A stretch of 42,151 nt of DNA, taken from positions 1-42,151 of the forward strand of contig JAJRVD010000022.1 in NCBI GenBank assembly GCA_024277375.1, read 5' to 3'. This DNA comes from Candidatus Omnitrophota bacterium (GTDB lineage Bacteria; Omnitrophota; Gorgyraeia; Tantalellales; Tantalellaceae). Below, one piece after another: positions 1 through 42,151 of this stretch; within the stretch, counting starts at the first letter, position 1; the number at the start of each line of letters is the position of its first letter. The notes beneath the pieces are model-generated. The model saw only the letters and a list, made by a program, of their open reading frames with translations, was not told the origin of the DNA and did no database searches. Both the position numbers and the translations under genes were made by a program.

Positions 1-45
1 GTGAATCTTGCGAAGCGATTGATGATATTATTCGATATTATGAGA

Positions 46-70
46 TTGCTGCGTCGCTCCTCGTAATGAC
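46..70. repeat. Fragment of TGTCATTGCGAGG-type short repeat
   Basis: The sequence reads as the far end of the common repeat in which a GAGATTGC word is followed by CGTCGCTCCTCG and ends in TGAC. Fuller relatives lie near 23088 and 34874. The left edge (1-45) shows nothing recognisable beyond AT-rich sequence. Confidence 0.5.
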
Positions 71-94
71 GTCGGGGGGAGCGTGACTGAGATT

Positions 95-111
95 AATTGC
101 GACACAGTCTG
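95..111 (-). mobile_element. Terminal fragment of the 119-bp MITE-like element
   Basis: Seventeen bases match the left end of the element in reverse orientation (ATTGCGACACAGTCTG); compare the copy at 11832-11950. No internal hairpins or second end are present, so this is a relic or a one-ended remnant. Confidence 0.5.
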
Positions 112-141
112 ATGGGCCAGCCTCACATTCTACGTACTTGG

Positions 142-169
142 TTGACAATGGCGGGATTTGTCTTATAAT
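142..169 (+). promoter_or_regulatory. Sigma70-type promoter of gcvT
   Basis: A perfect -35 box TTGACA (142-147) is followed after 16 bp by a perfect -10 box TATAAT (164-169). Transcription is expected near 176, only about 5 nt before the ATG at 181. The mRNA would be essentially leaderless, leaving no room for a Shine-Dalgarno site or a glycine riboswitch. Confidence 0.75.
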
Positions 170-180
170 GATGTCTTGAT

Positions 181-1266
181 ATGACCAATACTGACATTAA
201 TATTAAAAGCACCCCCCTCTATGGTAAGCATGTGGAGCTTGGGGCCAGAATGGTTCCGTTCTCCGGGTGGAATATGCCGGTGCAATATGCCGGGATCATT
301 GAAGAGCATCTTCATGTCCGCGGCAAGGTGGGGCTCTTCGATATCTGCCATATGGGTGAGTTTATTGTTAAGGGCCCATCCAGTGAAAAAGAATTAGACG
401 GATTGATCACTTGCCGCATGGATGATATGCTGACAGGTAAATGCCGGTATGGTTTTCTTCTTAATGAGGCTGGCGGCATAATAGATGATCTCATAGTTTT
501 TAAAATATCACGTGATGAGTTCATGCTTGTTGTAAATGCCGGGACAATTGAGAAAGACAAGAAATGGATCACCAAACACTTGTCAAACGAAGTTACTTTT
601 ACCGATATATCCGAGGCGACGGCTAAGCTGGATGTTCAGGGTCCGTTGGCGGAAGAGATAATGATCCGTCTGGCCAACAGAAAAGTTATAGAGACTATCA
701 AAAGATTTTGTTTCACCTACGCGGATATAGAAGGGGTCAGGACTTTAATAAGCCGTACCGGTTATACGGGGGAGGTGGGGTATGAACTCTTTTTCCCCAA
801 AGAGCACGCTGAGAAGCTATGGAACTTACTTTTAAGTTTCCCGGAGGTTGAACCCATAGGTCTGGGCGCGCGGGATACCTTGCGTCTTGAGAAGGGATAT
901 TCTCTCTATGGGAGTGATCTTGATGAAAACCATACTCCTCTTGAGGCGAATCTGCCCAGGTTCGTATATATGAAAAAGGATTTTATTGGTAAAGACGCGC
1001 TCATAAAACAAAAAGAAGCGGGAGCCGAACGCGTCTTGGCCGGGTTTTTATGTGAATCAAGGAGAAGCGCAAGAAATCATTTTAATGTTTTAGTCGGAGG
1101 CAAAGAAATCGGTGAGGTTACAAGCGGTACTTTTTCTCCGGGTTTGAAAAAAGGTGTAGGATTGTGTTATATTGATAGGGAATTTATAGCCGAAGGGCAG
1201 AGTATTGTTTTAACCGACGGCAAGATTGCAATAAACGCGAAGATAAGTAAATTGCCATTCTGTTAG
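181..1266 (+). CDS. gcvT: Glycine cleavage system T protein (aminomethyltransferase)
   Basis: T protein of the glycine cleavage system: it releases ammonia from the aminomethyl-lipoyl arm of H protein and transfers the methylene group to tetrahydrofolate. The 361 residues match the family's usual length. Visible hallmarks are TPLYGKHVELGARMVPFSGW (residues 11-30), the folate-site region VNAGTIEKDKKW near 118, GYTGEVGYELF near 195 and GLGARDTLRLEKGY near 227. The ATG at 181 places the conserved N terminus correctly; no ribosome binding site precedes it, in line with the promoter ending only 11 nt upstream. It leads the gcvT-H-PA-PB-ligase series, although a 196-bp repeat-rich gap separates it from gcvH. 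Identity is secure. Confidence 0.96.
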   Translation: MTNTDINIKSTPLYGKHVELGARMVPFSGWNMPVQYAGIIEEHLHVRGKVGLFDICHMGEFIVKGPSSEKELDGLITCRMDDMLTGKCRYGFLLNEAGGIIDDLIVFKISRDEFMLVVNAGTIEKDKKWITKHLSNEVTFTDISEATAKLDVQGPLAEEIMIRLANRKVIETIKRFCFTYADIEGVRTLISRTGYTGEVGYELFFPKEHAEKLWNLLLSFPEVEPIGLGARDTLRLEKGYSLYGSDLDENHTPLEANLPRFVYMKKDFIGKDALIKQKEAGAERVLAGFLCESRRSARNHFNVLVGGKEIGEVTSGTFSPGLKKGVGLCYIDREFIAEGQSIVLTDGKIAINAKISKLPFC

Positions 1267-1292
1267 AATAGCGGATTAGTGAATGGTTCATA

Positions 1293-1400
1293 GAGATCCT
1301 TCGACTCGGCCCTTCGGGCCTCGCTCAGGATGACAGCGTGGGGTGGATCGACCAAAGGATGACAGCGTGGGGGTGGAGTGACCAAAGGAAGCGGAGTGGG
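1293..1400. repeat. GATCCTTCGACTC/CTCAGGATGACA repeat with tandem-like tail
   Basis: Positions 1293-1335 form an imperfect palindrome running from GAGATCCTTCGACTCGG through CCGAGGC-type sequence to CTCAGGATGACA. Related copies occur at 9774, 13984, 14662, 18654 and 23200. It is followed by two degenerate tandem units of GATGACAGCGTGGGG plus GACCAAAGGA to about 1400. No gene is visible between gcvT and gcvH. Confidence 0.7.
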
Positions 1401-1462
1401 GGGAGGATCTAAAACGCTGTACGATGTACGCTATGTGATGTGCGGAAGCATAAAGGAGGGAC

Positions 1463-1849
1463 ATGATACCTGAAGATCTAAAATATACTAAAGACCATGA
1501 ATGGGTACGAATAGAGGGCTCGGAAGTTGTTATCGGCATTACTGATTACGCGCAATCGGCGCTTGGCGATATTACGTTTGTGGAATTGCCGGATGAGGGA
1601 GGGGAAGTTAAAATGTCTGATACTTTCGCGACGGTAGAATCCGTAAAAGCCGCGAGCGATATTTACGCGCCTCTTACCGGCAAGATCACCGCGGCAAACG
1701 GTGCTTTAGAGGATACCCCTGAATTAATAAACCAGTCCCCGTATGGTGATGGATGGATATGCCGGATCGCGGCAACTGATGCCTCTGAAGAGAAAGTTCT
1801 TTTAGACGCGGCCGCTTATGGCCAATTCCTGGAGGAATCTAAAAGTTGA
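1463..1849 (+). CDS. gcvH: Glycine cleavage system H protein
   Basis: Lipoyl carrier protein that shuttles the aminomethyl intermediate between P, T and L proteins. It has 128 residues, the normal size. The N terminus carries YTKDHEWV (residues 8-15) and the lipoylation motif VESVKAASD places the modified lysine at Lys62. The start is supported by AAAGGAGG about 6 nt upstream. The stop codon overlaps the TTG start of gcvPA, indicating translational coupling. The lipoate ligase-like gene at 4619 is the likely source of its cofactor. No L protein (lpd) gene lies in this window. Confidence 0.96.
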   Translation: MIPEDLKYTKDHEWVRIEGSEVVIGITDYAQSALGDITFVELPDEGGEVKMSDTFATVESVKAASDIYAPLTGKITAANGALEDTPELINQSPYGDGWICRIAATDASEEKVLLDAAAYGQFLEESKS

Positions 1850-3183
1850 GTTATATTCCGATTTCTGACGATGACCGCGCCGAAATGCTTAAAGCCATAG
1901 GCATCCGTGATGTTGATGAACTTTTTAAGGGCATCCCTGAAAGCTTGCGCACTTCATCTTTTGATCTTGCGGAGGGCAGGTCAGAGATCGAGGTGGAGCG
2001 GCATATCAAGGATCTTGCCGATAAAAATTCTACGGATCTGGTTACGTTTGTCGGCGGCGGATTTTATGATCACCACATTCCGGCGGCGGTAGACGCTATT
2101 GTGTCCCGTTCGGAATTTTATACCGCCTATACGCCTTACCAGCCGGAAGCTTCCCAGGGGACGTTACAAGCCATATACGAATACCAGAGCTGTATAGCGC
2201 GTCTTACCGGTATGGAAGTTTCTAACGCTTCTCTCTATGATGGTGGTACGGCTCTCTATGAAGCCGCGATGATGGCGATACGTATTACCGGACGGAATAA
2301 GATCATAATGGATGGTGGGGTAAGTCCCATATACCGTAAGATGATGTATTGTTATACCAGCAATCTCTCGATAGAGTTTGTTGAGACTCCGGTTGTTCAC
2401 GGCCAGAGCGATAGGAGTGAGATAGAAAAATTTCTAGACGATAAAACAGCGGCCGTTATCCTGCAAAACCCCAATTTTTTTGGTGCTATTGACGATCATA
2501 GTGATATAGCGGAAAGGTGTCACGCTAAGGGCGCGCTTCTGATCGAAAGTGTTTATCCTCTTTCTCTGGGTGTGCTAAAGACCCCTAGTGAAATGGGAGC
2601 CGATATTGTTACAGGTGAAGGCCAGAGCTTGGGGATCCCTCTTTCTTTTGGCGGACCGTATCTGGGCTTTATGGCGACTACTAAAAAATTAGTCCGAAAA
2701 ATGCCGGGGCGCGTAGTTGGGAAAACTCAAGATGCCGAGGGACGCGATGGGTTTGTATTGACGCTCCAAACCAGAGAACAGCATATACGCCGGGAAAAAG
2801 CTACGTCGAATATATGTTCCAATGAAGCGTTATGTGCCTTACGTGCTCTTGTTTATATGTGTCTGATAGGTAAGGATGGCCTTAAAGAAATAGCGGAACT
2901 TTGTATGGCCAAGGCTGAATACGCTAAACAGAGGCTTGAAGCCATTAAAGGTGTGGAAGTAAAAAGAACATCCCCGACTTTTAATGAATTCGCCATAAGG
3001 CTTTCCAAAGATCCTAATGAAATAATCGGAAAGCTTATCAGTAAAGGTATAGCGGCAGGGTTCCCGCTGGGAAGGTACTACGAAGATCTGGACGATTATA
3101 TGCTGATAGCGGTAACGGAAAAGAGAACCAAGAGAGAAATATCCATGCTTGCCGAATCCTTGGAGGACGCGTTATGGAGTTGA
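1846..3183 (+). CDS. gcvPA: Glycine dehydrogenase (decarboxylating) subunit 1
   Basis: N-terminal half of the two-subunit P protein, which decarboxylates glycine using pyridoxal phosphate held by the partner subunit. Length is 445 residues, typical for GcvPA. Recognisable segments include YIPISDDDRAEMLKAIG at the N terminus, FVGGGFYDHHIP near 69, YTPYQPEASQGTLQ near 95 and QTREQHIRREKATSNIC near 308. Translation starts at a TTG codon that overlaps the gcvH stop (TTGA), with GGAGGA upstream at 1831. The 3' end overlaps gcvPB by 10 bp. Split P proteins are common in anaerobic and thermophilic bacteria and in archaea. Confidence 0.95.
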   Translation: MSYIPISDDDRAEMLKAIGIRDVDELFKGIPESLRTSSFDLAEGRSEIEVERHIKDLADKNSTDLVTFVGGGFYDHHIPAAVDAIVSRSEFYTAYTPYQPEASQGTLQAIYEYQSCIARLTGMEVSNASLYDGGTALYEAAMMAIRITGRNKIIMDGGVSPIYRKMMYCYTSNLSIEFVETPVVHGQSDRSEIEKFLDDKTAAVILQNPNFFGAIDDHSDIAERCHAKGALLIESVYPLSLGVLKTPSEMGADIVTGEGQSLGIPLSFGGPYLGFMATTKKLVRKMPGRVVGKTQDAEGRDGFVLTLQTREQHIRREKATSNICSNEALCALRALVYMCLIGKDGLKEIAELCMAKAEYAKQRLEAIKGVEVKRTSPTFNEFAIRLSKDPNEIIGKLISKGIAAGFPLGRYYEDLDDYMLIAVTEKRTKREISMLAESLEDALWS

Positions 3184-4622
3184 TATTTTCAAAATCAAAA
3201 CAAGGCAAGAGGGGAATAAAGTTTCCGCGGGTAGATGTGCCTGTCGAGGTAAAAATAGAGCCTAAATACAAAAGAGAGAAACTTGCGGAGTTGCCGTCTG
3301 TTTCGGAACCGGAAGTTGTAAGGCATTTCACCAATTTGTCGAAAAAGAATTTTGATGTAGATTCTCATTTTTATCCGTTGGGGTCGTGTACCATGAAATA
3401 TAATCCCAAGATCACCGAAAAATTGGCGTCTCTTGAAGGGTTCGCGTCACTTCATCCTTTGGATCCACAACTTATTATGGGTGGGATGCTTACGCAGGGT
3501 GCGCTTGAAGTCATAAGTAATCTTGAGGCCCTTTTATGCGAGATCACGGGTATGGACGCCTTTACTACCCAGCCGATGGCCGGTGCTCACGGGGAACTTA
3601 CCGGTATCATGCTTATTGCCGCGTATCATCGCAATAAGGGGAACAAGAAGAAATATGTTTTGATCCCGGATTCCGGGCACGGCACAAATCCGGCGACGGC
3701 GGCTATCGCGGGTTACGAGGTTAAAACAGTCCCGTCCGATGAGAACGGTGTTATGGATCTTAATGAGTTCAAAGAAGCGTTAACAAGTGAAGTTGCCGCT
3801 GTAATGCTTACGTGTCCTAATACGCTCGGGATATTCAATCCGCACATAAAGAAAATAACGGACGCGGCGCATAAAGTCGGCGCTCTTATGTACTATGACG
3901 GAGCGAATCTTAACGCCATAATGGGCAAGGTTCGCCCCGGGGACCTGGGTTTTGATGTTATTCATCTTAATCTGCATAAAACTTTCGGAACTCCTCATGG
4001 AGGGGGCGGCCCGGGATCCGGACCGGTCGGTGTAAGGGAAGAACTTGAAGAGTTCCTGCCGGTTTCCCGTGTGGTAAAACGAAAAGATGGAACATTCGCT
4101 TTGGACTATGAAAAACCCCTTTCGATCGGATATATATCACAGTTCTATGGCAATTTCGGTGTAATGTTAAAGGCGTATGTGTACATATTACTCTTGGGCA
4201 AAGAAGGCCTGATAAAAGCAAGTGAGATCGCCGTTTTAAACGCTAATTACTTGAAAGTGAAACTAAAAAAGTATTTAGATGTGCCTTTTGATAAGAACTG
4301 TCTGCATGAATTTGTGGCATCGGTATCTCACCAGGCCGAGAGGGGTGTACGAGCCATTGACGTCGCCAAGGCTCTTATCGACAAAGGTATTCATCCTCCG
4401 ACAGTATATTTCCCGCTTATAGTTAAGGAAGCGATGATGATAGAGCCTACCGAAACCGAGTCTAAAGAGACTCTGGATGAGTTTATAGAAGTTATGAAAG
4501 AACTTGCCTTGTTGGCCGAGAGGGAACCGGACGTATTCAGGGACTTCCCCAAAACTACTTGTGTCAGTCGTTTGGACGAAGTCAAAGCCGCCAAAGACAT
4601 GGACCTCGCGTGTTTGTCGTGA
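3174..4622 (+). CDS. gcvPB: Glycine dehydrogenase (decarboxylating) subunit 2
   Basis: Catalytic half of the split P protein. Length is 482 residues, normal for GcvPB. The cofactor lysine is in HLNLHKTFGTPHGGGGPG (Lys near 269). Other marks are PLGSCTMKYNPK near 68, QPMAGAHGELTG near 133 and DSGHGTNPATA near 165. Its start overlaps gcvPA by 10 bp and its TGA overlaps the GTG start of the downstream ligase gene, so the cluster is tightly coupled. It forms the PLP-dependent enzyme together with GcvPA and passes the aminomethyl group to GcvH. Confidence 0.96.
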   Translation: MELIFSKSKQGKRGIKFPRVDVPVEVKIEPKYKREKLAELPSVSEPEVVRHFTNLSKKNFDVDSHFYPLGSCTMKYNPKITEKLASLEGFASLHPLDPQLIMGGMLTQGALEVISNLEALLCEITGMDAFTTQPMAGAHGELTGIMLIAAYHRNKGNKKKYVLIPDSGHGTNPATAAIAGYEVKTVPSDENGVMDLNEFKEALTSEVAAVMLTCPNTLGIFNPHIKKITDAAHKVGALMYYDGANLNAIMGKVRPGDLGFDVIHLNLHKTFGTPHGGGGPGSGPVGVREELEEFLPVSRVVKRKDGTFALDYEKPLSIGYISQFYGNFGVMLKAYVYILLLGKEGLIKASEIAVLNANYLKVKLKKYLDVPFDKNCLHEFVASVSHQAERGVRAIDVAKALIDKGIHPPTVYFPLIVKEAMMIEPTETESKETLDEFIEVMKELALLAEREPDVFRDFPKTTCVSRLDEVKAAKDMDLACLS

Positions 4623-5347
4623 AGCTAGTAGATATTACCTTCCATATTCCCGAAGAAAATATAGCCGCCGATGAAGTGTTACTCTCTAAAGCCGAAGAGG
4701 GCGTGCTTGGTGAAACTTTGCGTTTCTGGGAGGCCGCTGAACATTTTGTGGTGCTTGGCCGCTCGGGGAAAATACAAAAGGAATGTTTCGTTGAGGCGTG
4801 CCAGGAGGACGGTATAAAGATCATACGACGGATCTCCGGTGGCGGCACGGTTTTGCAAGGCCCGGGTTGTCTTAATTACTCGCTGGTTCTTTCTCTGGAG
4901 AGAGATGGAGAATATAGAAAAATAAACGACTCTTATCGGAATATACTCGGCAGGATAGCATATGTCTTAAGATCAAAAGGGTATGATGCCGAACTTTTCC
5001 CGATATCGGATATAGCGATAGGGGAAAAAAAGATATCAGGGAATGCCCAGGCAAGGAAGCGCAAATTTTTTCTGCATCATGGAACGTTATTGTTTAACTT
5101 TGAAATCGCTAAAATTTATCAATATTTGAAACACCCCCCTAAAGAACCGGAGTATCGCCGCGGTCGGGTTCATAAAAAATTCGTTGCCAATATTCCCACC
5201 TCGTTCGAGGATCTCCGGGAGGTCATAAAAGAAGTGTTCATCCGGAAAAATATCTCCTCATGGAAGCCCGACAAGGTAGTTCTCGAAGAAGTAAAAGCCC
5301 TCGCTCAAGGTAAATATCTCTCAGACAAATGGAACCACGCATTTTAG
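4619..5347 (+). CDS. Lipoate-protein ligase A / octanoyltransferase family protein
   Basis: About 242 residues of the biotin/lipoate ligase fold. The diagnostic RRISGGGTV motif and PGCLNYSL follow in order, and the catalytic-type lysine lies in KKISGNAQARKR. The family attaches or transfers lipoate or octanoate to carrier proteins; the position directly behind gcvPB suggests GcvH as its target. I place the start at the GTG in the GTGA overlap with the gcvPB stop; the same frame stays open 20 codons further upstream (ATG at 4559), but that part lies inside gcvPB and does not look like this family. The protein lacks the C-terminal accessory domain of E. coli LplA, so ligase, LipM-like and LipL-like activities cannot be told apart from sequence alone. 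Confidence 0.85.
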   Translation: MKLVDITFHIPEENIAADEVLLSKAEEGVLGETLRFWEAAEHFVVLGRSGKIQKECFVEACQEDGIKIIRRISGGGTVLQGPGCLNYSLVLSLERDGEYRKINDSYRNILGRIAYVLRSKGYDAELFPISDIAIGEKKISGNAQARKRKFFLHHGTLLFNFEIAKIYQYLKHPPKEPEYRRGRVHKKFVANIPTSFEDLREVIKEVFIRKNISSWKPDKVVLEEVKALAQGKYLSDKWNHAF

Positions 5348-5361
5348 CGACCCCTGTCATT

Positions 5362-5480
5362 CAGGCTGTGTCGCAATTCGTTTTGCGGATGGCCGCATAC
5401 GATATATCGTAGGGGTTCGATTCATCGAACCCGATATAACGGGCTTGATGAATCAAGCCCCTACATTATGACACAGCCTG
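5362..5480 (+). mobile_element. 119-bp MITE-like element, copy 1
   Basis: Full-length copy with perfect 11-bp terminal inverted repeats (CAGGCTGTGTC and GACACAGCCTG). Inside are two hairpins, GGGTTCGATTCATCGAACCC and GGGCTTGATGAATCAAGCCC, bracketed by GTAGGGG and CCCCTAC. The left flank ATT follows the word TGTC; the right flank is AGA, so no target duplication survives. Confidence 0.85.
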
Positions 5481-5502
5481 AGACTACAAATCCATGTAAT
5501 AT

Positions 5503-5531
5503 TTGACATAGAACGGCATATGTCGTACTAT
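5503..5531 (+). promoter_or_regulatory. Putative promoter of the PEP carboxykinase gene
   Basis: TTGACA (5503-5508) with a 17-bp spacer to TACTAT (5526-5531, 4 of 6 consensus). Transcription would begin near 5538, giving a leader of about 69 nt with a good ribosome binding site (GGGAGAGAGGA) before the ATG at 5607. Confidence 0.55.
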
Positions 5532-5606
5532 GTACACTCTATTTCAGCGTATGAGGGCGCGGTGTGACGTGTTTCTCCGGGTAAACTAAACAACAGGGAG
5601 AGAGGA

Positions 5607-7349
5607 ATGAAAAAAGAACAAATACAATTATTCCGAGAAAAGTGCGGCGAAGCTAACTATAAGAAGCTTGAGGCCCTGAAAAATGATAAACTGTATGATT
5701 TTTTGGTCGAATACATAGAGTTGTGTGAGCCGGATTCTGTTTTTGTAAGGGATAATTCGAGCCAGGATGTCGAATATATCAGACAAGCATCTCTTGATGA
5801 TGCTTCAGAAAAGCCATTGAATGTAGAGGGTCACACCATACTTTTTAACGGTTACTATGATCAGGCAAGAGATAAAGCTAACACAAAGTATCTTCTGAAG
5901 CCCGATGAGGTATTGGGTTCGGATATAAATTCCACTGATAGAGAAGAGGGGCTAAAAGAGATACGCGAGCTTCTGGACGGTTCAATGAAGGGGAAGACAA
6001 TGTTTGTGTGTTTTTATTGTCTGGGTCCGGTAAATTCACCTTTTTCTATTCCAGCCGTTCAGATAACCGATTCAAGCGCGATAGCGCATGCTGAAGACCT
6101 GCTTTATAGAAACGGTTATGACGAATTGCTTAAGGCTGGTAATTCCGCCAGGTTTTTCAGGTTTGTGCATTCTGCCGGTGCTCTTGAAAATGGTGTTAGC
6201 GTTGACGTTTGTAAGAGACGTGTGTACATCGATTTAGCGGAAGAAATAGTTTTTAGTACGAATACTCAATACGCGGGGAATTCTATCGGTCTTAAGAAGT
6301 TGGCTATGCGTCTGGCTATAAAACGTGCTTCAGAAGAAGGGTGGCTTACAGAACATATGTTTGTAATGGGTGTTCATGGACCAGATAAAAAGCGAGTTAC
6401 TTATTTTACGGGATCTTTCCCCTCGGCTTGCGGTAAGACTGCCACGGCCATGCTTGGAGGTGAGAAGATCGTAGGTGACGATATAGCATACATTAGAAAC
6501 ATAGACGGTAGTTTGCGTACGGTTAATGTGGAACGGGGTATTTTTGGTATAATTCAGGATGTGAGTGATGATAACGATCCTGAAATATTTAAAGCGCTTA
6601 CCACCCCCGGTGAGGTTATATTCTCTAATGTCCTGGTGAACAGCGATAATCAGCCACGTTGGTTGGGGGATGGAAGAGAGCTCCCATCGGAAGGCGTGAA
6701 CTTCGCGGGGAAATGGACGCCTTCCATGCAGGGGCCGGATGGCAACCCTGTAACGTTTTCGCATAAGAACGCGCGCTATACCATAGGTCTTTCAGGGCTC
6801 GATAACTGTGATGATAACCTTGATAATCCCGAGGGTGTCGATATAGGCGGGATAATATACGGGGGGAGGGATTCGGATACAAGTGTTCCCGTGGCGCAGT
6901 CGTTTGACTGGACGCATGGTATATTGGCCCAGGCGGCCGCGATAGAATCTGAAACCACAGCCGCTACATTAGGTCAGGAAGGCGTTCGAACGTTCAATCT
7001 TATGGCGAACCTGGACTTTCTTTCGATTCCTATCGGACGGTATATACAGAACAATCTGGATATAGTTAATGATGTTAAAAAAGTACCGCTTGTTTTTCAT
7101 GTGAACTATTTTCTCAGGGGCACCGATGGTCAATATCTCAATGCTATCAAGGATAAGCATGTTTGGGTAAAGTGGATGGAACTCAGAGTTAATGGAGAGG
7201 CTGGCGCGATAGAGACGCCAATCGGGTTTATACCTGAGTATGATACTCTCGTTGAACTGTTTAAAGATGTTCTTGGTAAAGAGTATGCGCGAGAAGAATA
7301 TGAAGAGCAGTTTAAGCTGCGAATATCAGAGTGCATAGCAAAGATATAA
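5607..7349 (+). CDS. pckG: Phosphoenolpyruvate carboxykinase (GTP)
   Basis: Interconverts oxaloacetate and PEP with GTP/GDP; in anaerobes it may run in either direction. The 580 residues contain the GTP-class kinase loop FPSACGKTATAML (reactive Cys near 275, P-loop Lys near 277), GDDIAY after it, and a downstream YGGRDSDTSVPV-to-FDWTHG block typical of the family. The start is fixed by GGGAGAGAGGA just before ATG. Oddity: the TAA at 7347 is followed in the same frame by 47 sense codons up to a TAG at 7491. That tail (for example IYHTKVFDTPSILFKTL) resembles a natural C-terminal extension and would give about 628 codons, nearer the usual family length. I annotate the ORF to the TAA and list the tail separately. 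Confidence 0.92.
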   Translation: MKKEQIQLFREKCGEANYKKLEALKNDKLYDFLVEYIELCEPDSVFVRDNSSQDVEYIRQASLDDASEKPLNVEGHTILFNGYYDQARDKANTKYLLKPDEVLGSDINSTDREEGLKEIRELLDGSMKGKTMFVCFYCLGPVNSPFSIPAVQITDSSAIAHAEDLLYRNGYDELLKAGNSARFFRFVHSAGALENGVSVDVCKRRVYIDLAEEIVFSTNTQYAGNSIGLKKLAMRLAIKRASEEGWLTEHMFVMGVHGPDKKRVTYFTGSFPSACGKTATAMLGGEKIVGDDIAYIRNIDGSLRTVNVERGIFGIIQDVSDDNDPEIFKALTTPGEVIFSNVLVNSDNQPRWLGDGRELPSEGVNFAGKWTPSMQGPDGNPVTFSHKNARYTIGLSGLDNCDDNLDNPEGVDIGGIIYGGRDSDTSVPVAQSFDWTHGILAQAAAIESETTAATLGQEGVRTFNLMANLDFLSIPIGRYIQNNLDIVNDVKKVPLVFHVNYFLRGTDGQYLNAIKDKHVWVKWMELRVNGEAGAIETPIGFIPEYDTLVELFKDVLGKEYAREEYEEQFKLRISECIAKI

Positions 7350-7493
7350 AGAATAAAGAATATCTATCACACCAAAGTTTTTGATACTCCGTCGATACTC
7401 TTTAAGACACTTAACGCTCAAAAAGAGAGGCTTGAAGCGTGTCGGGAAAAACATGGGGACTATGTAACGCCATCTGTTCTGGAAAAGCAATAG
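7350..7493 (+). other. In-frame open tail behind the PEP carboxykinase stop codon
   Basis: Forty-seven codons in the pckG frame run from just after TAA (7347-7349) to TAG (7491-7493). They contain no ATG, GTG or TTG start with a ribosome binding site. The encoded peptide has a coding-like amphipathic pattern (KTLNAQKERLEACREKHGDY) ending TPSVLEKQ. It could be the true C terminus cut off by a nonsense mutation or sequencing/assembly error, or be reached by readthrough. The final TAG is part of the purC ribosome binding site TAGGAGG. Confidence 0.5.
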
Positions 7494-7502
7494 GAGGCCG
7501 CA

Positions 7503-8405
7503 ATGAGTACGATAAAAACAGTATTAACGCTTGATATCGAGGGTGTATCCCTTTTCAGGCAGGGAAAGGTCAGAAATGTTTATGACCTTGGAGATAAACT
7601 GCTTTTTGTTGTTACCGATAGGATATCCGCGTTTGATGTTATTATGCCTAACGGTATTCCGCGCAAAGGTGAGGTGCTTAATAATATTTCGGCTTTCTGG
7701 TTTGATTATACAAAAGACATTATTGATAATCATATGCTTTCGATCGACATTGATGAGATCATAGAGCTTGATGGACGGTTAGCGCCTTATCGCGAAGAGC
7801 TTGTTGGCCGTTCTATGCTTGTTCGGAAGGCAGAGCCGGTGTTAGTTGAATGTATTGTAAGAGGCTATATATCAGGTTCAGGGTGGAAAGATTATCAGGC
7901 TACCGGTAAGATTTCGGGAATAGAACTGCCAAAAGACCTTAAGCTTTCAGAGAAGTTGGAAGCACCAATATTTACGCCATCTACCAAGGCTGACGAGGGT
8001 CACGATATAAACATTTCACAACAGGAAATGATAGATGAGGTAGGACAAGAGACTTTTGATATCTTAAAAGAAAAAAGCATCGCCATTTATGAAAAGGCGA
8101 GAGATTATGCCGATACAAAAGGTATAATTATTGCCGATACAAAATTCGAATTCGGGATAGTTAATGGCAAAATTACTCTAATGGATGAAGCTCTTACACC
8201 GGACTCCTCAAGATTCTGGCCAAAAGATGACTATAAGGCGGGAAGAAGTCAGAAGAGTTTTGATAAGCAGTTCGTAAGAGATTATCTGGAAACCCTGGAT
8301 TGGGATAAAACTCCTCCGGCTCCGGAATTGCCGGAAGAGATCACCCAAAAAACCAGTGAAAAATATATCCAGGCATATGAAACGCTCACGGGACGTAAAC
8401 TGTAA
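7503..8405 (+). CDS. purC: Phosphoribosylaminoimidazole-succinocarboxamide synthase
   Basis: SAICAR synthase of de novo purine synthesis: it joins CAIR and aspartate with ATP hydrolysis. At 300 residues it belongs to the longer subtype also seen in yeast Ade1. Motifs include [20 protein letters not shown] (residues 20-39), [20 protein letters not shown] after it, [16 protein letters not shown] near 116, and [15 protein letters not shown] near 225. TAGGAGG sits 7 nt before the ATG. It is 9 nt behind the PEP carboxykinase tail frame, so it is probably cotranscribed. No other purine pathway enzyme gene apart from apt is in the window. Confidence 0.96.
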
Positions 8406-8480
8406 GGGCGGTATATAGTGTACAGTGGTTAGGGCGCAGAGGAAAAGTGTTAGATTCTTCGTCGCTGCGCTCCTCGGAAT

Positions 8481-8598
8481 CAGGCTGTGTCGTAATTTGT
8501 TTTGCGGATGGCCTCATACAATATGTTGTAGGGGTTCGATTCATCGAACCCGATATAACGGGCTTGATGAATCAAGCCCCTACATTATGACCAGTCTA
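8481..8598 (+). mobile_element. MITE-like element, copy 2 (118 bp, 3-bp target duplication)
   Basis: Same structure as the 119-bp copies with one base lost from the right terminal repeat (GACCAGTCTA). It is flanked by AAT at 8478-8480 and AAT at 8599-8601, a 3-bp direct repeat. The left neighbour (GCTGCGCTCCTCGGAAT) is itself a piece of another dispersed repeat. Confidence 0.85.
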
Positions 8599-8623
8599 AA
8601 TGTAGGGGAGTAGGTCTTCTTAG

Positions 8624-8650
8624 ATGTCATCCTGAGCGGAACGAAGGAAC
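8624..8650. repeat. TGTCATCCTGAGCG-type repeat fragment
   Basis: The text GATGTCATCCTGAGCGGAAC followed by GAAGGAAC is one arm of the dispersed palindrome seen at 1293 and 13984. Together with MITE copy 2 it fills the gap between purC and the Sua5 gene; no gene is visible there. Confidence 0.55.
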
Positions 8651-8681
8651 TAAACTATATACTAAAAACCACATACTGAAT

Positions 8682-9713
8682 ATGAGACCAAAAGTATTAA
8701 AAATAGATCCACAAAAAATTGATCTTGAACTAATAAAGCAGGCCGCGGAAGTGATAAGCAACCGCGGCCTTGTCGCTTTTCCTACAGAGACCGTGTATGG
8801 TTTGGGCGCCAACGCGCTTGAGGCTAAAGCCGTAGCAGGTATTTTTGAGGCAAAAAGCCGCCCACTTGATGACCCGTTAATAGTGCATATTGCCGCTAGA
8901 GAAGATCTTTATGAGCTTGCCAGTTGTGTTCCCGGAGCGGCGGAAAAGCTCATAGACCGTTTTTGGCCGGGTCCCTTAACTATAGTATTGAAAAAGAAAA
9001 GTATCATCCCTGATATTGTAACTACGGGGCTCGAGACCGTAGCTATACGGATGCCGTATAATCCGGTCGCACAAAAATTTATTGCTACCTCAGGGGTTCC
9101 GATCGCGGCACCATCGGCAAATTTATTTGGTCGTCCTTCACCAACAAACGCGAATCATGTTATTAATGATCTTGAAGGAAAGATCGATCTGGTCCTCGAT
9201 GGTGGTCACGCGGATATCGGGGTTGAGTCTACGGTTGTAGAATTTGTCCGCGACAAAATTATTGTTCTTCGTCCGGGAGGAACAACGGTAGAAGACTTGC
9301 GTTCGATCGTTGGTGAAGTGGAAGTATTTACCGAAACGGGCCATTGGCAAAGATCTCCCGGAAGATATCCGCAGCATTATTCGCCTAAGGCTAAAGTAAA
9401 ACTTGTCAGCGATGATCCGGACCAGGTCGAGAGGGTTTTAGCGCTGGCACGGCAAGAGCAGAAGGGAGGCCGCCGCGTTGGTATAATGGCGACAGGCGAA
9501 CATGAGGTGTCATATCGAGAGTTTGATGTTAAAGTTCTCGGGCCCCGAGAGGATGCCCGTCTTTGCGCGTCACGTCTATTCCATATATTGAGAGAGTTTG
9601 ATGAAGATGAAGTCGATGTAATAGTAGCCGAAGCCATCGGAGAGCAGGGCCTCGGCCTTGCCGTAATGAACCGCCTCAGAAAATCCGCGGGACCTGATTT
9701 TCACATCTTTTGA
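8682..9713 (+). CDS. Threonylcarbamoyl-AMP synthase, Sua5/YrdC family
   Basis: Makes threonylcarbamoyl-adenylate from threonine, bicarbonate and ATP, the first step of t6A modification of ANN-decoding tRNAs. The 343 residues comprise a YrdC domain (about 10-210; FPTETVYGLGANA near 34, DDPLIVHIA near 64, PIAAPSANLFGRPSPT near 140) and a C-terminal Sua5 domain (about 225-343) joined by the SPGRYPQHYSPKAKV linker. This two-domain layout is that of Sua5/YwlC rather than the short TsaC. The start at 8682 gives the expected N terminus although no strong ribosome binding site is visible. The hydrogenase gene set at 33631 lacks the YrdC domain of HypF, but nothing in this protein's sequence suggests that it substitutes. 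Confidence 0.93.
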   Translation: MRPKVLKIDPQKIDLELIKQAAEVISNRGLVAFPTETVYGLGANALEAKAVAGIFEAKSRPLDDPLIVHIAAREDLYELASCVPGAAEKLIDRFWPGPLTIVLKKKSIIPDIVTTGLETVAIRMPYNPVAQKFIATSGVPIAAPSANLFGRPSPTNANHVINDLEGKIDLVLDGGHADIGVESTVVEFVRDKIIVLRPGGTTVEDLRSIVGEVEVFTETGHWQRSPGRYPQHYSPKAKVKLVSDDPDQVERVLALARQEQKGGRRVGIMATGEHEVSYREFDVKVLGPREDARLCASRLFHILREFDEDEVDVIVAEAIGEQGLGLAVMNRLRKSAGPDFHIF

Positions 9714-9717
9714 TTCT

Positions 9718-9811
9718 CATTGTCATCCCGACCGGAGCGAACGAATCTAAAATACTAAATATTAAGAGATCCTTCGACTCAGTCGCTGTCGCTCCTTCGC
9801 TCAGGATGACA
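9718..9811. repeat. Two short dispersed repeats in the 9714-10091 gap
   Basis: TTGTCATCCCGACCGGAGCG begins at about 9720 and matches the copy at 14601. AGATCCTTCGACTCAG to CTCAGGATGACA occupies 9774-9811. The 378-bp gap between the Sua5 gene and the minus-strand gene at 10092 also holds MITE copy 3; I see no gene in it. Confidence 0.7.
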
Positions 9812-9884
9812 TATGATACGGTTTTAAGCGACTAGATGCCATGCTACACGCTATCGCTGATGTCCGGTTGAAAATAACAATTTT

Positions 9885-10038
9885 TGTCATTCCCGCGAAC
9901 AGGCTGTGTCATAATGTAGGGGCTTGATTCATCAAGCCCGTTATATTGGGTTCGATAAATCGAACCCCTACAACATATTGTACGCGGCCATCCGCAAAAC
10001 AAATTACGACACAGCCTGGAAAGCGGGAATCCAGAAAT
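9885..10038. repeat. TGTCATTCCCGCGAAAGCGGGAATCC palindrome split by a MITE-like element
   Basis: The left arm TTGTCATTCCCGCGAA (ending 9899) and right arm GAAAGCGGGAATCCAG (from 10019) are the two halves of a common bacterial palindrome. The 119-bp element sits between them with the trinucleotide GAA repeated on both sides. Removing the element and one GAA restores an uninterrupted palindrome. Confidence 0.8.
9900..10018 (-). mobile_element. 119-bp MITE-like element, copy 3 (3-bp target duplication GAA)
   Basis: Full-length copy in reverse orientation with CAGGCTGTGTC and GACACAGCCTG ends. Flanks are GAA at 9897-9899 and GAA at 10019-10021. It is the clearest insertion in the window because the interrupted target is a recognisable repeat. 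Confidence 0.9.
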
Positions 10039-10091
10039 AATAGATTCCCGATAAGAGTGTTCGGGAATGACACGAATAGTGATATGTTTGC

Positions 10092-11255
10092 TTAATTTGT
10101 GGCTAGAAAATTCTGCAGATCCGCGTTAGCGGCTATTTCATCGTAAGAAAAGAAAACTATTCCGGCAGGGGAGATCCTTCTTAAAATATTTATCTGATCT
10201 TTAAGGATGTTCGGTTTTTCTTTTAAGAGGTACGCACCAACTCCTATTTGAACTTTATCTTCCAGCCCGGGCATAAAAAGAGAAGTGGAATTAAGCTCCA
10301 TAAGGGACGTATCGTCGGTATAGTTCATAGCGACAACATAATCAACTAATCCCTCGCGTAACCATTTTGTCCAGTTCTGAAAAGTAACAAGATACGTTCT
10401 TTCTATAGAAGGGACTATTGTGCAGGATATCTCTATCTCCGGGGAGATCTCCTTCGCTTTTCTGGAAATGTTCCGGACGAGATCGGTCACTTGCTGCCTC
10501 CGCCAGTCGTCCCACAGACGATAATTCTTACGCGAATATTTCATGGTTTTAATGTCGAGACCCGTCGCGTCTTTGAAGTTTTTGGTATTTACCGCGCTGT
10601 AGCCGTAACTTATGCCGTGAGAAGTAAACCTTGAGCCGGGGATAAAAGGTACGGCCGCGGGGTATCTAATGTAGTCTAAATGAAGCCCGGCAAGATCCGG
10701 ATATCTTGTTATGACCTCTGCTGCGATATCGGTTAAATGTTTTCTTACGCGCCAGTCTCCCGGTTCGATAAAAAGCTGATTTTCACGGATATAATGTGTA
10801 TCGAGGTCGTCTTTTCGGCCCTCTTGCATTGAAGTTCTTCCATGTTGGTCAACTACAAGTACACTCTTCCCGAAATCCTGAACGATATCCGCGTTTATGT
10901 TTTGAGCGATACTTAGAAGATTGAGCCAGGCGTAAATATTTATATCGTTCTCTTTAGCTCGGGCAATAAGATATTTTAGGATATCTTCCCCGGATCCGGA
11001 GAGAACGTTATTGTATGGGGTGCTGTCAGTGATGGAAGAATTGTAGTAGGCTTTACCGGCTCTATAGACTTGGACATAGATATCTTGTATGTTGGTTTTT
11101 TTGCATGTAGAGATAAGTCTATCGGCATTTTCTTTTGAATAAAGAACTTTCTCGGGAGAAAAAACGGTAACCCATACTCCGTATCGGATAGGGCTCTTCT
11201 CGGCGGCGTCAGATATGTTGGACGGGCATAGGCTGAACGAACACCAAAATACCAT
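10092..11255 (-). CDS. Secreted glycosyl hydrolase-like GHL10 (DUF187) family protein
   Basis: About 387 residues resembling the GHL10 TIM-barrel family (YngK type). Features are VWVTVFSPEKV near the mature N terminus, a barrel strand IQDIYVQVYRAGKAYY near 56, AGLHLDYIRYP near 188, and VDYVVAMNYTDD near 311 with an MNYTDD acid cluster. Members are thought to act on extracellular or cell-envelope glycans; the substrate is unknown. The ATG at 11255 gives only part of a signal peptide. Upstream in-frame codons add KIVQRILAIAI, completing a good signal sequence, but no ATG, GTG or TTG exists there; an ATC at 11285 lies 6 nt behind AAGGAG. It follows apt directly, so the two are probably cotranscribed. 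Confidence 0.8.
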   Translation of the reverse strand: MVFWCSFSLCPSNISDAAEKSPIRYGVWVTVFSPEKVLYSKENADRLISTCKKTNIQDIYVQVYRAGKAYYNSSITDSTPYNNVLSGSGEDILKYLIARAKENDINIYAWLNLLSIAQNINADIVQDFGKSVLVVDQHGRTSMQEGRKDDLDTHYIRENQLFIEPGDWRVRKHLTDIAAEVITRYPDLAGLHLDYIRYPAAVPFIPGSRFTSHGISYGYSAVNTKNFKDATGLDIKTMKYSRKNYRLWDDWRRQQVTDLVRNISRKAKEISPEIEISCTIVPSIERTYLVTFQNWTKWLREGLVDYVVAMNYTDDTSLMELNSTSLFMPGLEDKVQIGVGAYLLKEKPNILKDQINILRRISPAGIVFFSYDEIAANADLQNFLATN

Positions 11256-11286
11256 AATGGCTATCGCAAGTATACGCTGTACGATC

Positions 11287-11808
11287 TTATTCTCCTTGAT
11301 AGTCGACCAATGTTACCGGGTTGAACCGCGCTATTTTATCCATATAGTTCAGAAAGGGGAGGCCTATTATGGAAAATATGCCCGCTACTTTGGAGCCCTG
11401 TTTTTCGATCATTCTGGCTACCGCTTCCAGGGTGCCGCCTGTGGCAATAAGGTCGTCAATTATCAGCCAGTTCTTGTTGGGGGTGATGTCCGATATTTGA
11501 ATCTCCAGGGTGGCTTCACCGTACTCGAGTGTGTAGTTTTGTTTGACGGTTTTGCCCGGAAGTTTGCCTTTTTTGCGGGCAAGTACCAGAGGTATAGCTC
11601 TTTTTAACGCGAAAGGCGCGCCTAGCAGGAATCCCCGGCTTTCTATGGAGACGATACCGTCTATCTGGTCGTCCTTGTATATTTCTTCCATTTTGTCAAC
11701 GACGTGTTGGAAGGCTCGGGGATTGGTGAATATGCTGGTTACGTCATAAAACATTATTCCGGGTTTCGGAAAGTCCGGCACTTTGCGTATTACTTTGTCG
11801 AGATCCAT
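11287..11808 (-). CDS. apt: Adenine phosphoribosyltransferase
   Basis: Salvages adenine to AMP using PRPP. The 173 residues are the normal length. The PRPP loop WLIIDDLIATGGTLEA lies near 115-130, SIESRGFLLGAPFA near 54-67 and KPGIMFYDVTSIF near 15-27. AGGAGA lies shortly before the ATG. MITE copy 4 lies immediately upstream (11832-11950), and the secreted GHL10-like gene follows only a few bases after its stop. Purine salvage fits with purC in the same window, though the two are on opposite strands. Confidence 0.96.
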   Translation of the reverse strand: MDLDKVIRKVPDFPKPGIMFYDVTSIFTNPRAFQHVVDKMEEIYKDDQIDGIVSIESRGFLLGAPFALKRAIPLVLARKKGKLPGKTVKQNYTLEYGEATLEIQISDITPNKNWLIIDDLIATGGTLEAVARMIEKQGSKVAGIFSIIGLPFLNYMDKIARFNPVTLVDYQGE

Positions 11809-11820
11809 TGTATTCTCCTA

Positions 11821-11981
11821 TTTTTGTCATTCAGACTGTGTCATAATGTAGGGACTTGATTTATCAAATCCGTTATATCGGGTTCGATGAATCGAACCCC
11901 TACACTATATTGTATGCGGCCATCCTCAAAACGAATTGCGACACAACCTGATTGCGGGGGCCGAAGGCCCTCGCAATCCCC
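11821..11981. repeat. TGTCATTGCGAGG-type palindrome split by a MITE-like element
   Basis: TTTTTGTCATT (ending 11831) and ATTGCGGGGGCCGAAGGCCC (from 11951) are two parts of a single palindromic repeat whose far arm reads CCTCGCAATCCCC. MITE copy 4 lies between them with ATT on both sides. Confidence 0.8.
11832..11950 (-). mobile_element. 119-bp MITE-like element, copy 4 (3-bp target duplication ATT)
   Basis: Full-length reverse copy with slightly diverged ends (CAGACTGTGTC and GACACAACCTG). Flanked by ATT at 11829-11831 and 11951-11953. One internal hairpin carries paired changes (GGACTTGAT against ATCAAATCC) that keep it largely base-paired. Confidence 0.88.
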
Positions 11982-13955
11982 TTAGAATAACCCTATAAAC
12001 TTATCGTGCAGCGCGACAAAAAGTCCGCCAAAAACAAGTGATACGATACCCATAAGCTTAATTAGGATGTTCATCGCGGGGCCTGTCGTATCTTTAAAGG
12101 GATCGCCTACGGTGTCTCCGACAACGGCGGCGGCATGAGTGTCTGTCCCTTTGCCGCCCAGGTTGCCTTCCTCAATCCATTTTTTAGCGTTATCCCATGC
12201 GCCGCCACCGTTTGACATCATAATACCCAGAAGCACACCGCAAGCGGTCGCGCCGGCAAGAAACCCGCCGAGTGCTTCTACTCCAAGGAATATTCCTACA
12301 AGAGCAGGCGTTACGATAGCGGTAATACCCGGAAGGACCATTTCACCGAGAGCGCTTTGTGTCGCGATGTCTATACAAGCCTGGGTATCAGGTTTTGCCG
12401 TGCCTTCCATGAGCCCTGTGATCTCGCGGAATTGCCGGCGTATTTCCTGTACGAGCTTGTTGGCGGCTCTGCCGACAGATTTTAATGTCATAGAAGCGAT
12501 AGCGAACGGAAGTAGTGCGCCAATAAATAAACCGACAACCGTTAATGGCTTAACAAGGTCAATGGCTTTAAGGCCGGTTACTTTTTGGAACGCCGCGAAA
12601 AGCGCTAGCGCGGTAAGCGCGGCCGAACCGATAGCAAAACCTTTGCCTACAGCGGCTGTTGTGTTCCCGAGTGAATCGAGTTTATCTGTTATTTTGCGAA
12701 CTTTCGGATCCAGCTTGGCCATCTCAGCTATACCGCCCGCGTTATCAGCTATAGGGCCGTATGAATCGGTAGACATGACTATGCCTATAGTACAGAGCAT
12801 ACCGACAGCCGCCAGGCCTATACCGTAGAGCTGACCAAAGTGATAAGACACTAAGATCGCCGCGCCTATAGTGAGTATCGGAAGTATCGTGCTTTCGAAC
12901 CCGACAGCAAGACCTGAAACAATAGTAGTTGCCGGACCTGACTTTGATTGTTCAGCGATGTCTCTGATAGGTTTACCGGACGTGTAATATTCGCTTTCAA
13001 CACCGATCAGGATACCCGCGCCCAATCCTGCCAGTATTGACCAGAAATAATTTATACCGCCGAACATTGTTTTCGCTGTTACGAACGCGCCTGCGAGAAA
13101 AAGCACGGCCGAGATAAGTGTTGAGTTTCGTAGTGCCGTTTGCGGGTTGAGGTTTTTTAAGAACGTCATGGAAACAACGCCTACCATAGAAGCTACAAGG
13201 CCTATGGTTATGAGAATCAGCGGGAACGACATCGCTAAAAGTGGTTGCGTCATTAAGGCGCCTATCGCCATAGTAGCGATCACGGAACCTACGTAAGACT
13301 CAAAAAGGTCCGCGCCCATACCGGCGGTGTCGCCTACGTTGTCGCCTACGTTGTCGGCTATAACTCCGGGGTTACGCGGATCATCTTCCGGAATGCCCGC
13401 TTCAATTTTACCTACAAGGTCAGAGCCCATGTCGGCCGCTTTGGTGAAAATACCTCCGCCTACTCGAGCAAAGAGGGCGATAGAACTCGCGCCTAGGGCA
13501 AAGCCCGTAATTATTGCCGTATCTTTTGTTATCATGTACCATACGCCTAAACCCAATACACCAAGTGCGGCGACAGTGATACCCATTACCGAACCACCTT
13601 TAAAAGCGACATTAAGCGCTTCGCCGGCACCTTGTGCGCGCGCGGCTTCACATGTTCTCGCGCTTGAGCGGGTAGCGGCTTTCATGCCGATAAATCCCGC
13701 GAGCATAGATAGGAAGGCACCTGATACATACGCTATCGCCGTAGGCAGAGAAAGGAATTTAGCCATTATCGCGAACATAACAACTATGAAAATAAGAATG
13801 ATACGGTATTCGTTGCTTAAAAATACCATCGCGCCTTTATGCACTTCATGTGCTATATCCTGCATCTTTTCTGAACCTTCCGGTTTTTTCAGAAGAATGA
13901 AGAATGTGATTAGGGCAAACACAAGCCCCACAAGTACGATAATTGGCATGATCAT
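11982..13955 (-). CDS. hppA: K+-dependent membrane-bound pyrophosphatase (H+ or Na+ pump)
   Basis: Hydrolyses pyrophosphate at the cytoplasmic face and pumps H+ and/or Na+ across the membrane. The 657 residues are highly hydrophobic with about 15-16 membrane segments. The substrate-site acid clusters are visible: [40 protein letters not shown], and near the C terminus [34 protein letters not shown] has Ala and Gly where K+-independent enzymes carry Lys and Thr, so this belongs to the K+-dependent class. H+ versus Na+ specificity cannot be read with confidence. AAGGAG lies 9 nt before the ATG at 13955; a second ATG follows two codons later. A long leader containing a dispersed repeat lies upstream. 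Confidence 0.95.
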
Positions 13956-13983
13956 GATACGTAACTCCTTTGTTTTAGATTTC

Positions 13984-14026
13984 TGTCATCCTGAGCGAGG
14001 CCCGAAGGGCCGAGTCGAAGGATCTC
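13984..14026. repeat. TGTCATCCTGAGCG/GATCTC palindromic repeat
   Basis: TGTCATCCTGAGCGAGGCCC followed by GAAGGGCCGAGTCGAAGGATCTC, an imperfect palindrome and the reverse complement of the copy at 1293. It lies in the putative leader of the pyrophosphatase mRNA. Confidence 0.75.
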
Positions 14027-14103
14027 TAATAAATCAGGTCACACAATATCACACTTACTATTATTTTTCAATGGGAAAAGGGCAAAACAGATGTTATCCT
14101 GAG

Positions 14104-14131
14104 ATTATATGATAATAGCGTCAAGTGTAAC
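14104..14131 (-). promoter_or_regulatory. Possible promoter of the pyrophosphatase gene
   Basis: On the minus strand, TATAAT (14109-14104) is preceded after 16 bp by GTTACA (14131-14126, 4 of 6). The start site would be near 14097, leaving a leader of about 140 nt that includes the repeat at 13984-14026. Support is moderate because the -35 match is weak. Confidence 0.4.
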
Positions 14132-14160
14132 ACCTTTTTAATTATCGTAGGAGCGGTCGC

Positions 14161-14541
14161 CTAACACCTGGCGAGTGCTTCTCGTATTATCTGGAGGAGT
14201 TCGTCGGGCCACATGAATTTGGAAAGTACTCTGCCGGCGCCTTTTTCTTTGGCTTCTTTGATCAGTTTGTGGGATATGAAGGCGGTCAGGACAAAAATCA
14301 GAGCATCCGGTTTAACCGCTTTTATCGCTTCTACCAGTTCCACACCGTCCATTTCAGGCATCTCGTAATCGACCATAATAAGATCAAACTCTTCACCTTT
14401 AGCCAGTCGTAAGCCTTCATGGGGGCTGGTGGTTAGAGTGATGTCGTAATCGGCGTCAAGTCTGAGAACATCGGCCATGGAGTCGCACATATCCTGTTCA
14501 TCGTCCACAAGCAGTATCCTGAGTGATTTTTTATCAGCCAT
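14161..14541 (-). CDS. Single-domain response regulator (CheY-like receiver)
   Basis: A 126-residue receiver domain with no output domain. The acidic pair Asp13-Asp14, the phospho-acceptor Asp58 in IMVDYEMPEMDG, the Thr in FVLTAF and the Lys in VLSKFMWPDEL are all present. The frame remains open upstream to 14661, but that part is repeat sequence (ending in LTSFAPVGMTR-like residues); the ATG at 14541 starts the family's normal N terminus. No ribosome binding site is present, and an extended -10 box ends 7 nt before the ATG. No histidine kinase lies nearby, so the partner is unknown. Confidence 0.9.
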   Translation of the reverse strand: MADKKSLRILLVDDEQDMCDSMADVLRLDADYDITLTTSPHEGLRLAKGEEFDLIMVDYEMPEMDGVELVEAIKAVKPDALIFVLTAFISHKLIKEAKEKGAGRVLSKFMWPDELLQIIREALARC

Positions 14542-14548
14542 AAAGTCA

Positions 14549-14557
14549 AGTATACCA
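14549..14557 (-). promoter_or_regulatory. Extended -10 promoter directly before the receiver gene
   Basis: Minus strand TGGTATACT (14557-14549) is an extended -10 element. Transcription would begin at about 14542, at or next to the ATG at 14541, giving a leaderless mRNA. No good -35 box is visible. Confidence 0.55.
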
Positions 14558-14566
14558 TAATTTTGC

Positions 14567-14594
14567 TTGAAAGGTGTATGTGATGGGGTATAAT
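14567..14594 (+). promoter_or_regulatory. Forward sigma70-type promoter
   Basis: TTGAAA (14567-14572), 16-bp spacer, TATAAT (14589-14594). It points towards the nucleotidyltransferase-like gene 230 bp downstream and is divergent from the receiver-gene promoter at 14549. The transcript would carry two opposed short repeats as a leader. Confidence 0.55.
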
Positions 14595-14600
14595 GAATTC

Positions 14601-14793
14601 TTGTCATCCCGACCGGAGCGAATGAAGTGAGCGAAGCGGAGGGATCTTTACTATGTAACATTAACAGATCCCTCGACTCTCCGCCTTCGGCGGATCGCTC
14701 GGGATGACAGGACTTTTTAAAAGAGAATACTAATTTTGTGCGGTTCCGGATACCCCGATTTAATTTGTTCGCGGCCGGAGGCCGCTCCTACGG
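14601..14793. repeat. Opposed dispersed repeats before the nucleotidyltransferase-like gene
   Basis: TTGTCATCCCGACCGGAGCG begins at 14602 and ends in GGAGGGATCTT; the facing copy begins AGATCCCTCGACTCTCCGCC at about 14665 and ends in GGGATGACAGG. They can pair with each other. A half copy of the GTAGGAG family (TTCGCGGCCGGAGGCCGCTC) follows at about 14769-14791. No gene is seen in 14542-14831. Confidence 0.65.
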
Positions 14794-14831
14794 AATAAGG
14801 TATACGGACGATGGAATACGGAGGTAACATA

Positions 14832-15626
14832 ATGGATATAAAGAATTTAGAGAAACTTTCTGAGAATGTTCAGAAAACTCTGAAACCGGTTATTGATGAT
14901 CTGGTTGAGATCAACGAGGAAGAGTTAGTATCTATTTTCGCCTATGGCAGTGTCACGGGCCCTGACTACAGTCCCAAGGGATCGGATATTAATATCGCCG
15001 TTGTTCTTAAAGATACCTCACTCGGAAAACTCAAGCCCTCTCTTTGTACATTGAAGAAAGCTCTCAAGAAAAAGATCACCGTGCCGTTATTTTTGACGCC
15101 ATCGTATATAAAAATGTCATTAGATACTTTTCCGATGGAGTTTATCGGCATGAAAGAATCCCGCCTGGTTCTTTTTGGGGAAGATGTCTTGGCCGATGTA
15201 GAAGTGAAGACCGAAGACGTCAGGCGAGAATGCGAATATCAACTTAAGGGAAAACTTCTGACTATTCGCCAGGCATATATGGAACAGGCCTTGACCAGAA
15301 AGGGATTGGAAGGACTTATCAAGCAGTCGTTCAGGGCGCTTATGCCTGTTTTCAGGAATATTCTTAGATTGAAAAATGGCAGGACGCCTCCCGAGACGAG
15401 AGAAGAAGTATTATGTCAGCTTAACGAACAATTTGATGTTGATACAGCGGCTTTCCTGACGGTATTACATGACAATAAAACCGACGGCCGTATAGGAGGC
15501 AAGGACGCGGAAGAGTTTTTGAGTGAATTTCTGGATCAGTTAGAACGACTTTCAGTGATAATAGATAACTTGGACGTAAAAGTGCAGACAACAGATTTTA
15601 GAAGAGAAGTCCCGGGAGGGGAATAG
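14832..15626 (+). CDS. Putative nucleotidyltransferase-domain protein
   Basis: About 264 residues of unknown function. The N-terminal part resembles a minimal nucleotidyltransferase fold: FAYGSVTGPDYSPKGSDINI carries the Gly-Ser pair followed by SDIN, where the usual motif is DxD. The second acidic ligand is thus Asn, which may mean altered or lost catalysis. The C-terminal half is mostly helical with EYQLKGKLLTIRQAYMEQAL near 135. The start is set by GGAGG 7 nt before ATG 14832; an earlier ATG at 14811 would put this ribosome binding site inside the gene. It is followed by the TPM and LemA genes, with MITE copy 5 between. Confidence 0.6.
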   Translation: MDIKNLEKLSENVQKTLKPVIDDLVEINEEELVSIFAYGSVTGPDYSPKGSDINIAVVLKDTSLGKLKPSLCTLKKALKKKITVPLFLTPSYIKMSLDTFPMEFIGMKESRLVLFGEDVLADVEVKTEDVRRECEYQLKGKLLTIRQAYMEQALTRKGLEGLIKQSFRALMPVFRNILRLKNGRTPPETREEVLCQLNEQFDVDTAAFLTVLHDNKTDGRIGGKDAEEFLSEFLDQLERLSVIIDNLDVKVQTTDFRREVPGGE

Positions 15627-15641
15627 CGGACTCCTCGCAAT

Positions 15642-15786
15642 CGGGCTGTGTCGTAATTTGTTTTGCGAATGGTCGCATTCAAGATATTGTAGGGGTTCGA
15701 TCTATCGAACCCGATATTCTTGTTTCGGGCTTGATAAATCAAGCCCCTACATCATTTTTAAAGCCTCTACATTATGACACGATCTG
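15642..15786 (+). mobile_element. MITE-like element, copy 5 (145 bp, 3-bp target duplication)
   Basis: Diverged ends (CGGGCTGTGTC and GACACGATCTG) and an extra stretch of about 26 bp around the second hairpin and CCTAC arm, including a partial duplication. AAT flanks both sides (15639-15641 and 15787-15789). The left target is CTCCTCGCAAT, a piece of the TGTCATTGCGAGG family. Confidence 0.82.
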
Positions 15787-15809
15787 AATAACAGGGTGGA
15801 TAGGAGAAC

Positions 15810-16553
15810 ATGAAAAAAATAGTAGCGTTTACAATATTAGCGGTGGGTCTTATGCTTTCGCCTTTGTGTGCGGCGGAAGACGTGCAGTCTCTCCGGCCAT
15901 CGGGGTTTGTAAACGATTACGCGGGCATTCTTTCGGCCGGCACTAAGCAGCAGCTTGATGCGGCCCTGACCGCGGTGGAAAGAAAAACCACCGCTGAGAT
16001 ATCCGTTGTTACCATAAAAACAACTTTTCCTCTTACGATAGAACAGTACGCGGTTGATCTTTTCGGGAGGTGGGGGATAGGCAAGAAGGGTACGGATAAC
16101 GGTGTATTGCTTCTTGTCGCGATCGGGGATCGGAAGGTAAGAATAGAAGTAGGGTATGGTCTGGAAGGCGCTATTACCGATCTTAAGAGCAAAATGATCA
16201 TTCAGGATTATATTGTACCGCCGTTCAAGAAAGGTAATTATGAATTGGGGATCTCAGCCGCTGTCGTCTCGCTTATCGATATCATAAGCGCCGAATATAA
16301 CGTAAAAATAGATCTCAGCAGCGAAATGGCGCGTTTGCCGGCCAGGGCCAAAAAAGGTTCGGCGGCGGGTAACCTTATTTCGTTATTGTTTTTTATTATG
16401 ATATTCGGGTTTCGTTTCGGAACTCTTTTCTGGGTTATGGGCTCCGGCCGACGAAGTTACTGGTCCGGTGGATCAGGTGGGTCTTTCGGCGGAGGGTTTG
16501 GTGGTTTTGGCGGAGGTTTTTCCGGCGGCGGTGGCGCGTCGGGTGGTTGGTAG
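15810..16553 (+). CDS. TPM-domain secreted/membrane protein (YgcG family)
   Basis: 247 residues. An N-terminal signal peptide (hydrophobic FTILAVGLMLSPLCAAE) is followed by a TPM domain: GFVNDYAGILSAGTKQQLDA near 32-51, KTTAEISVVTIKT near 54, WGIGKKGTDNGVLLLVA near 88 and VRIEVGYGLEGAITD near 110. A membrane segment lies near 190-212 and the tail is Gly/Ser/Phe-rich, ending in SGGW. TPM proteins are often paired with LemA and linked to envelope maintenance or repair; no enzymatic role is established. ATAGGAGAAC precedes the ATG. LemA begins 16 nt after its stop. Confidence 0.88.
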   Translation: MKKIVAFTILAVGLMLSPLCAAEDVQSLRPSGFVNDYAGILSAGTKQQLDAALTAVERKTTAEISVVTIKTTFPLTIEQYAVDLFGRWGIGKKGTDNGVLLLVAIGDRKVRIEVGYGLEGAITDLKSKMIIQDYIVPPFKKGNYELGISAAVVSLIDIISAEYNVKIDLSSEMARLPARAKKGSAAGNLISLLFFIMIFGFRFGTLFWVMGSGRRSYWSGGSGGSFGGGFGGFGGGFSGGGGASGGW

Positions 16554-16569
16554 CATTAAAGGGGGGATC

Positions 16570-17136
16570 ATGAAAACATTATGGATAGTTTTAGGTGTGA
16601 TAGCGTTAGTTGTTTTGATGCTGGGCGGTTGGCTGATAGGAGGGCTTAACCATGTGGTGAGGCTGGACGAAACTGTAAATTCCTCATGGGCGCAGGTTGA
16701 GAACCAGCTTCAGAGAAGGAACGATCTTATCCCCAATTTGGTTAGCACCGTAAAGGGTTACGCGGGACATGAAAAGGAACTTTTAACCAGAGTTACACAG
16801 CTTAGAAGCCAGTGGGGTAAAGCTGCTACACAGGCTTCTAAAATGGAGACTGCGAATCAGATGTCGTCGGCAATATCACGTTTATTGCTTGTCGCGGAAA
16901 ATTATCCGGACCTTAAAGCTAATCAGAATTTTCTCGCGTTACAGTCGCAGCTTGAAGGGACCGAGAACCGAATAGCCGTTGAGAGAATGAGATATAACGC
17001 TTCGGTAAAGGTGTTCAACGCGTATCGTCGTACGGTATTCGGCGGAATTTTCGCGTCTATGCGGGGACTTACCGAACCCAGAGAATATTTTGAAGTCGCC
17101 GAGACCGCAAAAGAAGTTCCGGTGGTGAAGTTCTAG
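16570..17136 (+). CDS. lemA: LemA family protein
   Basis: 188 residues. One N-terminal membrane segment (LWIVLGVIALVVLMLGGWLI, about 4-23) is followed by the helical LemA domain: WAQVENQLQRRNDLIPNLV near 41-59, KGYAGHEKEL near 63, and SQLEGTENRIAVERMRYN in the C-terminal half. The frame is open upstream to 16468, but that overlaps the TPM gene; ATG 16570, preceded by GGGGGG, gives the family's normal start. LemA and TPM proteins are usually encoded together, in support of both calls. The molecular function is not established. Confidence 0.92.
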   Translation: MKTLWIVLGVIALVVLMLGGWLIGGLNHVVRLDETVNSSWAQVENQLQRRNDLIPNLVSTVKGYAGHEKELLTRVTQLRSQWGKAATQASKMETANQMSSAISRLLLVAENYPDLKANQNFLALQSQLEGTENRIAVERMRYNASVKVFNAYRRTVFGGIFASMRGLTEPREYFEVAETAKEVPVVKF

Positions 17137-17139
17137 CAT

Positions 17140-17167
17140 GTAGGGGCGTAATGCGTTACGCTCCTAC
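17140..17167. repeat. GTAGGGGCGTAATGCGTTACG palindrome
   Basis: A 28-bp imperfect palindrome running from GTAGGGGCGTAATGC to GCTCCTAC, just behind lemA. It belongs to the same broad GTAGGGGC/GCCCCTAC family as the element inside dinB at 31769-31802. Confidence 0.7.
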
Positions 17168-17182
17168 CGTTGAGGGAGAATA

Positions 17183-17599
17183 ATGAACGCGTTTTGGTGG
17201 GCATTTTTTGCCGCTTGTGTCTGGGGTGTAGTCCCGATCCTTGAGAAAACCGGTATCTCGTCAGTCGCGCCGCTAACAGCCCTGTTCTACAGGTGTTTCG
17301 GCGCGGTATTCGGCATAGTGATACTCGGGATTTTTGTTGTGAGGCCTCAGCACCTGAAACAGGCAAGCCCAAAGGCCATAATATTTCTTGTCGTAAGCGG
17401 GTTCCTCGCCAGTTTTGTAGCCAACATTTTATATTATCACGGTTTAAAAATAGGTGAAGTATCGAAGATCGTTCCCGTAGCCGGAAGTTTTCCCTTAATA
17501 GCGTTTATTCTCGGTGTGCTCATATTAGGGGAGTCGGTTACTGTAGCGAAAGTAATAGGTTCTGTTCTTATCGTTTCAGGCCTGTGGCTTTTAAGGTAG
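17183..17599 (+). CDS. EamA/DMT-type half-size membrane transporter
   Basis: 138 residues, one EamA domain with about four to five membrane segments instead of the usual ten in two-domain DMT permeases. The N terminus ALLWG-like motif appears as AFFAACVWGVVPILEKTG; the end reads GESVTVAKVIGSVLIVSGLWLLR, a typical EamA finish. Such half-size members are thought to work as dimers; the substrate is unknown. GAGGGAGAAT lies just before the ATG. There is no linked pathway gene to suggest a cargo. Confidence 0.8.
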   Translation: MNAFWWAFFAACVWGVVPILEKTGISSVAPLTALFYRCFGAVFGIVILGIFVVRPQHLKQASPKAIIFLVVSGFLASFVANILYYHGLKIGEVSKIVPVAGSFPLIAFILGVLILGESVTVAKVIGSVLIVSGLWLLR

Positions 17600-17617
17600 G
17601 TTACAAGTGATATAGGT

Positions 17618-17675
17618 GTAGGGGCTTGATTTATCAAGCCCGCTATAAAAGGGTTCGATAAATCGAACCCCTACA
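17618..17675 (-). mobile_element. Core-only copy 6 of the MITE-like element
   Basis: Only the two-hairpin core bracketed by GTAGGGG and CCCCTAC is present (GGGCTTGATTTATCAAGCCC then GGGTTCGATAAATCGAACCC). The terminal inverted repeats are missing. Either the core is also mobile or this copy has lost its ends. Confidence 0.75.
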
Positions 17676-17710
17676 ATAAAAAAACGATAATAAGAGCTAT
17701 GAACTAAATT

Positions 17711-18652
17711 ATGGTAAACGAGAACGCGATAAAAGCCGTATTCCACGGCTCATTAAAACTAAAAGAAAATGAATCCTGTCTTATCGTTACCGATACGATA
17801 AAAGAGCCGATAGGACGCGCTTTTTATGAGTATGCCACGGGGATAACCTCACGGGTTGACATTGAAGTAATAGAACCAACAGGAGAACACGGCGCCCCGC
17901 CGCCCCGGGCTGTCGCGCGAAAGATGCTGAATTATGACGTAGAGATACTTGTGACCGAGAAGTCTCTTACTCATACTCTCGCGAGGCGTGAAGCCACCGG
18001 AAAAGGCGCTCGCATCGCGACAATGCCGTCTATCACCGAGGAGACGGCGAATAGATGTCTTGATATAGATTACGAGGCGCTTAAAAAAGAGTCCCAACGT
18101 CTTTATGGCATCCTGAGCGTGGCTTCGGACATTCGAGTTACGACAGATCTGGGTACGGATATTAATTTCACGCATAGAACAAGCAGTTTCTTTGGTAAGG
18201 ACGGAGGGTCCTTTGATTATCCCGGCGCGTATGGTAATCTGCCTGAAGGTGAAGTAGCGTTTACTCCCGAGACATGTGAAGGTGTGTATATTGTTGACGC
18301 TTCGTTCCCGGACCTGGGTGTATTGAGGTCACCTTTGACATTCAAAGTAACGGGTGGGATCGTCCGCGAGATCACAGGGGCGCGTTCGGAGGAGCTTATA
18401 GAACGTTTGGACGGGGCCGGGCCGAAGGCATGGCGTGTTGCGGAGTTGGGGATAGGACTTAATCCCAAGGCCAGGATCATCGGCAAGATCCTTGAGGACG
18501 AGAAGGTTATAGGTACCGTACATATTGCTGTTGGTAATAATCTTTCATTTGGCGGAGATAATGATGTTACGCTTCATTTGGATGGGGTGATAAGGGATCC
18601 GGATATTATTGTGGATGGGAACAAGATAATGGAAAAAGGAAAATTTATTTAA
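17711..18652 (+). CDS. AmpS/M29-like aminopeptidase family protein
   Basis: 313 residues resembling the AmpS-like metallo-aminopeptidase group (COG2309; related to M29 aminopeptidase T and to a dihydroxypyridine dioxygenase). Supporting stretches are VTTDLGTDINF near 145, YGNLPEGEVAFTP near 174 (likely metal-binding Glu), ELGIGLNPKARIIGKILEDE near 245 and TVHIAVGNN then VTLHLDGVI with His ligands near the C terminus. The family contains both peptidases and ring-cleaving enzymes, so the substrate is open. The start is ATG 17711 with no clear ribosome binding site. It stands alone between a MITE core and the ispD gene. Confidence 0.78.
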   Translation: MVNENAIKAVFHGSLKLKENESCLIVTDTIKEPIGRAFYEYATGITSRVDIEVIEPTGEHGAPPPRAVARKMLNYDVEILVTEKSLTHTLARREATGKGARIATMPSITEETANRCLDIDYEALKKESQRLYGILSVASDIRVTTDLGTDINFTHRTSSFFGKDGGSFDYPGAYGNLPEGEVAFTPETCEGVYIVDASFPDLGVLRSPLTFKVTGGIVREITGARSEELIERLDGAGPKAWRVAELGIGLNPKARIIGKILEDEKVIGTVHIAVGNNLSFGGDNDVTLHLDGVIRDPDIIVDGNKIMEKGKFI

Positions 18653-18653
18653 G

Positions 18654-18733
18654 AGATCCTTCGACTCGGCCTTCAGCCTCGCTCAGGATGACAGGGAGTG
18701 GGCGCTTCGCCTCGTTCAGGATGACAGGGGGGG
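18654..18733. repeat. Two GATCCTTCGACTC/CTCAGGATGACAG repeats
   Basis: GAGATCCTTCGACTCGGCCT to CTCAGGATGACAGG, followed by a second shortened unit CGCCTCGTTCAGGATGACAG. They fill the entire gap between the aminopeptidase-like gene and ispD; the closing GGGGGGG run may serve as the ispD ribosome binding site. Confidence 0.7.
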
Positions 18734-18734
18734 G

Positions 18735-19442
18735 ATGAATAAAAAAATAACCGCTATAATTCTTGCCGGTGGCACAGGCGAGCGTATGAATAAAGATATT
18801 CCTAAACAGTTTCTTAAACTGGCGGGTAAACCGCTTATTTTGTATACGTTGGAGAAGTTTGATAAAAATTTCGCTGTAACGGATCTGGTGGTTGTATGTC
18901 ATGAAGACTACCTTGAACATCTTGAAGAAATAATAGAAAAAAATGGGAGAAAGAAATCCTATAAAGTCGTTTCCGGGGGCCGGACCCGTCAGGAATCCTC
19001 ATTTATCGGAGTCAAAAATTGTCCGCCGGGAACAGATCTGGTCCTTATCCATGATGCCGCGCGTCCTTTTGTTGACGACCGGATAATAGGAGATGTTATT
19101 CAAGCGGCGGATGAAGCGGGAGCCTCAGGACCCGTGATAGAAACGGGTGACACTATAATAGTGCAGAAGGGTGAATATATCGACCGGATACCCGACAGAA
19201 ACAAGCTTAAAAGAATACAGACCCCGCAAGGCTTTCGTTACGATCTGATCTCGCGTGCGCATCAACAGGCGATAGAGAACGGTATTGCTGAGGCAAGCGA
19301 TGATTGTGGTCTTGTTGTAGCCTTGGGGAAAGATGTAAAAACTATTGAAGGCTCCGCTCTGAACATCAAAATAACAGATGAGATCAGCCTGTATCTTGCC
19401 GAGAAGTATATTCAACTGGAAGAGATCGCAGACGAAGAATAA
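18735..19442 (+). CDS. ispD: 2-C-methyl-D-erythritol 4-phosphate cytidylyltransferase
   Basis: Forms CDP-methylerythritol in the MEP isoprenoid pathway. The 235 residues contain the nucleotide-binding start IILAGGTGERM (about 6-16) and PKQFLKLAGKPLI, then HDAARPFV near 103, TPQGFRYDLI near 160 and EASDDCGLVV near 184. The related TarI/IspD-like enzymes make CDP-ribitol; the neighbouring polysaccharide genes make that alternative worth keeping, but no ribitol-5-phosphate reductase lies next door. The start is an ATG right after a G-rich run at the end of a repeat. No other MEP genes are in the window. Confidence 0.88.
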   Translation: MNKKITAIILAGGTGERMNKDIPKQFLKLAGKPLILYTLEKFDKNFAVTDLVVVCHEDYLEHLEEIIEKNGRKKSYKVVSGGRTRQESSFIGVKNCPPGTDLVLIHDAARPFVDDRIIGDVIQAADEAGASGPVIETGDTIIVQKGEYIDRIPDRNKLKRIQTPQGFRYDLISRAHQQAIENGIAEASDDCGLVVALGKDVKTIEGSALNIKITDEISLYLAEKYIQLEEIADEE

Positions 19443-19445
19443 TAT

Positions 19446-19473
19446 TTGTAAATAGCACGATTCCCGTTATAAT
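19446..19473 (+). promoter_or_regulatory. Promoter directly before the flippase gene
   Basis: TTGTAA (19446-19451), 16-bp spacer, TATAAT (19468-19473). The start site would be near 19480, about 3 nt before the ATG at 19483, so the mRNA would be leaderless. Confidence 0.6.
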
Positions 19474-19482
19474 TAATATTGC

Positions 19483-20979
19483 ATGGGTGCTATAAACACT
19501 ACAATATTAAAAGACGCGTGGAAATATCTGCCGGCATATATAATCCCGTCATTTGTCGGGTTTATCGCTATTCCTATTGTTACGCGCCTTTTCACTACGC
19601 ACGAATATGGTCAGTTCATGCTCGTCATAGCGGTCTCAACAGTAGCAACGGTTATTTCATCCGCGTGGGTCAACGCTCCGCTTGTAAGATTCTGGTCGGT
19701 ATATTCAAAAAACACCGAAGAAAAAGAAGCGTTTCTTGCTATTGTTATAAAGCTGTTATTGGTAGCGGGTTTCGCGTTAAGTCTTATATTTGTTGTCACG
19801 GGAACTTTTGCCGTTAAGTGGCTGCCGCAAAGGTTTCATAATATCATATGGATAATATTGTCGCTGTCCCTTTGTGATATGTTCTGGAGAGTGGCGTGCG
19901 GCAAATTGCGCGCCACAAGAGAGATCGGTCAATATGTGTGGTTCACCATATGGTACAGTGTTGTGGGAATAACTACGGGTATCTTATTGGTCGCTTTTTT
20001 TTCGTTTGGTATTGAGGGGTTGTTGTTCGGTAGAATATTCAGCATGGTGCTCATGATAGGATTTCTCCGGAAAAAGGCATTTGGCGATGTTGATATGAAA
20101 CGTGGTAAGCTGGCTTCAGAGATGACTCTGAAGATGATAAAATACGGGGCTCCTTTCGCGATAATAGATCTGGCTACCTGGATAATAAACCTTTCGGATA
20201 GGTATATCATCCGTTTTTATTATGACAGTGCTAAAGTAGGGCTTTATTCCGCGAATTACGGTATTGCCGAAAAAATAGTATATTTGGTGGTCTTTGTGTT
20301 CGTGATGGCTGAAAGTCCCGTCGCGTTCGGTAAGTGGGAATCTTCGCCGGTTGAAGAGAATAAAAAACTCAGTGAGAAGGTAACGCGATATTACATTGTG
20401 TTTGCCGTTCCGTTGACCATTGGTATAAGTGTTTTGGCAAAGCCTTTGATATCGGTTCTGACTCCGGCAGGGTATCGATCGGGCTATGTTATAATGCCGT
20501 TCGTAGCTGTATCTATATTGCTGTTGGGGGTATTCCACAGATACTATAATGTTCTCGCGTTACACAAACGAACGCGCGTATATATGTACATTGTATCCGG
20601 CGCCTGTATTGCTAATATCGTAATGAACTTTATATTCGTTCCGCTATGGGGATATACCGCCGCGGCTAAGACGACGCTTTTTTCGTATTCGGCGATGCTG
20701 GTCTTATCGATCGTAATATCCCGTAGGTATATGGTATGGAACTTTCCGTTCCGTTCCCTTGCGAGAAGTTGTATCGCCTCTGCCATCATGTCGCTTGTTG
20801 TGATCTTTTGCGGCAACATTTGCGGCAACATAGATATGATAAAACTTTTCAGTATAGGTTTAGTGGGAAGCGGCGTGTATTTCCTGTCTCTTTATCTGCT
20901 TAGTGAATTCAACGAACAGGAAAAAGAGTATGCTTTGAACCTGCTCAAAGATGTTTTGCGCATAAAGGCCTCTGGATAG
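19483..20979 (+). CDS. Polysaccharide flippase (MOP superfamily, Wzx-like)
   Basis: 498 residues with about 12-14 membrane segments. The N terminus (DAWKYLPAYIIPSFVGFIAI) and the Arg/Lys-poor hydrophobic repeats with a central DLATWIINLSDRYIIRFYYD block are typical of lipid-linked oligosaccharide exporters. It probably moves undecaprenyl-linked glycan repeat units across the inner membrane for the surface polysaccharide built by the following transferases. No ribosome binding site is visible and the promoter ends 9 nt before the ATG. The gene opens the polysaccharide locus. Which glycan is carried cannot be told. Confidence 0.88.
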   Translation: MGAINTTILKDAWKYLPAYIIPSFVGFIAIPIVTRLFTTHEYGQFMLVIAVSTVATVISSAWVNAPLVRFWSVYSKNTEEKEAFLAIVIKLLLVAGFALSLIFVVTGTFAVKWLPQRFHNIIWIILSLSLCDMFWRVACGKLRATREIGQYVWFTIWYSVVGITTGILLVAFFSFGIEGLLFGRIFSMVLMIGFLRKKAFGDVDMKRGKLASEMTLKMIKYGAPFAIIDLATWIINLSDRYIIRFYYDSAKVGLYSANYGIAEKIVYLVVFVFVMAESPVAFGKWESSPVEENKKLSEKVTRYYIVFAVPLTIGISVLAKPLISVLTPAGYRSGYVIMPFVAVSILLLGVFHRYYNVLALHKRTRVYMYIVSGACIANIVMNFIFVPLWGYTAAAKTTLFSYSAMLVLSIVISRRYMVWNFPFRSLARSCIASAIMSLVVIFCGNICGNIDMIKLFSIGLVGSGVYFLSLYLLSEFNEQEKEYALNLLKDVLRIKASG

Positions 20980-21022
20980 ATATGTCTAAAAACGTTCTTA
21001 TGTAACGAAAAAGTCGGTATTG

Positions 21023-21691
21023 ATGATGAAAATAAGAGATACGATCAACAGGTGGATGATACTTTTGAGAAGTATTTTTCATCTGGATTATAGCGGGAGG
21101 GGGGAGCGACAAGTATCCAGTGATATCGAAAAGATACGACCCGACCATGCCGGAAGATATAAGTTTTCCGCCGGGTTCATCGGCCGGAACGATACGGTCT
21201 TGGATTGCGCTTGTGGGGTGGGTTACGGCACAGCGATCATCGCGGAGGTATCATGTCCGAAACGTGTTGTCGGGATGGATATCAGCGAAAAAGCTATAAA
21301 GTTCGCTCGGAGGCATTATCCCGGGGATAATATACGGTACGGAGTGAGCGATGTCTTCAATATGGATCTCGGTGACGCTAAGTTTGATCGTATAGTTTCT
21401 TTCGAAACGCTTGAGCATGTCGAGTCCAAGCCGCTTATTGATATTTTTTGGAGAACGTTAAAAAAAGGTGGTCTGCTGATAATTTCTACTCCAAATGAAG
21501 ATATGATGCCGTATGACGAGAGACGGTTTCCTTTTCACCTAAAACACTATACTCCCGGCGAGTTAGATGATCTTCTTGTTTCAGCCGGATTTTCCGTTGT
21601 AGGGCGATATACGCAATATGATATAAACAGTTGTGAGGTCGTTAAGGGCACTGACGGTCTTTTTAACATCGCTGTCGCAAAAAAGGAATAA
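21023..21691 (+). CDS. Class I SAM-dependent methyltransferase
   Basis: About 222 residues of the Rossmann-fold methyltransferase type. The SAM-binding motif VLDCACGVGYGTAII lies near 60-75, motif II-like VVGMDISEKAIKFA near 84, and the post-I region FDRIVSFETLEHVE near 115-128. The C-terminal segment LKKGGLLIISTPNED is typical. The frame begins TTG-ATG-ATG; I use the first ATG. Its site between the flippase and a capsule-type transferase suggests it methylates a sugar or polyprenyl-linked intermediate, but the substrate is not shown by the sequence. Confidence 0.85.
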   Translation: MMKIRDTINRWMILLRSIFHLDYSGRGERQVSSDIEKIRPDHAGRYKFSAGFIGRNDTVLDCACGVGYGTAIIAEVSCPKRVVGMDISEKAIKFARRHYPGDNIRYGVSDVFNMDLGDAKFDRIVSFETLEHVESKPLIDIFWRTLKKGGLLIISTPNEDMMPYDERRFPFHLKHYTPGELDDLLVSAGFSVVGRYTQYDINSCEVVKGTDGLFNIAVAKKE

Positions 21692-21694
21692 GCC

Positions 21695-23125
21695 ATGAGC
21701 AATATAATTCTGTCTACACTGAAACGGGTGTATCAGATACTTACCATGATATATTTTGACTATATCAGGGATACGATCATTGCGGTATCGCGAGTTTGCA
21801 GAAAGAAGAACAAAGCTCTTATTCTTGATATGGATTGGTGCTGGTGGTGTTTTAACGAGCAGGAGATCAGGACAAATCTACATCAGCACCCGGCGCTAAA
21901 ACAGTATGCTGATTTTATCCGAGTTGATAGGGAACAGATATTTAAAGGCAAAGGGTGTTCTCCGGAGGTAACATACGAGAATTTTAGATCTATTGCTCAT
22001 GACGGGTACAATTTATGGGGCATTTGCAAGGCCACGATAATTTCTGATCTGGGAACATATGATATTGATCCGGAGAACACTGAACACGCGAACGATATCC
22101 AAAAAAAATATAATGAAGCTGTCAGGGGGATAGATAATTTGAAAAAGCTCTTTGACAGGTTAGATCCGGATACTGTTTTTGTGTGCGGCGGCGGAGTTTT
22201 TGACTCTAGATGTGTCGTCGAGGTAGCAAGACGACGGGGGATCAATGTTGTTGGCGCGGAAAATTTCATGATGGGGGGATTTGTTATTTTTGACAATCTA
22301 AGCGGCCAGATAATCAATCGACATTCTCTCGCGCGGATGGGGTCGGATATATTGGAGGCGTGGGAAGTGACTGATGCTGAACGTAAAGAAATATTTGAAC
22401 TTTGGCGGAGGAAACTGACGGAAAAAGCGGAAGAACATAAAACAGGCGGCATAGATAAAGCGGACGATATAAAAAAGGCATTGGATCTTCCTCGAGGATG
22501 TAAAACTCTGCTTCTTTTAGGGCAGGTCAGAACTGATGCCTCTATTGTTCTTGACTCGCCGCTGTATGAGGACCCTGTAGATATGATAGAGGCGGTAGCG
22601 CGGTGTATGAAAAAAAGTGAGAACACAGTGCTTATTGTCAGGTTGCACCCAAAGGAGTTTAAAGGGAAAGCTCCGAATGGAAAGCCGTATGACAGATCGA
22701 CCTATAGAAGTTTGATCGAAAGAGGAATAGACAAGCTTCCGAACGTAAAGATCGTGGAAGACCCCGGTTATAACACATATACTTTGATGGAGATGGCGGA
22801 CGCGGGGATCACTATTAATTCACAAGCCGGATTAGAGATGTGCATGTTGGGTAAACCCGTTATGGTTTGTGGTGCCGCCTTTTATGGGAATAAAGGCTTT
22901 ACGGTAGACTTGGGCCATCCCGCGGCACTTGAAACTACGATCGATTTTCTGCTTAAAAAAAATAAGCTGAGCGAATGCGAGCACCAGCGCGCGTTAAACT
23001 TCATGCATTTTATCTGTAAAAGACAATTGTTTGATCGCAAATTGTCAATAAACACCGATCGTCTTCTCCAGATCTTTAATCTAATTGTCATTGCGAGGAG
23101 CGAAGCGACGAAGCAATCTCAATGA
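21695..23125 (+). CDS. Putative capsule polysaccharide-type glycosyltransferase; repeat-derived C terminus
   Basis: 476 residues, function uncertain. It starts 3 nt after the methyltransferase stop, so the two are likely coupled. An N-terminal hydrophobic helix region is followed by a Rossmann-like half with DTVFVCGGGVFDSRCVVEVA near 158 and a second half with TLLLLGQVRTDASIV near 270, VLIVRLHPKEFKGK near 312 and ITINSQAGLEMCMLGKPVMV near 373. RLHPKE plus NSQAGLE is the pattern of capsule/Kdo-transferase-like GT-B enzymes. The last residues, VIARSEATKQSQ, are translated from the intergenic repeat at 23088-23122 and do not belong to the ancestral protein. Confidence 0.6.
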   Translation: MSNIILSTLKRVYQILTMIYFDYIRDTIIAVSRVCRKKNKALILDMDWCWWCFNEQEIRTNLHQHPALKQYADFIRVDREQIFKGKGCSPEVTYENFRSIAHDGYNLWGICKATIISDLGTYDIDPENTEHANDIQKKYNEAVRGIDNLKKLFDRLDPDTVFVCGGGVFDSRCVVEVARRRGINVVGAENFMMGGFVIFDNLSGQIINRHSLARMGSDILEAWEVTDAERKEIFELWRRKLTEKAEEHKTGGIDKADDIKKALDLPRGCKTLLLLGQVRTDASIVLDSPLYEDPVDMIEAVARCMKKSENTVLIVRLHPKEFKGKAPNGKPYDRSTYRSLIERGIDKLPNVKIVEDPGYNTYTLMEMADAGITINSQAGLEMCMLGKPVMVCGAAFYGNKGFTVDLGHPAALETTIDFLLKKNKLSECEHQRALNFMHFICKRQLFDRKLSINTDRLLQIFNLIVIARSEATKQSQ

Positions 23126-23242
23126 AAATCATAGAGATTCTTCGCTTCGCTCAGAATGATGATGTGTATGTCATCCGGAACGAAGGACGAAGGCTTTCTC
23201 CTGTCATCCTGAACGAGCCGAAGGCGAGTGAAGGATCTCAAA
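23088..23242. repeat. Cluster of three short dispersed repeats
   Basis: GTCATTGCGAGGAGCGAAGC (from 23088) overlaps the 3' end of the preceding gene. It is followed by AGAGATTCTTCGCTTCGCTC at about 23134 and by TGTCATCCTGAACGAGCCGA to GAAGGATCTC (about 23202-23240). No gene lies in 23126-23255. Confidence 0.75.
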
Positions 23243-23255
23243 AAGGATTAACTTA

Positions 23256-24137
23256 ATGGCACTTCCATTTGTATCTGTGATCATCCCGGTTTTGAATGAT
23301 TCTAAACGTCTCTTGAGGTGTATTGCCTCAATATCTGAGCAGAACTATCCGGCGAATATGTTTGAAATTGTAGTTGTGGACAATGCCTCTACCGAAGACA
23401 TCAAGGCTCTGGCGGGGAAGTTTAATTGTGTCAGATACGAATTTGAACCTGTCGGAGGGCCTGCTGCCGCGAGGAATAAAGGGATTGCGGTAGCTAAAGG
23501 TGAAGTATTATCTTTTACGGATTCCGATTGCATTCCTGATAAGGATTGGCTCTCCGGCGGCGTTTCGAAATTGTTATCCCTCCCGAATTGCGGGCTAGTC
23601 GCGGGTTCGATCGAATTGTACTATAAGGATATGGAGCACATTACCGGTGTTGAACTTTATGATACGGTTTCTTATCTTGCGCAAGAAAGGTATGTGGAGA
23701 AATACAGGTTCGGCGCGACAGCAAATCTTTTTACTTCACGTGACGTCATTGATAAAGTTGGAAATTTTAATAGTGAATTATTTAAGACAGCTTCCGGGGA
23801 AGATGCCGAATGGGGCGAAAGAGTTTTTGCGGAAGGTTACGGGCAGGTATATGCCGAAGACGTTCGTGTCTTGCATCCCGCGACACATTCATTTCTAGAA
23901 CTTTACAAAAAAACAAAAAGAATAACTTTGGGAAATATGATTTTGAATAGCGCCAGAGGTAAGGGCGGGCTCAAACCGGCTTTCGTGAGTTTGTCAGAGT
24001 CCCTGAAATTCCATTATGATCAAATTTGGAAAGGTGAGGCCGTTAAAGGATGGCTTCGAAAACTAACAGTGAGCCTTATCGCCGCGGCAATGATCTTCGT
24101 AAAGGGTTGGATAAAAATAACTAAAACGGTTTCATGA
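23256..24137 (+). CDS. Family 2 glycosyltransferase
   Basis: 293 residues. The GT-A fold is marked by VSVIIPVLNDSKRLLRCI at the N terminus, VVDNASTEDI near 40, GGPAAARNKGI near 67 and the DxD-like FTDSDCIPDKDW near 91-102; GEDAEWGERV near 183 supplies the catalytic-base region. The C-terminal end has one hydrophobic stretch (AAAMIFVKGWIKI), suggesting membrane contact. AAAGGA lies 8 nt before the ATG. The last 17 bp overlap the end of the convergent membrane transferase gene. It likely adds a sugar in the surface polysaccharide; donor and acceptor are unknown. Confidence 0.9.
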   Translation: MALPFVSVIIPVLNDSKRLLRCIASISEQNYPANMFEIVVVDNASTEDIKALAGKFNCVRYEFEPVGGPAAARNKGIAVAKGEVLSFTDSDCIPDKDWLSGGVSKLLSLPNCGLVAGSIELYYKDMEHITGVELYDTVSYLAQERYVEKYRFGATANLFTSRDVIDKVGNFNSELFKTASGEDAEWGERVFAEGYGQVYAEDVRVLHPATHSFLELYKKTKRITLGNMILNSARGKGGLKPAFVSLSESLKFHYDQIWKGEAVKGWLRKLTVSLIAAAMIFVKGWIKITKTVS

Positions 24138-25536
24138 TCAGCGCTCCGTTATGAAAGAGCGTTTCATATGCCATGGGTATTCCCCGGCAGGCAGACGCGA
24201 CCAAAACCGCTGCCAACAAAACAGTTCCGGCATAAAATCCCAGGCGTTTATCCAAAAAGACGCGAAATAGATTCGCGATATATGCTCCCAAGATCGCGAA
24301 AGCGGGATATGCCGGTAGCATATACCGGTGTTCTTTCCCGCCGTCTCCGAGGTACCCCTGAAAGATGAATAAAAACAGAACTATCCATACTATAAGAAGC
24401 AGCGTTTTTTTTGAGCGAGCCTTATCCAGCCAGAGCCAGAGGGGAGAGATGTATGCCAAAGCAAATAATGGGTTCTGGTAGGGGATGCCTGCCAGATATA
24501 GATGGCGTGGTCTGCGGCCAACCGTTTTAAACCAGTCGGTTTTAGCCGCCGCGGCTATTTCTTCCTGATGAGGTCTGTACACGGGGTTACCGTAAACAGA
24601 ATAGACCTTGATGAACCAGTATCCCGCGCCCAAGAAGGTTCCCAGGCCGAACAAAAGGAGGTTCTTGTCGAATACCACTTCCAGAAAAGTTTCTTTTTTT
24701 CTGAGCTTCTCGAAGTTAGCCGCGAAATGCCATATGATAATAACGGGAATAAGAAAAGCACCGCTTTGTTTGGTGACGGCACTTATCCCACAAGCTATAC
24801 CGCCGGCAAGAGCCAATAAAGGCATTTTTTTCTCTATAGACATGACATATAGCAGTACCGCCAGGACTACCAGCGCGGAAGTCATATCGTCCGCCCATAC
24901 TTTTTGTGCTGTCAGTATATCAATAGGGGATATAGTCATCAGGAACATGGCTGTCAGGGCCAATGAATTCTTCCCGAAAAGTATTTTAGCCAGAAAATAT
25001 ACCAGGACGATCAAGAGCATGCTAAAGAAAAGGGGAACAATAATAGAGTAAAACTGTTTGCCGGCTATCTCGGGATCAAGTTTGAAGTTTCTTAGTCCCA
25101 CCCCCGGTGGGGCTTCTTGAATGATCTTAACATCGTTGATCGCGAGCAGGCTGTAAGAAGGGTCATCCGCGAAGATCTTATGTGATAACATTATGGCCGC
25201 TGGAAAGCCAAAAGGTATATGGTGTAAAGGTTGGTCGTAATATGTAATATTAGTGGCTTCAAGACCTTTGAGGATACTTCCCTTGTCATCAGCCGGAAAG
25301 AGTCCAAACAACTCTTGGAATTGTTTGTGGCCATATATGTTGATACCTCTCAGGTTATATCCCGAAATTCCTTGCGCGTCCAGCTTATAGGCCAGAGCTA
25401 CATAATGTTGCTGGTCGCCCCTGTAATGGGGCAGGTTGAAGGTGTGGCTTCTCAAATTAAAAGCGAAAATAACGATCGCGATAAACGCGAGGGCTGTAAG
25501 GACCTGTGCCGGTTTATATTTTTTTATAATGTTCAT
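24121..25536 (-). CDS. GT-C membrane glycosyltransferase (ArnT/PMT-like)
   Basis: About 471 residues with roughly ten membrane segments. The first lumenal loop contains YRGDQQHYVALAYKL, the position where ArnT/PMT enzymes hold their catalytic acidic residue. Later segments read AMFLMTISPIDILTAQKVWA and AGGIACGISAVTKQSGAFLI. Such enzymes move a sugar from a polyprenyl-phosphate donor to a glycan or lipid outside the membrane. I choose ATG 25536 because AAAGGA is 6 nt upstream; ATGs at 25542 and 25563 are in frame but poorly placed. MITE copy 7 lies 29 bp upstream. The end overlaps the convergent GT2 gene. Confidence 0.78.
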   Translation of the reverse strand: MNIIKKYKPAQVLTALAFIAIVIFAFNLRSHTFNLPHYRGDQQHYVALAYKLDAQGISGYNLRGINIYGHKQFQELFGLFPADDKGSILKGLEATNITYYDQPLHHIPFGFPAAIMLSHKIFADDPSYSLLAINDVKIIQEAPPGVGLRNFKLDPEIAGKQFYSIIVPLFFSMLLIVLVYFLAKILFGKNSLALTAMFLMTISPIDILTAQKVWADDMTSALVVLAVLLYVMSIEKKMPLLALAGGIACGISAVTKQSGAFLIPVIIIWHFAANFEKLRKKETFLEVVFDKNLLLFGLGTFLGAGYWFIKVYSVYGNPVYRPHQEEIAAAAKTDWFKTVGRRPRHLYLAGIPYQNPLFALAYISPLWLWLDKARSKKTLLLIVWIVLFLFIFQGYLGDGGKEHRYMLPAYPAFAILGAYIANLFRVFLDKRLGFYAGTVLLAAVLVASACRGIPMAYETLFHNGALIMKPF

Positions 25537-25564
25537 ACGCATCCTTTGTCTGAAACTTGTCATT

Positions 25565-25672
25565 CAGACTGTGTCGTAATTCGTTTTGCGGATGGCCGCA
25601 TACAATATATTGTAGGGGTTCGATTCATCGAACCCGATATAACGGGCTTGATGAATCAAGCCCCTACAATTT
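25565..25672 (+). mobile_element. MITE-like element, copy 7 (right end missing)
   Basis: The left end CAGACTGTGTCG and both hairpins are intact, but the right inverted repeat is absent after CCCCTACA. The right part overlaps the 3' end of the glycosyltransferase at 25664-26806, whose TAG stop is formed by the element's TGTAG arm. Left flank is GTCATT. Confidence 0.82.
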
Positions 25673-26806
25673 TATTGCTTCCTTGAAAAGTTCTACATAT
25701 TGTTTCGCCGTGTTGGAGATCCAGTATTTTTTCACGTATTCTTTGTTATATTCCCCGATAGTATGGCGTTTGTTGGCATTTTGTTTCATCGAAAGAATAG
25801 CTTCCGCTATTTCTTCGGCGTTTCCCGGTCGGACAAGCAGGCCGTTTTTGTCATGTTCAATAATATCCGTTTGGCCGCCTTCGTTTGTTGCGACTATCGG
25901 AAGGCCGCATGTCATCGCTTCTAACAGCACTACGCCAAAACCCTCGTGTAGTGAGGACATAACGTATAGATCGTTTGCCGAAAGATATTGGAACTTTTCT
26001 TCCCCCATGACCCATCCGGTAAATTTTACATAGTTCTTAAGGTCTGATCCAAACGTCAGTTTTTCAAGATTGGCACGTTCCTGCCCGTCACCTATAAGTG
26101 TGAGGTAGACATTCTCTTTCTTTTCTTTAAGGATCTCTACAGCTTTTATTAAAATGTCGTATCCTTTGACCTTTGCCATGCGTCCCATTGAGACAATATG
26201 GAATTTATCGTTTTCTTCTCGGGGCTTTAGAGTGAAATCCGCCGGAGGAAAGCCTAATGGGATCACAGAAATTTCCCTGCCGGGTGAATAAAGTTCTTTC
26301 GCGTATTTTTTAATATCCGTTGATTGCGCTACTACTTTTGTGGCCTGCCTTAAAGCCGATCGTACGGCCCAACGGAAGGGCGCAAGCTTGTGGGGTGATG
26401 TTTTTCGGGCGGGGTTATAAATATCGCTGCCGTGAAGGCTAAGGACATTAGGAACATTGAAGATCTCTGAAAGCATTATCCCGCAAGGTCCGCTAGGTAC
26501 GGCAAAGTGCGTATTTATAATATCATATTTTTTTTCGCGAAAGAGCCCCAGGCCTTTTATGGTGGCTGTGACAGGAAATGTCAGCATCGAGGGCATAGTC
26601 GCGTGATATAACGAGGTTCTGTTCAATACGCCGACCCTGTGAATGGAAACCGATCCCTTCGTTTCTGTTTTCGGGAGATCGCGAAAACGGGTGGTTAAAA
26701 CGTCGACGGTATGTTCCCGGGCGAGTTCTTCCGCAAGATAACTTGAAAAAATACCGCCGCCGCCACCCAGGGGAGGGAACTCATAGTTGATTAAGAGGAT
26801 ATTCAT
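25664..26806 (-). CDS. GT-B glycosyltransferase, GT4 type
   Basis: 380 residues. The N-terminal half shows INYEFPPLGGGGGIFSSYLA (about 5-24), typical of acceptor-binding in GT4 enzymes. The nucleotide-sugar half has FHIVSMGRMAKVKGYDILI near 205, LTLIGDGQERANLE near 236 and SSLHEGFGVVLLEAMTCGLP near 283, the E-x7-E signature. The last codons and TAG stop lie in MITE copy 7, so the original C terminus may have been replaced. The start ATG lies after a fragment of a TGTCATTCCGAGCGATC repeat. It probably acts in the same polysaccharide pathway as its neighbours. Confidence 0.9.
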   Translation of the reverse strand: MNILLINYEFPPLGGGGGIFSSYLAEELAREHTVDVLTTRFRDLPKTETKGSVSIHRVGVLNRTSLYHATMPSMLTFPVTATIKGLGLFREKKYDIINTHFAVPSGPCGIMLSEIFNVPNVLSLHGSDIYNPARKTSPHKLAPFRWAVRSALRQATKVVAQSTDIKKYAKELYSPGREISVIPLGFPPADFTLKPREENDKFHIVSMGRMAKVKGYDILIKAVEILKEKKENVYLTLIGDGQERANLEKLTFGSDLKNYVKFTGWVMGEEKFQYLSANDLYVMSSLHEGFGVVLLEAMTCGLPIVATNEGGQTDIIEHDKNGLLVRPGNAEEIAEAILSMKQNANKRHTIGEYNKEYVKKYWISNTAKQYVELFKEAIKL

Positions 26807-26826
26807 TTTTTGTCATTCCGAGCGAT

Positions 26827-27765
26827 CTAATTAATAACTTCTCTAACGTAATACGTTTTTTTGTCTTGGGATTCATAGTAAGTGCGTATATTGATCTCAC
26901 CCAGAAACCCCATGGAGATCAGTTGTATGCTTACAAGAAAGAAAAGGACGCTAAGTATTAACAGGGGGTTACCAGTCATATCGACCCCGGAATTTATTTT
27001 CATGTACGCGGTAATAAGAAAGGTGATAAGCCCGAGAGTGCTGGTCGTGATACTCAGCTTTCCGAAAAATCTGATAGGTTTAGTGCTGTATCCGGATAAA
27101 AAAGCGATAAGAAGTAGGTCTAGTATAACGTTTAGGGCCCGGCCGAGTCCGTATTTGGTCTTTCCAAATTTTCTTGCCCGGTGGTTTACTTCTATCTCGG
27201 TTATTTTCGCTCCCTGCCAGGCGGCGATAGCCGGAATGAACCGGTGCATTTCACCGTAAAGGCGCATGTCTTTGATAACATTACGGCGGTAGGCTTTTAA
27301 TGTGCAGCCATAATCATGCAGGGGTGTTTTGAGTACGGTCGATATAAGCGAATTAGCTATTTTTGAGGGCAGAGTTCTTAGCAAAAATGAATCCTTGCGT
27401 TTTTTTCGCCATCCCGAGACCAGGTCGAAACCGGAATTCAGACCGTCAATAAGCGCCGGTATGTCGGCAGGATCGTTTTGCATGTCACCATCCATCGCGA
27501 TGATAATGTCTCCCACGGCATGGTCAAAGCCTGCCATTATAGCTGGTGTTTGACCAAAATTCTTATTGAAGTCTATGATCTTTATCGTGTTGCCGGAAGA
27601 TCTTATTTTCTTGAGTTCTTCCAATGTTCCGTCTGTCGAACCGTCATTTGTGAAGATGATCTCATATGATCTGTTGAGGCCGTCGAGGACTTTCTTGACG
27701 TCGGAGTATAGCGGCGCGATATTTTTTTCTTCATTATACACGGGGATGATAACGCTAATATCCAT
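26827..27765 (-). CDS. Polyprenyl-phosphate glycosyltransferase (DPM1/GtrB-like GT2)
   Basis: About 312 residues. The GT-A domain has ISVIIPVYNEEKNIAPLYSD at the start, FTNDGSTDGTLEEL near 41, IDFNKNFGQTPAIMAGFDHA near 65, and IIIAMDGDMQNDPADIPAL with the DGDMQ metal site near 92. Two C-terminal membrane helices (around 225-290) match the GtrB type that loads sugars onto undecaprenyl phosphate. ATG 27765 follows AAAGGAG; an upstream in-frame ATG at 27813 lies in a repeat. Its product could be the donor for the GT-C enzyme at 24121-25536. Confidence 0.9.
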   Translation of the reverse strand: MDISVIIPVYNEEKNIAPLYSDVKKVLDGLNRSYEIIFTNDGSTDGTLEELKKIRSSGNTIKIIDFNKNFGQTPAIMAGFDHAVGDIIIAMDGDMQNDPADIPALIDGLNSGFDLVSGWRKKRKDSFLLRTLPSKIANSLISTVLKTPLHDYGCTLKAYRRNVIKDMRLYGEMHRFIPAIAAWQGAKITEIEVNHRARKFGKTKYGLGRALNVILDLLLIAFLSGYSTKPIRFFGKLSITTSTLGLITFLITAYMKINSGVDMTGNPLLILSVLFFLVSIQLISMGFLGEINIRTYYESQDKKTYYVREVIN

Positions 27766-27786
27766 TGTAGCTCCTTTGGCTATACC

Positions 27787-27845
27787 GTAGGAGCGGCCTC
27801 TAGCCGCGAACATATTTATGATCCGCCGCCGGAGGCGGCTCCTAC
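27787..27845. repeat. 59-bp GTAGGAG...CTCCTAC element
   Basis: Palindromic ends GTAGGAGCGGCC and GGCGGCTCCTAC surround CGCGAACATATTTATGATCC. The same 59-bp length and layout recurs in opposite orientation at 38273-38331. Its right half encodes the last residues of the upstream glycosyltransferase. Confidence 0.8.
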
Positions 27846-28793
27846 GCGTTTGCTGATTTTAAAATACCAATACAGAACGTATATTGCGTACACAGACAGC
27901 ATATCAAAAAAAGGTTTTATTAGGAAACTTAATAATGTTTTCTTGCTTTCTTGATACGCGATCACAGCGGAATATCCCAGGTAAAGCAGTGCGGGTGATA
28001 ACAAGGGTAGAAAATATTCACCTTTCCCGATATTGAGACTAATGAAAAGTATTGTTGAATAGATAAGGGGAGCATGATAATTTAAAACTATAATGTCAGG
28101 CGCGAATGGATATTTTTTAGCGAAGTTTACGCGTCCGCGGGAACTGTTTATAAAAAGATCTAAAAGTTCACGCGTAGTTTCAGGGTGCCGATGGTATACT
28201 ATCGCCTCAGGTTGAAAAAGTACTTTGTAATTTTTGTCCAATACTTGATAGCAGATGTCTTTATCTTCACCATAGTAGGAGAAAGTATCGGTATCGAATC
28301 CATCTACTATGAGGCTTTTTCTGATCGCCAAATTACAGCTGGGAAAACCTTTCATGTATCTTTTTTTCCCGTATCTGGGATATCTTAAGAACAATGAAAC
28401 ACCGAGATACTCTGAGAATATATTACCCGCCCTATTGGGGTATATCGCCCCGCCTACGGCTCCTATTGTTTCATCCTCAAAGGGCTCAAGCAGAGAAGTA
28501 AGCCAGTTTGTGGCAACCTCAGTGTCCGCGTCAAGAAATACCAGAATATTGCCCCTTTTAGCGAGTGCTATGCCCTTGTTGCGGGCAAAGGAGGCACCTT
28601 GTTTCTTCTCACACGCGTATACAACTTCCGGGTAACGCCGGATTATTTCAGCGGTTCTATCTGTGGAATTGTTATCAATGACTATTATTTCGAGATATTC
28701 GGCAGGGTAGTCTGTTTTTGTGAGAGATCGTAGACATTTTTTAAGATTTTCGGCCTCGTTATAGGCCGCTATTATTACAGAGCATACTTCCAT
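27816..28793 (-). CDS. Family 2 glycosyltransferase with C-terminal membrane region; repeat-derived end
   Basis: 325 residues. GT-A motifs: CSVIIAAYNEAENLKKCLRS (about 4-23), IIVIDNNSTDRTAEII near 35, GASFARNKGIALA near 64 and the DxD-like VFLDADTEVATNWL near 88. YGEDKDICYQVLD near 178 is the base region. Hydrophobic segments follow about residue 240. The final residues RVGAASGGGS and the stop come from the 59-bp repeat at 27787-27845. A promoter with TTGCTT and TATGAT lies just upstream of the ATG and there is no ribosome binding site. It is the first gene of the minus-strand part of the polysaccharide locus. Confidence 0.9.
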   Translation of the reverse strand: MEVCSVIIAAYNEAENLKKCLRSLTKTDYPAEYLEIIVIDNNSTDRTAEIIRRYPEVVYACEKKQGASFARNKGIALAKRGNILVFLDADTEVATNWLTSLLEPFEDETIGAVGGAIYPNRAGNIFSEYLGVSLFLRYPRYGKKRYMKGFPSCNLAIRKSLIVDGFDTDTFSYYGEDKDICYQVLDKNYKVLFQPEAIVYHRHPETTRELLDLFINSSRGRVNFAKKYPFAPDIIVLNYHAPLIYSTILFISLNIGKGEYFLPLLSPALLYLGYSAVIAYQESKKTLLSFLIKPFFDMLSVYAIYVLYWYFKISKRVGAASGGGS

Positions 28794-28804
28794 AGCGGAA
28801 GGTT

Positions 28805-28832
28805 ATCATATATCCTATTAAAAAGCAAGCAA
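28805..28832 (-). promoter_or_regulatory. Promoter of the glycosyltransferase gene at 28793
   Basis: Minus strand: TTGCTT (28832-28827), 16-bp spacer, TATGAT (28810-28805). The -10 box ends 11 nt before the ATG, so the leader would be only about 5 nt. Confidence 0.5.
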
Positions 28833-28854
28833 GGGCAATTTATAGAGAAATCTA

Positions 28855-28883
28855 TCGACAAAACCCCGCTATTAAGGTAAAAT
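28855..28883 (+). promoter_or_regulatory. Promoter of the receiver / TPR-zinc ribbon pair
   Basis: TCGACA (28855-28860), 17-bp spacer, TAAAAT (28878-28883); each box matches 5 of 6 consensus bases. Start near 28890, giving a leader of about 38 nt with GGAG ahead of ATG 28928. It is divergent from the promoter at 28805. Confidence 0.6.
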
Positions 28884-28927
28884 TTAAAATATTCGTTTAA
28901 GGACATAAACAAATGTGGAGATGATAG

Positions 28928-29287
28928 ATGAGTGTGCAAAAAATTCTTGTTGTTGATGATAATAAAGATTTCGCCGATGTTTTCTGCGATATATTGAAGG
29001 CTAACAACTACGAGGCGCAAAGTTGTTATGGCGGACAGCAGGCGCTGGAGTGTTTACAAAACAAATCGTTCGACATAATGTTTCTCGATATGCGAATGCC
29101 TGATATGGATGGAGTGGAGACACTCAAAAAGGTTAAGCTCTCAAATCCGAACATGACCGTTATAGTCATGACAGGGTATTCTGTGGACGAGATGGTTCAT
29201 AAAGCTCTTGAAGAAAAAGCCTCCGAAATAATATATAAACCTTTCGAAATAGAAAAAGTCCTTAGCCTGATAGCCAGCACACAGTAA
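28928..29287 (+). CDS. Single-domain response regulator (CheY-like receiver)
   Basis: 119-residue receiver with no output domain. The acidic pair Asp10-Asp11, phospho-acceptor Asp54 in IMFLDMRMPDMDG, Thr in VIVMTGYS and Lys in IIYKPFEIEKV are all in place. It is a second stand-alone receiver distinct from that at 14161. The downstream TPR/zinc-ribbon gene begins 3 nt after its stop, so the pair is cotranscribed and may act together. No kinase gene is in the window. Confidence 0.92.
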   Translation: MSVQKILVVDDNKDFADVFCDILKANNYEAQSCYGGQQALECLQNKSFDIMFLDMRMPDMDGVETLKKVKLSNPNMTVIVMTGYSVDEMVHKALEEKASEIIYKPFEIEKVLSLIASTQ

Positions 29288-29290
29288 CTG

Positions 29291-30022
29291 ATGAACCTTC
29301 GTTTATCGACCTCTTTAGTTGTTTTTCTTTTATCCCTGAGTTTGCAGGTTCCAAAAGCTTGCTCTTATGAGGAAAACTTCTTTTCATATAAAAGGTTTTT
29401 TCTTAATCAGGGGCTGGTCGACAAAATTCCCTCCGACGGAAAAACACAAACAGATATAAATAAATTTGCTCAAAACTATACGGACGGTCTGTACTCTATG
29501 TCCGGAGGGCGACTTCCCGAGGCTGAAGCTTATTTTCTTGAGGCCCGAAGATTCTGGCCCGAATACTTTGCCACAGATTTTCTGTTGGCGCTTGTCTATG
29601 AAGAGAAAGACGATTATAAAATCGCGGCTAGATTTTATAAAAGTTATTTGCGTAAGCTTAAAGGGTTTTATTCCGGAACATATCGTATTTCAGCGCCGTT
29701 GATACGTAGTCTGTCTTCTTTCGAGATCGAAAGCTATGCGGCAGCCCGGCAACTTGTCGAAAAACGACTGGGGCGCTACGGTATCAGTCTTGACCGAGTG
29801 AGGCCGGTCGCGACTATTCCTGATTTTCTTTTTTCCGGGATCGGGCTTATCGTTTTAGTGTGCGTTTATATCGCCTGGCGTAAGGTGGCACGTCCATTTT
29901 TAGAGAAGCGTCACAACATCAAATATCCTCCCGAAGGGTTTTGGGTGTGTCGTCATTGCGGCGCATATAACCCGGACTTGTCAAAAGAATGCGAAAAATG
30001 CGGGAAGATGCATCATGAATAA
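29291..30022 (+). CDS. Uncharacterised TPR-like membrane protein with C-terminal zinc ribbon
   Basis: 243 residues, not recognised as a named family. An N-terminal signal segment (LSTSLVVFLLSLSLQVPKAC) leads to a helical region with TPR-like repeats around 65-115 (GRLPEAEAYFLEARRFWPEY, then EEKDDYKIAARFYKSYLRK). One membrane helix lies near 178-196 (SGIGLIVLVCVYIAW). The C terminus carries two CxxC pairs, CRHCGAYNPDLSKECEKCGK, a likely zinc ribbon on the cytoplasmic side. The start is weak: no ribosome binding site, only 3 nt after the receiver gene, so coupled translation is likely. Confidence 0.6.
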   Translation: MNLRLSTSLVVFLLSLSLQVPKACSYEENFFSYKRFFLNQGLVDKIPSDGKTQTDINKFAQNYTDGLYSMSGGRLPEAEAYFLEARRFWPEYFATDFLLALVYEEKDDYKIAARFYKSYLRKLKGFYSGTYRISAPLIRSLSSFEIESYAAARQLVEKRLGRYGISLDRVRPVATIPDFLFSGIGLIVLVCVYIAWRKVARPFLEKRHNIKYPPEGFWVCRHCGAYNPDLSKECEKCGKMHHE

Positions 30023-30030
30023 AGAATTCT

Positions 30031-30080
30031 TCCCTGAGACCTTCTGGTCTCAGGATGACCTCGGGAACGGTGTCCCTCGG
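30031..30080. repeat. Short palindromic repeat CTGAGACCTTCTGGTCTCAG
   Basis: A perfect 8-bp stem hairpin at 30034-30053 is followed by GATGACC and a TCGGGAACGGTGTCCCTCGG hairpin. It may be a terminator-like or dispersed repeat element; no U-tract follows, so a Rho-independent terminator is not supported. Confidence 0.5.
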
Positions 30081-30088
30081 CCGCTAGG

Positions 30089-30859
30089 ATGATAAAAATT
30101 ATGAATAAACATTTTTTTCAATATTGTTTTGGTGTCTTTCCTGAAGAATTTCCGGAGACGGTTATAGTAACGCCGTTTTTGTCGGTAGATAAATTTAAGG
30201 ACTACTGCGAAGGTTCAGGTAAGTTCAGAGGTAAGATGTACTCGGGTATTATTGCCTCAAAGAATGGACAAGATTTTTCTGTTGTGCACTGTGGTATCGG
30301 TGACAGGCTTATGGGTGACGCGGTATTGCTATTTGAACTTGCCCCGGTGAAAAAAGTTATATTTGTCGGCTCTTGCGGTGGGTTGAATGATGGCAAGGTA
30401 GGAGACCTTTTAGTATGTGAGAACGCGTTTGACGGCGAAGGTTTTACGAAATACCATATGCCGGATTTGGGGATAGAAGACGTTTTTAAAGGCGGCAAGA
30501 TGGTGTCTTCCAGCGGAGACTATACCGCTAAATTAAAAAACTTTTTCGAAAAAAATATCTCAAAAACTATTTCCGTAACGGCAGGTGACATTTTTACTAT
30601 CGGTTCCTTCCTGGCGGAATCCAGAGAGAATTTACTGGCGATCGATGGAAAAGGATTTTCGGGGCTGGAAATGGAACTTTCAGCGGTTTTGCAGGCCGCC
30701 AGGAAAGCCGGCATAACGGCGGCCGGCGTGGTATTTGTGAGCGATCTGCCGCTTAAAAAGCCTATATGGGAGACGTTGACTTCGGAAGATAAAACAGCTT
30801 ATAACGAAGCGGTAAGAGAACTTATCAGACTATCTGTGGATTTCGCGGTGACACAATAA
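30089..30859 (+). CDS. Nucleoside phosphorylase-superfamily protein
   Basis: 256 residues related to purine/uridine phosphorylases and MTA/SAH nucleosidases. Matching stretches are VHCGIGDRLMGDAVLLFE near 71-88, FVGSCGGLNDGKVGDLLVCE near 95, and FSGLEMELSAVLQAARKAGI near 190, with VVFVSDLPLKKPIW after it. These give the phosphate/ribose site and the ribose-binding Glu (GLEMEL), but base specificity cannot be read off. The start may instead be ATG 30101; the ATG at 30089 directly abuts an AGG. The DJ-1 family gene follows 12 nt downstream, so the two may be cotranscribed. Confidence 0.78.
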   Translation: MIKIMNKHFFQYCFGVFPEEFPETVIVTPFLSVDKFKDYCEGSGKFRGKMYSGIIASKNGQDFSVVHCGIGDRLMGDAVLLFELAPVKKVIFVGSCGGLNDGKVGDLLVCENAFDGEGFTKYHMPDLGIEDVFKGGKMVSSSGDYTAKLKNFFEKNISKTISVTAGDIFTIGSFLAESRENLLAIDGKGFSGLEMELSAVLQAARKAGITAAGVVFVSDLPLKKPIWETLTSEDKTAYNEAVRELIRLSVDFAVTQ

Positions 30860-30871
30860 AAGGAGAGGAAA

Positions 30872-31426
30872 ATGTCAAAAAAGGTACTTATAATCATTGC
30901 AGAGGGTTTTGAGGAAATAGAAGTGGTATCCCCGATAGACGTGCTTCGTAGGGCCGAGGTAGAAGTAACTACTGCCGGCCTGGGTTCAAATGAGATAACA
31001 GGTGCGCATGTGATGGCTGTAAAAACCGATACGGTTCTTGATTGTTATGATGATGTTCCCGATGTTATTCTTCTTCCGGGAGGTATGCCCGGTGCGGAAA
31101 ATCTTGCCGCCTCGGCAAAAGTAAAGGACCTGATCCGTAGTATTAGTTCGAACGGCGGATTTGTAGCCGCCATATGTGCTTCTCCCGCGCTTGTTCTCAG
31201 CCCGCTCGGAATATTAGAGGGTAAGTCAGCTACTTGTTATCCGACTATGGAAACTAATTTTTCTCCGGAGGTGAAATTCTCAAAAGAAAGGGTAGTTCAG
31301 GATGGCAACATAATAACGAGCCGTGGTCCGGGAACCGCTCTTGAATTCGCTTTAAAAGTAGCTGAGAATTTAGTGGGTAAAGAAAAAGCGGATATGGTAG
31401 CAGAGCAAATGCTGTTTAGTTCATAG
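30872..31426 (+). CDS. DJ-1/PfpI family protein
   Basis: 184 residues of the DJ-1 type. The nucleophilic Cys sits in AAICASPALVL near 101 (elbow motif CASP), the partner Glu in AEGFEEIEVVSPIDVLRRA near 10, and VILLPGGMPGAENL near 65 completes the fold. Bacterial relatives include YajL and DJ-1-like proteins linked to stress and glycation damage; whether they are true deglycases is disputed. AAAAGGAGAGG precedes the ATG. MITE copy 8 lies 48 bp after the stop. Confidence 0.9.
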   Translation: MSKKVLIIIAEGFEEIEVVSPIDVLRRAEVEVTTAGLGSNEITGAHVMAVKTDTVLDCYDDVPDVILLPGGMPGAENLAASAKVKDLIRSISSNGGFVAAICASPALVLSPLGILEGKSATCYPTMETNFSPEVKFSKERVVQDGNIITSRGPGTALEFALKVAENLVGKEKADMVAEQMLFSS

Positions 31427-31473
31427 TTCGTAGTCGTAAGGGCGAAAGCCTTATAAATTGTCATTCCCGCGAA

Positions 31474-31592
31474 CAGACTGTGTCGTAATTCGTTTTGCGG
31501 ATGGCCGCATACAATATATTGTAGGGGTTCGATTCATCGAACCCGATATAACGGGCTTGATGAATCAAGCCCCTACATTATGACACAGTCCG
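31474..31592 (+). mobile_element. 119-bp MITE-like element, copy 8
   Basis: Full-length copy with ends CAGACTGTGTC and GACACAGTCCG. It follows TGTCATTCCCGCGAA, the same target word as copy 3. GAA is on the left and GAT on the right, so the target duplication is imperfect. It ends 3 bp before the dinB stop codon. Confidence 0.85.
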
Positions 31593-31595
31593 GAT

Positions 31596-32783
31596 CTAAC
31601 GTCTACGTTTTATGCTTCTTTCTCCGAATCTGTCTTTGATCTTGTCGAGGGCTTTATGGATCTGTTCTGTCTTTCGGGCATCTCGGGTATCGCTAAAAAG
31701 ATCATTTTGCCAGAAAGCGTCAACCAGGTTAGAGACTCGAACGCCGACAAGCCTCACGGCTTGATCCCTTGGTAGGGGCGTATTGCAATGCGCCCCTACC
31801 AATTTGTCTACCACATTTTTATATATAATATCCGCGAAATTTGTCGGGGTGTTAAGCGTAATGGATCTTGTATAAGTCTTAAAATCAGAAAGCCTTATTC
31901 TTAATGTGATGGTTGTGCCCTTAAATCCGTCTTTACGCAGCCGGCGTGATACTTTTTCGCTTAAGAACATTAAGGTATCCATTATTTTGTGTTTGTCCCG
32001 CGTATCCGTATCAAAGGTATGTTCATTGCCTATGGATTTAATTGAACCCTCTGTCTCTACATGACGTGGGTCAATACCATTGGCAAGTTTCCATATGTGA
32101 GAACCATTTTTCCCGAATATATTTACAAGTTCTTCGTAATCTTTCCTTGCGAGATCGCCAATAGTGTTTATGCTCATTTCTTTAAGGGCTTGATTGGTTT
32201 TTGCGCCGATGCCCCAGAGTTTATCTACTTCTAGTGCGTGAAGAAATGGGAGCAAGCCATCGGGGGTAACCACGGTCAGCCCGTCAGGTTTATCAATATC
32301 GGAAGCTATTTTAGCCGTCATCATGTTTGGTGCCATTCCCGCCGATGCTGTGAGGCCAATCTCTTTTTTTATGGCACGCTTTATCTTACGGCAGGTCGCA
32401 AGCGGGCCACCGAAGAGGTGGGCGCTGCCGGTAATATCCAAAAAAGCCTCATCGATGCTGATGGGTTCTATCTCGGGGGTAAATCGTTCAAAGATGGTGA
32501 AAATGTTATCTGAAGCCGCAATGTATTTAGCCATATCAACCGGCAGAAAAATACCCGCGGGACATTTTCTGTATGCGATAGATATTGCCTGACCCGAATG
32601 AATTCCGTATTTTCGAGCTTCGTATGAACAAGTAGAGACAACCCCGCGGCCACGGCCGCCTTTGGGGTCTGAGCCGACTATAACGGGCTTCCCCGCATAT
32701 TCCGGGTTATCACGTTGCTCGCACGCGGCAAAAAAAGCGTCCATGTCAACATGGACTATATATCGTTCTTGTGGTGTAGGCAT
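31596..32783 (-). CDS. dinB: DNA polymerase IV (Y-family), with in-frame palindromic repeat
   Basis: Translesion DNA polymerase. The 395 residues start YIVHVDMDAFFAACEQRDNP and carry RGVVSTCSYEARKYGIHSGQ near 48, PISIDEAFLDITGSAHLFGG near 107 and ASGMAPNMMTAKIASD-like ASAGMAPNMMTAKIAS near 141, followed by the little-finger domain. In the C-terminal part the stretch VGAHCNTPLPRDQA is encoded by a near-perfect 34-bp palindrome (31769-31802) belonging to the GTAGGGGC family, placed just before the conserved AVRLVGVRVSNL strand. An extended -10 box ends 7 nt before the ATG, with no ribosome binding site. Polymerase and catalytic Asp/Glu residues are intact. Confidence 0.94.
   Translation of the reverse strand: MPTPQERYIVHVDMDAFFAACEQRDNPEYAGKPVIVGSDPKGGRGRGVVSTCSYEARKYGIHSGQAISIAYRKCPAGIFLPVDMAKYIAASDNIFTIFERFTPEIEPISIDEAFLDITGSAHLFGGPLATCRKIKRAIKKEIGLTASAGMAPNMMTAKIASDIDKPDGLTVVTPDGLLPFLHALEVDKLWGIGAKTNQALKEMSINTIGDLARKDYEELVNIFGKNGSHIWKLANGIDPRHVETEGSIKSIGNEHTFDTDTRDKHKIMDTLMFLSEKVSRRLRKDGFKGTTITLRIRLSDFKTYTRSITLNTPTNFADIIYKNVVDKLVGAHCNTPLPRDQAVRLVGVRVSNLVDAFWQNDLFSDTRDARKTEQIHKALDKIKDRFGERSIKRRR
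31769..31802. repeat. GTAGGGGC palindrome inserted in frame inside dinB
   Basis: TTGGTAGGGGCGTATTG followed by CAATGCGCCCCTACCAA: the two halves are reverse complements apart from one base. The core is the same family as the intergenic copy at 17140-17167. Being free of stops in the dinB frame, it encodes extra residues in the little-finger domain. Confidence 0.8.
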
Positions 32784-32790
32784 GACCTAG

Positions 32791-32799
32791 ATTATACCA
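32791..32799 (-). promoter_or_regulatory. Extended -10 promoter of dinB
   Basis: Minus strand TGGTATAAT (32799-32791). Its -10 box ends 7 nt before the ATG, so transcription should start at or next to 32784. No -35 box is evident; the region upstream is the hairpin at 32803-32839. Confidence 0.6.
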
Positions 32800-32802
32800 T
32801 AT

Positions 32803-32839
32803 AAACCCAAAACATGAGCCAGGGTCATGTTTTGGGTTT
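32803..32839. repeat. 15-bp perfect inverted repeat between dinB and rex
   Basis: AAACCCAAAACATGA (32803-32817), loop GCCAGGG, TCATGTTTTGGGTTT (32825-32839). It lies where the dinB -35 region would be and could be a regulator-binding site or a hairpin. It is not seen elsewhere in the window. Confidence 0.75.
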
Positions 32840-32864
32840 GTTACAGCAGGAGAGTTGCAATTCG

Positions 32865-32910
32865 AATAGGGGACAGCCTCTTTTTGGCCAAAAAGAGGCT
32901 GTCCCCTATT
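32865..32910. repeat. Perfect 46-bp palindrome upstream of rex
   Basis: AATAGGGGACAGCCTCTTTT (32865-32884) continues to the centre at 32887/32888 and is mirrored exactly to 32910. The AGGGGACAGCC word resembles a widespread bacterial palindromic repeat. Its last two bases are the first two bases of the rex -35 box TTGACA. Confidence 0.85.
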
Positions 32911-32937
32911 GACATTTATGCGCAAAAGCGGTATAAT
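32909..32937 (+). promoter_or_regulatory. Consensus sigma70-type promoter of rex
   Basis: TTGACA (32909-32914), 17-bp spacer, TATAAT (32932-32937): perfect in both boxes and spacing. Start expected near 32944, a leader of about 46 nt. This is the strongest promoter by consensus in the window and may drive rex and the following hyp genes. Confidence 0.8.
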
Positions 32938-32976
32938 TGTGAAATCGAGAACAAAGTCTGTAATATATTTCACGAA
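32937..32976 (+). promoter_or_regulatory. Possible autoregulatory inverted repeat of Rex
   Basis: TTGTGAAAT (32937-32945) and ATTTCACGAA (32967-32976) are inverted half-sites resembling the Rex operator halves TTGTGAA/TTCACAA. Their spacing (21 bp) is much larger than in a standard Rex site, so binding is uncertain; a stem-loop is an alternative. Confidence 0.3.
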
Positions 32977-32989
32977 CATATGGAGAAAT

Positions 32990-33634
32990 ATGACTAAAAA
33001 GAAGATATCAGAAAGTACTATTTCACGCCTTTTCATATATTTAAGGGAGCTTACCGAACTTGCCGAACTCAAAATACGGACTATCTCGTCCGCCGAGTTG
33101 GGCGAGAGGGCGAATATAAGTGATGTTCACATCCGAAAGGACTTGGGGCATTTTGGTAATTTTGGTGTAAGTGGCGCGGGATATTCGGTAGAAGAGCTTA
33201 AGAAGGCCTTGGAGGTCATATTGGGTAAAGACAAGGTCTGGAATGTAGCCATAGCGGGTGTAGGGCACCTGGGGTCGGCTTTACTTGCTTATACCAGGTT
33301 CAGTCAGCATGGTCTTAACATATCAGCGGCGTTTGATGTGGATATAAGAAAGATCGGCAAGCAGCTTGAAGGTATAACCGTACAATCTATCGAAGAAATT
33401 CCTCAGACGGCTCGTGATAAGAATATTTTGATGGGTGTAATAACCGTCCCGGCCGCTGAAGCACGGGGAGTAGCGGATGTTATGGTGCGATCGGGTATCG
33501 AATGCATACTTAATTTTGCGCCGGTAAGTCTAAGTGTGCCTAAACACGTAAAGGTTCGAGACGTTTATCTTTCAAGAGAACTTGAGATGCTTTCATATTT
33601 TTTAGCTAATAAAAATGGTAATGGAACAGAATGA
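32990..33634 (+). CDS. rex: Redox-sensing transcriptional repressor Rex
   Basis: About 214 residues. An N-terminal winged helix with ISESTISRLFIYLRELTEL and RANISDVHIRKDLGHFGNFG (recognition helix) is followed by a Rossmann domain with VAIAGVGHLGSALLAYTRF near 88 that binds NADH/NAD+, and SGIECILNFAPVSL near 170. Rex represses fermentation and hydrogenase genes when NADH/NAD+ is low. ATG 32990 is preceded by TGGAGAA and gives the family N terminus; the open frame upstream to 32909 overlaps the promoter. The stop overlaps the hypF-like start (ATGA), putting it in one transcript with the maturation genes, which strongly suggests hydrogenase control. Confidence 0.94.
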   Translation: MTKKKISESTISRLFIYLRELTELAELKIRTISSAELGERANISDVHIRKDLGHFGNFGVSGAGYSVEELKKALEVILGKDKVWNVAIAGVGHLGSALLAYTRFSQHGLNISAAFDVDIRKIGKQLEGITVQSIEEIPQTARDKNILMGVITVPAAEARGVADVMVRSGIECILNFAPVSLSVPKHVKVRDVYLSRELEMLSYFLANKNGNGTE

Positions 33635-34713
33635 AAAACATTATAGCTCTCGGGGCTGAAAACAAAACATCCTTTTCTGTCATCTCTGAAGAAGATATAT
33701 ATGTGTCCTCTCCGTCGGGAGACCTTAACGATATGGACAATTTTGACGGTTTTGAGATGGGTCTCAAAGATTATATGGATAAAAAAACACTTATACCTGA
33801 TTGCGTGGCTTGTGATCTTCATCCCGATTATCGTTCAACTCGTCTTGCCGAAGAAATAAAAGATAATAACGCGGCCTCGATTCTGGTGAGAGTCCAGCAT
33901 CATTTCGCCCATGTAGCCGCGTGTATGCTGGACAATGATCTTGATGAAGAAGTGATTGGCGTATCTTTTGACGGAACGGGCTTTGGCACCGACGGCAAAA
34001 GCTTGGGCAGCGAATTTATGGTTTGTACGCGTAAAGATTTTACTCGAAAGTTTCACTTGAAATACATGCCACAGCCGGGTGCCGACGTGGCCGCGCGCGA
34101 ACCCTGGCGGATGGCAGTCGCATATCTCTATGATGCTTATGGAGAGAAACTAAAAGATATTGGCTTGCCGTTACTTAAAAGGATCCCCAATTCTACAGCT
34201 TTGATAATAAATGATATGATCAAAAAAGATATAAATTGTCCTTTGACTTCAAGCATGGGGAGGCTATTTGACGCGGTAAGTTCTTTGGTCGGGGTTTGTG
34301 ACGTAGCTACTTTTGAGGCCGAGGGTGCGATAGGCCTTGAGGAAATAGTAGTGCGGGGCATTGGTGAAGTTTATAAGTATGATGTAACGAACGATGAAAT
34401 AGATGTTGCCGAGATGATAAAAGAAATAAACGGAGATGTTGTTCGAGGGATAGATAGCGGGATCATAAGCGCCAAATTTCATAATACTATCGGAGAGATT
34501 ATCTTTGATGTTGTCGAACGTATACATAACGCGACCGGCCTTAAAAAAGCATTAATATCGGGCGGATGTTTTCAAAATAAATATCTTGTGAATTATGTAG
34601 AAGAAAAGTTCGCAGGCGCGAAAATAAAATTGTATAAACACAATAAATATTCACCGACAGATCTGGGTATATCAGTGGGCCAGGCTGTAGTGGCGGCGAG
34701 CTTAAATAGGTGA
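33631..34713 (+). CDS. hypF: HypF-type carbamoyltransferase, C-terminal half only
   Basis: 360 residues covering just the Kae1-like carbamoyltransferase domain. Start IIALGAENKTSFSVIS matches the point where that domain begins inside the usual ~750-residue HypF. Metal-site His residues are in RVQHHFAHVAAC near 87-98; FDGTGFGTDGKSLGSEFM near 112, SSMGRLFDAVSSLVGV near 208 and LISGGCFQNKYLV near 307 are typical. The acylphosphatase, zinc-finger and YrdC domains, which make the carbamoyl-adenylate, are absent and not found nearby. The open reading frame is intact with normal start and stop and an ATGA overlap with rex, so this looks like a stable split rather than decay. It should pass the carbamoyl group to the HypE C-terminal Cys. 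Confidence 0.85.
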   Translation: MKNIIALGAENKTSFSVISEEDIYVSSPSGDLNDMDNFDGFEMGLKDYMDKKTLIPDCVACDLHPDYRSTRLAEEIKDNNAASILVRVQHHFAHVAACMLDNDLDEEVIGVSFDGTGFGTDGKSLGSEFMVCTRKDFTRKFHLKYMPQPGADVAAREPWRMAVAYLYDAYGEKLKDIGLPLLKRIPNSTALIINDMIKKDINCPLTSSMGRLFDAVSSLVGVCDVATFEAEGAIGLEEIVVRGIGEVYKYDVTNDEIDVAEMIKEINGDVVRGIDSGIISAKFHNTIGEIIFDVVERIHNATGLKKALISGGCFQNKYLVNYVEEKFAGAKIKLYKHNKYSPTDLGISVGQAVVAASLNR

Positions 34714-34754
34714 AAGGGAATGGTGATGAGCCTTCTCGGTATCATTCTCGCGGA

Positions 34755-34873
34755 CAGACTGTCTCATAATGTAGGGGCTTGATTCATCAAGCCCGTTATA
34801 TCGGGTTCGATAAATCGAACCCCTACAATATATTGTATGCGGCCATCCGCAAAACGAATTACGACACAGCCTG
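34755..34873 (-). mobile_element. 119-bp MITE-like element, copy 9
   Basis: Full-length reverse copy with ends CAGACTGTCTC and GACACAGCCTG. Left flank is a degenerate TCATTCTCGCGGA; right flank is ATTGCGAGGAGG, another repeat start. The differing flanks could reflect recombination between copies. Confidence 0.85.
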
Positions 34874-34969
34874 ATTGCGAGGAGGAACGTAGTGACGACG
34901 AAGCAATCCCAATGGAGGTATTAATGTTAATGGAGATTGCTTTGGCCTTTCAGGCCTCGCAATGACGAG
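34874..34969. repeat. ATTGCGAGG...GCAATCCC and ATTGC...CGCAATGACGAG repeats
   Basis: Two units of the TGTCATTGCGAGG family lie back to back: ATTGCGAGGAGGAACGTAGT to GAAGCAATCCC, then GGAGATTGCTTTGGCC to CCTCGCAATGACGAG. With MITE copy 9 they fill the 309-bp space between the hypF-like gene and hypC; no gene is visible in it. Confidence 0.7.
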
Positions 34970-35022
34970 ACGTGATGAACGAGGGATGGGGCGCGAATAT
35001 GGAGAGCCAAAAAGGAGACACA

Positions 35023-35241
35023 ATGTGCTGGAGTGTGCCGGGCAAAATAATAGATATCGAGGGCAATATCGCGACGGTGGAGCACTCGGGCGTACAACGG
35101 AAAGTGCCGCTGGATCTCATAACGGATCCGGCGATCGGTGAATATGTGCTTGTTCATGCCGGATATGCTATACAGAAAGTATCGGAAGAAAAAGCAAAGT
35201 TCACGATAGATTTTTTTAAGACGAGGGGCAAGAATGCTTAA
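35023..35241 (+). CDS. hypC: Hydrogenase maturation chaperone HypC
   Basis: 72 residues starting MCWSVPGKIIDIEGNIATV: the initiator Met followed by Cys2 is the invariant iron-carrier residue, and the PGKI motif is diagnostic. It forms the HypCD complex that assembles Fe(CN)2CO. AAAGGAG lies 6 nt before ATG 35023. The frame is open upstream to 34972, which would bury the essential N-terminal Cys, so that start is rejected. It overlaps hypD by 8 bp. Confidence 0.95.
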   Translation: MCWSVPGKIIDIEGNIATVEHSGVQRKVPLDLITDPAIGEYVLVHAGYAIQKVSEEKAKFTIDFFKTRGKNA

Positions 35242-36322
35242 ATATCTGGATGAATATAGAGACGCACCCCTTGCCTTGGAAATAGCGGAAGCCATAAGGG
35301 GACTCTCAACCAAGCCGTTTAACATTATGGAGGTTTGTGGTGGTCACACTATGGCCATACGGAAGAACGGTATACAAAAAATAGTAGGCGAGAATATAAA
35401 TTTAATCTCAGGGCCCGGCTGTCCGGTATGCGTGACTTCTAAAGTAGATATAGATAAGGCGATAGCGATTTCTCAAATAGAGGATGTTGCCCTGTGCACA
35501 TTCGGGGACATGATATATGTCCCGGGAACAAAAATGTCACTTTCGGAAGCAAAAGCACGGGGACGTGACATAAGAACGGTTTATTCCGTATATGATGCCA
35601 TTGGTTTCGCGAAAAAAGAGAAAGAAAAGAAAATAATTTTCATAAGCATAGGGTTTGAGACTACAACGCCGACAGTATCCGCAGCGGTAAAACAGTGTGC
35701 TCGTGAGGGTATCAGCAATTTTGGTATACTTACGTTAAATAAAACTATGCCGGCGGCGCTCCGGGAGGTTCTCTCGGAAGAGGAATCAAAGATAGACGCT
35801 CTTTTGTGTCCCGGACATGTAAGCACGATAACGGGTACCGGTATGTACAACTTTATTGTCGATGAACTTGGTGTGTCATGCTGTATCTCAGGGTTCGAGC
35901 CGGTTGATATGTTGAAAGCGATATATATTTTGACTGAAGGGCACGAGGTGGGAGAGAAGAAGCTTGCCAACGCGTATGAAAGAGCGGTTAAGGCTGAAGG
36001 TAATAAAAAAGCCAGGGCTATGATGGAAGAAGTTTTCAGGGCCGCGTCCGTCGAATGGCGTGGGTTCGGTGTAATACCAGGTAGCGGACTCGAGCTAAAA
36101 GATGATTACGCTAAATTTGATGCCGGGAAGATATTTGATATAGATGTACCGCCGGCAGAAGAGACTGATAGATGTATGTGCGGCGATATATTGAGGGGTA
36201 AACTAAAACCGATAGATTGTAAGTTGTTTAAGACGGCGTGTACGCCGGAGGATCCGCAAGGCGCGTGCATGGTCTCGAGTGAAGGGACCTGCGCCGCGTG
36301 GTACAAATATGGTGAATTATGA
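35234..36322 (+). CDS. hypD: Hydrogenase maturation protein HypD
   Basis: 362 residues, full length. Cys-rich signatures are present: EVCGGHTMAIRKNGI near 33, SGPGCPVCVTSKVDIDKAIA near 59, and near the C terminus RCMCGDILRGKLKPIDCKLF followed by CTPEDPQGACMVSSEGTCAA with the 4Fe-4S ligands. The scaffold on which CN and CO are attached to iron, working with HypC and HypE. It overlaps hypC upstream and hypE downstream (ATGA), so translation is coupled. Confidence 0.96.
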   Translation: MLKYLDEYRDAPLALEIAEAIRGLSTKPFNIMEVCGGHTMAIRKNGIQKIVGENINLISGPGCPVCVTSKVDIDKAIAISQIEDVALCTFGDMIYVPGTKMSLSEAKARGRDIRTVYSVYDAIGFAKKEKEKKIIFISIGFETTTPTVSAAVKQCAREGISNFGILTLNKTMPAALREVLSEEESKIDALLCPGHVSTITGTGMYNFIVDELGVSCCISGFEPVDMLKAIYILTEGHEVGEKKLANAYERAVKAEGNKKARAMMEEVFRAASVEWRGFGVIPGSGLELKDDYAKFDAGKIFDIDVPPAEETDRCMCGDILRGKLKPIDCKLFKTACTPEDPQGACMVSSEGTCAAWYKYGEL

Positions 36323-37320
36323 ATAGTAAAGTTACGATCGCGCATGGTTCCGGGGGTAAGATGACGCGTGCTCTGATAAAAGACGTGTTTTTCAAATATC
36401 TTGGTAACGATATATTGGACAGGTGTGACGATTCGGCTGTTATTGAGATAGATAAGGGTAGGATCGCGGTTACAACTGATTCATTTGTAGTAAAACCCAT
36501 CTTTTTCCCGGGTGGGGATATCGGGAAACTTGCCATTTGCGGAACGGTTAACGATCTTGCGGTATCAGGGGCCGAACCAAAGTATATTACGTGCGGGTTC
36601 ATTATAGAAGAAGGATTTCCGGTAACGGATCTTGAGGTAATAGTTCGATCGATGGCCAAATGGGCATGTGAGGCAAACGTGAAGATAGTAGCGGGAGATA
36701 CCAAAGTTGTCGAGATCGGGGAGGCGGATGGCATTTTCATTAATACTTCCGGAGTGGGTATTTTAAAACATGACCGTGAGTTAGGGGTGGATAAAATATC
36801 CTCCGGCGATAAAATAATAGTGTCGGGGACTATTGGAGACCATGCTATCGCGATTTTAAGTAAGCGAAAGGGGCTCCGGTTCGAAAGCACCATTGAAAGC
36901 GATTGCGCGCCGTTAAACAAGATGCTGACCGAAGTTATTGAATCAGGCGCGGAAGTCAAATTTATGCGTGACGTTACCCGAGGAGGATTGGCTACTACGT
37001 TAAACGAGGTTGCTGAAGATGTTGGTATTCTTATAAATGAAGAAAGTCTTCCGGTTTCGGAACCGGTCAGAGGCGCGACGGAACTTTTGGGTTTGGATCC
37101 TGTGTATTTGGCAAACGAAGGGAAAGTCATTATACTAGTAAAAGCGTCCGATGAGGCAAAGGTTCTCCAGATTTTAAAAAATAATGAATATGGCGCCAAA
37201 GCTGAGACCATCGGTGAAGTTACAGAAGAGAACGTCGGCAAGGTTTGCTTGAAAACCATCCTTGGTGTAACAAGGATTATAGATATGCCGACGGCAGAAC
37301 ACCTGCCGAGGATATGTTAA
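36319..37320 (+). CDS. hypE: Hydrogenase maturation protein HypE
   Basis: 333 residues of the AIR synthase-like fold. The N terminus carries AHGSGGKMTRALIKDVFF and the DDSAVIEI/AVTTDSFVV pair for ATP binding. The protein ends PTAEHLPRIC: the C-terminal Cys is the residue that receives the carbamoyl group and is dehydrated to thiocyanate. FMRDVTRGGLATTLNEVAED near 214 is typical. Its substrate carbamoyl comes from the HypF-type transferase at 33631. It overlaps hypD by 4 bp; hypA follows 49 nt after the stop. Confidence 0.96.
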   Translation: MNSKVTIAHGSGGKMTRALIKDVFFKYLGNDILDRCDDSAVIEIDKGRIAVTTDSFVVKPIFFPGGDIGKLAICGTVNDLAVSGAEPKYITCGFIIEEGFPVTDLEVIVRSMAKWACEANVKIVAGDTKVVEIGEADGIFINTSGVGILKHDRELGVDKISSGDKIIVSGTIGDHAIAILSKRKGLRFESTIESDCAPLNKMLTEVIESGAEVKFMRDVTRGGLATTLNEVAEDVGILINEESLPVSEPVRGATELLGLDPVYLANEGKVIILVKASDEAKVLQILKNNEYGAKAETIGEVTEENVGKVCLKTILGVTRIIDMPTAEHLPRIC

Positions 37321-37369
37321 GTCAGGTGTTAGGCGAAAAATACGGGTCACGAAGGACGGACGACAGAAT

Positions 37370-37609
37370 ATGCATGAGATTAAACTTACTCAAAACCTTG
37401 TATCCATACTTGACAGAGAAGTTGCCTCGGACGAAATAGGTATGGTCAAGGTCGTACATCTCGAGGTAGGCAAGCTCCGGTATATCGTGCCGGAGATAAT
37501 GCAGACCGCGTTCAGGCATGTGCCCAAACATGAAAAACTCACCGAGGCGAAATTGGAAATAGAGGTAATAACGGGCGGGGAGTTCACGCTCAAAGGAATA
37601 GAGTGGTAA
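37370..37609 (+). CDS. hypA: HypA-like nickel-insertion protein lacking the zinc finger
   Basis: 79 residues against about 113 in standard HypA. The nickel site MHE at the N terminus and the helix/strand core (VKVVHLEVGKLRYIVPEIMQ, then KLEIEVITGGEFTLKGIEW) are clear. The zinc domain with its two CxxC pairs, which normally lies before the last strand, is absent and there is not one Cys in the protein. The flanks join smoothly (LEIEV directly to the GGEF strand), so the gap looks like a clean domain deletion. The stop comes 1 nt before the hypB ATG. How nickel release is regulated without zinc is open. Confidence 0.8.
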   Translation: MHEIKLTQNLVSILDREVASDEIGMVKVVHLEVGKLRYIVPEIMQTAFRHVPKHEKLTEAKLEIEVITGGEFTLKGIEW

Positions 37610-37610
37610 T

Positions 37611-38276
37611 ATGGCGTTCAAAGTAATAAAAGAGGACATATTAAGCGAGAATGATGGTGTGGCAAGTGAAGTGCGTGCTTCTTTAGCGCAAGAGAAGACA
37701 TTTATGATAAACCTGATATCTTCTCCCGGTGCAGGTAAGACATCTTTTCTGGAAGTGATAGGACCGAAGCTAAAAGAGGAAGGTATATCATTCGTAATTG
37801 TAACAGGAGATTGTTTTACATCACGTGACGCGGAACGTTTAGACGCGCTGGATCTTCCGGTAGTTCAGATAAATACCGGTAATGCCTGCCACATAGACGC
37901 GCAGCTTGTTGCAAGCGCGTTGGAAGATGTCGATCTGGAAGGTATGGATCTCGTTATAGTGGAGAACGTAGGCAATCTTGTATGCCCGGCGGAGTTTGAT
38001 GTGGGCGAAGACGTGAAAATAGCTATATTAAGTACAACCGAGGGGGATGACAAGCCTATAAAGTATCCGCTTTTGATACTCGAAAGTGCGCTCGCGATAA
38101 TCAATAAGACGGATCTATTGGAATACGTGGATTATGATATGGATTTTAGTGTTGAAAATATACGCAAGATCAATCAGACAATTAAAGTTATAAAGACTTC
38201 GTGCAAGACCGGCGAAGGAATAGACGCGTTTTTGAGCTGGATAAAGGACAAAATCAAAATAAAGAAAATAACGTAG
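37611..38276 (+). CDS. hypB: Hydrogenase maturation GTPase HypB
   Basis: 221 residues. The P-loop ISSPGAGKTS ends near residue 45. The metal-binding pair Cys93-His94 is in GNACHIDAQL, followed by IVENVGNLVCPAEFDVGED and INKTDLLEYVD for guanine recognition. It lacks the N-terminal CxxCGC nickel motif and His-rich stretch of some homologues. It delivers Ni to the hydrogenase large subunit with HypA. Its stop codon TAG lies in the first bases of the 59-bp GTAGGAG repeat (38273-38331), so a repeat has set its 3' end. Confidence 0.94.
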   Translation: MAFKVIKEDILSENDGVASEVRASLAQEKTFMINLISSPGAGKTSFLEVIGPKLKEEGISFVIVTGDCFTSRDAERLDALDLPVVQINTGNACHIDAQLVASALEDVDLEGMDLVIVENVGNLVCPAEFDVGEDVKIAILSTTEGDDKPIKYPLLILESALAIINKTDLLEYVDYDMDFSVENIRKINQTIKVIKTSCKTGEGIDAFLSWIKDKIKIKKIT

Positions 38277-38331
38277 GAGCCGCCTTCGGTGGCGAACTAT
38301 AAATATGTTCGCGTCCGGACGACGCTCCTGC
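38273..38331. repeat. 59-bp GTAGGAG...CTCCTGC element
   Basis: Starts GTAGGAGCCGCCTTCGG and ends CGACGCTCCTGC, with an ACTATAAATATGTTCGCG middle. It is the same length as the element at 27787-27845 in opposite orientation. It includes the hypB stop. Confidence 0.78.
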
Positions 38332-38388
38332 GAAACAGGGATCACGATATTCATTAAAAGGATCCTGCAAAATGGAACTTTTGTCATT

Positions 38389-38507
38389 CGGGATGTGTCG
38401 TAATTTGTTTTGCGGATGGTCGCATACAATATATCGTAGGGGTTCGATTTATCGAACCCGATATAACGGGCTTGATGAATCACGCCCCTACATTATGACA
38501 CAGTCTG
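38389..38507 (+). mobile_element. 119-bp MITE-like element, copy 10
   Basis: Full-length copy with a diverged left end (CGGGATGTGTC) and right end GACACAGTCTG. Left flank ATT after TTTTGTC; right flank ATC, a near match. It sits between the maturation and structural hydrogenase genes. The second hairpin has one mismatch (ATCACGCCC). Confidence 0.85.
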
Positions 38508-38568
38508 ATCGAAAAAAAACGGCGTTTTGCATGAGTCTATGTTCATTAAACTTAAGGAGAAATAACGC

Positions 38569-39609
38569 ATGAGACATTATTATCTGGAAAAAACCTCTAT
38601 GGGTAAATTTATTGAATCGCTTAAGGAGGGGTACAGGGTAGTCGCGCCTATAAAAAAAGAGAATCAATTTGTATTCGCGAAAGTTGAGTCTGCCGGTGAA
38701 GTTGAACTGGAATATCTCCCGACAGTTCTCCCTCCCAAAAAATATCTTTTTCCTCAAAAAGAAAAATTGGGAACTTTCGATATGGGTGATACTAAACTGA
38801 CGGATACATCAGTGGAAGTGGAACCGATGATAATATTCGCGGCACATACATGTGATATCGAGGGCTTGGAATGCCTGGATGTGGTATTTAACAGCGATCC
38901 GGCGGATCCGTATTACAAGGCCAGAAAAAAGTCTCTTCTTATTATCGGATTTGAATGTATGGTTCCGTGTGATGAGTACGCTACCTGCCGGACGATGGAT
39001 ACACATAACCCGAAGGCGGGGTATGACGTAATGATAACTGATGTGGGAAGTAAATATGTCCTGCATGTAAATTCTAAAGAAGGGAAAGATCTTTTGGAGG
39101 GCAATTCGGCGCTTCTTGACGCCGGGAACGGAGAGGCTAAAACGCTTCTTGCTAAAACACGTGAAGAAAAACTTAAGAGATTTGACAACAAACTTAAACC
39201 CGAATTTTCTCGATTGGCTCGTCTTTTTGGAGATTCATACACAAGCCCGGTGTGGGATGAAGTCGGCGAAAAATGTCTTTCTTGCGGTAACTGTACGGCG
39301 GTGTGTCCTACATGCTACTGTTTAGATATGTATGATAAGGTTAAGCTGGATACTACAGGCGGCGAAAGAAAAAGGGTATGGGATTCATGCCAGTTAGAAG
39401 AGTTTGCCAGTGTCGCGGGCGGTGAAAATTTTCGTGAAGAAAGATCCAGCCGTCAAAGACACAGGTATTACCGTAAATTTGATTATTCGGTAAAAAAATA
39501 TCATAAATTTTTTTGTACCGGTTGCGGCAGGTGTTCGCGTACGTGTATGGCCGGAATAAGTCTTATAGAAACAGTAAATAGTTTAGATGAGGAGAATGAA
39601 AATGTGTAA
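38569..39609 (+). CDS. hydB: NiFe hydrogenase (sulfhydrogenase-type) beta subunit, iron-sulfur protein
   Basis: 346 residues of the HydB/AsrA-like ferredoxin type. Two 4Fe-4S binding sites lie in the C-terminal third: CLSCGNCTAVCPTCYC near 237 and CTGCGRCSRTCMAG near 316. The N-terminal part includes HTCDIEGLECLD near 89 and GFECMVPCDEYATC near 126. It should pass electrons between the gamma subunit's flavin and the hydrogenase core. AAGGAG precedes the ATG. Gene order beta-gamma-delta-alpha equals hydBGDA of Pyrococcus sulfhydrogenase (group 3b). Confidence 0.9.
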   Translation: MRHYYLEKTSMGKFIESLKEGYRVVAPIKKENQFVFAKVESAGEVELEYLPTVLPPKKYLFPQKEKLGTFDMGDTKLTDTSVEVEPMIIFAAHTCDIEGLECLDVVFNSDPADPYYKARKKSLLIIGFECMVPCDEYATCRTMDTHNPKAGYDVMITDVGSKYVLHVNSKEGKDLLEGNSALLDAGNGEAKTLLAKTREEKLKRFDNKLKPEFSRLARLFGDSYTSPVWDEVGEKCLSCGNCTAVCPTCYCLDMYDKVKLDTTGGERKRVWDSCQLEEFASVAGGENFREERSSRQRHRYYRKFDYSVKKYHKFFCTGCGRCSRTCMAGISLIETVNSLDEENENV

Positions 39610-40459
39610 TTGTGATAAAAACAAAGTTGTTGAAGTGGATGCGTTGTATTACCCGATGGAAGGCACGATCGTAAAGGTGGAGCAGATGACCGAATACGAG
39701 AAGTTTTTTGAGATCCGGCTCTCCGACGGTAAAGAGTTGGGTAATATGCCGGGACAGTTCGTGCAGCTTTCAATGTTCGGTATAGGGGAGGCACCCATCT
39801 CGGTTTCGTCATCGCCGACAAAAGAAGATAAAACTACTTTTGAAATATGTGTGAGAAAGGTCGGTACGTTCACCAACGCTCTTCACGCGTTGGGCGTCGG
39901 AGATAAGATCGGAGTAAGAGGTCCTTTTGGCCGGGGTTTCCCGGTTGATGAACTTAAAGGTAACGATCTTCTTTTTATTGCCGGCGGCCTGGGTATAGTT
40001 CCTCTTCGGTCGCTTATAAGATTTGTTATGGATAAGCGCCGCGACTTCGGTAAAGTTGATATTCTTCTCGGGTGTAAAGAACCGAAGGATAGACTTTTCT
40101 CTAATGAAATAGAAGAGTGGGCACGTCTGGCTGATACAAATTATACTTGTACCGTAGACAAAAGCGACCCGGAATGGAAGGGTAATGTGGGGGTTATCAC
40201 AACTCTTATCCCGGGGGTAGATATAGATGTTAACCGTACATATGCTGTTATTGTAGGTCCGCCGATCATGTACAAGTTTACGATAATGAGTTTGATGGAT
40301 AAGGGTCTTCCTAAAGACAGGATAATAATGTTACTGGAAAGACGCATGAAATGCGGGCTTGGTAAATGCGGGCATTGTCAGATAAACCATAAATATGTAT
40401 GTCAGGATGGGCCGACATTCAGGCTGGATGAGCTAACGGGAATGGGGGAAGCATTATGA
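39602..40459 (+). CDS. hydG: NiFe hydrogenase gamma subunit, FAD/NAD(P)-binding diaphorase
   Basis: 285 residues of the ferredoxin-NADP reductase fold. The FAD site is QFVQLSMFGIGEAPISVSSS near 51-70, the nucleotide site LLFIAGGLGIVPLRSLIRFV near 122-141, and a C-terminal 2Fe-2S cluster lies in CGLGKCGHCQ and VCQDGP near 250-270. It exchanges electrons with NAD(P)H. ATG 39602 is preceded by GAGGAG at 7 nt and overlaps the hydB stop; an earlier in-frame ATG at 39587 would cover that site. Its end overlaps hydD by 4 bp. Confidence 0.92.
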   Translation: MCNCDKNKVVEVDALYYPMEGTIVKVEQMTEYEKFFEIRLSDGKELGNMPGQFVQLSMFGIGEAPISVSSSPTKEDKTTFEICVRKVGTFTNALHALGVGDKIGVRGPFGRGFPVDELKGNDLLFIAGGLGIVPLRSLIRFVMDKRRDFGKVDILLGCKEPKDRLFSNEIEEWARLADTNYTCTVDKSDPEWKGNVGVITTLIPGVDIDVNRTYAVIVGPPIMYKFTIMSLMDKGLPKDRIIMLLERRMKCGLGKCGHCQINHKYVCQDGPTFRLDELTGMGEAL

Positions 40460-41226
40460 GTAAAAATAAAAAGAAAAAAGAAAAGGTACGTATAGCGTTT
40501 TTTGATTTTGCCGACTGTGAAGGATGTCAGCTTCAGGTGACCTACCTTAATGAAGCTTTTCTCGGTGTGCTTGAGCATTGCGATATTGTAAACTTCCGCG
40601 AGGCTATATCTGAGCGTAGCGATGATTATGATATAGCGTTCGTTGAAGGCTCAATAACACGTGAGCATGACGCGGAACGCTTAAAAGAGATACGTAAGAA
40701 CGCGAAGATACTTATCGCTTATGGCGCGTGCGCGTGTATCGGGGGTATTAACGGTCTTAGAAAAAAGTATACCGCGGATGAGGCGATAAACATAGTTTAT
40801 GCTGGACGCAAAGATCCTATTGAAGCAGGCGAACCGAAACCGGTCCATGATGTGGTCAAGGTAGATCACTATATACACGGATGCCCGACAAGTAATGACG
40901 AATTGGTAGAGGCGCTTAAAGGGATACTTTTGGGCAAAGGGTATACCCCTCCTGATTATGCCGTATGTGTTGAATGTAAACTTAAAGAAAACGTCTGTTT
41001 GTTCGAGAAGGGTCAGGTATGTATGGGGCCGGTAACGCGGGCCGGATGTAACTCGTGGTGCCCGAGTTGGGGTAACACCTGTTATGGATGTCGCGGACTT
41101 CTTCCTAACCCGGCAAAAGAAGGGCAGATGGACGTTTTAGAGAAGAACGGATATACGATAAACGAGTTGGAACAAAAATTTGATCTGTATAACGCATGCA
41201 AATTGGAGGCAGATAAAAATGAGTAA
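40456..41226 (+). CDS. hydD: NiFe hydrogenase delta (small) subunit
   Basis: 256 residues. The proximal cluster begins with Cys21 and Cys24 in DFADCEGCQLQV; YGACACIGGI near 90 and HGCPTSNDELVEAL near 142 give further ligands. The end carries two more clusters: VCVECKLKENVC and CMGPVTRAGCNSWCPSW then CYGCRG. It has no twin-arginine signal, so the enzyme is cytoplasmic. It relays electrons from the NiFe site to the beta and gamma subunits. It overlaps hydA by 8 bp (ATGAGTAA). Confidence 0.93.
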   Translation: MSKNKKKKEKVRIAFFDFADCEGCQLQVTYLNEAFLGVLEHCDIVNFREAISERSDDYDIAFVEGSITREHDAERLKEIRKNAKILIAYGACACIGGINGLRKKYTADEAINIVYAGRKDPIEAGEPKPVHDVVKVDHYIHGCPTSNDELVEALKGILLGKGYTPPDYAVCVECKLKENVCLFEKGQVCMGPVTRAGCNSWCPSWGNTCYGCRGLLPNPAKEGQMDVLEKNGYTINELEQKFDLYNACKLEADKNE

Positions 41227-42151
41227 AAAAGATCTTAATATAAACGTTGAATATCTGACGCGTGTTGAGGGCCACGGGAATATCGTGGTTAACATCAAAG
41301 AAGGCAAACTCGAAAAATGTCAGCTTGAAGTAATTGAAGCGCCGAGATTTTTCGAGGCTATGGTTCGGGGCCGTTCGATGTTCGAGGTCCAGCACATAAC
41401 TTCGCGCATATGCGGTATATGTTCTACCGGTCATTGCATGGCTTCGGTAAAAGCCGCTGAAGATGCCGTGGAGTATGAGGTAAGCGAGCAGACGAAACTT
41501 TTCAGAAAACTCCTGCTTCATTACGAAACGCTGGATAGTCATGTGCTGCACGCGTATTTTCTTGTAGCGCCTGACGCTTTAGGAGCGCCGAGTGTATTGC
41601 CTTTGATCGAGACGCATACGGAAGTGGTGCTTCGCGCGCTCAGGATGAAGAAAGCTTACAGTGACGTATGCGACATTATGGCCGGTCGTCACACGCATCC
41701 TATCAGTCTTTGTCCCAGGGGATGGACAAAACTCCCGACAAAAAAAGAGCTCGAGAAAATGAAAGAGATCTTAGTCGGAACGGTTGAGGATCTTCTTATT
41801 ACGGTTGATACGTTCAAGACTATTAAACTTCCTGAATTTACAAGAGAAACCGAATATGTGGCATTAACTCATCCGGATGAATACGCGTTTTATGAAGGCG
41901 ATTTAACGACTAATGATATTAAAATGGTTGTTAAGCCGCGCGATTATAAAAAAGTAGTTCACGAATATCATGCCGCGCACTCAACCGCTAAACACGCTAA
42001 AAATAAGAGGGATTCATACATGGTAGGAGCACTCGCGCGAACGAATATCAATTTTGATCAGTTGAATGACGAGGCCAAAGGTGTAGCGGATGCTCTCGGA
42101 TACAAAGTTCCGTGTTATAACCCGTATATGAATACTGTCGCGCAGGTCATA
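41219..42151 (+). CDS. hydA: NiFe hydrogenase alpha (large) subunit, partial
   Basis: The first 311 codons; the gene runs off the right edge of the window. The N-terminal NiFe ligand motif RICGICSTGH places Cys65 and Cys68 and His72. TRVEGHGNIVVNIKEGK at residues 14-30 is typical of the family, as is GRHTHPISLCPRGWTKLP later on. The C-terminal DPCxxC motif and its cleavage site lie outside the window, as may a maturation protease gene. GGAGG at 41205 precedes the ATG by 9 nt. Gene order and the diaphorase partner point to group 3b rather than 3c, but a phylogeny is needed. Confidence 0.93.
   Translation, partial: MSKKDLNINVEYLTRVEGHGNIVVNIKEGKLEKCQLEVIEAPRFFEAMVRGRSMFEVQHITSRICGICSTGHCMASVKAAEDAVEYEVSEQTKLFRKLLLHYETLDSHVLHAYFLVAPDALGAPSVLPLIETHTEVVLRALRMKKAYSDVCDIMAGRHTHPISLCPRGWTKLPTKKELEKMKEILVGTVEDLLITVDTFKTIKLPEFTRETEYVALTHPDEYAFYEGDLTTNDIKMVVKPRDYKKVVHEYHAAHSTAKHAKNKRDSYMVGALARTNINFDQLNDEAKGVADALGYKVPCYNPYMNTVAQVI

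Follow-up and report, generated by a model that had tools for sequence, protein, structure and literature searches.

The hyp operon and its single-domain HypF

The 42,151 nucleotides of Omnitrophota DNA analysed here (hereafter the window) make up contig C9 of a draft genome of 2.07 Mb and 95.7% completeness. It carries the gene order rex-hypF-hypC-D-E-A-B, followed by the subunits of a group-3b-type (sulfhydrogenase-type) [NiFe] hydrogenase (Table 1). Model matches for hypC, hypD, hypE and hypB, together with a hypA-like open reading frame, bear out the original prediction of a full HypC/D/E/A/B set.

Table 1. Features of the window discussed in the text, with positions counted from its first nucleotide.
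Feature	Position	Strand	Remarks
Sua5 (YrdC + Sua5_C)	8682..9713	+	sole YrdC protein detected genome-wide; candidate source of carbamoyl-AMP
rex-type redox-sensing repressor	32990..33634	+	ORF from 32909, likely start 32990; 4-base overlap with the hypF start
hypF-short, Kae1-like S-carbamoyltransferase domain only (HypF_C + HypF_C_2)	33631..34713	+	360 aa, ATG start
hypC	35023..35241	+	TIGR00074, 79.9 bits (cut-off 48)
hypD	35234..36322	+	TIGR00075, 442 bits
hypE	36319..37320	+	TIGR02124, 460 bits; C-terminus PRIC (cysteine that is carbamoylated)
hypA-like	37370..37609	+	79 aa, without CxxC zinc motif; L043 homologue matches PF01155
hypB	37611..38276	+	TIGR00073, 244 bits
hydrogenase/sulfhydrogenase beta-type subunit	38569..39609	+	
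hydrogenase/sulfhydrogenase gamma-type subunit (FAD/NAD)	39587..40459	+	
[NiFe] hydrogenase small (delta) subunit	40456..41226	+	
[NiFe] hydrogenase large (alpha) subunit	41180..42151	+	RICGIC motif present; cut by the contig end

Only two Pfam domains were found in the HypF protein, PF17788 HypF_C (residues 2-101, profile positions 4-99) and PF22521 HypF_C_2 (residues 110-351, profile positions 1-241). The NCBIfam model TIGR00143 (hypF) aligns over its positions 391-740 of 741 only and reaches 259 bits, the full-length cut-off being 466 bits. Both alignments agree with the earlier proposal of a HypF made of the carbamoyltransferase domain alone: the Kae1-like domain is complete, the acylphosphatase, zinc-finger (zf-HYPF) and YrdC domains are absent, and the gene stands in an operon with hypC, hypD and a hypE whose product ends in PRIC, in line with the PR(I/V)C pattern. 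Could an N-terminal half be hidden upstream? The hypF start codon shares four bases with the rex stop codon (ATGA, 33631-33634) and the stop-to-stop frame of hypF spans 363 aa, so that no such half is concealed there, which contradicts the frameshift that had been raised as an alternative.

We searched the whole genome in six frames, reading through stops, and found HypF_C once. The Sua5 at 8682 was the single YrdC protein, and there was a single free acylphosphatase, on contig C72, which carries a VQGVGFR motif and a catalytic-type asparagine. No zf-HYPF was found in this search of a genome that is 95.7% complete and may contain masked stretches. A 419-aa HypF N-terminal query, which gives a full match in a positive-control genome, retrieved the free acylphosphatase as its sole match in the window's genome; in 12 other genomes with a short HypF it retrieved an acylphosphatase, once a TsaC protein and once nothing. 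Thus, the genome-wide check that accompanied the original prediction, for a full-length HypF or a separate acylphosphatase-zinc finger-YrdC protein, found neither in this 95.7% complete draft, and the expectation that the missing step comes from another gene or another donor is upheld.

Is the short protein still an enzyme? Its AlphaFold2 model has a pLDDT of 94.4 and finds its best fold match in the HypE-HypF complex 3vti (TM-score 0.92). The same Kae1-like domain, with a TM-score of about 0.9, metal ligands and a hyp operon, is shared with the canonical four-domain HypF of E. coli (3tsp), Caldanaerobacter (3vth/3vti) and Thermococcus (4g9i), whereas the short form lacks the acylphosphatase, zinc-finger and YrdC domains and, by extension, the internal channel in which carbamoyl-AMP is made and passed on. 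The metal ligands H90, H94, D114 and D344 (HxxxH + D + D) are invariant in 30 short HypFs that reach down to 30% identity with the window protein. By motif, they correspond to the ligands H133, H137, D156 and D333 described for GdmN (PMC9633730). Conservation of the metal ligands and glycine motifs is 95% or higher among 35 short as well as among 48 full-length HypFs, and only four positions that are conserved in the full-length proteins relax in the short clade (26, 341, 343 and 345), the last three of which flank the metal ligand D344. With TsaD models the short HypF reaches about 21 bits, far below their cut-offs of 208-296, which by this measure places it outside TsaD/Kae1. It is nearly certain that the window gene keeps the complete Kae1-like fold, every metal ligand and a place in an operon with hypC, hypD and a HypE that can be carbamoylated, and that a single ancestral loss left no cis or split copy of the other domains (see below). 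We predict that it is very probably a genuine, working HypF reduced to its last catalytic domain.

The window's HypA-like protein is one of several of about 80-104 aa from which the two CxxC zinc-binding pairs are missing (37370-37609 in the window; also L043, L048, L054, L061, L076, L078, L080 and L081); other members of the same cluster retain them.

Distribution and origin of the short form

Is the short HypF a common form in Omnitrophota? We analysed a class sample of 147 genomes and a phylum sample of 384, mostly drafts with some stretches masked, in which short and full-length forms were told apart by open-frame length; 30 of the short genes were also aligned over their whole length. HypF_C is encoded in 57 of the 147 class genomes. 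The short form accounts for 49 of these, spanning 17 family-level groups, and zf-HYPF is found in none of the 49; in the remaining eight, all of which have zf-HYPF, HypF is full-length or a full-length form cut by a contig end. Exactly one YrdC protein was detected in 44 of the short-HypF genomes, two in three and none in two, compared with two or three in each of the eight full-length ones. Single-contig short-HypF genomes (G042, G084 and G120) agree in the short form, the lack of zf-HYPF and the YrdC count. In the phylum sample, the short form occurs in about 100 genomes and the full-length form in 37. Among the 80 best-matching named contigs, all short forms not cut by a contig end belong to Omnitrophota, and those from other phyla are all full-length. 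The truncation is an ancestral trait common to much of the class, beyond what a single window could show, and the short form as the sole HypF of a large clade is new; a literature search for HypF in Omnitrophota retrieved no paper.

Of the 49 genomes with a short HypF, 46 have a [NiFe] large-subunit match; both active-site motifs were found in those complete large subunits that were checked. The only general neighbours of short hypF across families are hypC, hypD and hypE, and every recovered HypE encoded beside it ends in PRIC. No conserved neighbour that might replace the lost domains was found around short hypF across families. Genes for a pyruvoyl-dependent arginine decarboxylase and an arginase-family (agmatinase-like) protein, often with an M48 peptidase gene, lie close upstream in L050, L051, L059, L072, L073 and L075; they recur in some families only and were rejected as a conserved replacement. 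Two genomes, G120 and G114, have a short hypF and no [NiFe] large subunit at E 0.001; even so, L060 of G120 has, next to hypF, genes from clusters that also occur in membrane-type hydrogenase operons. Away from hypCDE, G042 has another short HypF-like gene (L053 9086-10051), whose Kae1-like domain is missing about 55 residues from its middle; second HypF_C copies are also present in G071, G094 and G114.

A single branch (bootstrap/SH-aLRT 93/99) of the maximum-likelihood tree built from 83 Kae1 domains has every one of the 35 short Omnitrophota HypFs on the same side. A second tree, which includes the HypFs of E. coli, Caldanaerobacter and Thermococcus, recovers the short clade at 100/100 and, when rooted on the one archaeal HypF, nests it among full-length HypFs with moderate backbone support, which disfavours the short form as the ancestral state. 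Given a single short clade nested in this way, the simplest reading is one ancestral loss in the class of the half that makes carbamoyl-AMP, tolerated over 17 family-level groups. Five Omnitrophota HypFs in the trees are full-length; they lie scattered, a pattern expected if they were acquired later. Although G012 belongs to the same family as the window's genome, its hypF clusters with those of other families, and the gene may thus have moved between families within the class.

Cupriavidus necator (Ralstonia eutropha) HypF1, a protein of 394 aa encoded on plasmid pHG1 in a hypABFCDE operon, likewise consists of the Kae1-like domain only. C. necator also possesses a more canonical HypF2 (PMC5350229), whereas no further copy of the missing half was found in the Omnitrophota with the short form. 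A 2025 survey lists the N-terminal domains as missing from about 3-4% of the HypFs that it covers (PMC12727194). A shared origin with the Omnitrophota form was considered, as a quick tree joined HypF1 to L139, and was rejected: the long branch of HypF1 was unstable in that tree, the careful trees did not reproduce the grouping, and HypF1 falls outside the 100/100 Omnitrophota clade, indicating a separate truncation.

Possible sources of carbamoyl-AMP for the short HypF

HypF serves as a textbook example of substrate channelling, its intermediates carbamate and carbamoyl-AMP being too labile for release. A presumably anaerobic clade that lacks three of the four HypF domains and shows no second copy is a direct test of this view. 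Moreover, the clade offers a natural HypE carbamoylation system to which each step can be added separately.

In canonical HypF, carbamoyl phosphate is hydrolysed to carbamate, carbamate is adenylated in the YrdC domain, and the carbamoyl group is transferred in the Kae1-like domain; both labile intermediates are channelled inside one protein (PMC6022934). An ancestor of many Omnitrophota families almost certainly lost the acylphosphatase, zinc-finger and YrdC domains in a single event, with no cis or split copy kept. The short HypF very probably performs the last step, carbamoyl transfer to HypE, and has no known means for the first two. It should be able to do so because the Kae1-like domain is where the HypE cysteine meets the nucleotide, at which it points in the known structure (PMC4506123).

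Where could the adenylate come from? Sua5/TsaC is homologous to the YrdC domain missing from the short HypF. In t6A synthesis, it adenylates a carbamate, N-carboxy-threonine. We propose that Sua5/TsaC, the cell's only YrdC protein, would make carbamoyl-AMP in trans by adenylating carbamate, which might arise either from ammonia and bicarbonate or, by way of the free acylphosphatase, from carbamoyl phosphate, and that the carbamoyl-AMP, being labile, would be handed directly to the short HypF. Sua5/TsaC is favoured because nearly all short-HypF genomes have exactly one YrdC protein, and we give this supply route, arrived at by elimination, about an even chance. If it is the source, an essential tRNA-modification enzyme would also feed hydrogen metabolism. 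The division of labour would resemble bacterial t6A synthesis, in which a separate YrdC protein (TsaC/Sua5) makes the adenylate for a Kae1-family protein (TsaD), except that threonylcarbamoyl-AMP is the adenylate made there and a tRNA accepts the group. The O-carbamoyltransferases TobZ, GdmN and NodU, like the short HypF, transfer a carbamoyl group from carbamoyl-AMP in a Kae1-like domain; they differ in having their own YrdC-like domain and small-molecule acceptors.

Several points count against supply by Sua5/TsaC. In the window, sua5 is not adjacent to hypF, canonical HypF keeps both labile intermediates inside one protein (PMC6022934), and C. necator HypF1 is inactive in anaerobically grown E. 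coli lacking hypF, which has TsaC (PMC5350229; PMC9100943). It has been suggested that the truncated HypF1 'likely requires carbamoyl adenylate', possibly available aerobically only (PMC9100943), an explanation that is unlikely to apply to the presumably anaerobic Omnitrophota. A comparison of same-family genomes with and without HypF revealed no Sua5 signature linked to HypF, at low power (4 sequences could be used against 7; 278 of 300 permutations were equally extreme). The original prediction had already remarked that nothing directly links Sua5 to hypF, and the gene positions in the window and this small comparison leave that remark standing. A free acylphosphatase is encoded in 134 of the 147 class genomes, with or without HypF, and being near-universal it was rejected as a specific partner or marker.

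The main rival is a self-sufficient Kae1-like domain, which would bind ATP and make, or bypass, carbamoyl-AMP from carbamoyl phosphate or carbamate with no YrdC partner. Indeed, in GdmN crystals, density for ATP, AMP and carbamoyl-AMP was seen only in the Kae1-like domain, although adenylation is assigned to YrdC-like domains in the same literature (PMC9633730). Three of the four relaxed positions flank D344, which would fit a change of the active-site rim upon loss of the partner domains, and neither a dedicated partner gene nor a Sua5 signature was found; the Kae1 domain as a whole, however, is little changed, and HypF1 failed to replace HypF in E. coli (PMC5350229). On balance, we consider self-sufficiency rather doubtful. 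It is fairly probable, on the other hand, that one of two things holds: the single-domain HypF either activates carbamoyl phosphate itself or draws carbamoyl-AMP from Sua5/TsaC, the labile adenylate being made and delivered without an intramolecular channel.

It is unlikely that carbamoyl-AMP is made by a dedicated partner that is unrecognisable as a YrdC protein or was missed as divergent, masked or unassembled. Detection is imperfect, as the two short-HypF genomes without any detected YrdC protein imply, and some genomes contain masked stretches. Yet the zf-HYPF and YrdC searches recover the N-terminal parts in all eight full-length genomes, with zf-HYPF in 0 of the 49 short ones, and no unknown gene is conserved next to hypF across families.

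A degenerate short HypF, or one in another role, with the hydrogenase cyanide coming from elsewhere, appears very improbable. Another cyanide source is conceivable, since some class members without HypF carry in their [NiFe] operons a HypC-HydE fusion, several with HydG (next section), but the catalytic residues of the short HypF are invariant over 30 proteins down to 30% identity, and its gene stays beside hypCDE with a HypE that keeps PRIC in all recovered cases. Finally, the possibility that the short form is an artefact of assembly or of a frameshift, its N-terminal half lying elsewhere, can practically be dismissed: the window's genome is a draft at 95.7% completeness, but hypF starts within the 4-base rex overlap and 49 genomes of the class, single-contig ones included, have the short form.

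HypC-HydE fusions in relatives without HypF

Several members of the class encode a group-3b-type large subunit, yet no HypF was found in them even with the Kae1 profile. A HypC-HydE fusion lies beside the [NiFe] large subunit in nine HypF-less genomes: G020 (L252), G022 (L255), G056 (L337), G081 (L338), G087 (L250), G107 (L251), G132 (L249), G144 (L254) and G145 (L248). Four fusions were scored against the HydE model and reached 240-275 bits (cut-off 255), the others being assigned by similarity. The adjoining gene is HydG in G132 and G107, the two scored (488-535 bits, cut-off 312), and a gene of HydG size is adjacent to the fusion in G087, G145 and G020. No hypD, hypE or hypF was seen near the fusion operons. 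In G022, nearly all of which was read (72 kb masked, C4:64001-136000), there is no HypD and no HypF, and the HypE-like match is only to a related-fold protein. Apparent absence of HypF is uninformative in G072 and G097, in which the expected hypF region is masked (C1, L247 11002-19001, and C11, L253 1-7001, respectively).

HydG makes CO and cyanide for the [FeFe] hydrogenase, which hints at a different cyanide source in these genomes. As judged from gene content, the HypC-HydE/HydG operons possibly provide an [FeFe]-type radical-SAM source of CN and CO for a [NiFe] enzyme. We found no paper on a HypC-HydE fusion in [NiFe] operons. In G132 (L249 4194-6026), the [NiFe] large subunit is itself fused in frame with a maturation protease (NiFeSe_Hases + HycI), giving a protein of 610 aa.
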